Origin: Thiomicrospira sp.
GTDB lineage: Bacteria > Pseudomonadota > Gammaproteobacteria > Thiomicrospirales > Thiomicrospiraceae
Direction: 5' to 3'
Assembly: GCF_014859555.1 (NCBI RefSeq)
Contig: NZ_JACUTY010000001.1
Span: 19,621-83,620 of the forward strand
Length of the DNA stretch: 64,000 bases
A program made the translations under genes and the position numbers. Shown here piece by piece: positions 1-64,000 of this stretch; the first letter of the stretch is position 1, and each line of letters begins with the position of its first letter. Below the pieces are notes generated by a model, which was not told the origin of the DNA, searched no databases, and worked only from the letters and a program-made list of their open reading frames with translations.

Positions 1-797
<797 letters not shown>

Positions 798-798
<1 letters not shown>

Positions 799-3700
799 TG
801 AAAGACTTACTCGGTTTTCTAAAAAAACAAAACGTTTCTAGTGATTTTGATGCGATTAAAGTGTCTCTTGCTTCTCCTGAAAAGATTCGTTCTTGGTCAT
901 ATGGTGAAGTAAAAAAACCTGAAACCATTAATTACCGTACCTTTAAGCCGGAGCGTGATGGCTTATTCTGCGCGAAAATTTTTGGCCCAATTCGTGACTA
1001 TGAGTGCCTATGCGGAAAATACAAGCGACTAAAACATCGCGGTGTAATTTGTGAAAAATGTGGTGTTGAAGTAACTCAGTCAAAAGTGCGTCGTGAACGC
1101 ATGGGTCATATCGACTTAGCTACACCAGTTGCTCACATTTGGTTCTTGAAGTCATTACCATCGCGTATTGGCCTAATGCTAGACATGACACTAAAAGAAA
1201 TCGAAGCGGTTTTATACTTCGAGGCTTTTATGGTTGTTGATCCAGGCCTAACACCTTTAGAGCCTTGGCAGCTACTGACTGAAGAAGAATATTTAGATGC
1301 TTTAGAAGAGCATGGCGATGAATTCGAAGCCCAGATGGGTGCCGAAGCTATCAAGCGCATGCTTAAGTCTATTAATTTAGTGGAAGAGGCGGCTCGTTTA
1401 AGAGGTGAGGTTGAAACTACAACCTCTGAGACCAAGCAGAAGAAGGTCAGTAAGCGCTTAAAACTTATTGAATCATTTTTGTCATCTGGCAATCATCCAG
1501 AATGGATGGTATTGGAAGTTTTACCGGTGTTGCCACCTGAGCTAAGGCCTTTGGTTCCACTTGATGGTGGTCGCTTCGCAACCTCCGATCTTAATGATTT
1601 ATACCGCCGTGTAATCAACCGTAATAATCGTTTAAAGCGTTTATTAGATTTGATGGCACCGGATATTATCGTGCGCAATGAAAAACGTATGTTACAAGAA
1701 GCGGTTGATTCATTATTGGATAACGGTCGCCGTGGCCGTGCGGTAACAGGTACGAATAAGCGTCAGTTAAAATCTTTGGCTGATATGATCAAAGGTAAGC
1801 AAGGCCGTTTCCGTCAAAACTTACTCGGTAAGCGTGTTGATTACTCTGGCCGTTCAGTAATTGTTGTTGGTCCTACTTTGAGATTGCACCAGTGTGGTTT
1901 GCCTAAAAAAATGGCTTTAGAGTTATTTAAGCCATTCATTTTTAGTAAATTACAAAAACGTGGCGCGGCTCCAACAATAAAAGCAGCCAAAAAAATGGTT
2001 GAACAGGGATTACCGGAAGTTTGGGATGTATTAGATGAAGTGATTCGTGAACATCCGGTCTTGTTGAACCGTGCTCCAACGCTTCACCGTCTAGGCATAC
2101 AAGCATTTGAGCCGGTTTTGATTGAAGGTAAAGCGATTAACTTACATCCCCTCGTTTGTTCGGCCTTCAACGCTGACTTCGATGGTGACCAAATGGCAGT
2201 TCACGTTCCATTGTCATTAGAAGCGCAGCTTGAAGCTCGTACATTAATGATGTCGACCAACAACCTGCTCTCACCAGCAAACGGTGAACCAATTATTGTA
2301 CCGTCGCAAGACGTTGTACTTGGTCTTTACTATATTACGCGTGAGCGTATTAACTCTATTGGTGAGGGCAAGGCCTTTTCAAATTGGCAGGAAGTGGTTA
2401 GAGCGCTTGAAGCAAAAGTTGTTCATCTGCATACCAAAATTAAACTTAAGGTTGAAGAAACCGTTATTGAAGATAAAAAAGAACATGTAAGTACTCGTAT
2501 TGTTGCGACAACGGTTGGTCGTGCTTTATTGTGCCGGATTTTGCCAAAAGGTTTGTCGTTTGATTTGTTAAACACGAACTTGACTAAGAAAAATATCAGT
2601 AAGGTGTTAAACACTTGTTATCGTGTGCTTGGACCAAAAGAAACCGTTATTTTTGCTGACCAATTAATGTATGCGGGTTTTAAGTGGTCGACAATGGCCG
2701 GTTTATCTTTCTGTTCAGATGATATGTTAATTCCAGATGAAAAAGCGGGCATTCTTGAGCGTGCTGAAGATCAGGTAAAAGAAATTCAGCTACAGTATTC
2801 ACAAGGCCTGGTGACTGAAGGTGAACGTTATAACAAGGTTGTTGATATTTGGTCACACACCAACGAACTTGTAACGAAAGCCATGATGGATGAGTTGCAG
2901 TTCGATATGGTCACTACGGCTGAAGGTGAAGAGGTTAAGCAAAGTTCGTTTAACTCAATCTATATGATGGCCGACTCAGGTGCTCGTGGCTCGGTTGCGC
3001 AGATGCGTCAGCTTGGTGGTATGCGTGGATTAATGGCAAAACCGGATGGCTCGATTATCGAGACGCCTATTACCGCTAACTTCCGTGAAGGTCTAAACGT
3101 TCTACAGTACTTTATTTCGACACATGGTGCTCGTAAAGGTTTGGCTGACACCGCTTTGAAGACGGCTAACTCAGGTTACTTGACTCGTCGTTTAGTAGAT
3201 GTTGCTCAAGACGTTGTTGTAACAGAAAATGATTGTAAAACTGAAAGTGGTGTTGAAATGACCGCACACGTAGAGGGTGGTGATGTTATTGAATCACTAC
3301 GCGAGCGTATTCTTGGCCGTGTGTTAAGTGAGGATGTACTGGATGTTAAAGGCGGTTGCATTGTTGCAGCGGGTACATTGCTTGATGAAAGCTTGGTGGC
3401 TTTAATTGATACTCATGGCATCGATCGTGTAAAGGTTAGATCAACCATTACATGTGAAACGAAGTTTGGTGTTTGTCAAAAATGTTATGGCCGCGATTTA
3501 GCGCGTGGCCATCTGGTTAACATGGGTGAGGCAGTTGGGGTCATGGCTGCTCAGTCGATTGGTGAGCCTGGAACACAGCTAACAATGCGTACATTCCACA
3601 TTGGTGGTACCGCCTCGCAGACAGCTGCACAGAGTCACGTAGAAGTTAAGTACGAAGGTACCGTTAAATTCCATAATCTTAAGACAGTTAAGAACTCTGA

Positions 3701-5033
3701 AGATAAGATAATGGTTACAACACGTTCAGGCGAAGTCACTATTTTAGATGATGCTGGTCGTGAAAAAGAACGCTACAAAGTACCTTATGGTGCAATTCTT
3801 GAAGTCACAGAAGGACAAAAGCTGAGTTCTGGTCAAAGTATTGCGAGTTGGGATCCACATACACACCCAGTAATTACTGAGGTAAGTGGTCAGATTGAGT
3901 TTGGTAACTTTGAAGGTACAGTAGAAGAACGTTCCGATGAGTTAACAGGCCTGGTGACGCGTGTTGTAAAAGGCGCAAAAGAGCGTTCCAGTTCAGTTAA
4001 AGATGCTCGTCCTTTCATTCGTTTACTGGATGATAAAGGTGAAAGTACCTGTTTCGCAGGTACTCAGACACCTGCCGTCTATTACTTACCAGAAAATTCG
4101 ATTGTGCTTGTTCAGTCAGGCGTGCAGGTTGTATCGGGTGACGTTTTAGCACGAATTCCACAAGCGTCATCGAAAACCAAAGATATTACGGGTGGTCTGC
4201 CACGTGTTGCCGATTTGTTCGAGGCGCGTCAACCTAAAGAGCCCGCTATCATGGCCGAGGTAAGCGGTGTAATTTCTTTTGGTAAAGAAACCAAAGGCAA
4301 ACAGCGTTTAATTATTACGCAAGACTCAAGCGAGCAATATGAGAGCTTAATTCCTAAGTGGCGTACAGTTAATGTATTCGAGGGTGAACGAGTTGAGCGT
4401 GGTGATATTATTGTTGAAGGTAATTCAAATGCGCATGACATTCTTCGTTTATTAGGCGTTGAACGCTTAGCTGAATATATCGTGGATGAAGTTCAAGATG
4501 TTTATCGCCTGCAAGGTGTACGTATCAACGATAAACACATTGAAGCCATTATTCGACAAATGTTGCGTAAAGTTGAGGTTCGATCGGCGGGTGATACCGG
4601 CTTAATTAAAGGCGAGCAAACTGAGTATGCGAAAGTTCTTCAGTTGAATGAAAAAATGCGTTCGGAAGGTAAAGTAGAAGCCTCCTTTGAGCGTGTACTG
4701 CTTGGTATTACTAAAGCGTCTCTTGCGACTGAATCCTTTATTTCGGCGGCTTCATTCCAAGAAACTACTCGCGTATTAACTGAAGCCGCTGTTAGTGGTA
4801 AGCGAGATACGTTGGTTGGTTTGAAAGAAAACGTAATTGTGGGTCGTCTGATTCCGGCCGGAACAGGTTTTGCATATCACCTAGCACGTAAGAAAGCGAG
4901 TGATATTGCCGATGGCGAATTGCGTGCATTTATTCAAAATGACTATGAAGAAGAAAAAGTGAGTGAAGAAATTCTGGAAGAGATGCCGGTTATTGATGAC
5001 CGCGTTATGGAACCAGAAGATTCAGAGCTTTAA
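798..5033 (+). CDS. rpoC: DNA-directed RNA polymerase subunit beta'
   Basis: [12 protein letters not shown] catalytic motif, N-terminal zinc finger CLCGKYK...CEKCGVEV; start overlaps rpoB stop. Confidence 0.99.
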
Positions 5034-5059
5034 ATAACTAGAATTCAACAAGTTATTGC

Positions 5060-5088
5060 TTGACATATGCTTGTTGGATCACTAAAAT
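5060..5088 (+). promoter_or_regulatory. sigma70-type promoter upstream of rpsL (TTGACA-17 bp-TAAAAT)
   Basis: TTGACA 5060-5065, TAAAAT 5083-5088, exact 17-bp spacer in the rpoC-rpsL gap. Confidence 0.7.
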
Positions 5089-5170
5089 TCTGAAACCTTA
5101 TTTGCAGGCAATAATGCCCGCAATCTATTTTAGGTGAATGAGTTAAAACTCAAATTTGGAGAAAGTTTTA

Positions 5171-5548
5171 ATGGCTACAATAAACCAGTTGGTTCGTAAG
5201 CCGCGTAAAGACAAAGTTAAAAAATCAGCCGTACCTGCTTTGGAGTCTTGTCCACAGCGTCGCGGTGTTTGTACGCGTGTTTATACAACAACCCCTAAAA
5301 AGCCTAACTCAGCCTTGCGTAAAGTCGCGCGTGTTCGTTTAACTAACGGTTTTGAAGTTTCAACCTATATTGGTGGTGAAGGTCATAACTTGCAGGAACA
5401 CTCGGTGATTTTGATTCGTGGTGGGCGTGTTAAGGATTTGCCTGGTGTGCGTTATCATACAGTTCGCGGTGCATTAGATTGCTCTGGCGTAAATGAGCGT
5501 AAACAAGGTCGTTCTAAGTACGGTGCTAAGCGTCCAAAAGGTAAATAA
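5171..5548 (+). CDS. rpsL: 30S ribosomal protein S12 (start trimmed to MATINQL)
   Basis: [13 protein letters not shown]...[24 protein letters not shown]. Confidence 0.98.
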
Positions 5549-5601
5549 GCCCTTTTGACATACGTTAGCAATTTTTATTTCCTAAACCGGAAGATGTAAG
5601 A

Positions 5602-6075
5602 ATGGCAAGAAGAAGAGAAATACCAAAAAGATTGGTATTACCAGACCCTAAGTTTGGTGATGTGACGTTAACTAAGTTTGTTAACATGATTATGGTTAGC
5701 GGTAAAAAAGCAGTAGCTGAAAAAATTGTTTATGATGCTTTGGATAAGGTTGTTGAGCGTCGTAAGGGTGGAGAGCACGCGGCATTTTTAAGAGAAGCTC
5801 TTGAGAATGTAGGCCCTTTGGTTGAGGTAAAGTCACGCCGTGTTGGTGGTGCAACTTACCAGGTGCCGGTAGAAGTGCGCCCTGAAAGAAAAGTAGCATT
5901 GTCTATGCGTTGGATTGTTGAAGCGGCACGTAAGCGCAGCGAGAAAGGTATGATGCTTCGCTTAGCTGGTGAGCTAAATGATGCTCTTGATAATCGCGGT
6001 TCTGCAGTTAAGAAGAAAGAAGATACACACAGAATGGCAGAAGCCAATAAGGCATTCTCGCATTTCCGTTGGTAA
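5602..6075 (+). CDS. rpsG: 30S ribosomal protein S7
   Basis: [20 protein letters not shown]...AFSHFRW. Confidence 0.98.
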
Positions 6076-6083
6076 TATCTGAC

Positions 6084-6103
6084 AAGGCCCTTTGGGGCCT
6101 TTA
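6084..6103 (+). terminator. hairpin in rpsG-fusA gap (possible attenuator)
   Basis: AAGGCCCTTTGGGGCCTTT inverted repeat. Confidence 0.5.
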
Positions 6104-6137
6104 TCGTTTCAACAAATCAAAGTAAAAGGTTAGTAAA

Positions 6138-8240
6138 GTGGCACGTAAAACTCCTTTAGAGCGTTACCGTAATATCGGTATTATGGCGCACATCGATGCA
6201 GGTAAAACAACAACTACAGAGCGTATTTTGTTTTATACAGGTCGTTCACACAAAATTGGCGAAGTGCATGACGGCGGCGCAACTATGGATTGGATGGAGC
6301 AGGAGCAGGAGCGTGGTATTACCATCACTTCCGCAGCCACCACTTGTACATGGTTGGGCATGGCTAAGCAGTTCCCAGAGCATCAAATTAACATTATTGA
6401 TACTCCTGGTCACGTTGACTTCACCATCGAAGTGGAGCGTTCACTTCGAGTTTTGGATGGAGCTGTTACAGCGTTCTGCTCTGTAGGTGGTGTTGAGCCT
6501 CAGTCTGAGACAGTTTGGCGTCAAGCTGATAAGTACGGCGTACCTAGAATGGGTTATGTCAATAAAATGGACCGTGCTGGCGCTAACTTTTTACACGTCG
6601 TAGAGCAAGTCAAAACGCGTCTTGGTGCAGTACCTGTTCCTATGCAGTTGCCTATTGGTGCAGAGGATAATTTTAGGGGTGTTGTTGATCTGGTTAAGAT
6701 GAAAGCCATCTACTGGGATGCAGATTCTCAAGGTATGACGTTCACTTATGAAGATATTCCGGCTGAGATGTTGGCTGAATGTCAGAAGTATCATGATGAA
6801 ATGGTTGAGTCAGCCGCTGAGGCTAGTGAAGAGTTCATGGATATTTACCTTAATGGTGGTGAGCTTACTGAAGATCAAATAAAGCTTGGTATTCGCACGC
6901 GTTGTATTAATAACGAAATTATCCCTATGTTCTGCGGTTCGAGCTTCAAAAATATGGGTGTTCAGGCTTTGTTGGATGGCGTAATCGAATATTTCCCTTC
7001 GCCAATTGATGTGCCTGCAATTGAGGGTGTTTTAGAAGATGAAACCCCAGCTACTCGTAAATCGTCTGATGACGAGCCTTTTGCGGCCTTGGCATTCAAG
7101 ATTATGACTGATCCGTTTGTGGGCACGCTTACATTCGTTCGCGTTTACTCAGGTGTGATTAGTTCTGGCGATTCTATATATAATCCTGTTAAGGGTAAAA
7201 AAGAGCGCGCTGGCCGTTTGATTAAAATGCATGCTAATTCCCGAGAGGAAGTAAAGGAGTTTCGTGCGGGTGATATCGGCTGTGTTGTTGGTCTTAAAGA
7301 TGTAACGACAGGTGATACTATTTGTGATTTGGAAAATAGGATCACTTTAGAGCGTATGGAGTTCCCAGAGCCTGTAATCTCTATTGCTGTAGAGCCTAAA
7401 ACAAAGGCTGACCAAGAAAAAATGGGTATTGCCCTGCAGAAACTTGCAGCGGAAGACCCTTCATTTCGTGTTCGTACAGATGAAGAGACAGGTCAGACCA
7501 TTATTTCCGGCATGGGTGAGTTGCACTTAGATATCATTGTTGACCGTATGAAGCGTGAATTCAATGTTGAGGCGAATGTAGGTGCGCCACAGGTTTCTTA
7601 CCGTGAAACGATTAAGCAGTCTGTTGAGGCCGAGGGTAAGTTTGTACGTCAATCTGGTGGTCGCGGTCAATATGGTCACGTTGTATTACGTATTGAGCCT
7701 CAAGAGCCAGGTACTGGCTTTACTTTTGTTAATGCGGTGGTTGGTGGTGCTGTACCTCGCGAATACATTGGTGCGGTTGAGAAGGGTGCTAAGGAACAGT
7801 TAGAAAATGGCGTAATTGCAGGATATCCAGTTGTAGACGTCAAGGTAACCGTGTTCGATGGTTCCTATCATGACGTTGACTCTAATGAAATGGCATTTAA
7901 AGTTGCTTCATCTATGGGTGTTAAGAATGGTGTACAAAGTGCGAAGCCTGTCATTTTAGAACCAATTATGGCTGTCGAGGTTGTTACTCCTGAAGAGTAT
8001 ATGGGCGATGTTATGGGTGACCTTAACCGCCGCCGCGGTATGATTCAGGGAATGGAAGATATTCCAAGTGGTAAACAGCTTAAGGCAGAAGTACCTTTGT
8101 CAGAAATGTTTGGTTATGCAACCAATGTTCGCTCATTAACTCAGGGCCGTGCTAGCTATAGCATGACATTCAAAAAGTATGCAGATGCACCATCATCTGT
8201 CCAAGAAGAAATTATCGCGAAAGCGAAAAAAGGTTCTTAA
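6138..8240 (+). CDS. fusA: elongation factor G
   Basis: [35 protein letters not shown]. Confidence 0.99.
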
Positions 8241-8264
8241 TTTTAATTTTAGAGGGTTTTTAAA

Positions 8265-9455
8265 ATGGCAAAAGCTAAGTTTGAACGTAACAAGCCACAT
8301 GTAAACGTAGGCACGATTGGTCACGTTGACCATGGTAAAACTACATTGACTGCGGCGCTAACCATTGTGCAAGGTAAGAAGTTTGGTGGCGAATCAAGAG
8401 GTTACGACCAGATTGATAACGCACCAGAAGAAAAAGCACGTGGTATTACCATCTCTACATCCCATGTAGAGTATGAGTCAGAAACTCGTCACTACGCACA
8501 CGTAGACTGCCCAGGTCACGCCGACTATGTAAAAAACATGATCACCGGTGCGGCGCAGATGGATGGTGCGATTCTAGTATGTTCTGCTGCTGACGGCCCC
8601 ATGCCACAAACACGTGAGCATATCTTGTTATCACGTCAAGTTGGTGTGCCTTTCATTGTTGTGTTCCTAAACAAAGCGGACATGGTTGATGACGAAGAAT
8701 TGATGGAATTGGTAGAGATGGAAGTTCGTGAACTTCTATCAGACTACGACTTCCCGGGTGACGACACACCAGTAATCAAAGGTTCAGCACTAAAAGCAAT
8801 TGAAGGCGATACATCAGACATTGGTGTGCCAGCGATTGAAAGACTAGTAGCCGCCCTAGACGAATACATCCCAACGCCAATGCGTGAAACAGATAAGCCA
8901 TTCCTAATGCCAGTAGAAGACGTATTCTCTATCCAAGGTCGTGGAACGGTTGTAACCGGACGTATTGAAACCGGTATTGTTAAGGTTGGTGAAGAAATCG
9001 AAATCGTAGGTATTCGTGACACACAAAAAACAACCGTTACCGGCGTAGAAATGTTCCGTAAGTTACTAGACCAAGGTGAAGCGGGCGATAACGTGGGTGT
9101 ACTACTACGTGGTACCAAGCGTGAAGACGTTGAACGTGGTCAAGTACTAAGTCACCCTGGCAAAATTACACCACACACCCAGTTTGAAGGTGAAGTGTAC
9201 GTATTGTCAAAAGAAGAAGGTGGACGTCACACTCCATTCTTCAATGGCTACCGTCCACAGTTCTACTTCCGTACAACCGATATTACGGGTGCATGTGAAT
9301 TACCATCAGGTGTCGAAATGGTAATGCCAGGTGATAACATTCAGATGACAATCACCTTAATCAACCCGATCGCGATGGACGAAGGTTTGCGTTTCGCGAT
9401 CCGTGAAGGTGGTCGTACAGTTGGTGCGGGTGTCGTTTCTAAAATCTTGAAATAA
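8265..9455 (+). CDS. tuf: elongation factor Tu
   Basis: [33 protein letters not shown]. Confidence 0.99.
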
Positions 9456-9504
9456 TCAAAGCTTGATTATTTCTTAAGATTGAAGTAAAATTCGCAACCT
9501 TAAT

Positions 9505-9546
9505 TAGCAGTGGGCTACCAGTAGTCTGCTGCTTTTATTTTTTTTA
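9505..9546 (+). terminator. terminator-like hairpin between tuf and rpsJ (str/S10 operon boundary)
   Basis: AGCAG...CTGCTGC followed by a T-rich tract. Confidence 0.5.
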
Positions 9547-9564
9547 TATAGCGAGAAGTGGTCT

Positions 9565-9876
9565 ATGGCAACACAAAACATACGTATTCGCTTAAAAGCA
9601 TTTGATCATCGTTTAATTGATCAATCTGCAAAAGAGATTACGGAAACAGCTAAAAGAACTGGGGCGCAAGTACGAGGTCCTATTCCGCTGCCAACACGTA
9701 AAGAACGTTTTACAATTTTGGTGTCTCCGCACGTAAACAAAGATGCGCGTGATCAATACGAGCTTCGTACACACAAGCGCATGTTGGATATTGTCGATCC
9801 AACCGATAAAACGGTTGATGCGTTGATGAAGCTTGATTTGGCAGCGGGTGTTGATGTTCAGTTGGAATTGCGTTAA
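9565..9876 (+). CDS. rpsJ: 30S ribosomal protein S10
   Basis: [20 protein letters not shown]...[12 protein letters not shown]. Confidence 0.98.
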
Positions 9877-9930
9877 GCAAATTGAAGCCATCAATCGTAA
9901 TGGCTGATTTCAATAATAAGAGGTAGCAAA

Positions 9931-10566
9931 ATGAATATTGGTGTCGTTGGAAAAAAAGTAGGAATGACACGCATCTTTAATGAAGAAGGTGTTTCTATTC
10001 CTGTGACTGTGGTAGAGGTCGCACCAAATCGTGTTACGCAGATCAAAACTGTAGAAGGTGAAGGTTATTCTGCAATTCAGGTAACAGCTGGATCAAAACA
10101 CGCGGGTCGTATAAACAAACCAAAAGCTGGACATTTCGCCAAGGCGGGAGTTGAGGCTGGCACAGGCCTTTGGGAGTTTCGTTTGTCAGCGGAAGAGCTT
10201 GCTGATTTTGAACTGGGTTCAGAAATAACGGTAGAAAAATTCTCTGAAGTATCTGTGGTTGATGTGACTGGTACGACAAAAGGTAAGGGGTTTCAAGGTG
10301 GTGTTAAGCGCCATAACTTTAGAACTCAAGATGCTACTCACGGTAACTCATTGTCTCACCGTGTGCTAGGTTCAATTGGTCAGAACCAGACTCCAGGTCG
10401 TGTATTCAAAGGTAAGAAGATGGCTGGTCACATGGGTGACGCACGTCAAACTACTTTGAATCTTGATTTGGTTCGTGTTGATGTAGAGAACGGATTGTTG
10501 CTCATCAAGGGTGCAGTCCCTGGTGCAAAAGGCAGCACTGTTTTCGTACGAAAAGCAATTAAGTAA
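9931..10566 (+). CDS. rplC: 50S ribosomal protein L3
   Basis: [25 protein letters not shown]. Confidence 0.98.
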
Positions 10567-10576
10567 GGTGGGCACA

Positions 10577-11197
10577 ATGGAATTAAAGATGATCGAATTG
10601 GCCACTGGCAAAGAGAATGGTAAGGTTGGTGTATCAGACGCTGTTTTTGGTGTGGATTTTAATGAATCTCTAGTGCATCAAGTTGTTGTTTCTTACATGG
10701 CTGGTGCACGCTCTGGAACAAAATCTCAAAAAACTCGTGCTGAAGTACGCGGTGGTGGGATTAAGCCTTGGCGTCAAAAAGGAACTGGTCGTGCCCGTGC
10801 AGGTACTATTCGCAGCCCTATTTGGGTTGGCGGTGGTCGTGCTTTTCCGGGGCATAACCGTGACTTTTCACAGAAGGTAAATAAGAAGATGTATCGCGGT
10901 GCGATGCGCTCAATACTTTCTGAGTTAAATCGTTCGGGTAGGTTGGTTATTGTTGATGATTTTAAAGTCGACGCACCAAAGACACGCGATTTTAAGGCAA
11001 AATTACAATCACTTGGTGTGACTGATGTCTTGGTTGTTACGGAAGCATTTGATGAATATCTATATTTATCTTCACGTAACATTTATCACGCAGATGTATG
11101 TGATGCTGCTTCAGTTGATCCATTAAGCTTAGTTGGCTTCAAGAGTGTGGTTATGACTCAAGGTGCTATCAAGCAGTTAGAGGAGAAGTTCGCATGA
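10577..11197 (+). CDS. rplD: 50S ribosomal protein L4 (start trimmed)
   Basis: [29 protein letters not shown]. Confidence 0.97.
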
Positions 11198-11490
11198 GTA
11201 ATGAGCGTTTATTAAAAGTATTATTGGCTCCACATGTATCTGAAAAAAGTGCCATGATGGCCGAGAAAGCTTCTCAGTATGTTTTTAAAGTATCTCCTGA
11301 TGCAACCAAAGTTGAAGTTAAGCTTGCTGTTGAAAGCCTCTTTAATGTGAAAGTTGAATCTGTGAATGTGCTTAACCAAAAAGGTAAGCGCAAAATGTTT
11401 AAGGGGCGTACTGGTACAAGAAACGGTTCGCGTAGAGCAATTGTTAGACTAAGTGCCGGTCAAGAACTTGACTTTGTATCTGGCGAATAA
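11194..11490 (+). CDS. rplW: 50S ribosomal protein L23
   Basis: [28 protein letters not shown]. Confidence 0.97.
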
Positions 11491-11501
11491 GGAGTTAGAA
11501 T

Positions 11502-12332
11502 ATGGCGATTATAAAAAAATCTAAACCAACTTCTCCTGGACAGCGTTTTGTAGTTCGTATTGTTGAGCCAACCTTGCATAAAGGTGAGCCATATGCGCCG
11601 CTATTAGAAAAAAAGTCTAGAAAAGGTGGTCGTAACAACACTGGGCGTATTACTGTGCGTCACCAGGGTGGTGGGCATAAGCGTCACTACCGTTTAGTGG
11701 ATTTTAAGCGTACTAAAGATGGCATTCCTGCAACTGTAGAACGCCTTGAGTATGATCCAAACCGCACTGCAAATATTGCGTTAATTCTGTATGCAGACGG
11801 TGAGCGTGCTTACATTTTAGCGCCCAAAAATCTTCAAGCTGGCGATACGGTTGAGTCTGGAGCAGGTGTTCCAATTAAGGTTGGTAATACGCTTCCATTA
11901 AGAAATATTCCGGTTGGTACAGTTGTTCATGGTGTTGAAATGCGTCCTGGTAAAGGTGCTCAAATTGCTCGTAGTGCTGGTGCATACGTTCAGATTGCTG
12001 GTAAAGAAGGTTCTTACGTTCTGCTAAAACTTCGCTCTGGTGAAATGCGTAAAATCCATATTGAATGTCGTGCAACTGTTGGTGAAGTTGGTAATGCGGA
12101 ACATAGCTTGCGTAAGCTAGGTAAGGCCGGCGCTAAAAGATGGCGTGGTGTTCGCCCGACGGTTCGTGGTGTTGCTATGAACCCAGTTGATCACCCGCAT
12201 GGTGGTGGTGAAGGTCGTACTTCAGGTGGCCGTCATCCTGTAACGCCATGGGGTGTCCCGACTAAAGGTAAGAAAACTAGAAGCAACAAGCGTACTAATA
12301 ATATGATTGTGCGCCGTAGAAATAGTAAATAA
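11502..12332 (+). CDS. rplB: 50S ribosomal protein L2
   Basis: [18 protein letters not shown]...[31 protein letters not shown]. Confidence 0.99.
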
Positions 12333-12344
12333 GGAAGGACATAA

Positions 12345-12620
12345 ATGCCACGTTCAGTTAAAAAAGGACCTTTTGTAGATCATCACTTAGCCAAAAAAGT
12401 GATTGAGGCACAAGAATCTGGTAACAAGCGTCCAATTAAAACCTGGTCAAGAAGATCAATGATTCTTCCTGATATGATTGGTTTAACAATTGCGGTGCAT
12501 AATGGGAAAGAACATATCCCAGTTTTTGTTTCTGAAAATATGGTTGGTCATAAGTTAGGTGAGTTTTCTATGACTCGTACCTACCGTGGTCACGTAGCTG
12601 ATAAGAAAGCTAAGCGCTAA
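12345..12620 (+). CDS. rpsS: 30S ribosomal protein S19
   Basis: [19 protein letters not shown]. Confidence 0.98.
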
Positions 12621-12632
12621 TAGGAGAATAAA

Positions 12633-12965
12633 ATGCAAGTAAGTGCAACACATAAATTCGCTCGCATCTCTCCTCAAAAAGCTCGCTTAGTAGCGGATCT
12701 TATTAGAGGAAAAGATGTAGAGTCAGCTGTAAATATTCTAACCTTTAGTGGTAAAAAAGCAGCAGACCTAATGAAAAAAGTGTTAAATTCTGCGATTGCT
12801 AATGCAGAAAATAATGAAGGTGCCGATGTTGATGAGCTTAAAGTAACAGCAGTTTATGTTGATGAAGGCCCATTAATGAAGCGCATGCGTGCGCGTGCAA
12901 AAGGCCGTGGAAATCGCATTATTAAGCGAATGAGTCACATAACCGTTACTGTAAGCGAAAAATAA
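12633..12965 (+). CDS. rplV: 50S ribosomal protein L22
   Basis: [21 protein letters not shown]. Confidence 0.97.
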
Positions 12966-12976
12966 GGAGAGCCAGA

Positions 12977-13663
12977 ATGGGTCAAAAAGTACATCCTATC
13001 GGTATCCGTCTTGGTATTACTAAAGATTGGAATGCTCGCTGGTATGCGGATAGTAAAAACTACTCTGATTTTTTAGTTAGCGATATTGAAATACGCAAAG
13101 AATTAAATGAGCAGTTAAAACATGCATCAGTTAGCAAGATACATATTGAGCGCGTTGCAAATGGAATACGTGTAACTATTCATACGGCAAGACCAGGTGT
13201 TGTTATCGGCAAAAAAGGCGAAGACATCGAAAAACTAAAAGCATCTTTAATGAAAAAGACAGGCTTGCCGGTCAATATTAATATAGAAGAAATTAAAAAG
13301 CCTGAGTTGGATTCAAAGTTAGTTGCAGAGAGTATTGCTCAGCAACTAGAAAAACGTATTCAGTTTCGCCGCGCTATGAAGCGTGCTGTTGGAAATGCTA
13401 TGCGTTTAGGAGCTCAGGGTATTAAGGTTGCTCTTGCAGGACGTTTAAACGGTGCTGAAATTGCCCGAACTGAATGGTATCGTGAAGGTCGTGTACCTTT
13501 ACATACTTTCCGTGCTGATATTGATTATTCAATATTCGAGGCTGATACCACTTATGGAAAAATCGGCGTAAAAGTTTGGATTTTCCATGGTGAGAAACTT
13601 GGCAAAATGTCTCTTTCTGGGGATAGCCAAAAGCAACCTAAAGCCAAGAAAAGCCGTAAATAA
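12977..13663 (+). CDS. rpsC: 30S ribosomal protein S3
   Basis: [24 protein letters not shown]. Confidence 0.98.
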
Positions 13664-13677
13664 AAGGATTTGTAACC

Positions 13678-14091
13678 ATGTTAATGCCTAAGCGTACCAA
13701 ATTCAGAAAAGTTCAAAAGGGACGTAATCGTGGTTTGGCACAAAGTGGAAGTAAAGTAAGCTTTGGTGAATTCGGTCTTAAGGCTACTGAGCGCGGTAGA
13801 CTGACTTCACGCCAAATCGAATCAGCACGTCGTGCGATGACTCGTCATATTAAGAGAGGCGGTAAAATTTGGATTCGTGTGTTTCCAGATAAGCCAATTA
13901 CAAGTAAACCATTAGAAGTTCGTATGGGTAAAGGTAAAGGTAGTGTAGAATACTGGGTTGCCCAGATTCAACCTGGCCGTGTTTTATACGAAGTTCAGGG
14001 TGTAAATGAAGTATTAGCACGTGAAGCTTTTAGCCTAGCCGCTGCAAAACTGCCTTTTAAAACTCAGTTTGTAACAAGAACGGTGATGTAA
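13678..14091 (+). CDS. rplP: 50S ribosomal protein L16
   Basis: [19 protein letters not shown]...[22 protein letters not shown]. Confidence 0.98.
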
Positions 14092-14283
14092 ATGTCTGCA
14101 CTAGAATTAAGAGAAAAAACAGCTGAGCAACTTAATGAAGAATTAATGTCGCTCCTTAAAGAACAGTTTAACTTAAGAATGCAGCATGCGACTGGTCAAT
14201 TGGCCAACTCGTCAAGATTGAAGTCAGTAAGACGCTCAATTGCGAGAGTAAAAACCATCATGCGTGAAAAAGTGAGTAATTAA
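14092..14283 (+). CDS. rpmC: 50S ribosomal protein L29
   Basis: [27 protein letters not shown]. Confidence 0.96.
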
Positions 14284-14284
14284 A

Positions 14285-14548
14285 ATGTCAGTAGAAAATA
14301 CTAAAGCCCGCACACTATCTGGGGTTGTCTCCAGTAATGGAATGGATTGTTCTATTGTTGTGCTGACTGAAAGATATATAAAGCATCCAAAATATAAAAA
14401 GTATGTCAAAAAATCTACAAAAATTATGGCGCATGATGCTGATAATATTTGTAATGTTGGTGACAGAGTTACAATTATGGAATGCCGTCCATTATCAAAA
14501 CGCAAATCTTGGACTTTAGTCAAGGTTGAAGAGAAAGCTAAAATCTAA
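14285..14548 (+). CDS. rpsQ: 30S ribosomal protein S17
   Basis: [33 protein letters not shown]. Confidence 0.96.
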
Positions 14549-14573
14549 AGATTGATCTTAGATTAGTTTTTCT

Positions 14574-14621
14574 ACCGCTGGAATGACCAAGCCATTTGGA
14601 ACTAGTCATTCAGCGGTTTTT
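14574..14621 (+). terminator. terminator-like hairpin between rpsQ and rplN (S10/spc boundary)
   Basis: ACCGCTGGAATGAC...GTCATTCAGCGGTTTTT. Confidence 0.75.
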
Positions 14622-14669
14622 GTGTTAAGATTATTTTTTTCGCGGTTTTATAGCAAATGGAGTACCGCT

Positions 14670-15038
14670 ATGATTCAAATGCAAACAATACTTGAGGTCG
14701 CTGATAACAGTGGTGCAAAGCGTGTGCAGTGCATCAAGGTTTTGGGTGGCTCAAAGCGCCGCTACGCAAGTGTTGGTGACATTATTAAAGTGTCTGTGAA
14801 AGAAGCAGCGCCTCGTGGTAAGGTCAAGAAAGGTGATGTTTATGATGCCGTAGTTGTAAGAACAGCTAAGGGTGTAAGACGTCAAGATGGTTCTCTGATC
14901 AAATTCGATGACAACGCAGCTGTGATTCTTAATAATAAAAAAGAACCAATCGGAACACGTATCTTTGGACCAGTAACTAGGGAACTTCGTACTGAAAAGT
15001 TCATGAAAATAGTTTCTTTGGCTCCTGAAGTCTTATAA
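14670..15038 (+). CDS. rplN: 50S ribosomal protein L14 (start trimmed from 14583)
   Basis: [33 protein letters not shown]. Confidence 0.97.
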
Positions 15039-15049
15039 GGAGATTAGTT

Positions 15050-15364
15050 GTGAATCGTTTAAAAAAAGGTGATGAAGTTGTCATCACTGCAGGCAAAGAT
15101 AAGGGTAAAAAAGGTACGGTTTCTAAATTGATCGATGACAGCCGCGTGCTCGTTGACGGTGTTAATTTGGTAAAGAAACATACTAAATCAAACCCTATGA
15201 CGGGTGCCCAAGGCGGGATTGTTGCTAAAGAGATGCCTATTCATGTTTCAAATGTGGCACTTTTTAACCCAGAAACCCAAAAGGCTGATCGTATCGGTTA
15301 CCGTATCGAAAATGATATTAAGGTACGTTACTTCAAGTCTACAGATAAAGCAGTTGATGCTTAA
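15050..15364 (+). CDS. rplX: 50S ribosomal protein L24
   Basis: LKKGDEVVITAGKDKGKKGTVSKL. Confidence 0.97.
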   Translation: MNRLKKGDEVVITAGKDKGKKGTVSKLIDDSRVLVDGVNLVKKHTKSNPMTGAQGGIVAKEMPIHVSNVALFNPETQKADRIGYRIENDIKVRYFKSTDKAVDA

Positions 15365-15378
15365 ATTAGGTTAGAGAG

Positions 15379-15918
15379 ATGGCAAGATTAAAACAAGTTT
15401 ATAAAGATCAGGTTGTGAATAAGCTGGTTGAACAGTTTGGATACAAATCTGTTATGCAGGCGCCAAAAGTAACAAAAATTACTATTAACATGGGCGTTGG
15501 TGCTGCGTTGGCGGATAAAAAAGTTTTAGATAATGCTTTGGCGGACATGCAGTTGATCGCTGGTCAAAAGCCTGTCAAGACTTTAGCTCGTAAATCGGTG
15601 GCTGGTTTTAAAGTTCGTCAAGGATGGCCTATCGGTTGTAAAGTTACTTTACGTGGCGAAAAGATGTATGAGTTCTTGGATCGTTTAATTAATATTGCTT
15701 TACCACGTGTAAGAGATTTCCGTGGGGTAAATCCAAAAGCATTTGACGGTCGTGGAAACTATACGCTAGGTGTTAAAGAGCAGATTATCTTCCCAGAAAT
15801 AGAGTTTGAAAAGGTTGATATGATGCGAGGTATGGATATTAATATCGCAACCAATGCAGGCACCGATGCAGAAGCTAAGGCTTTATTGGAAGCCTTTAAT
15901 TTTCCGTTTAAGAAATAG
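15379..15918 (+). CDS. rplE: 50S ribosomal protein L5
   Basis: [23 protein letters not shown]. Confidence 0.98.
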
Positions 15919-15929
15919 AGAGGTTTCTC

Positions 15930-16235
15930 ATGGCTAAAACTTCAATGAGAGAACGTGAAACCAAGCGAGAGCAAATGGTTGCAAAGTATGCTGAAAAGCG
16001 TGCGTTACTCAAAAAAACATCTGTAGATATGTCGCTTTCATATGATGAACGTATGGAAGCTATGGATAAGCTAGCGAAGCTTCCAAGAAATGCATCGCCA
16101 GTAAGACAACAGCGTCGTTGCAAAATTACCGGTAGACCACATGGTGTTTATAGAAAATTTGGTTTGTCGCGTAATATGCTACGTTTATATGCAATGCAGG
16201 GCGATGTTCCTGGTTTAAGAAAAGCAAGTTGGTAG
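15930..16235 (+). CDS. rpsN: 30S ribosomal protein S14
   Basis: [28 protein letters not shown]...[23 protein letters not shown]. Confidence 0.98.
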
Positions 16236-16244
16236 GATTAAATT

Positions 16245-16640
16245 ATGAGTATGTCTGATCCAATCGCCGATATGCTAACGCGTATTCGTAACGGCCAACT
16301 AGCAGGTCATGCAAAAGTTTCTATGCCTTCTTCAAAGGTGAAAGCTTCTTTGGCAAAACTGCTAGTAGATGAAGGTTATGTTTCTTCATTTGACGTTAAA
16401 GATACTGACGGAAAGTCTATTTTATCGGTCGATTTGAAATATTATCAAGGGAAGCCTGTCATTGAAATGCTTAAACGTGTGAGCCGTCCAGGTTTACGTG
16501 TTTATAAAAACAAAGATGAACTACCAAAAGTTATTGGTGGCTTAGGTGTGGCTGTAGTTTCAACCTCAAAAGGCATTATGTCTGATCGCGATGCACGTAT
16601 GCAAGGTGTTGGCGGTGAGATTATTTGCTATGTAGCTTAG
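16245..16640 (+). CDS. rpsH: 30S ribosomal protein S8
   Basis: [20 protein letters not shown]. Confidence 0.98.
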
Positions 16641-16650
16641 GAGAGTATGT

Positions 16651-17184
16651 ATGTCTAGAGTAGCAAAATCTCCGATCACCCTGCCAAAAGGTGTGGAACT
16701 GAATGTTAAAGGTTCAGAAGTTACTGTTAAAGGTTCGAATGGTTCACTAAGTTTTTCATTAAACTCATCAGTCAATATTGATCAGGCTGACGGTGTTGTT
16801 AGTTTTACACCAAAGTCTGGTGTAGTTGATGGGTGGGCACAAGCTGGTACGGCTCGATCTGTAATTAATAATATGGTTATTGGTGTAAGCCAGGGCTTTG
16901 AGAAAAAATTACAGCTAGTTGGTGTAGGTTATAGAGCTCAAGTGCAAGGTAATGTTATTAATTTAACACTTGGCTTTTCTCACCCTGTAGCTCACCAGCT
17001 ACCAGCTGGTGTAACGGCTGAGACACCTAGCCAAACTGAAATTGTGATTAAAGGGGCTGATAAACAAGCCGTTGGTCAAGTTGCAGCTGAAGTTCGCGGT
17101 TATCGTCCGCCTGAGCCTTATAAAGGCAAAGGTATTAAGTATGCAGATGAAAGAATTCTGCGAAAAGAAGCTAAGAAGAAATAA
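16651..17184 (+). CDS. rplF: 50S ribosomal protein L6
   Basis: [19 protein letters not shown]...[20 protein letters not shown]. Confidence 0.98.
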
Positions 17185-17198
17185 GGTTGGGAGTAGAT

Positions 17199-17552
17199 AT
17201 GGATAGCAAACAAGCTAGACTCCGTAGAGCCAAAAAGACACGTGCAAAAATTAGTGAATTAAATATGCCTCGTTTGTGTGTTAACCGCACACCTAAGCAT
17301 ATTTATGTACAGCTGATTTCTGCAGACGGATCGACAGTACTTGCTACTAGTTCAACGGTTCAGGCGGATGTAAAAAGTAAAGTAAAGTTCAGTGGTAATA
17401 AAGAAGCTGCGGAGCTAGTTGGTAAAGTAATTGCTGAAAAAGCAAAAACAGCTGGTGTAACTAAAGTTGCTTTTGATCGTTCAGGTTTTAAATACCATGG
17501 ACGCGTTCAGGTGCTGGCTGATGCCGCACGTGCGAACGGACTAGAGTTTTAA
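17199..17552 (+). CDS. rplR: 50S ribosomal protein L18 (start MDSKQ)
   Basis: [39 protein letters not shown]. Confidence 0.96.
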
Positions 17553-17566
17553 GATAAGGGTATTAT

Positions 17567-18076
17567 ATGTCTTCACAAGAATTACAAGATGGTCAGGACG
17601 GATACATTGAAAAATTGGTTTCTGTTCGCCGAGTTGCAAAAGTTGTAAAGGGTGGACGTGTATTTTCTTTCTCAGCACTTACTGTAGTAGGTGATGGTGA
17701 TGGTCGCATTGGTTTTGGTAGTGGTAAAGCCAGTGAAGTTCCTATTGCGATTAAAAAAGCAATGGAACAGGCTCGTCGTAACATGAGAGATGTACACTTA
17801 AAGTCAGGTACATTAGAGTACCCTATTAGTTTTGAACAAGGTGCAGCAAAGATTGTAATGCTCCCTGCTTCAGAAGGTACTGGTGTAATTGCAGGTGGTT
17901 CAATGCGTGCTGTTCTAGAAGCAGCAGGCGTTAAAAATGTATTGGCAAAATGTATTGGTACAACAACACCAGTTAATGTCGTGCGTGCTACCGTTAATGC
18001 ATTAACATCAATGCATACACCTGATTTTATTGCTGCTAAACGCGGTAAAAACTTAAAAGATATTACGGGTGAATAA
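17567..18076 (+). CDS. rpsE: 30S ribosomal protein S5
   Basis: [40 protein letters not shown]. Confidence 0.98.
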
Positions 18077-18077
18077 T

Positions 18078-18266
18078 ATGGCGGATAAGAAACTTGTTAA
18101 GGTTACCCTTGTCAAAAGTACAATCGGACGTTTACCTGCACATAAAGCTTGTGTAGCTGGACTAGGTTTACGTAGAATGCACCATACGGTTTCCGTTATT
18201 GATAGCCCCGAAAATCGTGGAATGATCAATAAAGTGTCGTATCTGCTTAAAGTAGAGGAAGCGTAA
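18078..18266 (+). CDS. rpmD: 50S ribosomal protein L30
   Basis: [31 protein letters not shown]. Confidence 0.96.
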
Positions 18267-18267
18267 A

Positions 18268-18702
18268 ATGTTTTTAAATACATTAACGCCTGCAGAGGGC
18301 TCAAACAAAGAAAGAAGACGCGTAGGTCGTGGACAAGGTTCAGGCTTAGGGAAAATGGGCGGACGTGGTCATAAAGGTCAAAAGTCTCGTTCTGGTGGTT
18401 TTCATAAGGTTGGTTTTGAAGGCGGTCAGATGCCAATCCAGCGTAGATTGCCAAAAGTTGGCTTTACTTCTTTGAAAGCAAAATATTCGACAGAGATTCG
18501 CTTGGATGCTTTGAATAATATTGAGGCAGCTACTATTGATTTAGCTTCATTAAAAGCTAGTAATTTAGTAAGTGAAAAAATAAAAAATGTTAAGGTTATT
18601 AACTCTGGCGAGTTAACTAAATCTGTAAAACTTTCTGGTATAAAAGTAACCGCTGGTGCAAAAGCCGCGATTCTTTCTGCCGGTGGAAGTGTTGAAGAGT
18701 AA
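18268..18702 (+). CDS. rplO: 50S ribosomal protein L15
   Basis: [36 protein letters not shown]. Confidence 0.98.
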
Positions 18703-18704
18703 GT

Positions 18705-20033
18705 ATGAATAATCCTTCTTTAAGTCAATCAGGTAGCGCTAGTAAAGGTTGGGGTGACTTAAAGTCACGTTTATTGTTTGTGCTTGGTGCATTAATTGTT
18801 TTCCGTCTTGGAACGCATGTGCCAGTACCATCAATTGACCCTATAGCATTAGCGGCAATGTTTGAGCAACAAAGAGGCACCATTTTGGACATGTTTAATA
18901 TGTTCTCGGGTGGTGCTTTAGAGCGTCTCTCAATACTTGCGCTGGGTATAATGCCTTATATTTCAGCTGCAATTATTATGCAACTCTTGACGGTTGTTTC
19001 TCCTACATTGGAACAGTTAAAAAAAGAAGGTGAGCAAGGTCGTCGCAAAATAACTCAGTACACAAGAATGGGTACCGTTGTTTTGGCTACGTTCCAAGCA
19101 ATTGGTGTTTCTATTGCTTTGCAGGCTCAGAATATCAATGGAATGCCGGTTGTTGTTAATCCAGGTCATATGTTTATGCTTACGACCGTTGTTACACTTG
19201 TTAGTGGGACAATATTTCTAATGTGGCTTGGTGAGCAAATTACTGAGCGTGGCATTGGTAATGGTATATCTTTGATTATCTTTGCAGGTATTGTAGCTGG
19301 TCTACCATCTGCATTAGGTGGTACGTTGGAACAAGTTCATACAGGTGCCTTACATGCTTTGACAGTAGTTGTATTGTTGTTACTTGTAGCGGCCGTTACA
19401 GCTTTTGTGGTGTTTGTGGAACGTGGACAACGAAGAATACCAGTGCATTATGCACAACGTATGCGTGGACGTAAGTTGTATGGTGGGCAGGAAGGGCATC
19501 TACCCTTGAAGCTCAATATGGCTGGTGTAATCCCACCTATTTTTGCATCAAGTATCATCTTATTCCCCGCCAGTTTGGGTGGTTGGTTTGGTGCTTCAGA
19601 AAACTTAGGTTGGCTTAAAGATTTAGCAACAACACTTGCACCTGGGCAGCCCTTGTATGTGTTTTTCTATGCATTGGCCATTATCTTCTTTTGCTTTTTC
19701 TATACAGCGATTGTATTTAATCCAAAAGAAACAGCTGATAATTTAAGAAAATCTGGTGCATTTTTACCCGGCATTCGTCCAGGTCCACAAACAGCTCGTT
19801 ATATTGACACTATTATGGGTCGATTGACTTTAGCGGGTGCTGTTTACATTACAGCCGTATGTTTGCTGCCAGAGTTCTTAATACTATATTGGAATGTACC
19901 TTTCTACTTTGGCGGTACATCGCTGCTGATTATTGTAATTGTTGTTATGGATTTTATGACGCAAATACAGGCTCAGCTTATGTCTGGTCAGTATGAAAGT
20001 ATGATGAAAAAAGCAAATTTGAAAGGTAAATAG
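18705..20033 (+). CDS. secY: preprotein translocase subunit SecY
   Basis: [25 protein letters not shown]...[17 protein letters not shown]. Confidence 0.99.
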
Positions 20034-20064
20034 AAAGTCAACTATTTATCTAGTATTTCAACGA

Positions 20065-20092
20065 GAAAACGAGTATAATCACTCGTTTTTCT
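20065..20092 (+). promoter_or_regulatory. hairpin AAAACGAGTATAATCACTCGTTTTT between secY and rpsM (terminator-like, TATAAT in loop)
   Basis: Inverted repeat AAAACGAGT/ACTCGTTTT with T tail; TATAAT at 20074-20079. Confidence 0.6.
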
Positions 20093-20117
20093 AGACGGAT
20101 TTTAGGGGAGCGTCAAA

Positions 20118-20474
20118 ATGGCTCGTATTGCCGGCGTAAATTTACCGCTTAACAAGCATATTGTTATCGGCTTAAGATCGATCTATGGTGTAGGACAAAC
20201 AACTGCTCAGAACCTTTGTGTTTCTGCAGATCTTGATCCTGCAACAAAAGTTCGTGAGTTGACTGAAGCACAGTTGGAAAAGCTACGTGATGAAGTAGCT
20301 AAATACAAAATTGAAGGTGACTTAAGACGTGATGTTTCTATGAACATTAAACGTCTAATGGATATGGGTTGCTACCGTGGCATTCGTCACCGTCGTAGCT
20401 TGCCATTACGTGGTCAGCGCACTAAAACAAATGCGCGCACCCGTAAAGGTCCAAAGAAACCTATTAAGAGATAA
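20118..20474 (+). CDS. rpsM: 30S ribosomal protein S13
   Basis: [28 protein letters not shown]. Confidence 0.98.
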
Positions 20475-20498
20475 ACCGCATAACCTGCGAGAATAATT

Positions 20499-20888
20499 AT
20501 GGCAAAAGCAAATACGCGTGTTAAAAAGAAAGTCAAGCAAGTAATAAACGATGCCGTTGCGCACGTTCATGCTTCTTTCAATAATACAATTGTGACGATT
20601 ACTGATCGTCAAGGTAATGCATTGTGCTGGGCTACAGCTGGTGGCAGTGGTTTCCGTGGGTCTCGTAAAAGTACTCCTTTTGCGGCTCAGGTTGCTGCAG
20701 AGCGTGCTGGCCAAATGGCTCATGAGTACGGTGTAAAGAATATGGACGTTATGGTGAAAGGACCTGGTCCAGGTCGTGACTCAGCTGTTCGTGGTTTGCA
20801 CAGTGCAGGCTTCAAGATTACATCGATTTCTGATGTAACTCCGATTCCTCACAATGGATGCCGTCCATCTAAAAAACGTCGTGTTTAA
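20499..20888 (+). CDS. rpsK: 30S ribosomal protein S11
   Basis: [44 protein letters not shown]. Confidence 0.98.
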
Positions 20889-20900
20889 GGATATAAGTTC

Positions 20901-21521
20901 ATGGCAAGATATATTGGTCCAAAATGTAAGCTCGCGCGTCGTGAAGGCACTGACTTATTTTTAAAGAGTGGTGCTAGAAGCATTGAGTCAAAGTGTAAAA
21001 TTGATCAAGTTCCTGGTCAACATGGCGCTCGTCGTACACGTGTTACTGAATACGGTACTCAGTTGCGAGAAAAGCAAAAAGTTAGACGTATTTATGGCGT
21101 ATTAGAAAAGAAATTCCGACTTTATTATAAAGAAGCGGATCGTCGTAAAGGTTCTACAGGTGTTAACTTGTTACAAATCCTAGAAAGTCGTTTAGACAAT
21201 GTTGTCTATCGTATGGGGTTTGCGAGTACACGTGCTGAAGCTCGTCAACTTGTTTCGCATAAATCGATTCAAGTAAATGGTGGTACGGTTAACATTCCAT
21301 CATTTGAAGTTTCAGCTGGTGATGTAGTCAGTGTTCGTGAAAAAGCACGTAATCAAACTCGTATCGCATCAGCATTAGAGTTGGCCTCCAAAATGAGTTC
21401 GATTTCATGGGTTGAAGTAGATCCTAAAGCTTTCCAAGGAACATTTAAATCTGTTCCAGATCGTAGTGATCTTCCGGCTGAAATTTCGGAAAACTTGATT
21501 GTTGAGCTTTACTCTAAGTAG
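20901..21521 (+). CDS. rpsD: 30S ribosomal protein S4
   Basis: [21 protein letters not shown]. Confidence 0.98.
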
Positions 21522-21544
21522 TCTATAAACGGAGATAACACCTG

Positions 21545-22534
21545 ATGCAAGAGATGTTAGAACAGTTGTTGACCCCACGTCTTGTTGACATCAAGAGATT
21601 GAGTCCTACCCATAGTCGTGTGACTTTAGAACCGCTTGAACGTGGTTTTGGTCATACACTTGGTAATGCTCTAAGACGTATTCTTTTATCATCTATGCCT
21701 GGTGCTGCGATTGTAGAAGCTCAGATAGATGGAGTACTACATGAGTACTCAACTATTGAAGGTGTAAGAGAGGATGTTTTAGAAATCCTACTTAACCTTA
21801 AAGAAGTGTCGATCAAGTTGAACGCAAAAAATAGCGCTCAGTTAGTTCTGAAAAAATTTGGACCTGCTGTTGTAAGAGCGAAAGATATTTCTGTTGATCA
21901 TGATGTGGAAATCTGTAATCCAGACCACATCATAGCTCACATCAGTGAGGGTGCAGAGCTATCGATGACCTTGAATGTAGAGAAGGGTATTGGCTATCGT
22001 GCTGCGGTTCAAGCTGATCCTTCAAACTCAACACAGGTTGGTGCTTTACGATTAGATGCGAGTTTTAGTCCGGTTCATACCGTAAGTTATGAAGTTGAAA
22101 ATGCTCGTGTTGAACAGCGTACTGACCTTGATAAATTGATACTTGATGTTGTTACTAACGGCACATTGGATCCTGAGGATGCAATTAAGCAAGCCGCGAC
22201 AGTATTGCATTATCAGTTAAATGCGTTTGTTGATTTGAAGCATCAAGAAATTTCAGCACCACAAGAAGAAGAAAATGAGTTTGATCCTATTTTCTTACAA
22301 CCAGTAGATGATCTTGAGTTAACAGTTCGTTCTGCGAATTGTCTAAAAGCAGAACAGATCTATTATATTGGTGATTTGGTTCAACGTAGTGAAGGTCACT
22401 TGTTGAAAACGCCAAATCTGGGTAAGAAATCTTTGCAAGAGATTAAAGATGTCTTAGCGCAAAGAGGATTGAGTTTAGGTACTAAATTAGAAAACTGGCC
22501 GCCATCTAGCTTGGTGAGTAAAGAGTCAGCGTAA
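21545..22534 (+). CDS. rpoA: DNA-directed RNA polymerase subunit alpha
   Basis: [44 protein letters not shown]. Confidence 0.99.
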
Positions 22535-22550
22535 GTAAAAGGAAGCTATT

Positions 22551-22952
22551 ATGCGTCATCGTAAGAGTGGTCGTAAACTAAATCGCAATAGCTCGCACCG
22601 TAAAGCCATGTTTAAAAACATGTCAGCTTCATTGATTGAGCATGAAGTGATCAAAACAACGGTTGCTAAAGCTAAAGAATTGCGTTCTATCGCAGAGCCA
22701 TTGATCACCTTAGCTAAGGAAGATAGTGTTCATAACCGTCGTTTAGCTTTTTCACGTCTTCGTGATAAAGCGGCGGTTGGCAAGCTATTTACTGACCTAG
22801 GTGTTCGTTACCAGTCTCGTCCAGGTGGTTATATCCGCATTCTTAAGTGTGGATACCGCCCTGGTGACAATGCGCCGATGGCGATTGTTGAACTGGTTGA
22901 TCGTCCAGTGGCAAAAGTTCAAGCTCCTACTGAAGCATCAGAAGAAGCTTAA
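22551..22952 (+). CDS. rplQ: 50S ribosomal protein L17
   Basis: [24 protein letters not shown]. Confidence 0.98.
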
Positions 22953-22956
22953 CTCT

Positions 22957-22985
22957 AAAAGACCGACTTAATGTCGGTCTTTTTA
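22957..22985 (+). terminator. rho-independent terminator after rplQ
   Basis: AAAAGACCGACTTAATGTCGGTCTTTTT. Confidence 0.9.
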
Positions 22986-22994
22986 TTCATAGTT

Positions 22995-23732
22995 ATGTTA
23001 ATTGATACTCACGCTCACCTGCCCCAACTCAATTTTTCTGCCGACGAAATTCATCACCCCGTAATTTCTGTTTCTACTGATTTTCAATCTTGCCAATCAA
23101 ATCACACGTTTACTATAAACGCGCCAAATCTGATTTTTACAGCTTGTGGTTTACATCCCTGGTTTGTCAAGGATACGTCATTGGATGAGCTTAATTTAAT
23201 ATTTGGTTATATCCAGTCAAAAAATGCTCGAATTATGGGAGAGATGGGTTTAGATTTTTCAGACGCATATAAACATACTAGATCACAGCAAATCGAAGTT
23301 TTAGAAGCTCAATTAAGTTTTGCTTATGATAATGACTTATCAGTTTCACTTCATTTAGTTAAAGCTTATGATGCACTCTTCGATTTATTAGTAAGTTACC
23401 CAGTGCAAGGTGCAATTCATAGTTTTCCGGGAAGTTTGGAGCAAGCCAATCGGTTTTCTAAGTTGGGTCTAAAAATAGGTGTAAATGGTTTAATCCTAAG
23501 AGATAATGCGCCGCGTTATCATAATTTGATTAAAAATATGCCTATTGAGTCTTTGGTTTTGGAAACCGACGCGCCAAATATAGCTTATCCGGATGGTAGG
23601 CAAGGTGATCTCAAAATGTTGCCATTAATAGCGACTAGGATCAGCCAAATTAAGAATATCGACTTAAACAATGTATCAGAAATTACAACCAATAATGCAA
23701 TTGAGAGTTTTAAATTAAATGAATTGTTATGA
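22995..23732 (+). CDS. TatD family hydrolase (start trimmed to exclude the terminator)
   Basis: MLIDTHAHLPQL...MGEMGLDF...LVLETDAPN. Confidence 0.85.
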   Translation: MLIDTHAHLPQLNFSADEIHHPVISVSTDFQSCQSNHTFTINAPNLIFTACGLHPWFVKDTSLDELNLIFGYIQSKNARIMGEMGLDFSDAYKHTRSQQIEVLEAQLSFAYDNDLSVSLHLVKAYDALFDLLVSYPVQGAIHSFPGSLEQANRFSKLGLKIGVNGLILRDNAPRYHNLIKNMPIESLVLETDAPNIAYPDGRQGDLKMLPLIATRISQIKNIDLNNVSEITTNNAIESFKLNELL

Positions 23733-24459
23733 TCTTTTAGCCGATCCGCTTTATGAACGCAGCCGCTTGGTATTTAGTGATGATGAAATGTGCCGAATAA
23801 ATCAGAGTCATGTTCTGGTTGCGGGTGTCGGCGGGGTTGGTGGTTTTGTGGCGGAAGCCTTAGTTAGAGCTGGGGTAGGTAAGATTACCTTGGTTGATCA
23901 TGACAAGGTTTCAGTGTCAAATAAAAACCGCCAGATAGTTGCGCTGAATTCCACTATTGGGCGTCTTAAAGTTGATGTTATGGCTGAGCGTTTATTGGAT
24001 ATCAATCCGAATTGTCAGGTTAATAAAATAGCCGAGTTTTTATCGCCTGAAGCCATGCCAGGCCTGGTAGGATCCGGTTTTGATTTTGTGGTGGATGCGA
24101 TTGATAGTTTAAACTGCAAAGTGGCTTTGGTTGAACAGGCTTATATCCAACAGGTAGCTGTTGTATCGAGTATGGGGGCTGGGCGGCGTATTGACCCATC
24201 TAAAATCGCGATTACGGATATAAGCCAAACCCACGGTTGCGGCTTGGCGCGAGTCATGCGTCAACGTTTAAGAAAGTTGGGTATAAAAAAGGGCGTTCCG
24301 GTGATATTTTCATCGGAGCTACCCAAAGACCCAGGCCCATTTGAAGCCATTGATGGCGCAAGGGGCCGAGTTGTAAATGGTACGGCCAGCTATATGCCGG
24401 GTATTTTCGGTTTAATGCTAGCAGGCCTGGTGGTGCAAAAACTGTCTCAGCCAAATTAG
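23719..24459 (+). CDS. tcdA: tRNA threonylcarbamoyladenosine dehydratase / ThiF-family protein
   Basis: VLVAGVGGVGGFVAEALVRAGVGKITLVDHDKVSVSNKNRQI. Confidence 0.85.
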   Translation: MNCYDLLADPLYERSRLVFSDDEMCRINQSHVLVAGVGGVGGFVAEALVRAGVGKITLVDHDKVSVSNKNRQIVALNSTIGRLKVDVMAERLLDINPNCQVNKIAEFLSPEAMPGLVGSGFDFVVDAIDSLNCKVALVEQAYIQQVAVVSSMGAGRRIDPSKIAITDISQTHGCGLARVMRQRLRKLGIKKGVPVIFSSELPKDPGPFEAIDGARGRVVNGTASYMPGIFGLMLAGLVVQKLSQPN

Positions 24460-24471
24460 TGTTATCTGGTT

Positions 24472-27042
24472 TTATTTATGGCTCAAGGATTTTGATTGAG
24501 CCGGCTCCAAGTTCTTAACCGCTAGTTCAGCCGAGGTTAAATATTTAATCACCTGCTCACTACATTCATCTAGCTTTATAAACTCGTCTTCAATTAAAGC
24601 CATGTCCTGGTTTTCATGCGCAGTTAGGATTCGTTTGATCGTTTTATGCAGCTCAGCATGCCATTTCTCTACCTGTTGCATTTCTGGTAAGTTAGCGTAT
24701 TTTTGGCCTTCAGTGCTGTAGAACCATTTACCTAACCCGCATTTAGTATGATTGGTGGCGGCTTCAAAATTTAATCCAACATCCATGCCCGCAATATAAG
24801 CGGTAATCAGGCCTTTCCATTGCTGATGGGCTCTGCGTGCTTGTGCAAAGGCAAACTGCCCTGTTTGCATGGCTGTTTCAAAGTTAATGGCTTTTAAATC
24901 TATCTTAAACATTTTCGACAACTCAATGACTTCAGCCGCATAACGTGCCATTTGTTGGGTTTGTTGTGCGGTTTCTTCAACCAGTGCCGCATTTTGTTGA
25001 GTTGCCGTATCAATTGAAGCAATCGCATTATTGACCTGTTCAACCCCTTGAGATTGTTCGGTGGTCGCTTGGTTGATTTCGCCAATAATTTGACTAACTT
25101 GTTCGATAGATTGATTTATCACATCAATGGCTTGACCAGATTGATTGGCGAGTTCCGTGCCTTGCTTAACTTTGATTAAGGTATCATCAATCAGGGTTTT
25201 AATTTGTTTAGCGGCTTCCGCTGATTTTTGTGCCAAGCTGCGCACTTCTGAGGCGACGACAGCAAAGCCACGGCCATGATCACCGGCTCTGGCGGCTTCA
25301 ACCGCGGCATTCAAGGCCAGCAAGTTAGTTTGGAAGGCAATGCTGTCAATTAGGTTGGTGATTTCCCCGATTTTACTGCTGGAGTCATTGATTTCATGAA
25401 TCGCATCAATGGTTTGTTTCACGACCTGATTGGCATTAGAGGCCTCACGGCGTGATTGGTCAGACAGGCCTTGGGCTTGTTGCGCATTCTCGGCTGTTTG
25501 GCGGATAGTGGATGTGATTTGCTCCATACTGGCCGCAGTTTCTTCCAGTGAGGCGGCTTGTTGCTGAGTACGCTGGGCTAGGTCCTGAATGCCGACCGAA
25601 ATGCGATTGGTGCCTTCTGATAAACGCAACACGGAAAAGTTAGATTGAGACATTAAACTGGATACGTTTGCAGTGGCATTGTTCACCCCATCTTTTAGGA
25701 TGCTTAAGGTGCCATGTAGGGGGAGGTGGATACGTTTGGTTAAGTCGCCAGAACCTTGCGCGACCATCACCTGGGTGGTTTCACCAATTGCTTTTTCAAG
25801 CTGATCTAGAGTCTGATTAATGGTGTCTTTTAAGTGTTTTAATTCGCCCTGAGCTTCGGCATGAATACGTTTTTCGAAATAGCCTTCGGACACCTGATCC
25901 ATTAACTCATTGACTTCAAAAAACACGCCTTTCAAAGTCACCATTGCGGTTTGACCATATTCTACTGCTTGCTGATAATCACCTTGTAACTGTGTGTTGG
26001 ATTCATAGCTAAAGTTACCATTTCGAATCTCATGCAGCACTTTGGTAATTTCTTCAGTCGTCTGGCGCATCGCCTGAGTGGCCAAATTGGTGCTGGCTTT
26101 AAGTAAATCAAAATCGCCTTGCATTGGAATGCTCGTGTTGGCGTTGAGTTTACCGTGGGAAATCGCAGATAACATACGCCCTGTTTCGCCAATTGCCACC
26201 TGCATATTTTGCATTTGTTGATTGTAAGTGCGTGCTAACTGGCCAATTTCATCTTGGTTTTTAATGACCGCACGCACACTTAAATCACCCGTGCGCTGTG
26301 AGCATTGCATAATTTTTTGCAATGCTCGCAACGGCCGAGAAACCAACATATAATTCATGATCGCAAAGTAGGCGGATAAAATCACCAGCAATAAAATGCT
26401 GAACCAGCTTAGTTGGGTGAGTAATTGGTCCGCCACCAGGCCTGGTGCATTGGTTTGATTAAGTTGGTCTAACCCGCTAGCATGCATCCAACTAACGACC
26501 CAAACCGCCAAACCCAATAACAGCACATTTCCTAAACTCAGCTTGGTTAATAAGGACCATTTTTTAAATGGATTGAGTTTATCCAGCTTGGCTTGTAAAG
26601 GACTAAAAACCTGGCCCTTTTTAATAACCAGTTGGCCATGGTGAATTAAGGGGTAAACTGAGGTGGCGAGTGCAATTTCAGCTTCAGTGGCGGGCATACG
26701 TACCGAAATATAACCGGTGATTTGGTCTTGTTGTTTGACGGGCGCTACATTGGCTTTTACCCAATAATGATCGCCATTTTTTGCACGGTTTTTAACAATC
26801 TGAGTCCAGCCTTCACCTGATTGCAGGGTTTGCCACATATCTTTAAACACCGCAGGTGGCACATCAGGATGGCGCAACAAGTTGTGTGGCTGTCCAATTA
26901 ATTCGGATTCGGTATAGCCGCTAATTTCTATAAACTCATCATTGGCTTCAACAATAGTGCCATCGATATCGGTGCGTGAGACTAGACGATAGTTTACAGG
27001 AATCAGTTTTTGTTGTTGGGTTACGGGTAGATTTTGTCTCAT
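24472..27042 (-). CDS. PAS-domain methyl-accepting chemotaxis protein with C-terminal CZB (zinc-binding) domain
   Basis: [29 protein letters not shown] core [55 protein letters not shown]. Confidence 0.92.
26435..26446. repeat. palindrome ACCAGGCCTGGT (in CZB-MCP)
   Basis: exact 12-mer. Confidence 0.95.
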
Positions 27043-27228
27043 AAGATTCTCCGATAGCCACTCAGTTAGATTTAGTAAGAAATTATTTTATGCTAATAAA
27101 TTATGATTCATTGGTATGTTGTTGGTTTATAAGCATAAAACTTGATTTGCATCAGGTTGGGAAGGCTGTCGTTTGTATTTGTATAAATTGTTATACTGTT
27201 TCGCCATTTACTAGACAGGTTAGAGAAA

Positions 27229-28338
27229 TTGAAACCCAGCCCAATCAGCCGCTTATTATCACGCAAACTTTATTGGGATATGGAAGAGCAAGTGCTTTGG
27301 TTGGACTTGCGTCAAATTTGGCCTGACAAGGGGGTATTGCGCCTGCCGAGCTGGGATCAAATGATGTTGTCGGCCGAACCTATTCCACAGTATGCCCCCG
27401 CTTTAGATGTGTTGAGTTGGTCAATCCACAGTGAATTACGTTTTTGGTTACAACAGATTCCAAAGTGGGTGGTGGAAAGTTGTCAGTTATTTCCCAGCCA
27501 CCAACTGAGTTTGCTGCATTATGCCGGGCGTTATCCACAGATGTTGGAGTTATTGGATCATGCGCCTTTATTGGCGTGGGAATTAATACGTGCGCCTTTG
27601 ACGGAGGCTGAGCGGGTGGCACTTTTTCAAGCCAAACGAATTGATATGGTCGCAAAGCTGGGCTGGCCGGGAAAAACCGAAACCCTCAAGTTTCTGTGTA
27701 ACTTGCGATTACGTGTGGTTAATAACGAACTGCTTGAGCAGGTTCAGGTGTGTTTATTAGATGAGCGGCGCTTAAATTCATTACAAATTTTACCACGCAT
27801 CAACTCGATGGCGTTGTCCTTGGCGGCCCGTTTTCCAGAACTAATTGGCCAACGTTTGCACCAGAGTTTAGCCCGTATGCCTTGTCGACCCATGCAATGC
27901 AAATCCATGATTGCCTTATTAGAGGATGTTTATCGACTGGCTGAATTTATTGGAGAAGCGGAGGTTACGCGTAAAATTGGAGACTGTCGCTATTTGGTGG
28001 AAGTCGAAACCTTATACCAGGCCTGGTTAACTCAAACGTTAGATCAGCAGGCTGCGTCGATTGAACTGGCGTTATCGACCGAACCACAACAGTTAACTCA
28101 GCCCAATCAATGGCAAGCTCTAAGCCGACAACAGAACCAGGCCTGGTGGTTGGATTATCCTCAATCAAATCTGCAATTATGGGCTTGGTTGTTTGAAGGG
28201 GAGTTGGTGGGATTGTTACTGGATAACTCAGGTGAACAAGCGAAAGTTCAACGTTTGCGCCAAGCACAAAACCAACTCGCCAGCGCCGCATTACAAGCGC
28301 AGGTCGAGTTGTGGTTAGTAAATTTAAATAAAGCTTAG
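27229..28338 (+). CDS. hypothetical protein
   Basis: Long ORF, Q/L/W-rich, no family recognised. Confidence 0.7.
   Translation: MKPSPISRLLSRKLYWDMEEQVLWLDLRQIWPDKGVLRLPSWDQMMLSAEPIPQYAPALDVLSWSIHSELRFWLQQIPKWVVESCQLFPSHQLSLLHYAGRYPQMLELLDHAPLLAWELIRAPLTEAERVALFQAKRIDMVAKLGWPGKTETLKFLCNLRLRVVNNELLEQVQVCLLDERRLNSLQILPRINSMALSLAARFPELIGQRLHQSLARMPCRPMQCKSMIALLEDVYRLAEFIGEAEVTRKIGDCRYLVEVETLYQAWLTQTLDQQAASIELALSTEPQQLTQPNQWQALSRQQNQAWWLDYPQSNLQLWAWLFEGELVGLLLDNSGEQAKVQRLRQAQNQLASAALQAQVELWLVNLNKA
28016..28027. repeat. palindrome ACCAGGCCTGGT
   Basis: exact 12-mer, encodes QAW. Confidence 0.95.
28136..28147. repeat. palindrome ACCAGGCCTGGT
   Basis: exact 12-mer, encodes QAW. Confidence 0.95.
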
Positions 28339-29585
28339 TCGAGTAGTTTTTCCGAACCCATTAAGTCTTGATAAGTTTCACGCGGACGCACCAACCAGGC
28401 CTGGTGCTTCTGCACCATCACTTCGGCCGCACGTGGGCGCGTATTGTAGTTCGAACTCATGGTAAAACCATAAGCGCCTGCCGATAAGACCGCCAGCAAA
28501 TCACCGGCTTTTAAATTAAGTGTGCGATCTTTGCCTAAAAAATCGCCGGTTTCACACACCGGGCCAACTAAGTCCCAACTCGCCTCCAGGCCATCAGTAC
28601 GCGGATTGAGTGGAATAATTTGTTGATAGGCTTGGTATAAGGCTGGACGAATTAAATCGTTCATTGCTGCATCAATAATTGCAAAATGTTTATGGTCTGA
28701 CGGCTTTAAGTATTCGACCTCGGTTACTAACACCCCAGCATTGCCCGCAATTGCACGACCCGGTTCGATAATTACTTCAATACTTGGATCATTCAATTCG
28801 TTTAATAACGCCTTAATATAATCGGCAATCTCAGGTGGGTTTTCGTCGGTATAACGAATCCCCAGGCCACCGCCTAAATCCAAATGATGAATCTCAATCC
28901 CCATATCGGCTAAGCGCTGTTTAAGTTGCAACACCTTCTTTAACGCATCCACAAACGGACGCACTTCGGTTAATTGCGAACCAATATGGCAATCTATGCC
29001 GATGACTTTGATATGAGAATAGTCTGAGGCGGTTTGATAAAGCTCCGGTGCGGTGAGAATATCGACACCAAACTTGTTTTCTTTCAAACCAGTCGAAATG
29101 TAAGGATGGGTTTTGGCATCGACATCTGGGTTCACCCGAATCGAGATGGGTGCGATTTTATTCACGCGTTGCGCAACCGTTTGAATGCGATCCAACTCCG
29201 CATGGGATTCAACATTAAAACAGCGAATGCCGACTTCCAGCGCACGTTCAATTTCGGATTCTTTTTTGGCCACGCCCGAAAACACCACCTTGTCGGCTTG
29301 GCCGCCGGCACGTAATACGCGTTCAAGTTCGCCTTGCGAAACAATATCAAAGCCCGAACCCAAATGTGCCAACACCTGTAAAACAGCGACGTTCGAGTTG
29401 GTTTTGACCGCATAACATACCAAATGTGGCTGAGTACCAAAGGCTTGGTCAAATGCCTGCCAACGGTTTTCTAGCTCGGTGCGAGAATACACATACAGCG
29501 GTGTGCCGTATTGTTTAGCTAAATCGTTTAACGAAACCTGTTCGGCCATTAGCTGATTTTGTTGATAGTGAAAAACGTCAGTCAT
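28335..29585 (-). CDS. lysA: diaminopimelate decarboxylase
   Basis: YGTPLYVYSRTELENRW...CYAVKTNSN...HLDLGGGLGI...EPGRAI...CETGDFLGKDR. Confidence 0.97.
   Translation of the reverse strand: MTDVFHYQQNQLMAEQVSLNDLAKQYGTPLYVYSRTELENRWQAFDQAFGTQPHLVCYAVKTNSNVAVLQVLAHLGSGFDIVSQGELERVLRAGGQADKVVFSGVAKKESEIERALEVGIRCFNVESHAELDRIQTVAQRVNKIAPISIRVNPDVDAKTHPYISTGLKENKFGVDILTAPELYQTASDYSHIKVIGIDCHIGSQLTEVRPFVDALKKVLQLKQRLADMGIEIHHLDLGGGLGIRYTDENPPEIADYIKALLNELNDPSIEVIIEPGRAIAGNAGVLVTEVEYLKPSDHKHFAIIDAAMNDLIRPALYQAYQQIIPLNPRTDGLEASWDLVGPVCETGDFLGKDRTLNLKAGDLLAVLSAGAYGFTMSSNYNTRPRAAEVMVQKHQAWLVRPRETYQDLMGSEKLLD
28394..28405. repeat. palindrome ACCAGGCCTGGT (lysA 3' end)
   Basis: exact 12-mer, encodes QAW. 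Confidence 0.95.
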
Positions 29586-29617
29586 GGGTAATCCTTATAC
29601 AGCACGCAGAAACGGGT

Positions 29618-29779
29618 TCAGGAAGGCTGTTGAGTTGAATGATGTTGGCCGATCACATGGGTGTCGACCTGGCTGGTTTGTGGCAAACTTAATGGGCCTT
29701 TTTTGCCGCAACCACTCAACACAAAGGTTGCTGAGAGTAAGCCCGCCACTAACCAAATCGGTTTAAATTGTAAAGACAT
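29618..29779 (-). CDS. small lipoprotein, LptM/YifL-like
   Basis: Lipobox LSGCGKKGPLSLP located beside lysA. Confidence 0.75.
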   Translation of the reverse strand: MSLQFKPIWLVAGLLSATFVLSGCGKKGPLSLPQTSQVDTHVIGQHHSTQQPS

Positions 29780-29856
29780 AAGCCGCTTGCGTTTCATATT
29801 CAGTGCCATCGCGTTAAAATGATCGCCATTTTACCAGAATCTAGGAACGCATTGAT

Positions 29857-30519
29857 ATGTCTGAACTCTTACCGGTTATTGTTGAACCTTCTCAACCCGC
29901 TAAAGCCGCCGTGATTTGGCTGCACGGCTTAGGGGCGGATGGACATGATTTTGAAGAGATTGTACCCAGCTTAGACTTACCAGAAAATCATGCCATTCGG
30001 TTTGTGTTTCCACACGCACCGATTCAACCCGTTACCATCAACGGTGGCATGCATATGCGTTCGTGGTTTGATATTCGTTCGTTAGATATGCAAAACGATG
30101 TGGATTCGGCTGGCATTCGGGTCGCCTGTCACCAAGTTTATAAACTCATCGCACAACAAGAAGCGGCCGGTATTGACCCAAAAAACATTATCCTCGCTGG
30201 CTTTTCACAAGGCGGTTTGATCGCTTTACATGCGGGCTTAAGTTACGACCATAGTCTGGGTGGTATTATGGCGTTATCAACTTGGTGCCCGTTGGTGGAG
30301 CAATTTCATTTGCACCGCGAACTGCCGATTTTAATGATTCACGGTCGACTAGATCCGGTAGTGCCGTTTGAACTGGGTGCCAAAGCGCTAGACGATTTAA
30401 GTGCCAAAGGTTACCAAATTGATTGGCAGGTTTATGATATGCAGCACCAGGTCTGCTTGGAAGAAATTGAATATATTGGCCACTGGTTACGCCAGCGGTT
30501 ATTGCAAGGAAACGACTAA
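29857..30519 (+). CDS. alpha/beta hydrolase, carboxylesterase/phospholipase family
   Basis: AAVIWLHGLGADGHDFEEIVPSL, GFSQGG, MIHGRLDPVVPF. Confidence 0.9.
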   Translation: MSELLPVIVEPSQPAKAAVIWLHGLGADGHDFEEIVPSLDLPENHAIRFVFPHAPIQPVTINGGMHMRSWFDIRSLDMQNDVDSAGIRVACHQVYKLIAQQEAAGIDPKNIILAGFSQGGLIALHAGLSYDHSLGGIMALSTWCPLVEQFHLHRELPILMIHGRLDPVVPFELGAKALDDLSAKGYQIDWQVYDMQHQVCLEEIEYIGHWLRQRLLQGND

Positions 30520-30917
30520 TGTTTATTTTAACCATGCGAGTACGCGATTATGAATGTGATATTCAAGGGGTGGTGAACAACAGTGTGTATCAAAATTATC
30601 TTGAACACGCTCGGCATGAATTCCTACTCGCCAATAACATCAATTTTGCCGATTTAAGCGCGCAAGGCATTAATTTAGTGGTTACCCGAACCGAGCTAGA
30701 CTACAAAGCCTCGTTGCGCCCACAGGATGACTTTTACATAACGGTCGAATGCATTCGCGAGTCGCGTCTTAAATTTGCATTTATTCAACATATCTATCGC
30801 TCAAATGATGATAAATTAGTGATGCAAGCTAGGGTAATTGGAACCGGCTTAAATGCACGCGGGCGCCCGGAAATTCCGGCTGAATTAGATGCTTTATTTA
30901 CTCCGCAAAACGATTAG
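30519..30917 (+). CDS. acyl-CoA thioesterase (4HBT family)
   Basis: VRDYECDIQGVVNNSVYQNYLEHARHEF hotdog motif. Confidence 0.85.
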   Translation: MFILTMRVRDYECDIQGVVNNSVYQNYLEHARHEFLLANNINFADLSAQGINLVVTRTELDYKASLRPQDDFYITVECIRESRLKFAFIQHIYRSNDDKLVMQARVIGTGLNARGRPEIPAELDALFTPQND

Positions 30918-30926
30918 GTAACAAAT

Positions 30927-32195
30927 ATGAAAGTGTTGGTTGGTGTGTCAGGCGGAATCGCAGCCTATAAGGCCTTGGAGTTAGTGCGCTTGTGTGTCAA
31001 AGCCGGCTACCAAGTGCAGGTGGTGATGACCGAAGGCGCCAAGCAGTTTATTCAACCTTTATCCTTTCAAGCTTTGTGTGGACATAAAGTGCGCGACAGC
31101 TTGTTTGATCTCGAACAAGAAGCCGGTATGGGACATATAGAACTGGCACGTTGGGCGGATCTAATTGTGATCGCGCCCGCCAGCGCGGATGTATTGGCAC
31201 GTTTGCGTGCAGGTATGGCAAATGATTTATTAACTACGCTATGCTTAGCCACCGATCGACCGATTGTATTTGCCCCCGCGATGAACCGCTTAATGTGGGC
31301 GAATGCCGCCACCCAAGATAATGTCGCGGCTCTGCAAACACGCGGCTGGCAGATGATTGAACCCGCCTCGGGCGAGCAGGCTTGTGGTGAAGTCGGGGCA
31401 GGGCGTTTGGCTGAACCCGAAACGATTTTTAACATTATTCGTCAGCAAGCGGATAAGTTATCGGTTGCGGACATAAATGCAGATAAAGCACCAGGCCTGG
31501 TTGGTCAGCATTCTATTCCTACCGACCACCAGGCCTGGTGGTCGGATAAAACCTTGCTGATTACCGCTGGGCCAACCTATGAAGACCTAGACCCTGTACG
31601 TTTTATTGGTAATCGAAGCTCCGGCAAAATGGGGTTTGCGATCGCCGAGGCTGCGGCTGAATTGGGGGCGAAAGTCGTATTGATCAGCGGGCCAGTGAAT
31701 TTGCCGACCCCACCCGGCGTGACGCGAATTGATGTGCGATCGGCTTTGCAAATGTTTGAAGCGGTAAAGCAATATTATGCGCAAGTTAATGTCATGATTG
31801 GCGCGGCCGCGGTCGCCGATTTTAGGTTGGCTGAACTGGCTAGCCAAAAAATCAAAAAACAGGCTGAACAAGACGGCTTAGAACTCAAGTTGGTACAAAA
31901 CCCGGATATTATTGGCTGGGTCGCCGCGCAGGCAGATAAACCTTATGTGGTCGGGTTTGCGGCGGAAACGCAACAAGTGATGGCCTATGCCAAGGCCAAA
32001 TTACAACGCAAGGGGCTAGACATGATTTGCGCCAATCAGGTGGGTGAAGGACTTGGGTTTGACACAGATGATAATGCTTTAACTTTGATTACCCAAAATC
32101 AGGAATGGCCACTTGCGCCGTCATCCAAAACCCAGCAAGCCAAGTGGCTTTTAGGTTTTATTCAGCAAACGCTAGAAACCACTGCGGCAAATTAA
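30927..32195 (+). CDS. coaBC: bifunctional phosphopantothenoylcysteine decarboxylase/phosphopantothenate-cysteine ligase
   Basis: VGVSGGIAAYKALELVR...PAMNRLMW...ITAGPTYEDLDPVRFIGNRSSGKMG. Confidence 0.96.
   Translation: MKVLVGVSGGIAAYKALELVRLCVKAGYQVQVVMTEGAKQFIQPLSFQALCGHKVRDSLFDLEQEAGMGHIELARWADLIVIAPASADVLARLRAGMANDLLTTLCLATDRPIVFAPAMNRLMWANAATQDNVAALQTRGWQMIEPASGEQACGEVGAGRLAEPETIFNIIRQQADKLSVADINADKAPGLVGQHSIPTDHQAWWSDKTLLITAGPTYEDLDPVRFIGNRSSGKMGFAIAEAAAELGAKVVLISGPVNLPTPPGVTRIDVRSALQMFEAVKQYYAQVNVMIGAAAVADFRLAELASQKIKKQAEQDGLELKLVQNPDIIGWVAAQADKPYVVGFAAETQQVMAYAKAKLQRKGLDMICANQVGEGLGFDTDDNALTLITQNQEWPLAPSSKTQQAKWLLGFIQQTLETTAAN
31490..31501. repeat. palindrome ACCAGGCCTGGT (coaBC linker)
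   Basis: exact 12-mer, encodes PGLV. Confidence 0.95.
31522..31545. repeat. 24-bp palindrome CCGACCACCAGGCCTGGTGGTCGG (coaBC linker)
   Basis: perfect palindrome containing the 12-mer. Confidence 0.95.
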
Positions 32196-32205
32196 GTCAT
32201 CAATT

Positions 32206-32224
32206 CGGGTTAATCGAGGTGCCC
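32206..32224. repeat. solo terminal-repeat remnant of the MITE-like element
   Basis: CGGGTTAATCGAGGTGCCC matches the element end. Confidence 0.5.
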
Positions 32225-32239
32225 TATTAAGGGTTGGAG

Positions 32240-32623
32240 CTATTTCGCTTGATCAATCATTTTTTGGGTGGCGCTTTCTACCTGCTGTGCAATCTTAACG
32301 AGCTCGGCATTGTCCGACAACATCGCCAGCATAGGTTCGGGCCGGATCATGCCGATTTTGGTGACACCTTGCTCAGTAAATACCGAAATTCGACAAGGTA
32401 AGGCCATATTCAAGTTCATATCCACCGCTAAAACCTTAGAGGCCTGCCCTGGGTTGCACACTTCAAACACACGGCATTGGCCTTTAAAATCAAAGCCCTT
32501 AGTGCGCAACGTTTGACCTAGGTCGTGAATGTGCAACACCCCAAACTGGTGAGCCTTAACAGCGGCCTCTAAATCTTGACTGGCTTGTTCAAACGATTTT
32601 GGGGTTTCAACTACATAATACAT
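32240..32623 (-). CDS. DUF302 family protein
   Basis: MYYVVETPKSFEQASQDLEAAVKAHQFGVLHIHDLGQTL. Confidence 0.8.
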   Translation of the reverse strand: MYYVVETPKSFEQASQDLEAAVKAHQFGVLHIHDLGQTLRTKGFDFKGQCRVFEVCNPGQASKVLAVDMNLNMALPCRISVFTEQGVTKIGMIRPEPMLAMLSDNAELVKIAQQVESATQKMIDQAK

Positions 32624-32643
32624 AACACAATCCTTTGCGAAGG

Positions 32644-33387
32644 TTAATCGCTTTTTTGTTGTTGGCGTTCTTGATGGCGACGGGCAATTTCATCCCAGTC
32701 GATATTGTTACAGGTTTCGCACTCTTCTTTGATAATACCCATCCAGACTAACATAGAGTGAATTTTGCACCCCACACAGAAGCCCAAAATTGCCTCCATC
32801 CACATAAATCCAAGACAGACCCAAACCAATACGAGCGGAATCCAAAAAGGCATATAGTTAATATGGGTGGGAATTTCAGTGCCTAAAATCGAGTTAAGTA
32901 TACGTGCGGTACTGTCTGGGTTAAAGAACACAATACACACCACAATAAAAATACTGCCTAACGTCCAAGCAAAGCGTTTTGGTACTAGGGGTTTCCATAC
33001 TGCCGGTTTGTCGGCGGCTAATAGGCTGGCAATTAAGATGGTGGGTGATAAACGTGATGTCCACTTTGACATGCCGGATAACATATCAAATAAGGCATAA
33101 AATAAAACCCATGTTTGAATGGTCCAATCAAAAGTGCGACGAATCGCCTCGACCTGATAAATGATATGACCATCCCAATCAAGCTCATAAGTGTCGACCG
33201 AGGTATTGCCATCTACAATCCAGTTTGAAACATAAATCGCATCATAAAGCGTTAAGCCCATATAAAGTGGGATGACTAATAAGATACCAGCGCGAACTCT
33301 TACAGCGGTATCGTTAATGTAGAGGGGGGATTCAGACGGATCACGAAACCAAAGGTTTTTGATTGCATTTAAATATGCTTGCCACAT
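32644..33387 (-). CDS. DUF4395-like membrane protein
   Basis: MWQAYLNAIKNLWFRDP; ILGFCVGCKIH motif. Confidence 0.65.
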   Translation of the reverse strand: MWQAYLNAIKNLWFRDPSESPLYINDTAVRVRAGILLVIPLYMGLTLYDAIYVSNWIVDGNTSVDTYELDWDGHIIYQVEAIRRTFDWTIQTWVLFYALFDMLSGMSKWTSRLSPTILIASLLAADKPAVWKPLVPKRFAWTLGSIFIVVCIVFFNPDSTARILNSILGTEIPTHINYMPFWIPLVLVWVCLGFMWMEAILGFCVGCKIHSMLVWMGIIKEECETCNNIDWDEIARRHQERQQQKSD

Positions 33388-33525
33388 TGAATATGCTCCT
33401 GTCAGCCTACCGAATAAAGTAGGTCGTATTTTTATAATATTAATGTTTGATAATGTTACGGCTTGGGGGGGCACAAAAGCCAATAGAAAAACTTAATGAG
33501 GCGATATGGTTAGTTGAAAAAATGC

Positions 33526-33945
33526 TTAGTCATGGTCTTGCACGCGACCACGTAAACTTTTAATTCTACTTTTTTGCACTTTTGATTTTAAGCGACGTTC
33601 ACGTGAACCTCGAGTGGGTTTGGTGGGACGACGTGGTTTATCCACGTGTAGCGCTTGTTGAATCAATTCAATCAAGCGTTTAATCGCGGCTTCACGGTTT
33701 TGTTCTTGAGTGCGAAACTGTTGCGCTTTGATCACAATCAGCCCCTCTTTTGTAATCCGATGGTCACGCAGCTGTAAGAGTGTTTGTTTGGCCTCGTCCG
33801 GCAGACTTGACGCGCGGATATCAAAACGCAGATGCACGGCTGAGGAAACTTTATTGACATTTTGACCGCCGGCACCTTGAGCTCGAATCGCTTTAAGGTC
33901 TATTTCGGACTCATCAAGTTGTAGCTGCGGGTTAATGTAAATCAT
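33526..33945 (-). CDS. arfB: alternative ribosome-rescue factor (YaeJ-like)
   Basis: AIRAQGAGGQNVNKVSSAVHLRFDI plus basic C-terminus. Confidence 0.92.
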   Translation of the reverse strand: MIYINPQLQLDESEIDLKAIRAQGAGGQNVNKVSSAVHLRFDIRASSLPDEAKQTLLQLRDHRITKEGLIVIKAQQFRTQEQNREAAIKRLIELIQQALHVDKPRRPTKPTRGSRERRLKSKVQKSRIKSLRGRVQDHD

Positions 33946-34105
33946 AGAATCTAAGCTCGGTTTTTTTAAATCAGATAACCTATTTTAACAACTAAGTCCG
34001 TGATCAAGCAGGCGATTGAATCGGCTCGCAACGAATCGTGTAAAATACGACACAATCATTTATTCAGTCAGCATAAAAGTAGTTGGCAATCATTAAGGAT
34101 AGGAC

Positions 34106-34567
34106 ATGACGATTCAGGTGGAATACAAAATTTTAGACCCGCGTTTGGGTAACGAGATTGGCATGCCGCACTATGCAACCCAAGGTTCAGCCGGCTTAGA
34201 TTTACGGGCGTGTATAAACGAACCACTTACACTTTCACCCGGTGAAACCCAGTTAATTCCAACTGGTTTAGCGATTCATTTGGATGATGCCGGTTTAGCC
34301 GCGATGTTATTGCCGCGCTCGGGTTTAGGCCACAAACACGGGATTGTATTAGGCAACCTAGTAGGTTTGATTGACTCGGATTATCAGGGCGAGTTAAAGG
34401 TATCCTGCTGGAATCGCAGTGACACACCTTATACTATAGGCATCGGCGAGCGCATTGCGCAAATGGTGATAGTGCCCGTATTACAACCGGTTTTTAGCCA
34501 GGTGAGTGAGTTTGGCGAGTCGAGTGAGCGCGGTGTAGGCGGTTTTGGACACACTGGCACACATTAA
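34106..34567 (+). CDS. dut: deoxyuridine 5'-triphosphate nucleotidohydrolase
   Basis: [56 protein letters not shown]. Confidence 0.98.
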
Positions 34568-34604
34568 GTTTGTTCAGTATCTATGACTTAGAAAGGGCCG
34601 AAAA

Positions 34605-35669
34605 ATGAAAACACGCAATGGTAGAAGAACTAGACGAATGCGTGGCATAGCAGGCCTGGTGGTTGGCTTGGGCAGTTCCACCTTGTGGGCGCAAGAGGCC
34701 ATAAAAGACTCGGATGGCTCAAACGCTTTAAACTCGGAATGTATGCAAGAGGGTTTGAAGCATGCGTCAGGCGAGATGACGTTGAAAACCTTACGTGCGC
34801 GTTGTTTGGAATCGGCTGACGCGGCGGTCAGGCTTGATCAAATGTTCGATGCAAACCAAGCTGAGCCGACCGCCCTTGAAAATCGTATCCAGGCCGAGCG
34901 CCGCAATAAGTTTGAACCTTATATTATGTTGCCTTATCGACCCAATTATCTTTTGATTGGCTCGTATAACTTTGCCACACCGAATGAGCAGCCATACAAT
35001 GGAGTGGATTATGTTGAGACGATTGATGGCCGTTTTCAACGGGTTGAAACCAAATTTCAAGTGAGTTTAAAAATACCGGTGGCCGATAATTTACTAGGCG
35101 GACGCTGGTTTGTGGCTTATACCAACCGTGCGTTTTGGCAAGCGTATAATATGAAACTTTCTAAGCCGTTTCGCGAAACCAATCATGAACCAGAGCTGTG
35201 GGTAACGTACGATCAAAATATTGAGTTTTTAGGTTGGCGTAATCGGCTGATTGATTTAGGCGTGTCGCATCAATCTAACGGCCGTGGTGACCCGATTTCG
35301 CGTTCATGGAACCGTATTTACGCGCGTTTTATTTTTGAGCGTGGCAACAATGTCATCACGCTTAAACCCTGGTGGCGTATACCTGATCGCGACGGTAATG
35401 ACGACAACCCAGATATTTTGGATTATATGGGGGCGGGTGAGTTGCACTTTGCCACCAAGCTTGGAAAAAACAACCTCAATATGATGGTGCGTAATAATTT
35501 TGATGCCGATGATAATTATGGTGCGGTTGAATTGAATTACAGTTACCGATTGCACCGCAACTTACAGGGTTATGTGCAGTGGTTTTATGGTTATGGCGAA
35601 AGTATGATTGACTATAATCACTTAAACAATTCAATTGGGATCGGCGTGAAGTTAAACAGCTGGTTATGA
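34605..35669 (+). CDS. pldA: outer membrane phospholipase A
   Basis: Signal peptide; SHQSNGRGDPISRSWNRIYARFIFERGNNVITLKPWWRIPD. Confidence 0.93.
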   Translation: MKTRNGRRTRRMRGIAGLVVGLGSSTLWAQEAIKDSDGSNALNSECMQEGLKHASGEMTLKTLRARCLESADAAVRLDQMFDANQAEPTALENRIQAERRNKFEPYIMLPYRPNYLLIGSYNFATPNEQPYNGVDYVETIDGRFQRVETKFQVSLKIPVADNLLGGRWFVAYTNRAFWQAYNMKLSKPFRETNHEPELWVTYDQNIEFLGWRNRLIDLGVSHQSNGRGDPISRSWNRIYARFIFERGNNVITLKPWWRIPDRDGNDDNPDILDYMGAGELHFATKLGKNNLNMMVRNNFDADDNYGAVELNYSYRLHRNLQGYVQWFYGYGESMIDYNHLNNSIGIGVKLNSWL

Positions 35670-35708
35670 TAAAATCTGGCTTATTTATAGCTTTTAAGGA
35701 GTGGATGT

Positions 35709-36194
35709 ATGCCGTCATTTGATGTGGTTTCAGAAGTCGATAAACATGAGTTAACAAACGCCATTGATCAAGCAAATAAGGAAGTGGTGACACGTTTTGA
35801 CTTTAAGGGAACCGACTCGAGTTTTGAACTAAAAGACTTGGAAATCAAAATGAGCACCGAGTCTGAGTTTCAGTTAGACCAAATGTACAACGTATTAACC
35901 TCAAAACTTAGCAAGCGCGGCATCGATTTACGCGCGATTGAACTCAAAGATCCGGATATTCAACTCAAAACCGCCAAGCAAACGGTGATTGTTCACCAAG
36001 GTTTGGATACGCCGTTGGCCAAAAAAGTCGTGAAGATTTTAAAAGACGCCAAGCTAAAAGTACAAGCGCAAGTTCAAGGTGAGAGTGTGCGTGTAACTGG
36101 CAAAAAACGTGATGATTTACAAGAAGCGATTGCGTTGCTAAAAGCCCAAGAAGAATTCGAGCGCCCACTGCAGTTTGAAAACTTCCGCGATTAA
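35709..36194 (+). CDS. yajQ: YajQ family nucleotide-binding protein
   Basis: MPSFDVVSEVDKHELTNAIDQANKEVVTRFDFKGTDSSFE. Confidence 0.95.
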   Translation: MPSFDVVSEVDKHELTNAIDQANKEVVTRFDFKGTDSSFELKDLEIKMSTESEFQLDQMYNVLTSKLSKRGIDLRAIELKDPDIQLKTAKQTVIVHQGLDTPLAKKVVKILKDAKLKVQAQVQGESVRVTGKKRDDLQEAIALLKAQEEFERPLQFENFRD

Positions 36195-36223
36195 GACGTC
36201 AGTCTCAATCTAACTCAATCAGA

Positions 36224-36265
36224 AAACCACCAGGCCAGGTCTTTACCAGGCCGGGTGGTTTTTGT
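36224..36265 (+). terminator. terminator after yajQ built from a degenerate CCACCAGGCC palindrome
   Basis: AAAACCACCAGGCCAGGTCTTTACCAGGCCGGGTGGTTTTTG. Confidence 0.75.
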
Positions 36266-36289
36266 TTCATCCTGACCCGTTCGTTCAGT

Positions 36290-36802
36290 TTAAAATTCAA
36301 ACATACGTAAGGTGTCTTGCGGTACAAGCGAGCTGGCTTGGCGAATACGTTGTTGCATCCACCCCATAAACAATTCGACTTCGCGCATACTTAAACGGTC
36401 ATCAATAAATGTAATCGACGATTGTACCTCTGCGGCTTTGTTGCCGGGTTGCAAAATATATTTAGCGCAGCTCAAATGGCTGTTTAAATGCGACAGCGTG
36501 ACAAAAATTTCCGGATTGGTTTGGTGTTCGGTTTTAATCGGATAAACCTGGCTCACCACCACACGGCTTAAGCCGCCTAGCCGAATGCGTGGCTCCATAA
36601 TATAACGTCCATTGTCATATAACACTTCAATTTGACGTTCATTTAAAACGGTGGTGATATAACCTTGGTTTTCCAGCGCTTGTGCCAAAACCTTGGTGGC
36701 CGGGGTTTGATCGTTAAACGTGATCCAGCTATTCGAACCGGTTTGAGTTAAAGCACAACCTGATAACATCAGTAAAGCAAACAAACTAACAATAAAACGC
36801 AT
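36290..36802 (-). CDS. hypothetical lipoprotein
   Basis: MRFIVSLFALLMLSGCALT lipobox. Confidence 0.75.
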   Translation of the reverse strand: MRFIVSLFALLMLSGCALTQTGSNSWITFNDQTPATKVLAQALENQGYITTVLNERQIEVLYDNGRYIMEPRIRLGGLSRVVVSQVYPIKTEHQTNPEIFVTLSHLNSHLSCAKYILQPGNKAAEVQSSITFIDDRLSMREVELFMGWMQQRIRQASSLVPQDTLRMFEF

Positions 36803-36838
36803 GGATAGATTCCTGTATTTTTTTAACGATGCGGGTAA

Positions 36839-37792
<954 letters not shown>

Positions 37793-37829
37793 GCAATACT
37801 AAATATTACGTCTGGCGTAATCTTATTTC

Positions 37830-37858
37830 AAAAGCGAGGCTTAGGCTTCGCTTTTTTT
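37830..37858 (+). terminator. terminator after argB
   Basis: AAAGCGAGGCTTAGGCTTCGCTTTTTTT. Confidence 0.75.
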
Positions 37859-37875
37859 ATTGGTGGATTCTTCGT

Positions 37876-38631
37876 TTGATAGATCAAATCCTACTGTTCA
37901 TTATTTCGTTAGTTGCCAACTTGCTGTCGGCTTTAGCCGGCGGTGGTGCAGGCTTGTTACAGTTGCCGGCTTTGTTGTTTTTGGGGTTGCCGTTTGGGGT
38001 TGCGCTCGCCACCCATAAAGTCGCCAGTGTGTTTTTGGGCTTGGGGGCGACCGCGCGTCATTGGCGAAATTCAACCTTAGACTGGCGTTTCGCCTGGTTT
38101 ATTTTGGCCACAGGTGTGCCAGGTGTAATGCTGGGCGCGAGTTTTATTTTGCAGGTTGATGATCGACTGGCACAGTTGGCATTAGGCTTATTAACGCTGG
38201 GTTTGGGCGTCTACTCTTGGCTAAAACCCCAGCTTGGGCAAATCGAAGCCATCCAAAATCGCACCACACAAGGTTATATTATTGGCGGATTGGTGATTAT
38301 GTTGATAGGTATACTCAATGGATCACTAACTTCAGGCACGGGTTTGTTTGTGACGTTATGGTTGGTGCGTTGGTTTGGTTTAGATTACAAAACCGCGGTC
38401 ACTTACACTTTAATATTGGTCGGGATTTTCTGGAATGGCAGTGGTGCGATTACGCTTGGATTATTGAGTGAGATTCAGTGGAGTTGGTTGCCCGCGTTAA
38501 TTTTAGGTTCGTTAATGGGCGGTTATTTAGGTGCGCATCTGGCCATTGTAAAAGGCAATAAATTGGTGAAACGCGCGTTTGAAATATTGACGGTTCTAGT
38601 GGGGCTCGCTCTGATTATGCAGGCCTGGTGA
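37876..38631 (+). CDS. TSUP/TauE-SafE family sulfite exporter (likely TTG start after the argB terminator)
   Basis: LLSALAGGGAGLLQLPALLFLGLPFGVALATHKVASV. Confidence 0.8.
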   Translation: MIDQILLFIISLVANLLSALAGGGAGLLQLPALLFLGLPFGVALATHKVASVFLGLGATARHWRNSTLDWRFAWFILATGVPGVMLGASFILQVDDRLAQLALGLLTLGLGVYSWLKPQLGQIEAIQNRTTQGYIIGGLVIMLIGILNGSLTSGTGLFVTLWLVRWFGLDYKTAVTYTLILVGIFWNGSGAITLGLLSEIQWSWLPALILGSLMGGYLGAHLAIVKGNKLVKRAFEILTVLVGLALIMQAW

Positions 38632-38635
38632 TGGT

Positions 38636-39157
38636 TTATGAGCTGGGCGGGTTTTGTATGTCTTTAGGTCGAGTAATGCTAACCATTTTGCCGTCGCCAC
38701 GCTCTAAGTTTGACCAGTCAGCAGGCATCACAAAATGGGCGATCGCCGCGGTTGGTAGAAGTTTAATCTGGCTGGATTGTTCACTTGGTAAAGTGTGTAA
38801 GTAATCAATCAACTTCTCTAAACCCGGGTTGTGGCCAATTAACAATATGCGTTTGCCTTCAACCTTAGCCAGTTCGGCTAATAAAGTAGATAAGTCCGCC
38901 AGGTAAAGTGAATCCAGGTTTAATGTTTGGATGTCGCAATCTTTACACAAGCGGTTTAAGGTTTGTTGCGCACGTTTGGCGGTTGAGCATAAGATTACAT
39001 CCGGTAACAACTCTTGCGTTTCCAGCCAACTTGCCATTTTTTTGGCATTACGTCTACCACGTTCAGATAATGCACGATCTTTATCGCTGATATGCTCATT
39101 CGACCAGTCCGACTTGGCGTGGCGCCAGATGAGCAGTTCGCGCAGTTTATCGGCCAT
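38636..39157 (-). CDS. SixA-like phosphohistidine phosphatase
   Basis: [11 protein letters not shown]...GHNPGLEKL. Confidence 0.88.
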
Positions 39158-39794
39158 CTTCAATGCCATAAGTTTGACGATATAAACGCATGGCTTCTAA
39201 AGCTTCGGCGTTATCGGTTTGGGCGCTTAAATAGTTAATCAAATCATTCAGATTTAAAATACTCATCACCGGCAAGCCGTATTGTTGCTCGACTTCCTGA
39301 ATGGCGGATAAGGAACCTTGTCCGCGTTCCATACGATCCAACGCCACCACGACACCCGCGGGTTGTGCGCCGTGGTCGTGAATTAAGTCAATTGATTCAC
39401 GAATGGCCGTGCCCGCGGTAATCACATCATCAATAATCAAAATACGGCCTTCAAGTGGGTGGCCGACAATTTGACCGCCTTCGCCGTGGTCTTTTACTTC
39501 TTTGCGGTTAAACGCATAGGGCTTATCAAGTTTGTGATCTCGCGCTAATGCTACGCTGGTGGTTGCGGCGAGCGGAATACCTTTGTAAGCCGGGCCAAAT
39601 AACACATCAAACTCAATGCCACAGTGGGCAATCGTGTCGGCATAAGCTTGCGAAAGTTGGTCCAGTTGACCACCGGTATTAAATAAGCCGGCATTAAAGA
39701 AGTAAGGGCTGGTGCGCCCAGATTTAAGTGTGAATTCGCCCAGTTTGAGCACGCCAGTTTGGCGAATGAATTCAATAAAATTGGTTTTTTGCAT
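39147..39794 (-). CDS. pyrE: orotate phosphoribosyltransferase
   Basis: [10 protein letters not shown]...[18 protein letters not shown]. Confidence 0.96.
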
Positions 39795-40152
39795 GAGTCT
39801 TTATGGTTGCGAAATAAACCCTAATCATAGTGGGCTGAAGGGGTGGGTGCAAGCTGTTTTTTTGATGGAATTTGTAAATTTGAACTAAGTGAACAGTTGG
39901 CGTAAATTCTCTATAAAAATAAGCATAAAATAACGTAAGGAAACCCTTCTTATGTCAAAAATTTTGCTAAAATAACCGCGCTCCAATCACTTTGTCCTGA
40001 TTGCTGAATTTCGATGCGGAGTTGAAGGCGGTTTTAAGGATTTGGTATGGGGTTTGCTTAATTGCTTGATAACTCGATACAGTTGTATCCAAAAAAAACC
40101 AGACCGTATTAACCAGAATAGGGCGGATGTCCGCACAAGAAGGAAAGCAACC

Positions 40153-40680
40153 ATGGCGATTGATTTAAGATCCGTTGAACCACTAGGCTCCAAAAGTGTT
40201 TTGCTTGAACAAGCGATTCGCAAACACAAAGGCCGCCGTAAACCTAGTGGCGAAAGTTATTTGCAAGATCTTGATCTATCGGACATGTTGAACCCGGATT
40301 ATGAATGGTTAAATGAAGATAAAACTGCGATCCAGAATCTGGTTCAGCAAATGGATGCGTCGATTGGTCAGCTATCTGAGCAAATGCGCGAAATGGGACA
40401 GCAGACTCGTCATATCGACCAGTTTACGCGTCGCACTAAAACTCAGTTTGAAGATGAGCAGAAGTTGCTGTTTAAACAAATCCAAACCTTAAATGGCCTA
40501 TTAAAACGTCAAGTGGAAGTCTTAACCCACGTTGAGCGCCAAATCAGCGATATTGAAATCAAACAAAATAACTTCATTCCACAAATGGGTATCGGCTTAA
40601 TTGCTGGTTTGATGTCGGCGGTCACGATTTTGGTCAGTGCACCTTGGTTAATGGTGTTAATCGAGTATTTGCGCGCTTAA
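40153..40680 (+). CDS. hypothetical coiled-coil protein with C-terminal TM segment
   Basis: MAIDLRSVEPLGSKSVLLEQAIRKHKG; C-terminal IAGLMSAVTILVSAPWLMVLIEYL. Confidence 0.7.
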   Translation: MAIDLRSVEPLGSKSVLLEQAIRKHKGRRKPSGESYLQDLDLSDMLNPDYEWLNEDKTAIQNLVQQMDASIGQLSEQMREMGQQTRHIDQFTRRTKTQFEDEQKLLFKQIQTLNGLLKRQVEVLTHVERQISDIEIKQNNFIPQMGIGLIAGLMSAVTILVSAPWLMVLIEYLRA

Positions 40681-40684
40681 TCCG

Positions 40685-41758
40685 ATGCAGCTGCGCATTG
40701 AAGAACAAATTGATTTAACCCCTGATGATCACGAACCGCATGCGTTTCTGCTTAAATTATCGGCCGATTCGGCACTAGATTATGCGGCAGGTGATTGGAT
40801 CACCATTAAAGGCCAAAATTCAGCAGGCCTAGTTCAGCACATAATTCATAAGTTAAAACTCAACCCCGCTCAAACCATTCAAGTACGTCGTCATGAACCC
40901 TGTACAATTGACTATGCCTTAACCCATCATCTCGAGTTGACCTTACTCGATCCCGCTATTCTGAATAAATTGGTACGTCAACATCAATACCAGGCCTGGT
41001 CGTCGCGTGCGGATATGCAAATGTATGCCCAAGGGCGAGATATATTGGATTTGTTGAATGCCTTCCCAGAGTTGGCAGAATTGGGGGCGGAGTTCTTACA
41101 TTTATTAAGTCCGCTGGCGCCGCGTTATTATTCGATTGCGAGTGCACCTGAGTGTTACCCAAATCAAGTTCATGTTTTGTATAAGGCCATCCAATATCAG
41201 CGCGATGATCGGTTTCGCCAGGGCGTTACTTCAAATTGGATGCAGCAGTCGCAAGTGGGGCATGTGCTGGAAACGGAAATTAAACCCAATGCGCATTTTA
41301 AGCTCCCCGATAACCCAAACCAGCCGGTGATTATGATTGCAGCCGGTACCGGCTTAGCGCCGTTTATCGGTTTTATGCAAGCCCGTGTTCAGGCGGGAGC
41401 TAAGCAAAATCAATTGTTTTTTGGCGAAACCCATCAAGCTACCCGTTTCCTAGCCCAGGCCAGTTTGCAGGCCTGGCAGCAAGCCGATCAGTTGGATTTG
41501 TACACCGCCTTTTCGCGTGATCAATCCGAAAAATTTTATGTCCAAGATGCAATCTTAGCTAACCACCAGGCCTGGTTGTCCTTGTGGCAGCAGGGCGCAA
41601 ACATTTATATCTGTGGCGATAAAGTTGGCTTAGCCAAAGGCGTCGAACAAAGCATTAAATATGTTTGGGAGCAGGCGTTTGGTTGGACCCAAGAGCAGGC
41701 ACAACAGGCATGGTTAGATGCCAAAAAGCAGCACCGTATTCAATTGGATGTTTATTAA
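40685..41758 (+). CDS. FAD/NADP(H)-binding reductase resembling the CysJ/CPR C-terminal module, no flavodoxin domain
   Basis: LAPRYYSIASAP...MIAAGTGLAPFIGFMQAR...LFFGE...YICGDKVGLAKGVEQ. Confidence 0.85.
   Translation: MQLRIEEQIDLTPDDHEPHAFLLKLSADSALDYAAGDWITIKGQNSAGLVQHIIHKLKLNPAQTIQVRRHEPCTIDYALTHHLELTLLDPAILNKLVRQHQYQAWSSRADMQMYAQGRDILDLLNAFPELAELGAEFLHLLSPLAPRYYSIASAPECYPNQVHVLYKAIQYQRDDRFRQGVTSNWMQQSQVGHVLETEIKPNAHFKLPDNPNQPVIMIAAGTGLAPFIGFMQARVQAGAKQNQLFFGETHQATRFLAQASLQAWQQADQLDLYTAFSRDQSEKFYVQDAILANHQAWLSLWQQGANIYICGDKVGLAKGVEQSIKYVWEQAFGWTQEQAQQAWLDAKKQHRIQLDVY
40989..41000. repeat. palindrome ACCAGGCCTGGT
   Basis: exact 12-mer, encodes QAW. Confidence 0.95.
41565..41576. repeat. 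palindrome ACCAGGCCTGGT
   Basis: exact 12-mer, encodes QAW. Confidence 0.95.
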
Positions 41759-41768
41759 GCTTAGAGTC

Positions 41769-41790
41769 TAACCACCAAGCCTGGTGGTTA
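41769..41790. terminator. hairpin between convergent genes made of a palindrome variant (TAACCACCAAGCCTGGTGGTTA)
   Basis: Near-perfect inverted repeat in the reductase/ppx intergenic gap. Confidence 0.65.
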
Positions 41791-43293
41791 AGCAAAACTC
41801 AGTTTAAAGCCCGCCGCTTCTAAACGTTTGGCTTCGATTTCTAAATCCAGCAAAGACAGCGGATGGTTTTTTAACCAGTCATCCTCAAATTTGAGGTGAA
41901 TCGAATGACCTTCATTAATCACCAATAAAATTTCCGGCACTTCTAAGTCTCGTCCACGGTGAATCCGCACCGCTAAACGCAGTAATACCGTCAAATAAAT
42001 CAGTTTTTGGTTATGTGGTTCGAGCAGGTTTTCGAAGGCTTCCACCATAAACTTGCTACGGTGGTTAAGTAACATCGCGGCCAACATTTGTTTTTCTTGG
42101 TTGGTGAAGCCGGCCATATCGGACTGCTCAATTAAGTAAGCCGAATGATGGCGATAACGTTTGTAACTCACCGCCATACCGCACTCATGCAACAGACAAG
42201 CCCACTCTAACAGTTTCGGGTAATCGTATTCGCTGTCATGCAAATGCCAAACGTTGTGCGTCTGATTAAAGAACTTACGCGCGGATTGTGCCACATGCAG
42301 GGCTTGTTGCGTATCCACTTTCATCCAGGTTTGCATCGCACGCACACTGGCTTCACGCGAGTCTTCGGCAAATAAACGACCCAAGGTGTCAAACACTAGG
42401 CCTTCACGTAACGCATTCGAGCTTACAAGCATTTGCTGAATGTTTAACTCTTCGAAAGTGGCAATCAAAATTGATAGACCGGAAGCTAAAACGGGGCGTC
42501 GATCGTCCTTTAGTCCGTTGAGTTTTAAGTCTTGCACGCTGCCAGCTTTAATCATTTCGCCGCGTAGTTTTTGTAGGCCATCAAGCGTAATATTAGCCTC
42601 GCTCCAGCCATTCTCTTGCAATAAAATTCCAATAGATTTGATGGTGCCAGACGCGCCATAAGCCGAATCCCAGCCTAAATTGGTGAGAATACGGCGATGA
42701 GGGCGTAATATCTGACGTGCACTCGCAATTGCTTTGCTCATACGTTCAGCGGTCACAATATCGTCTTCAAAAAACGGCGAACTCAGACTCACGCAACCCA
42801 TTTCGGTACTGGTGAGGTGGTCGTTACTAAAACCGCGGCCGATAATATATTCGGTACTGCCGCCACCGATATCCATGATCAGGCGTTGTTCGTCGCTACT
42901 GGGCAAACCATGCACCACGCCTAAAAAGATTAAGCGGGCTTCTTCTTTACCCGAAATGATTTCGATATGATGCCCAAGTGCTTTGCGGGCGGCAATCAGA
43001 AACGCACGGCTATTACTGGCGTTGCGCAGGGTATTGGTGCCGACGGCACGCACGTTTTGGCTAGGAATATTTTTGATGAGCTGGCCAAAGCGTTCTAAAC
43101 ATTCAAGCGCGCTTGAAACCGCACTGTCGCTTAGATGGTTTTGTCGGTCTAAACCGGAACGCAATCGCACCATTTCTTTGTGTTTATCCACCACCTGTAG
43201 TTGGCCGTGGACTTCGCGTGCGACGATCATATGGAAACTGTTCGATCCCAGGTCTATCGCCGCATAAAGGTCATTATCGGATGAAGTCGTCAT
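41788..43293 (-). CDS. ppx: exopolyphosphatase / Ppx-GppA family
   Basis: AAIDLGSNSFHMIVAR, DIGGGSTEYIIGR. Confidence 0.93.
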   Translation of the reverse strand: MTTSSDNDLYAAIDLGSNSFHMIVAREVHGQLQVVDKHKEMVRLRSGLDRQNHLSDSAVSSALECLERFGQLIKNIPSQNVRAVGTNTLRNASNSRAFLIAARKALGHHIEIISGKEEARLIFLGVVHGLPSSDEQRLIMDIGGGSTEYIIGRGFSNDHLTSTEMGCVSLSSPFFEDDIVTAERMSKAIASARQILRPHRRILTNLGWDSAYGASGTIKSIGILLQENGWSEANITLDGLQKLRGEMIKAGSVQDLKLNGLKDDRRPVLASGLSILIATFEELNIQQMLVSSNALREGLVFDTLGRLFAEDSREASVRAMQTWMKVDTQQALHVAQSARKFFNQTHNVWHLHDSEYDYPKLLEWACLLHECGMAVSYKRYRHHSAYLIEQSDMAGFTNQEKQMLAAMLLNHRSKFMVEAFENLLEPHNQKLIYLTVLLRLAVRIHRGRDLEVPEILLVINEGHSIHLKFEDDWLKNHPLSLLDLEIEAKRLEAAGFKLSFA

Positions 43294-43367
43294 AAGGTCA
43301 CATCTAACTAATTTGCGCGTAGTTTACTCGGTTTACTCAATCAAACCAAATTTGATTGAGCCGAGCC

Positions 43368-45506
43368 TTAAGATTCTGACGGGCCGCTGTATTTTTCCAC
43401 CAGCGATTGTTGAGCGTTAAACGCGACTTCATCCTGCGTAAGTTCATGCAGTTGATAACGACCGTCGGGCTGAAGTTCCCAGGCGGAGGTAGTGTCTTCC
43501 AGGTAAATTGCCAAGCCTTCGGTAAACACTTGTTGGAAACAATTGGGATCCAGAATCGGGAAACAGGTTTCAACTCGTGCCAGTAGGTTTCGGCTCATCC
43601 AATCGGCGCTGGAGCAGAAAAGTTGCGGCTCTTGGCCGTGGTTTTCAAAGTAATAAACACGGTGATGTTCCAAAAACCGACCAATAATTGAGCGCACCCG
43701 AATATTGTCCGACAAGCCCACAATTCCAGGGGTCAAACTGCAAATGCCACGTACAATTAAATCGATTTGAACACCGGCTTGTGAGGCGGCATAAAGCGCG
43801 TCAATAATTTGTTTTTCTTGTAAACCGTTCATCTTCGCGATAATTCGGGCGGGTTTGCCTTCGCGCGCGTTGTCGGCTTCGCGTGCAATACGTTCGAGCA
43901 TACCGCTATGCAAGGTAAAGGGTGATTGCAACACCACCTCCAAGTCATTCGTGTTACCCAAGCTGGTGAGCTGCTGAAAAATTTTAGTGACATCCCGGCC
44001 AATTTCCGGGCGACAAGTAAACAAGCCAAAATCGGTATAAAAACGGCTGGTGATATGATGATAGTTGCCGGTGCCCAAATGCACATAATGGCGCAATTTT
44101 TGGTCTTCGCGGCGTACCACTAAAATCATTTTAGCGTGGGTTTTATAGCCGACCACACCATACACCACGTGCACACCGGCATCCTGCAAACGCGTGGCTT
44201 GTTGAATATTGTTATCTTCATCAAAACGTGCGCGTAGCTCTACCACCGCCGTTACTTCTTTGCCATTGTTGGCCGCACGCACCAGCGCATCAATAATGGC
44301 GGATTTATCACCAGTGCGATACAAAGTCATGCGAATCGCTAACACATCCGGGTCCTTGGCCGCTTGGTTGATGAAATCAATCACGGGTGCAAACGCATCA
44401 TAAGGGTGGTGCAATAAAATATCTTGTTGGCGAATTTGCTCGAATAGGTTGTCGACTTCTTTTTTACGCGTAAACAAACGGAACCCGGCTTTGCTGGTTT
44501 TTGGCGGCGTTAATTGACGCGCCGAAAAAGGTTGGAACAATAAATCCGGTCGATTCACCATGTTGGGCACGGCATCTAACCGATGTAAGTTAACTGGGCC
44601 ACGTACTTGATAAAGGGCGCTTTTGTCGAGCTTAAAACGGTTCATTAAATATTCCACCATCGCCGGTGGGCAGTTATCCGCTACTTCCAAACGAATCGCA
44701 TCACCAAACTGGCGGCCATAAAGCTCGCCTTGCAGCGCACTCATAATGTCATCGACTTCTTCTTCGTCGATAAACAAATTGGTGTTGCGTGTGACGCGGA
44801 ACTGATAACAACCAGTCACCGTCATGCCGGGGAAAAGGTTGGCGACATTCGAGTGCAAAACTGAAGATAAAAACACAAAATCGTTTTCACCATCGGTGGC
44901 TTCTGGCGGCAGTTTGATCAAACGTGGCAATGAGCGCGGCACCTGAACAATCGCCAACCCATTCAAACGGCCAAATGCATCTTTGCCTTCAAGCGATACA
45001 ATAAAGTTTAAACTTTTGTTCAAAATTTTTGGGAAAGGGTGCGACGGATCAAGCCCCATTGGGCTTAATACCGGCTTAAGCGAATCCAAGAAATAATTAC
45101 GAATCCACTCTTTCTGTTTGTCGTTCCAATGGTTACGACGCACAAACCGAATATTTTCTTTTTCCAATGCCGGAATCAAAATATGGTTAAGCGTGTTGTA
45201 CTGGTCTTTCACCACTTCATGTGCGACTTCGGTGAGCATGGTAATGGCTTCTTTCGGTGCCATATTGTCCGGCTGAGTGCGTGCGCCCGGGTCTTTCGAC
45301 AGTTCCATCAGGCTGGCTAAACGCACTTCAAAAAACTCATCCATATTGCTGCTCGAAATACACAGAAACTTCAGCCGCTCAAGCAACGGAATTTCTGGGT
45401 TTTTGGCCTGCGCCAATACGCGGCGGTTAAATTCTAATAAACTGCGTTCGCGGTTAAAGTAAACCGGCTGCATGATTTGTTCGGGTTGTTCAGGTATCGT
45501 GTTCAT
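43368..45506 (-). CDS. ppk1: polyphosphate kinase 1
   Basis: YFNRERSLLEFNRRVLAQA, SSNMDEFFEVR, IRMTLYRTGDKSAIIDALVRAANNGKEVTAVVELRARFDE. Confidence 0.97.
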   Translation of the reverse strand: MNTIPEQPEQIMQPVYFNRERSLLEFNRRVLAQAKNPEIPLLERLKFLCISSSNMDEFFEVRLASLMELSKDPGARTQPDNMAPKEAITMLTEVAHEVVKDQYNTLNHILIPALEKENIRFVRRNHWNDKQKEWIRNYFLDSLKPVLSPMGLDPSHPFPKILNKSLNFIVSLEGKDAFGRLNGLAIVQVPRSLPRLIKLPPEATDGENDFVFLSSVLHSNVANLFPGMTVTGCYQFRVTRNTNLFIDEEEVDDIMSALQGELYGRQFGDAIRLEVADNCPPAMVEYLMNRFKLDKSALYQVRGPVNLHRLDAVPNMVNRPDLLFQPFSARQLTPPKTSKAGFRLFTRKKEVDNLFEQIRQQDILLHHPYDAFAPVIDFINQAAKDPDVLAIRMTLYRTGDKSAIIDALVRAANNGKEVTAVVELRARFDEDNNIQQATRLQDAGVHVVYGVVGYKTHAKMILVVRREDQKLRHYVHLGTGNYHHITSRFYTDFGLFTCRPEIGRDVTKIFQQLTSLGNTNDLEVVLQSPFTLHSGMLERIAREADNAREGKPARIIAKMNGLQEKQIIDALYAASQAGVQIDLIVRGICSLTPGIVGLSDNIRVRSIIGRFLEHHRVYYFENHGQEPQLFCSSADWMSRNLLARVETCFPILDPNCFQQVFTEGLAIYLEDTTSAWELQPDGRYQLHELTQDEVAFNAQQSLVEKYSGPSES

Positions 45507-45610
45507 TCTTCAAACCTTGATGAGTGAAAGTGTGTGCGTAATTCCATCTATTCTAGCTCAAACCGCCGGAATTGGCATGACGGTTTGGTGAAATTACACC
45601 TTAATAACAA

Positions 45611-45628
45611 ACCACCAGGCCTGGTGGT
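45611..45628. repeat. 18-bp palindrome ACCACCAGGCCTGGTGGT (intergenic ppk1/hipB)
   Basis: perfect palindrome. Confidence 0.95.
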
Positions 45629-45877
45629 AGAGGAATTAAGCCCATTTATTAATCAGTTCAATTGGCTATTAAATGGCTAATACAAACTTAAGTAATGATT
45701 AGATAGTTTTTAGTGTGCTAGTTTGGTTACATTGCAGGCTTTTATTAATGTTAATGTGTAGAATTAAGAACCTTATTCATTGATTTATGATTTGACTAAT
45801 GACAAGATTAATACAAGGTGCTATTTTGTACACATTAACGGCTATATTTGAACTTAGTGTAAGTTATTGAGGACTTT

Positions 45878-46207
45878 ATGGGATTTGAAGCTAAATCAGC
45901 GGCGGCGATGGCAGAAGAATTGGGTGAGCGTTTAAAGCAAGCGCGGCTAAACCAAAACAAAACGCAAATGGAAGTTGCGGAGATAGTCGGCGTGTCGAGA
46001 AAAACCATCCTAAACGCCGAAAAAGGCAAAGCTCAGATTGAGGTATTTGTGGCGATTTTACAAGCGCTGGATTTGGTTAAGCAGCTCGATCTTTTTTTAC
46101 CACCACAACTTATTTCGCCGATTCAACTGGCAAAACTACAAGGCCAGCAGCGCCAACGCGCCTCCGGCCAACGCAGCCAGCATGACAAGGATGAACTCGA
46201 ATGGTAA
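45878..46207 (+). CDS. hipB: HipB-like HTH antitoxin/regulator
   Basis: ELGERLKQARLNQNKTQMEVAEIVGVSRKTILNAEKGKAQIEVFVAILQALD; overlaps hipA. Confidence 0.85.
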   Translation: MGFEAKSAAAMAEELGERLKQARLNQNKTQMEVAEIVGVSRKTILNAEKGKAQIEVFVAILQALDLVKQLDLFLPPQLISPIQLAKLQGQQRQRASGQRSQHDKDELEW

Positions 46208-47517
46208 TGGAAGTTGTTAATGTCAATTATCTAGAACATGATGTCGGTGCGGTGAGTTTTAATACTGAAACCGGACAGGGCGCATTTGAATATTCGCCAA
46301 AATTTATCGCAACGGACATCGAACTATCACCGTTAAAAATGCCGCTGGCCAAACGTATTTACAGTTTTCCGGAGCTTGATTTTGAAACGTTTAAAGGCCT
46401 ACCAGGCCTGGTAGCCGACTCGTTGCCGGATGATTTCGGTAATGCAGTGTTAAATGCTTGGGTGGCGGCACAAGGTAAATCACCGCAAGAAATTACGCCA
46501 CTGCAACGTTTGCAATACACCGGCAAACGCGGCATGGGTGCGCTGGAATATGCGCCCGCCACAGATGTAAAAGGCTTTAATGCCTCACAGCAGGTTGAAA
46601 TTGAATCCTTGATTACCATGGCGCAAGAAGTTCTCGATGCGCGAGATCAATTCAGTATTCAGCTTGAAAAAAGTGGGCAGGAAGATAGTGAAGCAATGTT
46701 GGCGTTGCTTTCTGTCGGCATGAGTGCCGGCGGCGCAAGACCCAAAGCCGTGCTCGCATTTAATCAAGATTTTAGCCAAGTCCGATCCGGCCAAACTCAA
46801 ATCCCCGAAGGCTTCACTCATTACTTAATGAAGTTTGACGGCGTTAGCGAGCACCACAAAGATCAACAAACTTTTGGCGATCCTCTCGGTTATGGTGCAA
46901 TGGAATATGTGTATTATTTAATGGCGACCGAATGCGGCATTGAGATGATGCCCTGTCATTTGCTGCCGGAAGGCAATCGCCGTCATTTTATGACCCAGCG
47001 TTTTGACCGCATCAACAATCAGAAAGTGCATATCCAAACCCTAAATGGCCTGGCGCATGTTGATTATAAAAAGCCGGGTTCGTTTTCCTATGCCGAATTG
47101 TTTAGCGTAGCTAGACAACTCAAACTGCCCGCTAGCGATGCCGAACAACTCTTAAGACGCATGACCTTTAATATCGTCGCCAGAAACCACGACGACCATG
47201 CCAAAAACATCGCCTTTATGCTCAAAGGCAAACAATGGCGTTTAGCACCCGCCTATGATTTGGCGTACAGCTATAAACCCGAAAGCAAATGGGTAAACAG
47301 CCACTGGATGAGCCTAAACGGCAAACGCAACAATTTCACCCGAGACGATTTCTATTCGCTGGAAAAACTCAGCCCCATGTTCACCCGTACTAAAATCAAC
47401 ACTATCATCGACGAAACGATTGAAAAGGTTTCAAACTGGTCGCAACTTGCACGAAAAAACGATGTCCCGAAACCACTACGCGAAGCGGTTGAAAGCAATC
47501 TAAGGCTAAAAATTTAG
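46201..47517 (+). CDS. hipA: HipA-family Ser/Thr kinase toxin
   Basis: GLPGLVADSLPDDFGN, MSAGGARPKAVLAF, LPEGNRRHFMTQRFDR, NIVARNHDDHAKNIAFM. Confidence 0.93.
   Translation: MVMEVVNVNYLEHDVGAVSFNTETGQGAFEYSPKFIATDIELSPLKMPLAKRIYSFPELDFETFKGLPGLVADSLPDDFGNAVLNAWVAAQGKSPQEITPLQRLQYTGKRGMGALEYAPATDVKGFNASQQVEIESLITMAQEVLDARDQFSIQLEKSGQEDSEAMLALLSVGMSAGGARPKAVLAFNQDFSQVRSGQTQIPEGFTHYLMKFDGVSEHHKDQQTFGDPLGYGAMEYVYYLMATECGIEMMPCHLLPEGNRRHFMTQRFDRINNQKVHIQTLNGLAHVDYKKPGSFSYAELFSVARQLKLPASDAEQLLRRMTFNIVARNHDDHAKNIAFMLKGKQWRLAPAYDLAYSYKPESKWVNSHWMSLNGKRNNFTRDDFYSLEKLSPMFTRTKINTIIDETIEKVSNWSQLARKNDVPKPLREAVESNLRLKI
46399..46414. repeat. 16-bp palindrome CTACCAGGCCTGGTAG inside hipA
   Basis: perfect palindrome, encodes PGLV. 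Confidence 0.95.
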
Positions 47518-47644
47518 TCTTCTCTATTCGTCCTTTGCACGCGTCAGGGCGTAAAAGAAAAAAGGTTAATATTCCAGTGCCCAGGACTGATAGGAGAGCT
47601 TCTTGTTTGGCGACTTTTCCCTCGTATTTTTTGGCGTAGCCAAA

Positions 47645-48024
47645 TCATATTAGGGGTAATACAAAGGCAAAAAATGCGCCGATACACCAAATGACAACCG
47701 CGCTCCAAAAGAAACGATGATTCCAACGGTTAGCGGATTGACAGGCTTTAGCTAAGTCAGGGTCGGCAGGACAGGTGCGACCCGGGCGATAAAGCAACCA
47801 ACCGGCTATCAACAAAATCACGGCGGTGATGCCAAAGGTCAGCGCCGGGTTCATGCCAAACCATTGTAAAAACGGCAGTTGCTCACTATACAAACTCACC
47901 ACCGTAGACCCCATGCCAAGGCTCACCAATATGACCGGTAACGCACAGCATAGTAAGGTCGGCACGGAAGCGAATAAAATCCAGATGCCCCACTTTTTGG
48001 GTTTGACGGCGTTATTTTCCACAG
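47645..48024 (-). CDS. MerT-like mercuric transport membrane protein (start uncertain)
   Basis: WGIWILFASVPTLLCCALPVILVSLGMGS; ORF opens at 48079 but overlaps the upstream gene. Confidence 0.75.
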
Positions 48025-48239
48025 CAGCAACTCCCTTGTTTACCGGATTGTTGAATGGGCGGACAGGGTACATCCCCATACGAGCAATACACGCAACAGT
48101 CTCCAGGTAAAGGTTTTAATAACGTGCCACAAAAGCTGCATTCATAAAAATACTGGCAGGCATCCGTCGGCATCTGTTCGGTTTTGCTTTGGCCGCATTG
48201 CGGACAGGTTAAGGTGGATTCAAGCGTGATCATAAGCAA
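48012..48239 (-). CDS. GDCCVxCSYG-motif small cysteine-rich protein (mer-associated type)
   Basis: CPQCGQSKTEQMPTDACQYFYECSFCGTLLKPLPGDCCVYCSYGDVPCPPIQ. Confidence 0.85.
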   Translation of the reverse strand: MLMITLESTLTCPQCGQSKTEQMPTDACQYFYECSFCGTLLKPLPGDCCVYCSYGDVPCPPIQQSGKQGSCCCGK

Positions 48240-48547
48240 TTATCCTTCACGCTCATGGATTTAAACGCAAAGCCGCGTTGGCGAAAAATAGCGGTCAGTT
48301 GGCTTTCGGTGAAGGCCACAGATGCGTCGGTGCAAATCTTGACCTCACCTTTTTTAACATCCGTTTTAATCGACTTAACGCCATCCATGTTCTTAAACTC
48401 GGCCTCTGCGCGCGGTACACAACTGATGCAGGTAACACCGCCGATTTGAATGTCATAGCCCTTTTCAGCGGCGAGTAGGTTCGGTGTGCTCAATAGCATC
48501 GCAAGGCCGGCCATGCCTATCTTCCATACAGGTGGTTTTGTTTTCAT
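48230..48547 (-). CDS. periplasmic heavy-metal-associated protein, MerP-like
   Basis: Signal peptide plus HMA motif GGVTCISCV. Confidence 0.8.
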   Translation of the reverse strand: MKTKPPVWKIGMAGLAMLLSTPNLLAAEKGYDIQIGGVTCISCVPRAEAEFKNMDGVKSIKTDVKKGEVKICTDASVAFTESQLTAIFRQRGFAFKSMSVKDNCL

Positions 48548-48951
48548 GTGAGTCTCCATAAAAATGTTTAATTAAACTACAGTCTTCCAAGCGGTCACCT
48601 TGATGACACTGTGCCCGCAATTGTTCAAGCCCCGCTTTAATTTGCAATAAATCAGCAACGCGCTGGTTAATTTGGTTAATTTTCAATGTTGCACGTTGTC
48701 CAATATCGTCGCATTGTGTGGTGGGTTGCTGATGCAATTCGATCAGCTCTTTAATTTCTTCCAGTGTAAAACCCAGCGCTTGCGCGCGGCGAATAAAACC
48801 CAGTCGTTCGACACTTATTTGATTGTAAAGTCGATAACCCGACGCACTGCGTTGCGCAGGATGAATGAGGCCTAATTGCTCGTAATAACGCACTGTATCG
48901 GTTTTGACTTGAGCCAATTGCGCCAGTTTGCCAATCGTCAGTTCAGTCATC
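48465..48951 (-). CDS. MerR-family metalloregulator (start MTELT)
   Basis: TIGKLAQLAQVKTDTVRYYEQLGLIHPAQRSASGYRLY. Confidence 0.92.
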
Positions 48952-48970
48952 TTTTCCCCTTTTAGTAGCA

Positions 48971-49001
48971 TGATAAACCTTGGACTATACCCCAAGGTCA
49001 A
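48971..49001 (-). promoter_or_regulatory. MerR-type promoter/operator (TTGACC-19 bp-TTATCA with CCTTGG-N8-CCAAGG dyad)
   Basis: -35 at 48996-49001 and -10 at 48971-48976 on the minus strand, 19-bp spacer, dyad 48978-48997. Confidence 0.85.
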
Positions 49002-49075
49002 GTGTGGCAGATAATTTTTTTGCGTTGCTTTTAATGGTGGTTAAAATAGCCTTCCAAATTGACAGGAAGATAGCC

Positions 49076-50026
49076 ATGCAACGCATCACCTTAGAGCGTT
49101 ATCAAATTGTGTTTTATGCGCTGGCGATTGGGGCAGGCCTGGTGGTCGGTGCGCTCACTTCTGGATTTAACAGGGTATTTGAAAGTTTGCTGTGGCCGGT
49201 ATTGGCGTTATTGCTGTATGCGACGTTTGTGCAAGTGCCGTTACTGCATTTAAAACAAGCCTTTAGTGACCGGCGTTTTGCCTTGGCAAATTTGGTCGGT
49301 AATTTTGTACTGGTGCCGCTGATGGTATGGGGGTTAATCCAATTTTTACCCGATGATCCGCTGTTGCGTTTGGGGGTGTTATTGGTATTGCTGGTACCTT
49401 GTACCGACTGGTTTATTACCTTCACCCAACTCGGCAAAGGCTGTAGTGCGCGGGCGATTGCGATTTCGCCGATTAATTTGGGTTTGCAGTTGTTGCTGTT
49501 GCCGTTTTATTTGTGGCTGATGCTACCACAAAGTTTTAGTATCGAAGTTGAATGGCACGCGTTACAGGGCGCGGTGTTGGTTATTTTAGTCCCGCTAATC
49601 TTGGCGTTAGTGAGCGAAAAATGGATTGAACGCAAAGCCGAACGTGCACAGTACCGTGAGATGTTGGCTTGGTGGCCGGTTCCCTTATTGGCGCTGGTGG
49701 TGTTTTTAATTGCCGCTTCACAAGCGCAGGCGGCATGGTTGGCGGCGCAGAGTTTGCTGGCGGTGATCCCGGTTTATATTGCGTTTTTAATTTCAGCCGC
49801 ATTATTAGCCAAGCTAATGAGCCACGCTTTAAAATTCGATGCCGAACACGGACGAACCTTGGCCTTTAGTTTTGGCACACGTAATTCGTTTGTGGTATTG
49901 CCAATAGCACTGAGTTTGCCGCAAGGCGCGGAAATCGTTACCCTAGTGATCGTAGTGCAATCACTGGTTGAACTGATTGGCATGGTGTTTTATTTATGGT
50001 GGTTGCCGCAAAAACTATTTAAATAA
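49076..50026 (+). CDS. ACR3-like/bile acid:sodium symporter family permease (arsenite efflux candidate)
   Basis: MQRITLERYQIVFYALAIGAGLVVG; LVPCTDWFITFTQLGKG; AFSFGTRNSFVVLPIALSLP. Confidence 0.82.
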   Translation: MQRITLERYQIVFYALAIGAGLVVGALTSGFNRVFESLLWPVLALLLYATFVQVPLLHLKQAFSDRRFALANLVGNFVLVPLMVWGLIQFLPDDPLLRLGVLLVLLVPCTDWFITFTQLGKGCSARAIAISPINLGLQLLLLPFYLWLMLPQSFSIEVEWHALQGAVLVILVPLILALVSEKWIERKAERAQYREMLAWWPVPLLALVVFLIAASQAQAAWLAAQSLLAVIPVYIAFLISAALLAKLMSHALKFDAEHGRTLAFSFGTRNSFVVLPIALSLPQGAEIVTLVIVVQSLVELIGMVFYLWWLPQKLFK

Positions 50027-50049
50027 AATTACTGCACCTAGCCTAGGAA

Positions 50050-50061
50050 ACCAGGCCTGGT
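50050..50061. repeat. palindrome ACCAGGCCTGGT (convergent intergenic)
   Basis: exact 12-mer. Confidence 0.95.
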
Positions 50062-50072
50062 GGTTGAATAGC

Positions 50073-50600
50073 CTATTCAAACTCTAGCGCGGCAAAAATC
50101 CGCGATGCATTGATCGCCGCCAACTCCTCAAAGGTGTCCAGATGGCTAAATTGACTTTGGTCAATTTGTGATGCCTCCGCTAAACTGCCGCCGTCTTCAA
50201 TCAGCTTGCGCACTTGGGTATGCATAAAGTCCAAATACTCGAAGGTATAGCGGTTAACTTGAGTAAAGTTGGTCACCCCGCCATGTCCCGGCACAATGAT
50301 TTTATCCTGCGCTAACGCAGTAAAAATTTGCCAGGTTTCAACCCATCCGAGGGTATTGGTTTCGGGTAACACATTCAGCAAACGCTCGTGAAACGCGATA
50401 TCACCGGCTAACACCACATTGCGTTCGGGCAAAATAATCGAAATATCGCCCGGTACGTGTGCTGCACCCAGCCAGCGCAGTTGGGCGGTGATGCCGCCTA
50501 ATTCTAAATCCAACGCCGTCTCAAACGATTGATCAAAACTGACCATGCGCGTGCCATCGGCTTTTTCTTTGGTGACACGACGTGTTGATTCTAAATAGGC
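50073..50600 (-). pseudogene. metallo-beta-lactamase fold hydrolase, C-terminal fragment
   Basis: GAAHVPGDISIILPERNVVLAGDIAFHERLLN...PGHGG; first ~30 aa of the called ORF are out-of-frame transposase. Confidence 0.8.
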
Positions 50601-50601
50601 G

Positions 50602-51298
50602 TTTTTTGAAGTTAATCTCGCATTTTGGTCCTGTTTTGACCGTATTTTTGGCCTTTTAATTGGTTTTTGTTGGTGTTTTCCAGTTTTTGGGCACACCAAC
50701 CATCCGATGCGGTTTTAACATTGTAAGAGGCATCGACGTCTTGGGTGTTTTCGCCCTTGGCATTTTTATGGGGTCGGTTGTTTTTGGCTTGAATAACGGT
50801 GGCATCAATAATACTGGCTTGACCATTTTTAATAATGACGCCTTGGCTATTGAGTTGATGATTGATGTTATCGAGCAGCGTTTGTAACAGACCGCTTTTG
50901 TTGAGATTGTTTCTAAAGCGCCATATAGTGGAATGATCGGGCACGGGGTCTGTAAGGCTTAGGTTTATAAAGCGTTTAAAAAGTAGGTCACGAGCCAGTT
51001 GTTTTTCACAGGCGGGGTCGCTTAGATTGTAAAAGCTTTGCAGTAATAGGATTTTGAACATCATCAAAGGTGGCCAGGCTCTTTCGCCAGTAGGGCTGTT
51101 GTTTAACGTGATCATTTGCAATTCAATGGACTTCCAATCAATGAGTTGATTGAGTTCGTCTAACTCACTAATGGCTTCGTGCTGATGAATGAAGGCATCG
51201 GCAAGTGAGGTTTGAGTTAGGTTTTTCCAAGCCATTTTAGTGCTCCATTGAATTGTTTTAATGGGGTGTATTTTAAACTTAACCGTTAGAGATTGCAT
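50602..51298 (-). mobile_element. IS5-family transposase, N-terminal part only (truncated)
   Basis: MAWKNLTQTSLADAFIHQHEAISELDELNQLIDW...GERAWPPLMMFKILLLQSFYNLSDPACEKQLARDLLFKRFINLSLTDPVPDHSTIWRFRN...IIDATVIQAKNNRP; C-terminal catalytic part absent. Confidence 0.88.
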
Positions 51299-51319
51299 GA
51301 GTATGACTTGGGTTCAAGT

Positions 51320-51665
51320 CTTTTTCGTGCAAAGCTCTCACCATGTATAAAATGGGTTTTTGCGTGTGTTTTTTAATTTCATCGTGTAAGGCTTTAGCGA
51401 CTAAATAAGATGCGCCGGCATTAAACACCAGTACACCGCGCTCACCAATGACAAACACCATATTGTTATTGTGGCCGGCGTTTTCATAGGTCGGGCCTTG
51501 GGTTGCGCCTATTGTGGCATATACGTCATCAGCAACTTTAACCGGCTGGCGATAAAGCAATGAAGCGGGATACAGGTCGGCTTTGGCCCGAGCCGACTGG
51601 CTCACCACCAGGCCTGGTAAAACGGCTGTCAAACCGATAGATTTTAAAAACCTTCTGCGTTGCAT
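51320..51665 (-). pseudogene. metallo-beta-lactamase fold hydrolase, N-terminal fragment with Tat/Sec-like leader
   Basis: MQRRRFLKSIGLTAVLPGLVVSQSARA...ENAGHNNNMVFVIGERGVLVFNAGASY...KPILYMV, then IS sequence. Confidence 0.78.
51607..51618. repeat. palindrome ACCAGGCCTGGT (MBL leader peptide)
   Basis: exact 12-mer, encodes PGLV. Confidence 0.95.
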
Positions 51666-51772
51666 AATGTGATCTCCTTTAGTTTGATATTCGTGATTTT
51701 GATGTTTACGACATGCGCTCAGGTTTTGATTGAGAAGCGTATAAAAATGTGTCTAATTAAACAGCAAAAACC

Positions 51773-52488
51773 TTAATGTTTAAACACTTTCCAAGCGGAA
51801 ATCAGCAGTAAGACCGCTAAAAACAACCCGAGCCATTGTGCGGGAACCAGGCCGAGCATCAAGCCGCCGACGAGCGCGCCAGCGATTGAGCCGACACTCA
51901 TCCAGATTAATAAATCCCTTTCACGACGTAGTGCATCAAAGGCTTGCGCTTGGCGGTAGCGGAAAAACCCGACCAGCATAGTGGGCAGACTGACCAATAA
52001 CGACAGGCTGCCGGCGGTTTTGATGTCGATGCCCCAGAGAATCACAATAATTGGAATCAATAATTCGCCACCAGCGACACCCAATACCGCGGCTACAATG
52101 CCGACCACCAGGCCTGCTAATAGGCCGACTAAGGCTTGTAACCAGGCCTGCTGAAATAAAGGCGTACCCGTTTCACCGAAACCGACTAGGTGTTCCCAAA
52201 ACATAATCAGCGCCAGCGCAATCAGCAATCCGAACACCACGCGGTTAAGCATCGCGGGGGCGAGTTTCATCACGTAACCGGCGGCATACCACGCGAAAAA
52301 ATCGAGGTGATCACCACCACCAAACTCATGGCTTTATTGAGAATAATCGCTTCCAGTGTGGGCAGGCTGAAAACCGCCACCAAAATCGGCAAACGGAATT
52401 CCGCCCCTCCCAAGCCAATCAAGCCGCCGAGCAAACCAATCAGAGCACCGAGCAGCGCCGCCAGCCAAAGTTTTTGCAATCCAGTCAT
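51773..52488 (-). pseudogene. TauE/SafE family exporter split by a frameshift at A6 (52296-52301)
   Basis: ORF 52270-52488 (ALIGLLGGLIGLGGAEFRLPIL...LNKAMSLVVVITSIF) continues as ORF 51773-52273 after a -1 shift. Confidence 0.75.
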
Positions 52489-52492
52489 CGTG

Positions 52493-53581
52493 TTATTCCG
52501 TCATTGCCACCGACTTAATCAGTGCATAAACCACCAGGCCTGGTTGTAGGTTTAGGCGTTGGGCGGAGGCTTGGGTGATTTCGGCGAATAGTTGTTGCTG
52601 GTGGCTTAGGTTTAGGCGTACTAATAAACGATGTTCATCGAGCGGAATTAATTCATCTATCGTCGTCGGCAAGTGGTTGATGATGCTTAAATCTTTGGGG
52701 TCGGATAGGGCTAAACTTACATCACGCGCCAGCACACGAATGCGTACTTGCGGCGTATGAATGTCGTGGGTTGGGCTGAGGTAGAGTCGATCGTCGCCCA
52801 GTTTTATTTCACGTAATCCAGCCTCCACCAGGCCTGGTTGTCCAATTAAAACCGATACCGCACCTTGTTCGTCAAATAAGGGCGAATCGGCACGCGCTAA
52901 AGCTTGTTGTAGGGTTTCAATGGTTTCAATTTGGCCGTCTTTCATAAACACGATTTGGTTCGCCAAACGTTCGACTTCAATCGGTGCATGGGTGATATAG
53001 AGCACTGGCAAATTAAATTCAGCCACCAGTTCTTCTATCAAACTCAGCAATTCAGCTTTGGCGCGCCAATCGAGTGCGGAAAGCGGTTCGTCCATACACA
53101 GCAGTTTGGGCGACATAAGTAACGCTCGCGCAATTGCGACGCGCTGTTTTTCGCCGCCGGATAAAAAGGTGACCTCTCGATCCAGTTTGTCGGCGATGCC
53201 AACCCGTTGAACAATCTTGTCAAAATCTGCAGGCGGCTGGTTTTTGGGTAAACGCTTTACGCCATACATCAAGTTTTGGCGCACAGTCATGTGCGGAAAC
53301 AAGGCGGCATCTTGAAACACAAAACCCAGGTGACGCGCTGGAGTCGGTAGAAGTTTATCAGCATCTTGCCACACTTCACTATCAACAACTAAGTGTCCGC
53401 GCGTGCGTTTATCTAATCCCGCTATGGCACGCAACAGCGTACTTTTTCCGCTGCCAGATCGGCCAAATAATACAGTCACGCCGTTAAGCGGCAAACTAAA
53501 TTCGCCGGAGTTTAATTTAAAGCCGCCGAGGTCAAGCGTGAGGTTGCCGCTTAGCTTGGCGGTTAAGGTTTTTGTGGTCAT
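52493..53581 (-). CDS. modC: molybdate ABC transporter ATP-binding protein
   Basis: [53 protein letters not shown]-terminal TOBE/Mop region. Confidence 0.94.
   Translation of the reverse strand: MTTKTLTAKLSGNLTLDLGGFKLNSGEFSLPLNGVTVLFGRSGSGKSTLLRAIAGLDKRTRGHLVVDSEVWQDADKLLPTPARHLGFVFQDAALFPHMTVRQNLMYGVKRLPKNQPPADFDKIVQRVGIADKLDREVTFLSGGEKQRVAIARALLMSPKLLCMDEPLSALDWRAKAELLSLIEELVAEFNLPVLYITHAPIEVERLANQIVFMKDGQIETIETLQQALARADSPLFDEQGAVSVLIGQPGLVEAGLREIKLGDDRLYLSPTHDIHTPQVRIRVLARDVSLALSDPKDLSIINHLPTTIDELIPLDEHRLLVRLNLSHQQQLFAEITQASAQRLNLQPGLVVYALIKSVAMTE
52533..52544. repeat. palindrome ACCAGGCCTGGT (modC)
   Basis: exact 12-mer, encodes PGLV. Confidence 0.95.
52827..52838. repeat. palindrome ACCAGGCCTGGT (modC)
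   Basis: exact 12-mer, encodes PGLV. Confidence 0.95.
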
Positions 53582-53585
53582 GAAT

Positions 53586-54281
53586 TTATCCTACCTTTAC
53601 GCCAAAACGACGGTTTAAACCGTACACCAGCATGAGTACGAATAACGAAAACACCAACATCATGCCCGATAAAATATGCGCTTGGGTGTATTCCATCGCT
53701 TCTACATGGTCGAAAATATCAATCGACACCATGCGGGTTTCGCCCGGAATATTACCGCCCACCATTAACACCACGCCAAATTCGCCCACGGTATGCGCAA
53801 AGCTGAGTGTTGCGGCGACCAAAAACCCGCGTTGCGATAAGGGTACGACAATGGTAAAAAACCGATCCAACACATTGGCGCGTAGGGTGGCGGCCGCATC
53901 AAGTAAACGATGCGGAATCGCTTCAAACGCGTGCATTAAGGGTTGAACCGCGAAGGGCAATGAGTAAAACACCGAGCCAATCACCAGGCCTGTTTTGCTG
54001 AAAGTGAGCTGGCCTTCAAAGCCAAAAAAACGTAAAAATTCGGTGACCGGGCCGGTCGGGTTCATGGCAATTAATAGATAAAAACCTAAAACGGTCGGCG
54101 GCAAAACCAACGGCAAAGCCACCAAGGCTTCAAGCACAATTTTGCTGGAGGACTTCATTTGCGACATCCACCAGGCCAGCGGTGTACCGATAAGTATGAG
54201 GATGATCGTGGTATAGGTTGCCACTTCCAACGTCAGCCAAATGGGCTGCAAATTGACGGCGGTGCCGAAAAGTTCAATCAT
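53586..54281 (-). CDS. modB: molybdate ABC transporter permease
   Basis: LPLVLPPTVLGFYLLIAMNPTGPV; HTVGEFGVVLMVGGNIPGETRMVSI. Confidence 0.95.
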   Translation of the reverse strand: MIELFGTAVNLQPIWLTLEVATYTTIILILIGTPLAWWMSQMKSSSKIVLEALVALPLVLPPTVLGFYLLIAMNPTGPVTEFLRFFGFEGQLTFSKTGLVIGSVFYSLPFAVQPLMHAFEAIPHRLLDAAATLRANVLDRFFTIVVPLSQRGFLVAATLSFAHTVGEFGVVLMVGGNIPGETRMVSIDIFDHVEAMEYTQAHILSGMMLVFSLFVLMLVYGLNRRFGVKVG

Positions 54282-54334
54282 GTTTATGTCCGTTTTTGGT
54301 TTTAGATGACGAAGCGCAAAGGAAGGCAGGTTAT

Positions 54335-54421
54335 CCCCCTCCCAGCGGGAGGGGTTAGGGGAGGGAGCATTTTATCGTCCTATCTCACCCTCACCCCGAC
54401 CCCCTCCCATCAAAGGAGGGG
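54335..54421. repeat. GC-rich paired-hairpin repeat (REP/MITE-like) between modB and modA
   Basis: CCCCCTCCCAGCGGGAGGGGTTAGGGGAGGG...CCCTCACCCCGACCCCCTCCCATCAAAGGAGGGG, imperfect long inverted repeat. Confidence 0.75.
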
Positions 54422-54448
54422 AATTGAACTTTCGTGGTTAATTAAATC

Positions 54449-55225
54449 TTAGTTCGGCAAGTTATAGCCGTAACGTTGGATAATTTCAATTGCTTTGGGC
54501 GATTTCATATATTGCATGAAAGCTTTCGCGGCTTGGTTGTTTTCGCCGCGTTTGGTGGTCACTGCCGCTTGGTTTATTGGCTTGTAATCGCTTTGTGGTA
54601 GTTCCCAGTATTCGCCATTTTTGTAGGCAGGGCTGGCTGGATCAACTACCTGTGATTTGGCGACAAAGCCGATTTCCGCATTTTTAGTGGCGACATATTG
54701 AAACGCATGCGCAATACTTTCGCCGTTGACCAGTTTGGGGCGCAGGGTTTTGTAAAGGTCGTGTTTGTTTAAAAACAGCTCGGCCTGGGTGCCATAGGGC
54801 GCCGTTTTGGGGTTCGCAATCGCTAAATGGCGGAATTCGGCTTTTTTAAGAATGTCCATTGCGTTGTTCTTTACCGCGAGTGTTGGGCTATAAAGCACCA
54901 AAACGCCTTGGGCATAGACAAAATAACTGTCTTCGACGGCTAGGTTTTCTTTCACCGCCATTTGTGGGGTGGATTCGTTGGCGGCGAAGTATAAATCAAA
55001 CGGTGCGCCGTTTTTGATTTGGGCAAACAACTTACCTGTGGGGCCAAATGAGAAGCGAATGGTGTGGCCGGTATCTTTGGTAAATTCGGCGCCGATTTCT
55101 TCAATGGTTTTGGTGAAGTTGGCAGCCACTGCCGCGGTGACTTGGGCTGCATGCGCCACATTGGTTGCAGCAAAACAAAGCACCAGGCCTGGTAGTAAGG
55201 CTTTAAGGTTCATAATTACATCCAA
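54449..55225 (-). CDS. modA: molybdate-binding periplasmic protein
   Basis: AAQVTAAVAANFTKTIEEIGAEFTKDTGH...FGPTGKLFAQIKNGAPFDLYFAANE. Confidence 0.94.
   Translation of the reverse strand: MDVIMNLKALLPGLVLCFAATNVAHAAQVTAAVAANFTKTIEEIGAEFTKDTGHTIRFSFGPTGKLFAQIKNGAPFDLYFAANESTPQMAVKENLAVEDSYFVYAQGVLVLYSPTLAVKNNAMDILKKAEFRHLAIANPKTAPYGTQAELFLNKHDLYKTLRPKLVNGESIAHAFQYVATKNAEIGFVAKSQVVDPASPAYKNGEYWELPQSDYKPINQAAVTTKRGENNQAAKAFMQYMKSPKAIEIIQRYGYNLPN
55182..55193. repeat. palindrome ACCAGGCCTGGT (modA signal peptide)
   Basis: exact 12-mer, encodes PGLV. Confidence 0.95.
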
Positions 55226-55392
55226 TAAGAATAAAAAACCAATCGATAAATACCAAAGGCTAACTCGCTTGGGGTTAAAAAACCCGTTTGAACGGGCTGG
55301 CGGATAAACAAGAATCTTTAATTTTTAATGTTTAATTATTAATTAAGAAAGACCGTGTGTTGAATTAAGCATTCAAAATTAAACATTAAAAA

Positions 55393-56196
55393 TCACTCGT
55401 CAACGCCAATCAATACATGCGAGGCTTTTATCAGCGCGCAAATCGGTTCGCCTTCGCTGAGTTTGAGTTCGTCTAGTGCGCTGTGGGTAATAATGGATGA
55501 CAGGGTATTACCGCCTTTGAGCTCGACGCTGACTTCCACATTGACCGGCCCTTCGGTGATTCGGCTGACTTGCCCGCATAAAAAGTTGCGTGCGCTAATC
55601 AGGCCTTTGGCTTGCTCTTTGGCTAATACCACCCAGCTGGCTTTAACCAGTGCCCAAGCCGTGACGCCCGGTTTTAAGCCCATGCGCGTCACGCTGTCGG
55701 CGGTCACGGTCGCCACAATGTAGTCATCGCCTTGCAGTTTTAGCGTGACTTCTGCGTTCACTTCACCAGTTTTGATGCTTTCGACTGTGCCATAAAAACT
55801 ATTGCGTGCGCTGGTTTGCATTTTGATTCTCCGCACTAAGGGCAAAATATCGGCATCGGTGTTCTCTAACGATGCCATCCATATCGCCTGCATGGCCGAT
55901 AAACGTTCGTGCATGGTGACAATTTGCAGGCCGGTTTGGGTAAGGGTGGCACCGCCGCCACCTTTGCCGCCGTGTTGGCGATTGACCAAAGGCACGCCCG
56001 CCAGATTGTTCATAATCTCGACCGCATCCCAGGCCGCTTTATAAGTCATGCCGACTTGCTTGGCGGCTTGCGACACGCTGCCGGTCGCTTCAATTGCTTG
56101 CAACAAATGCAAGCGTCGCGGGCTAATATCCCCTGAGCCTAAATGCACATGCCAGGGCGCGAAAAACTCGGGTTGATGGGGGGGGGCGAACATCAA
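55393..56196 (-). CDS. modE: molybdate-responsive transcriptional regulator ModE
   Basis: LLQAIEATGSVSQAAKQVGMTYKAAWDAVEIMNNLAGVPLVNRQHGGKGGGGATLT; two TOBE/Mop repeats. Confidence 0.95.
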   Translation of the reverse strand: MMFAPPHQPEFFAPWHVHLGSGDISPRRLHLLQAIEATGSVSQAAKQVGMTYKAAWDAVEIMNNLAGVPLVNRQHGGKGGGGATLTQTGLQIVTMHERLSAMQAIWMASLENTDADILPLVRRIKMQTSARNSFYGTVESIKTGEVNAEVTLKLQGDDYIVATVTADSVTRMGLKPGVTAWALVKASWVVLAKEQAKGLISARNFLCGQVSRITEGPVNVEVSVELKGGNTLSSIITHSALDELKLSEGEPICALIKASHVLIGVDE

Positions 56197-56200
56197 CTAG

Positions 56201-56242
56201 TACCTAGGTAAATAACGATGCTCAAAATATACCCAGGTATAT
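56201..56242. promoter_or_regulatory. two palindromic TACCNNGGTA sites upstream of modE (candidate operators)
   Basis: TACCTAGGTA 56201-56210 and ATATACCCAGGTATAT 56227-56242. Confidence 0.5.
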
Positions 56243-56267
56243 AGTGCCTGTCAAATACTTTTTGATC

Positions 56268-56279
56268 ACCAGGCCTGGT
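56268..56279. repeat. palindrome ACCAGGCCTGGT (upstream of AI-2E transporter)
   Basis: exact 12-mer, intergenic. Confidence 0.95.
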
Positions 56280-56317
56280 GGTACACTGTGAAGAATAATT
56301 TTTAGGAGTGGATACAA

Positions 56318-57382
56318 ATGGAAAACAAGGGTGTTTTTTGGCTGGTCGGTTTGGCAAGTGTGATTGTAATTGTGGCAGGCCTTAAGGCCGCCGAGGCAAT
56401 TACGATTCCGATTATGTTGGCCTTGTTTATCGCGATTATTAGTACGCCGTTTTTGCGCATGATGACCACGCGTGGTGTGCCGTCCTATTTAGCCGTGGTG
56501 ATCGTGCTGTTTGTGTTAATTGTGTTTGGTGGTTTATTAGCGATGGTGGTTAGTCATTCGATTGATAGTTTTATAAGTCAAATGCCGCATTATCAAATGC
56601 GTCTACAAATTATGCTAAATAGCCTTTTGCCCTTGTTTGAAACACTTAATCTGCCGGTAACGCGCGAAATGCTGATGGAGCATGTTAACCCGTCGAATGT
56701 GATGGGCACGATTGGTAGAGCCTTATCTGCGGTGGGTTCGGTATTAACCAATGTGTTTTTGGTGGTGTTTATTGTGATTTTTATTTTAATGGAAGAGGCC
56801 ACTTTTCCGCGCAAAATTCGGGCGGCGATGCCGGATGCGCAATTTACCCTAGACACCACCAGCGGGTTTATGGCGCGTGTAAATAAATATCTGCTGATTA
56901 AAACCATTATCAGCTTTGTTACCGGGGCTTTAGTCACGACTTGGTTGTACTTTATGGGGGTCGATTTCCCGATTTTATGGGGGCTGGTGGCAATGTTAAT
57001 GAACTTTATTCCTAACGTGGGTTCATTGATTGCAGCGCTGCCGGCTGTGTTGTTGGCAATGGTTCAGCTTGGGTTTGGTGATGCCGCCCTCGTTGCGCTG
57101 GGTTACTTGGCAATTAATGTGGTGATGGGGAACTTGCTGGAGCCCAAGTTTATGGGAAAAGGTTTAGGTTTGTCACCGCTGGTCGTGTTTTTATCTTTAC
57201 TGGTCTGGGGTTGGCTATTTGGTCCGGTCGGCATGTTTTTGTCGATCCCTTTAACCATGATTGTCAAAATTGCACTTGAACAGTACGAAACCACTAGATG
57301 GATTGCGATTATGTTGAGCAATGACGCACCCGAGCCAAAACCAAGTGAGATCGAAACCGCGGCTCAACAAAAATCGCATTAA
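56318..57382 (+). CDS. AI-2E family transporter (PerM-like)
   Basis: 8-TM-like protein; GALVTTWLYFMGVDFPILWGLVAMLMNFIPNVGSLIAALP. Confidence 0.88.
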   Translation: MENKGVFWLVGLASVIVIVAGLKAAEAITIPIMLALFIAIISTPFLRMMTTRGVPSYLAVVIVLFVLIVFGGLLAMVVSHSIDSFISQMPHYQMRLQIMLNSLLPLFETLNLPVTREMLMEHVNPSNVMGTIGRALSAVGSVLTNVFLVVFIVIFILMEEATFPRKIRAAMPDAQFTLDTTSGFMARVNKYLLIKTIISFVTGALVTTWLYFMGVDFPILWGLVAMLMNFIPNVGSLIAALPAVLLAMVQLGFGDAALVALGYLAINVVMGNLLEPKFMGKGLGLSPLVVFLSLLVWGWLFGPVGMFLSIPLTMIVKIALEQYETTRWIAIMLSNDAPEPKPSEIETAAQQKSH

Positions 57383-57470
57383 GTTTGGCTATAGCACTAA
57401 TAGCGATATTTAATTATCTTTTCCATTTTAATAGTTCTAGTATGAGTATAGGGCACCGTAATAAGTGTGA

Positions 57471-59678
<2,208 letters not shown>

Positions 59679-59696
59679 GGTATTAACAATAAGCCA

Positions 59697-59737
59697 TAAA
59701 AAACCGCCGTGACTCGATGAGTGACGGCGGTTTTTTG
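59697..59737 (+). terminator. terminator after katG
   Basis: AAAAAACCGCCGTGACTCGATGAGTGACGGCGGTTTTTT. Confidence 0.9.
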
Positions 59738-59781
59738 TTTAGGCTTTTAAAAAATCAGAACCGATTTTTAAAGTTCGGGCG

Positions 59782-62604
59782 TTATTTTTTCGGGTTTAAC
59801 CAGGACTTTAAATAGTGCCCAGTATGTGAACCTGGGTTTTTCGCCACCTCTTCTGGGGTGCCGGTTGCGACAATCATGCCGCCGCCATCGCCGCCTTCTG
59901 GACCAAGGTCAACAACCCAGTCGGCGGTTTTAATCACGTCCAAGTTGTGTTCGATAATCACAATCGTGTTACCACGATTACGCAGTTCATAAACCACTTG
60001 CATCAACTGTTCGATATCGTGGAAATGCAAGCCGGTGGTGGGCTCATCCAAAATATATAACGTATTGCCAGTGTCGCGTTTGGATAATTCTTTTGAGAGT
60101 TTGACGCGTTGCGCTTCACCACCCGAAAGGGTCGTTGCACTTTGGCCCAGTTTAATGTAACCCAAACCGACATCCATTAAGGTTTGCAGTTTACGTGCCA
60201 AAGCCGGAATTGCATCAAAGAAGGCGCGGGCATCTTCGACTGTCATTTCCAGAATGTCGTGAATGGTTTTGCCTTTATAGTGAATTTGCAAAGTTTCACG
60301 ATTGTAACGATGGCCGTGACATACATCACAAGGCACATAAATATCTGGCAAAAAGTGCATCTCGACTTTTAATACGCCATCACCTTGGCAAGCTTCGCAG
60401 CGACCGCCTTTTACATTAAAGCTAAAGCGCCCTGGGTTGTAACCACGTGCGCGCGATTCAGGGGTGGTGGCGAGTAATTCACGAATTGGCGTAAACAAGC
60501 CGGTATAAGTCGCCGGATTCGAGCGTGGTGTGCGTCCAATCGGGCTTTGGTCAATGTTTACGGCCTTGTCGAAATGCTCTATCCCTTCAACTTTTTCGTG
60601 CGGAGCAGGTGTTTGCATCGCGCCATTAAGTTCATTGGCGGTGATTTTGCTCAGGGTTTCGTTGATTAGGGTTGATTTACCTGAACCCGAAACCCCGGTA
60701 ATACAGGTGAGCAAACCCGCTGGAATTTCGAGCGTGACATTTTTTAAGTTATTGCCTGATGCGCCAATAATACGCAACCAGTTTTCAGAAGGCTTTAAGC
60801 GCGTTTCCGGTATCGCAATCGCACGGCTGCCGTTTAAATATTGACCGGTTAAAGATTGCGGGTTGGCGGTGACTTCGTCTGGTGTACCTTGCGCCATAAT
60901 ACGACCGCCGTGAATACCCGCACCCGGGCCGATATCAAGCACATAATCGGCGGCGCGAATCGCGTCTTCATCGTGTTCGACCACAATCACGGTGTTGCCC
61001 AAATCGCGCAAATGCGTGAGGGTTTTTAACAGGCGGTCGTTGTCGCGTTGGTGCAAACCAATCGAAGGTTCATCTAATACATACATAACCCCCACCAGGC
61101 CTGCGCCAATTTGGCTGGCCAAACGAATACGTTGGGCTTCGCCACCTGATAAGGTGTCGGCGCTGCGATTAAGGGTGAGGTAGTTAAGGCCAACATTGAC
61201 TAAAAACGATAAACGCTGGCGCACTTCTTTAACAATCGGCTCGGCGATTTGGCCTTTTGAACCCGGCATACTGAGGGTGTCGAAAAAGTCGTACAATTCG
61301 CCAACCGAACGGTGGGTGAGGCTGGGTAGCGATACATCGGCGACAAACACATGACGCGCGGCTTCGTTTAAACGTTCACCATGACAGGTTTTACAGGGCG
61401 TGGTGACGCGGTATTTATCCAATTCATCACGCACGGTTTTGCTGTCGGTTTCGGTATAACGGCGTTCCATATTAGGCAATACACCTTCAAACCGACGCAC
61501 TTCCGAATACTTGCCATGCGGTAACGGCAACTTTTCTTTACCCGAACCAAATAGCACAATCTGTTTGTATTTGTCCTCCAACTCTTGCCAGGACAGCTCC
61601 ATGTCGAAACCATAATGTGTGGCGACGGCCATGAGAATGTCGTAATAATATTTGTGGCGCCGATCCCAACCGCGAATTGCGCCGCCGGCCAAACTCAGTT
61701 CCGGGTGTGTAATCACGCGTTCGGCATCAAAACTTTCTTTAACCCCTAAACCATCACAGGTCGGACAAGCCCCGTGCGGGTTATTAAAAGAGAATAAACG
61801 CGGCTCAAGTTCCGGCACGCTGTAACCGCAATGCGGACAGGAGAATTTATCGGAAAACAGCAAGGCAAAATCGTCTTCGTCATCCATCGGCAATACTTGC
61901 ACAATGCCTTCCGACATGCGCAGCGCGGTTTCAAATGATTCGGCTAAACGCTGCTTTAAATCGGCGCGCACTTTAAAGCGGTCAATCACCACTTCAATGT
62001 TGTGTTTTTTGTTTTTATCCAGCTCAATCGTGCCATCTAAATCCATCAAACGACCATTGACACGCGCACGGATAAAACCTTGGGCTTGCAGTTCATCTAA
62101 TAAATTGTGATGTTCGCCTTTGCGACCACGCACGACCGGCGACACTAATAAACATTTTGTGCCTTCTGGCAGCTCTAAGGTGCGATCTACCATTTGGCTG
62201 ACGGTTTGGGCTTCAAGATCAACATCGTGGGTTGGACAGCGAGGTGTACCAGCGCGTGCATATAACAGGCGTAAATAATCATAAATTTCGGTGACGGTGC
62301 CCACGGTAGAGCGCGGGTTGTGTGAGGTGGATTTTTGCTCAATCGAAATCGCCGGTGATAAACCTTCAATATGATCCAAATCTGGTTTTTCCATCACAGA
62401 CAAGAATTGACGCGCATAAGCCGATAAGGATTCAACATAACGACGTTGGCCTTCGGCATAAATCGTATCAAACGCCAACGATGATTTGCCTGAACCCGAT
62501 AACCCGGTAATCACAATCAGTTTGTCACGCGGTAATGTGACATCGATGTTCTTTAAATTATGGGTTCTCGCCCCGCGAATAATAATGTTCTCAAGCATGG
62601 TCAA
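59782..62604 (-). CDS. uvrA: excinuclease ABC subunit A
   Basis: [62 protein letters not shown]. Confidence 0.98.
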
Positions 62605-62659
62605 CCAACAATTTGCGCAAAAGAGAAATTATAACATGTTTCTTTTTTGACAAACCTAA

Positions 62660-62792
62660 GGGCATCTCGAATACCCCCTAGTTGATTCTGGCCACGCCAA
62701 GTTTTTCAGATCAAGGCGTGAACCTGCCGGAATGTCTAGACATCGCAAAGGTTCACAACGCAGAATTCAAGCTGGGGTTAATCGAGGTATCC
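62660..62792. repeat. MITE-like repeat with terminal inverted repeats
   Basis: Left GGGCATCTCGAATACCCCC, right GGGGTTAATCGAGGTATCC; internal palindrome ATGTCTAGACAT 62732-62743; second copy at 63948-64000. Confidence 0.7.
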
Positions 62793-62882
62793 AGTAAAAA
62801 TTTGTGCATTGATTTTTGCTTAGCAAGCTAAAATTGGTCTTAAATTATGGTTTAATGAGCGCTTAAAACAAGGTATGAACGA

Positions 62883-63185
62883 ATGATAGAAACTTATGAA
62901 GACTTATATGCAGTAGTTAATCAAGCCTTGGCAGAAAAGCCAATGGATGATATCCGTATTGATATTACCGATAACCAGGCCTGTCACTTAATTCATACGC
63001 CAAGCGGACGCAAAATGGTACTGATGTTGGCGCGCTTAGAAGACGAGTATCGTGTTGGGTTTGCTTATTTTGAAGCGGGTCAAAAGCAAGCTTTTTGGAT
63101 TGATGATGTTTTGTCACAAGGCGTAAGCCCATCTTTTATTACTCAGCTAATTGAGTCCCATCTAATTACCGCATCTAATTATTAA
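62883..63185 (+). CDS. hypothetical protein
   Basis: Complete 100-aa ORF, no family recognised. Confidence 0.65.
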   Translation: MIETYEDLYAVVNQALAEKPMDDIRIDITDNQACHLIHTPSGRKMVLMLARLEDEYRVGFAYFEAGQKQAFWIDDVLSQGVSPSFITQLIESHLITASNY

Positions 63186-63272
63186 AGCGGCAAAAGTCGC
63201 GGTTAAATCTTTCTGCTTAACGGTTTATCTGGGGCGAGTGATGTATTTGACCCGCCCCCTTTAGATCGCGAA

Positions 63273-63953
63273 TCAGTTAATCTCCAGCACACCATCAATT
63301 GTCACACTTAGGGTTTGTGAGCCCATTTCAATGCTCGGAGCATTCGTGTCGCTGGCCGTTAGGCTGCGTGCTTGAAGCGGCAAGGCATAGTTTGGTTGCA
63401 AACGTGTTTCAGCCAAACGATAGTGTTTTTCGTTAAAGGCTTGGGCTATAAACTTCGCCTGTTGTTGATACTTTTGAATCGCTTTGCTCAGCAAGGCTTG
63501 TTCAACTTGCTGACGTTTGTTTGGGCTAATATCGGCTCGGACTGATTGATAAATTAAATGACGCTGTAGGCTACTTAATACACCGGTAATGTCGGCATTA
63601 TCTTTGGGAAGATTAAGCCTAAGGTCTTGCTGACCAGACCATTCGCTAATCCGGCCGTCTCGCTGAAAATGGGGGCGAACATGGTAATTGCCGGTTTGAG
63701 CATATTGGCGATGATCGGTCGAAAGTTCATTCAGAGCCGCTTGCATAATTTGATTGACGCGCTGGCTAACTTGATCCGCGGTGCTGGCTCGGTATTGGGC
63801 TGCAAATACAACATGTAGACGATCATTTTCGACGGTTTGTTGTTCGGTCACGCTAAAGCTAATACGGTGCGGGTCAGCGAGCACCAGGCCTGGTGCTAAA
63901 AGCAAACAAGCCGATAATACGAGGAATTGAACCGTTTTATATGGATTGGGCAT
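63273..63953 (-). CDS. SIMPL (DUF541)-like secreted protein (start MPNPYK)
   Basis: Signal peptide; VENDRLHVVFAAQYRASTADQVSQRVNQIMQAAL...YRLAETRLQPNY. Confidence 0.7.
   Translation of the reverse strand: MPNPYKTVQFLVLSACLLLAPGLVLADPHRISFSVTEQQTVENDRLHVVFAAQYRASTADQVSQRVNQIMQAALNELSTDHRQYAQTGNYHVRPHFQRDGRISEWSGQQDLRLNLPKDNADITGVLSSLQRHLIYQSVRADISPNKRQQVEQALLSKAIQKYQQQAKFIAQAFNEKHYRLAETRLQPNYALPLQARSLTASDTNAPSIEMGSQTLSVTIDGVLEIN
63880..63897. repeat. 18-bp palindrome AGCACCAGGCCTGGTGCT (signal peptide of SIMPL-like protein)
   Basis: perfect palindrome. Confidence 0.95.
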
Positions 63954-64000
63954 CTCGATTAACCCCTGATTCATTCTGGCAACGCCAAGTTTTTCAGATC
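63948..64000. repeat. second copy of the MITE-like repeat (truncated by window end)
   Basis: About 47/53 identity to 62660-62712 by eye. Confidence 0.75.

Follow-up and report, generated by a model that had tools for sequence, protein, structure and literature searches.

A family of small folded elements, most probably IS5-derived MITEs, in Thiomicrospira and related genera

The element at the locus and its second copy

The window is a 64,000-nucleotide stretch of a Thiomicrospira genome (positions 19621-83620 of contig C132, assembly G000; hereafter the host genome). Between a putative uvrA-like gene, assigned by sequence, and an ORF of 100 residues lies a 133-bp element, the features of which are collected in Table 1. 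Its terminal inverted repeats (TIRs) are approximate, with 14 of 19 positions matching by direct count, and its interior contains the palindrome ATGTCTAGACAT at positions 62732-62743, between GTGAACC and GGTTCAC. Both features had been noticed in an earlier sequence-only reading of this DNA, as had the lack of any ORF inside, and no ORF of at least 60 aa overlaps the element. Alignment with the full-length copy L002 reports a single gap of ~130 bp at ACGC(A/C)GA...ACGCAGA, and the copy is the product of an internal deletion, from 263 to 133 bp, between short direct repeats. Because its fold is weak (z -2.5) and its exact target-site duplication (TSD) is lost, none being found at its borders, it is considered an old, degenerate member of its family. 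The element is absent from the genome G001, though uvrA and the gene that follows keep their synteny there; the corresponding site, with ~110 bp of other sequence in it, therefore cannot count as a clean empty site. Close to the gene orthologous to the window's 100-aa ORF, the genome G003 carries another palindromic element, AGGAGCCTGTCGGATTAAACC...TTTAGTCCGACAGGCTCCTAG (L237, ~75-140 bp upstream of position 1501), which possibly belongs to a different MITE family.

Table 1. Features of the two copies of the element in the window
Feature	Position	Strand	Basis or remark
MITE copy, 133 bp; internally deleted derivative of the ~263-bp element	62660..62792	+	Paired TIRs; alignment to the full-length copy L002
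Left terminal inverted repeat, GGGCATCTCGAATACCCCC, diverged	62660..62678	+	Family consensus GGGCACCTCGATTAACCCC
Leftover upper part of hairpin A, GTGAACC...ATGTCTAGACAT...GGTTCAC	62718..62756	+	Conserved helix in alignment A1
Deletion junction, ACGCAGA; 3' half of hairpin A and whole of hairpin B gone	62758..62764	+	Alignment to L002 and L003
Right terminal inverted repeat, GGATACCTCGATTAACCCC on the minus strand	62774..62792	-	
Current ORF of the gene interrupted by the second copy	63273..63953	-	Joined flanks compared with the G001 orthologue
TSD of the second copy, GATT	63944..63947	.	Partner GATT at C74:56-59
Left part of the second copy, probably full-length; continues past the contig end	63948..64000	+	

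The stretch 62660-62712 had been matched by eye with 63948-64000 at about 47 of 53 positions, and the latter was taken for a second copy at the window edge. The repeat finder reports 89% identity over these 53 nt, and the second copy is indeed present, but it runs off the contig: C132 ends inside it, and its matching right end lies at the start of contig C74, with GATT common to both flanks. When the flanks are joined minus one GATT, a frame is restored (MKSLNALNPYKTVQF..., beginning MKSLNALNPYKTVQFLVLSACLLLAPGLVLA) that resembles the uninterrupted G001 orthologue (MKSLNASNPSFTVHS..., beginning MKSLNASNPSFTVHSFMLWACLTLIPGLVLA). The second copy therefore disrupts, 8 codons into the frame, a gene that bears a signal peptide. 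The terminal GAGATGCCC of this copy supplies an in-frame ATG (M-P-NPYKTVQF), preceded nine nucleotides upstream by AGGGG, a possible ribosome-binding site, and we infer that the current ORF starts at this MITE-derived ATG. Here a MITE end would have taken the place of a gene's start.

Copies, ends and insertion sites

The BLASTN comparison that the sequence-only reading had proposed returns 46 matches to a 173-bp query in the 2.1-Mb host genome (146 contigs), and the core is present in 13 genomes of the same family, covering four genera, among the 57 relatives searched. The end sequence GGGCATCTCGATTAACCCC, with up to three mismatches allowed, is found at 92 sites of the host genome, compared with 0 for its reversed control. 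In this genome, 30 of the TIR sites listed are no more than 60 bp away from a contig end, for example at the end of C132 and at both ends of C74 and C111, and the family accounts for many of its assembly breaks. A solitary match to the MITE end, GGGCACCTCGATTAACCCG, lies on the minus strand of the window at 32206-32224, with no partner end detected.

Defined from multiple copies, as had also been proposed, the ends are paired inverted repeats of ~19 bp with the majority sequence GGGCACCTCGATTAACCCC. Complete copies with such paired ends span 27 to ~317 bp, the commonest full form being 262-264 bp. The ~263-bp form is ancestral, and the earlier description of a MITE-like element of ~133 bp is thus kept as to its nature, borne out by TIRs, TSDs and empty sites, but not as to the family size. 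A 160-bp form is devoid of hairpin B, lost between TAAGCCCC and TAAGTCCC repeats, while 27-bp forms, which carry the other end type described below, look upon sequence inspection like deletions between CTGATTSAATCAG repeats near both ends. Slippage across the hairpins would be a natural source of such shorter forms.

An exact 4-bp direct repeat borders 36 of the 79 complete elements against 3.6 expected, with a maximum of 10 by chance in 2000 flank swaps, and 5-bp border repeats are absent among these 79. The flanks of host-genome copies were joined and sought across the genus, which returned single-copy uninterrupted target sites in the sister genomes G001 or G004 for L007 (TAAT), L003 (ATAA), and L011 (ATTC); the borders of the element are therefore fixed, and insertion is demonstrated. 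Insertions of the family avoid genes and are mostly intergenic, 15 of 72 being inside open frames of at least 100 codons compared with 87% of the control positions in the flanks. Many GGAACC-ended copies have the duplication TTAA, CTAA, or TTAG, and the GGGCACC copies have TAAT, AGAT, ATTC, and others. A subgroup of IS5 elements generates target duplications of 4 bp, YTAR. One insertion at an identical site is shared by L119 (Thiomicrorhabdus cannonii) and L180 (a Thiotrichales MAG), and this orthologous copy may be useful for dating.

A palindromic, intergenic, multicopy family that folds strongly also evokes REP/REPIN-type elements, for which the mobilising enzyme would be a REP-associated tyrosine (Y1, HUH) transposase acting via single-stranded DNA. 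However, the family has 19-bp TIRs next to a 4-bp duplication as well as precise empty sites, and the same ends occur on an IS5-family insertion sequence (IS); these features point to DDE transposition and make a REP/REPIN origin very improbable. The earlier designation as non-autonomous or REP-like therefore survives in its first half, given the multiple copies, the lack of an ORF and the related IS ends, while the second is not supported, REPs being short single palindromes that lack a TSD and go with a RAYT gene, in contrast to the long TIRs and the TSD seen here.

A candidate autonomous partner

An IS with the same ends, which the sequence-only reading had suggested looking for, was identified in the sister species G006 as an intact 1259-bp IS5-family element with ends GGGAACCTCGAATAACCC, matching the MITE end at 17 of 18 bases. 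While the ends are alike, this IS carries a transposase gene and its interior is dissimilar to the MITE core. The transposase (350 aa) is assigned to NF033581 with 271 bits (cut-off 140), and also to PF05598/PF01609. Degenerate relatives of the IS are located elsewhere in G006, which holds as well a MITE copy ending GGGCACCTCGAATAACCC; no clean 4-bp TSD was found at the IS copies of this genome. G015 contains a 470-bp IS5 remnant, the ends of which, GGGCACCTCTAATTACCC / GGGCACCTCTAAAAACC, are variants of the MITE end. Judging from these ends, an IS5-family IS likely mobilises the MITE family in trans.

For the IS5_4 transposase, the host genome and the further MITE-rich genomes covered by the search returned fragments or nothing, and in no case an intact copy. 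The only IS5-family transposase trace found in the host genome is a fragment in the window (50726-51163, minus strand; C132:70346-70783), with 117 bits against NF033581, below the cut-off, and no matching ends were found around it. As just transposase fragments were found in these genomes, any current mobility there would be hypothetical. The MITE populations of genomes without an intact IS may be relicts, or the IS may be absent from the draft assemblies.

Genes for IS4-family (DUF4372-type) transposases are located at L090 1-1057 (C78) and L089 1150-2292 (C5). In the C78 copy, the gene is cut short by a 301-bp MITE, the end of which is read through as GTSINPE, and the other MITE flank is unlike the intact IS4-family copy, leaving no clean empty site. 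This transposase was rejected as the autonomous partner, being merely a target truncated by the MITE.

Distribution and two end types

The named records with the core belong to Thiomicrospira, Thiomicrorhabdus, and Hydrogenovibrio, together with two contigs of the Methyloprofundus MAG Kmv24 (copies at L176 4036-4299, L194 229-388 and L194 1285-1440). One protein of these two contigs has no close relative in the Thiomicrospira group, and the copies are due to horizontal transfer or else to contigs that were binned wrongly. One reading frame in L194 runs across the MITE and is fused with a response-regulator gene. The viral contigs searched for the core returned no match. A second end type, GGAACCTCTGATTGAATC, similar to the first but distinct from it, delimits the same core in some genomes of Thiomicrorhabdus and Hydrogenovibrio, with up to 25+25 sites in one genome, and both end types co-occur in G023, G027, and G034.

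A fold kept by compensatory changes

Nearly the whole of the full-length element (~263 bp) can pair with itself, as a closing stem of ~30 bp, of which the TIRs are part, and two large imperfect hairpins, A and B; for one copy, folding yields z values of -11.6 as DNA and -14.0 as RNA. The consensus fold on an alignment of 27 full-length copies (A1) contains 91 pairs, 50 of which exhibit at least one two-sided compensated change, and 95% of its cells are paired compared with 30-46% after sliding the partners by 1-3 columns. The terminal stem was left out of a separate interior test because a shared transposase already forces symmetry there; in the interior, 28 of 61 pairs display two-sided changes, amounting to 127 two-sided cells versus 34.5 in shuffles, a control that ignores relatedness. 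In Thiomicrospira, Thiomicrorhabdus, and Hydrogenovibrio alike, compensatory changes preserve the fold, interior included, and the spread of the two-sided changes over genera and end types argues, at the level of sequence comparison, against a single event. Two other interpretations of the hairpins were rejected: that B is an inverted duplicate of A, the alignment scores falling inside shuffled controls, and an attC/integron reading prompted by the imperfect hairpins, since by eye there are no R-box consensus ends, and TIRs with a TSD were found.

The interior could be a host-useful structured RNA, involved in mRNA processing or stability, that gained mobile ends and whose fold is kept by selection on the transcript. 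This would agree with two-sided changes in helices of the interior, which are independent of the TIRs, with one core borne by two different TIR types, and with an excess of G-T over A-C in hairpin A (53 to 10), expected if the plus-strand transcript matters and a hint of RNA-level selection. Hairpin B, however, is devoid of this excess (29 to 33), Rfam 15 returns no hit at the gathering score in 8 loci, a scan of the elements reports no terminator-like site, copies adjoin unrelated genes on either strand, and many lack one or both hairpins, so that we consider a host RNA of this kind rather unlikely. It is possible, if doubtful, that the two-hairpin core is an independently selected module of RNA or single-stranded DNA, carried between genera by the ends GGGCACCTCGAATAACCC and GGAACCTCTGATTGAATC; if so, the core would be a mobile structured module and not inert MITE filler.

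Conserved pairing could also stem in part from palindrome correction instead of selection. Near-perfect palindromes are known substrates for template-switch correction, and template-switching during replication, by correcting one arm to the other, would produce covariation without selection, consistent with the mostly Watson-Crick pairing changes in A1. Yet the internal-loop mismatches, which such correction should erase, stay conserved in almost every one of the 27 copies despite variation in the stems, and neutral maintenance is accordingly given a low probability.

Proposed mode of propagation

We regard it as highly probable that the family consists of non-autonomous IS5-type MITEs, moved in trans by an IS5-family transposase, with a folded form that is probably functional. 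The transposase, putatively assigned to the IS5 family, would recognise the ~19-bp ends in trans, excise or copy the MITE, and insert it, mainly into intergenic DNA, with duplication of 4 bp of the target. Replication slippage between the short direct repeats bounding the hairpins probably gave rise to the 160, 133, 48-52, and 27-bp forms. Because its paired arms are kept by compensatory changes across three genera, the folded form, whether single-stranded DNA, a cruciform or a transcript, probably has a role, and would probably aid propagation or host tolerance.

Comparison with known elements

By its tested features, the family is a MITE: short, multicopy and gene-less, with TIRs, a TSD and an IS with nearly the same ends; it is most probably derived from IS5. 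No report of MITEs in sulphur-oxidising bacteria of the Thiomicrospira group was found in the literature searched, to which a well-delimited family is added here; the family is new, while the kind of element is already known. The dozens of diverged, compensated copies make testable the long-standing question of whether the hairpins of bacterial MITEs are under selection, as RNA or as DNA.

ISAba12 is a member of the IS5 family. In Acinetobacter, the corresponding MITEAba12 is likewise non-autonomous, has TIRs matching a known IS, is widely spread in one family and has a comparable mode of spread (PMC6382973). It is 113 bp long, near-constant in length and weakly folded, with a 9-bp TSD present in 40% of the copies (PMC6382973), in contrast with the 27-317 bp, the very strong conserved fold and the 4-bp TSD of the Thiomicrospira family. 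ERIC/IRU, Correia/NEMIS, and RUP are small mobile intergenic repeats with TIRs, TSDs, size variants, and stable stem-loop transcripts (PMC2229807). The Thiomicrospira MITE resembles ERIC and NEMIS in being small and structured, with TIRs and a TSD, but the descriptions of the three groups, with TA-type termini and other sequences (PMC2229807), set them apart from its pair of hairpins enclosed by a long TIR stem and from its IS5-type end. QMITE2 of Coxiella burnetii, with TIRs of 23-29 bp, a very stable predicted fold and direct repeats of 7-9 bp (PMC10969869), is alike in its TIRs and stable fold and differs in direct-repeat length and core size. Among MITEs, the Thiomicrospira family is unusual mainly for an elaborate fold that is retained despite sequence change.
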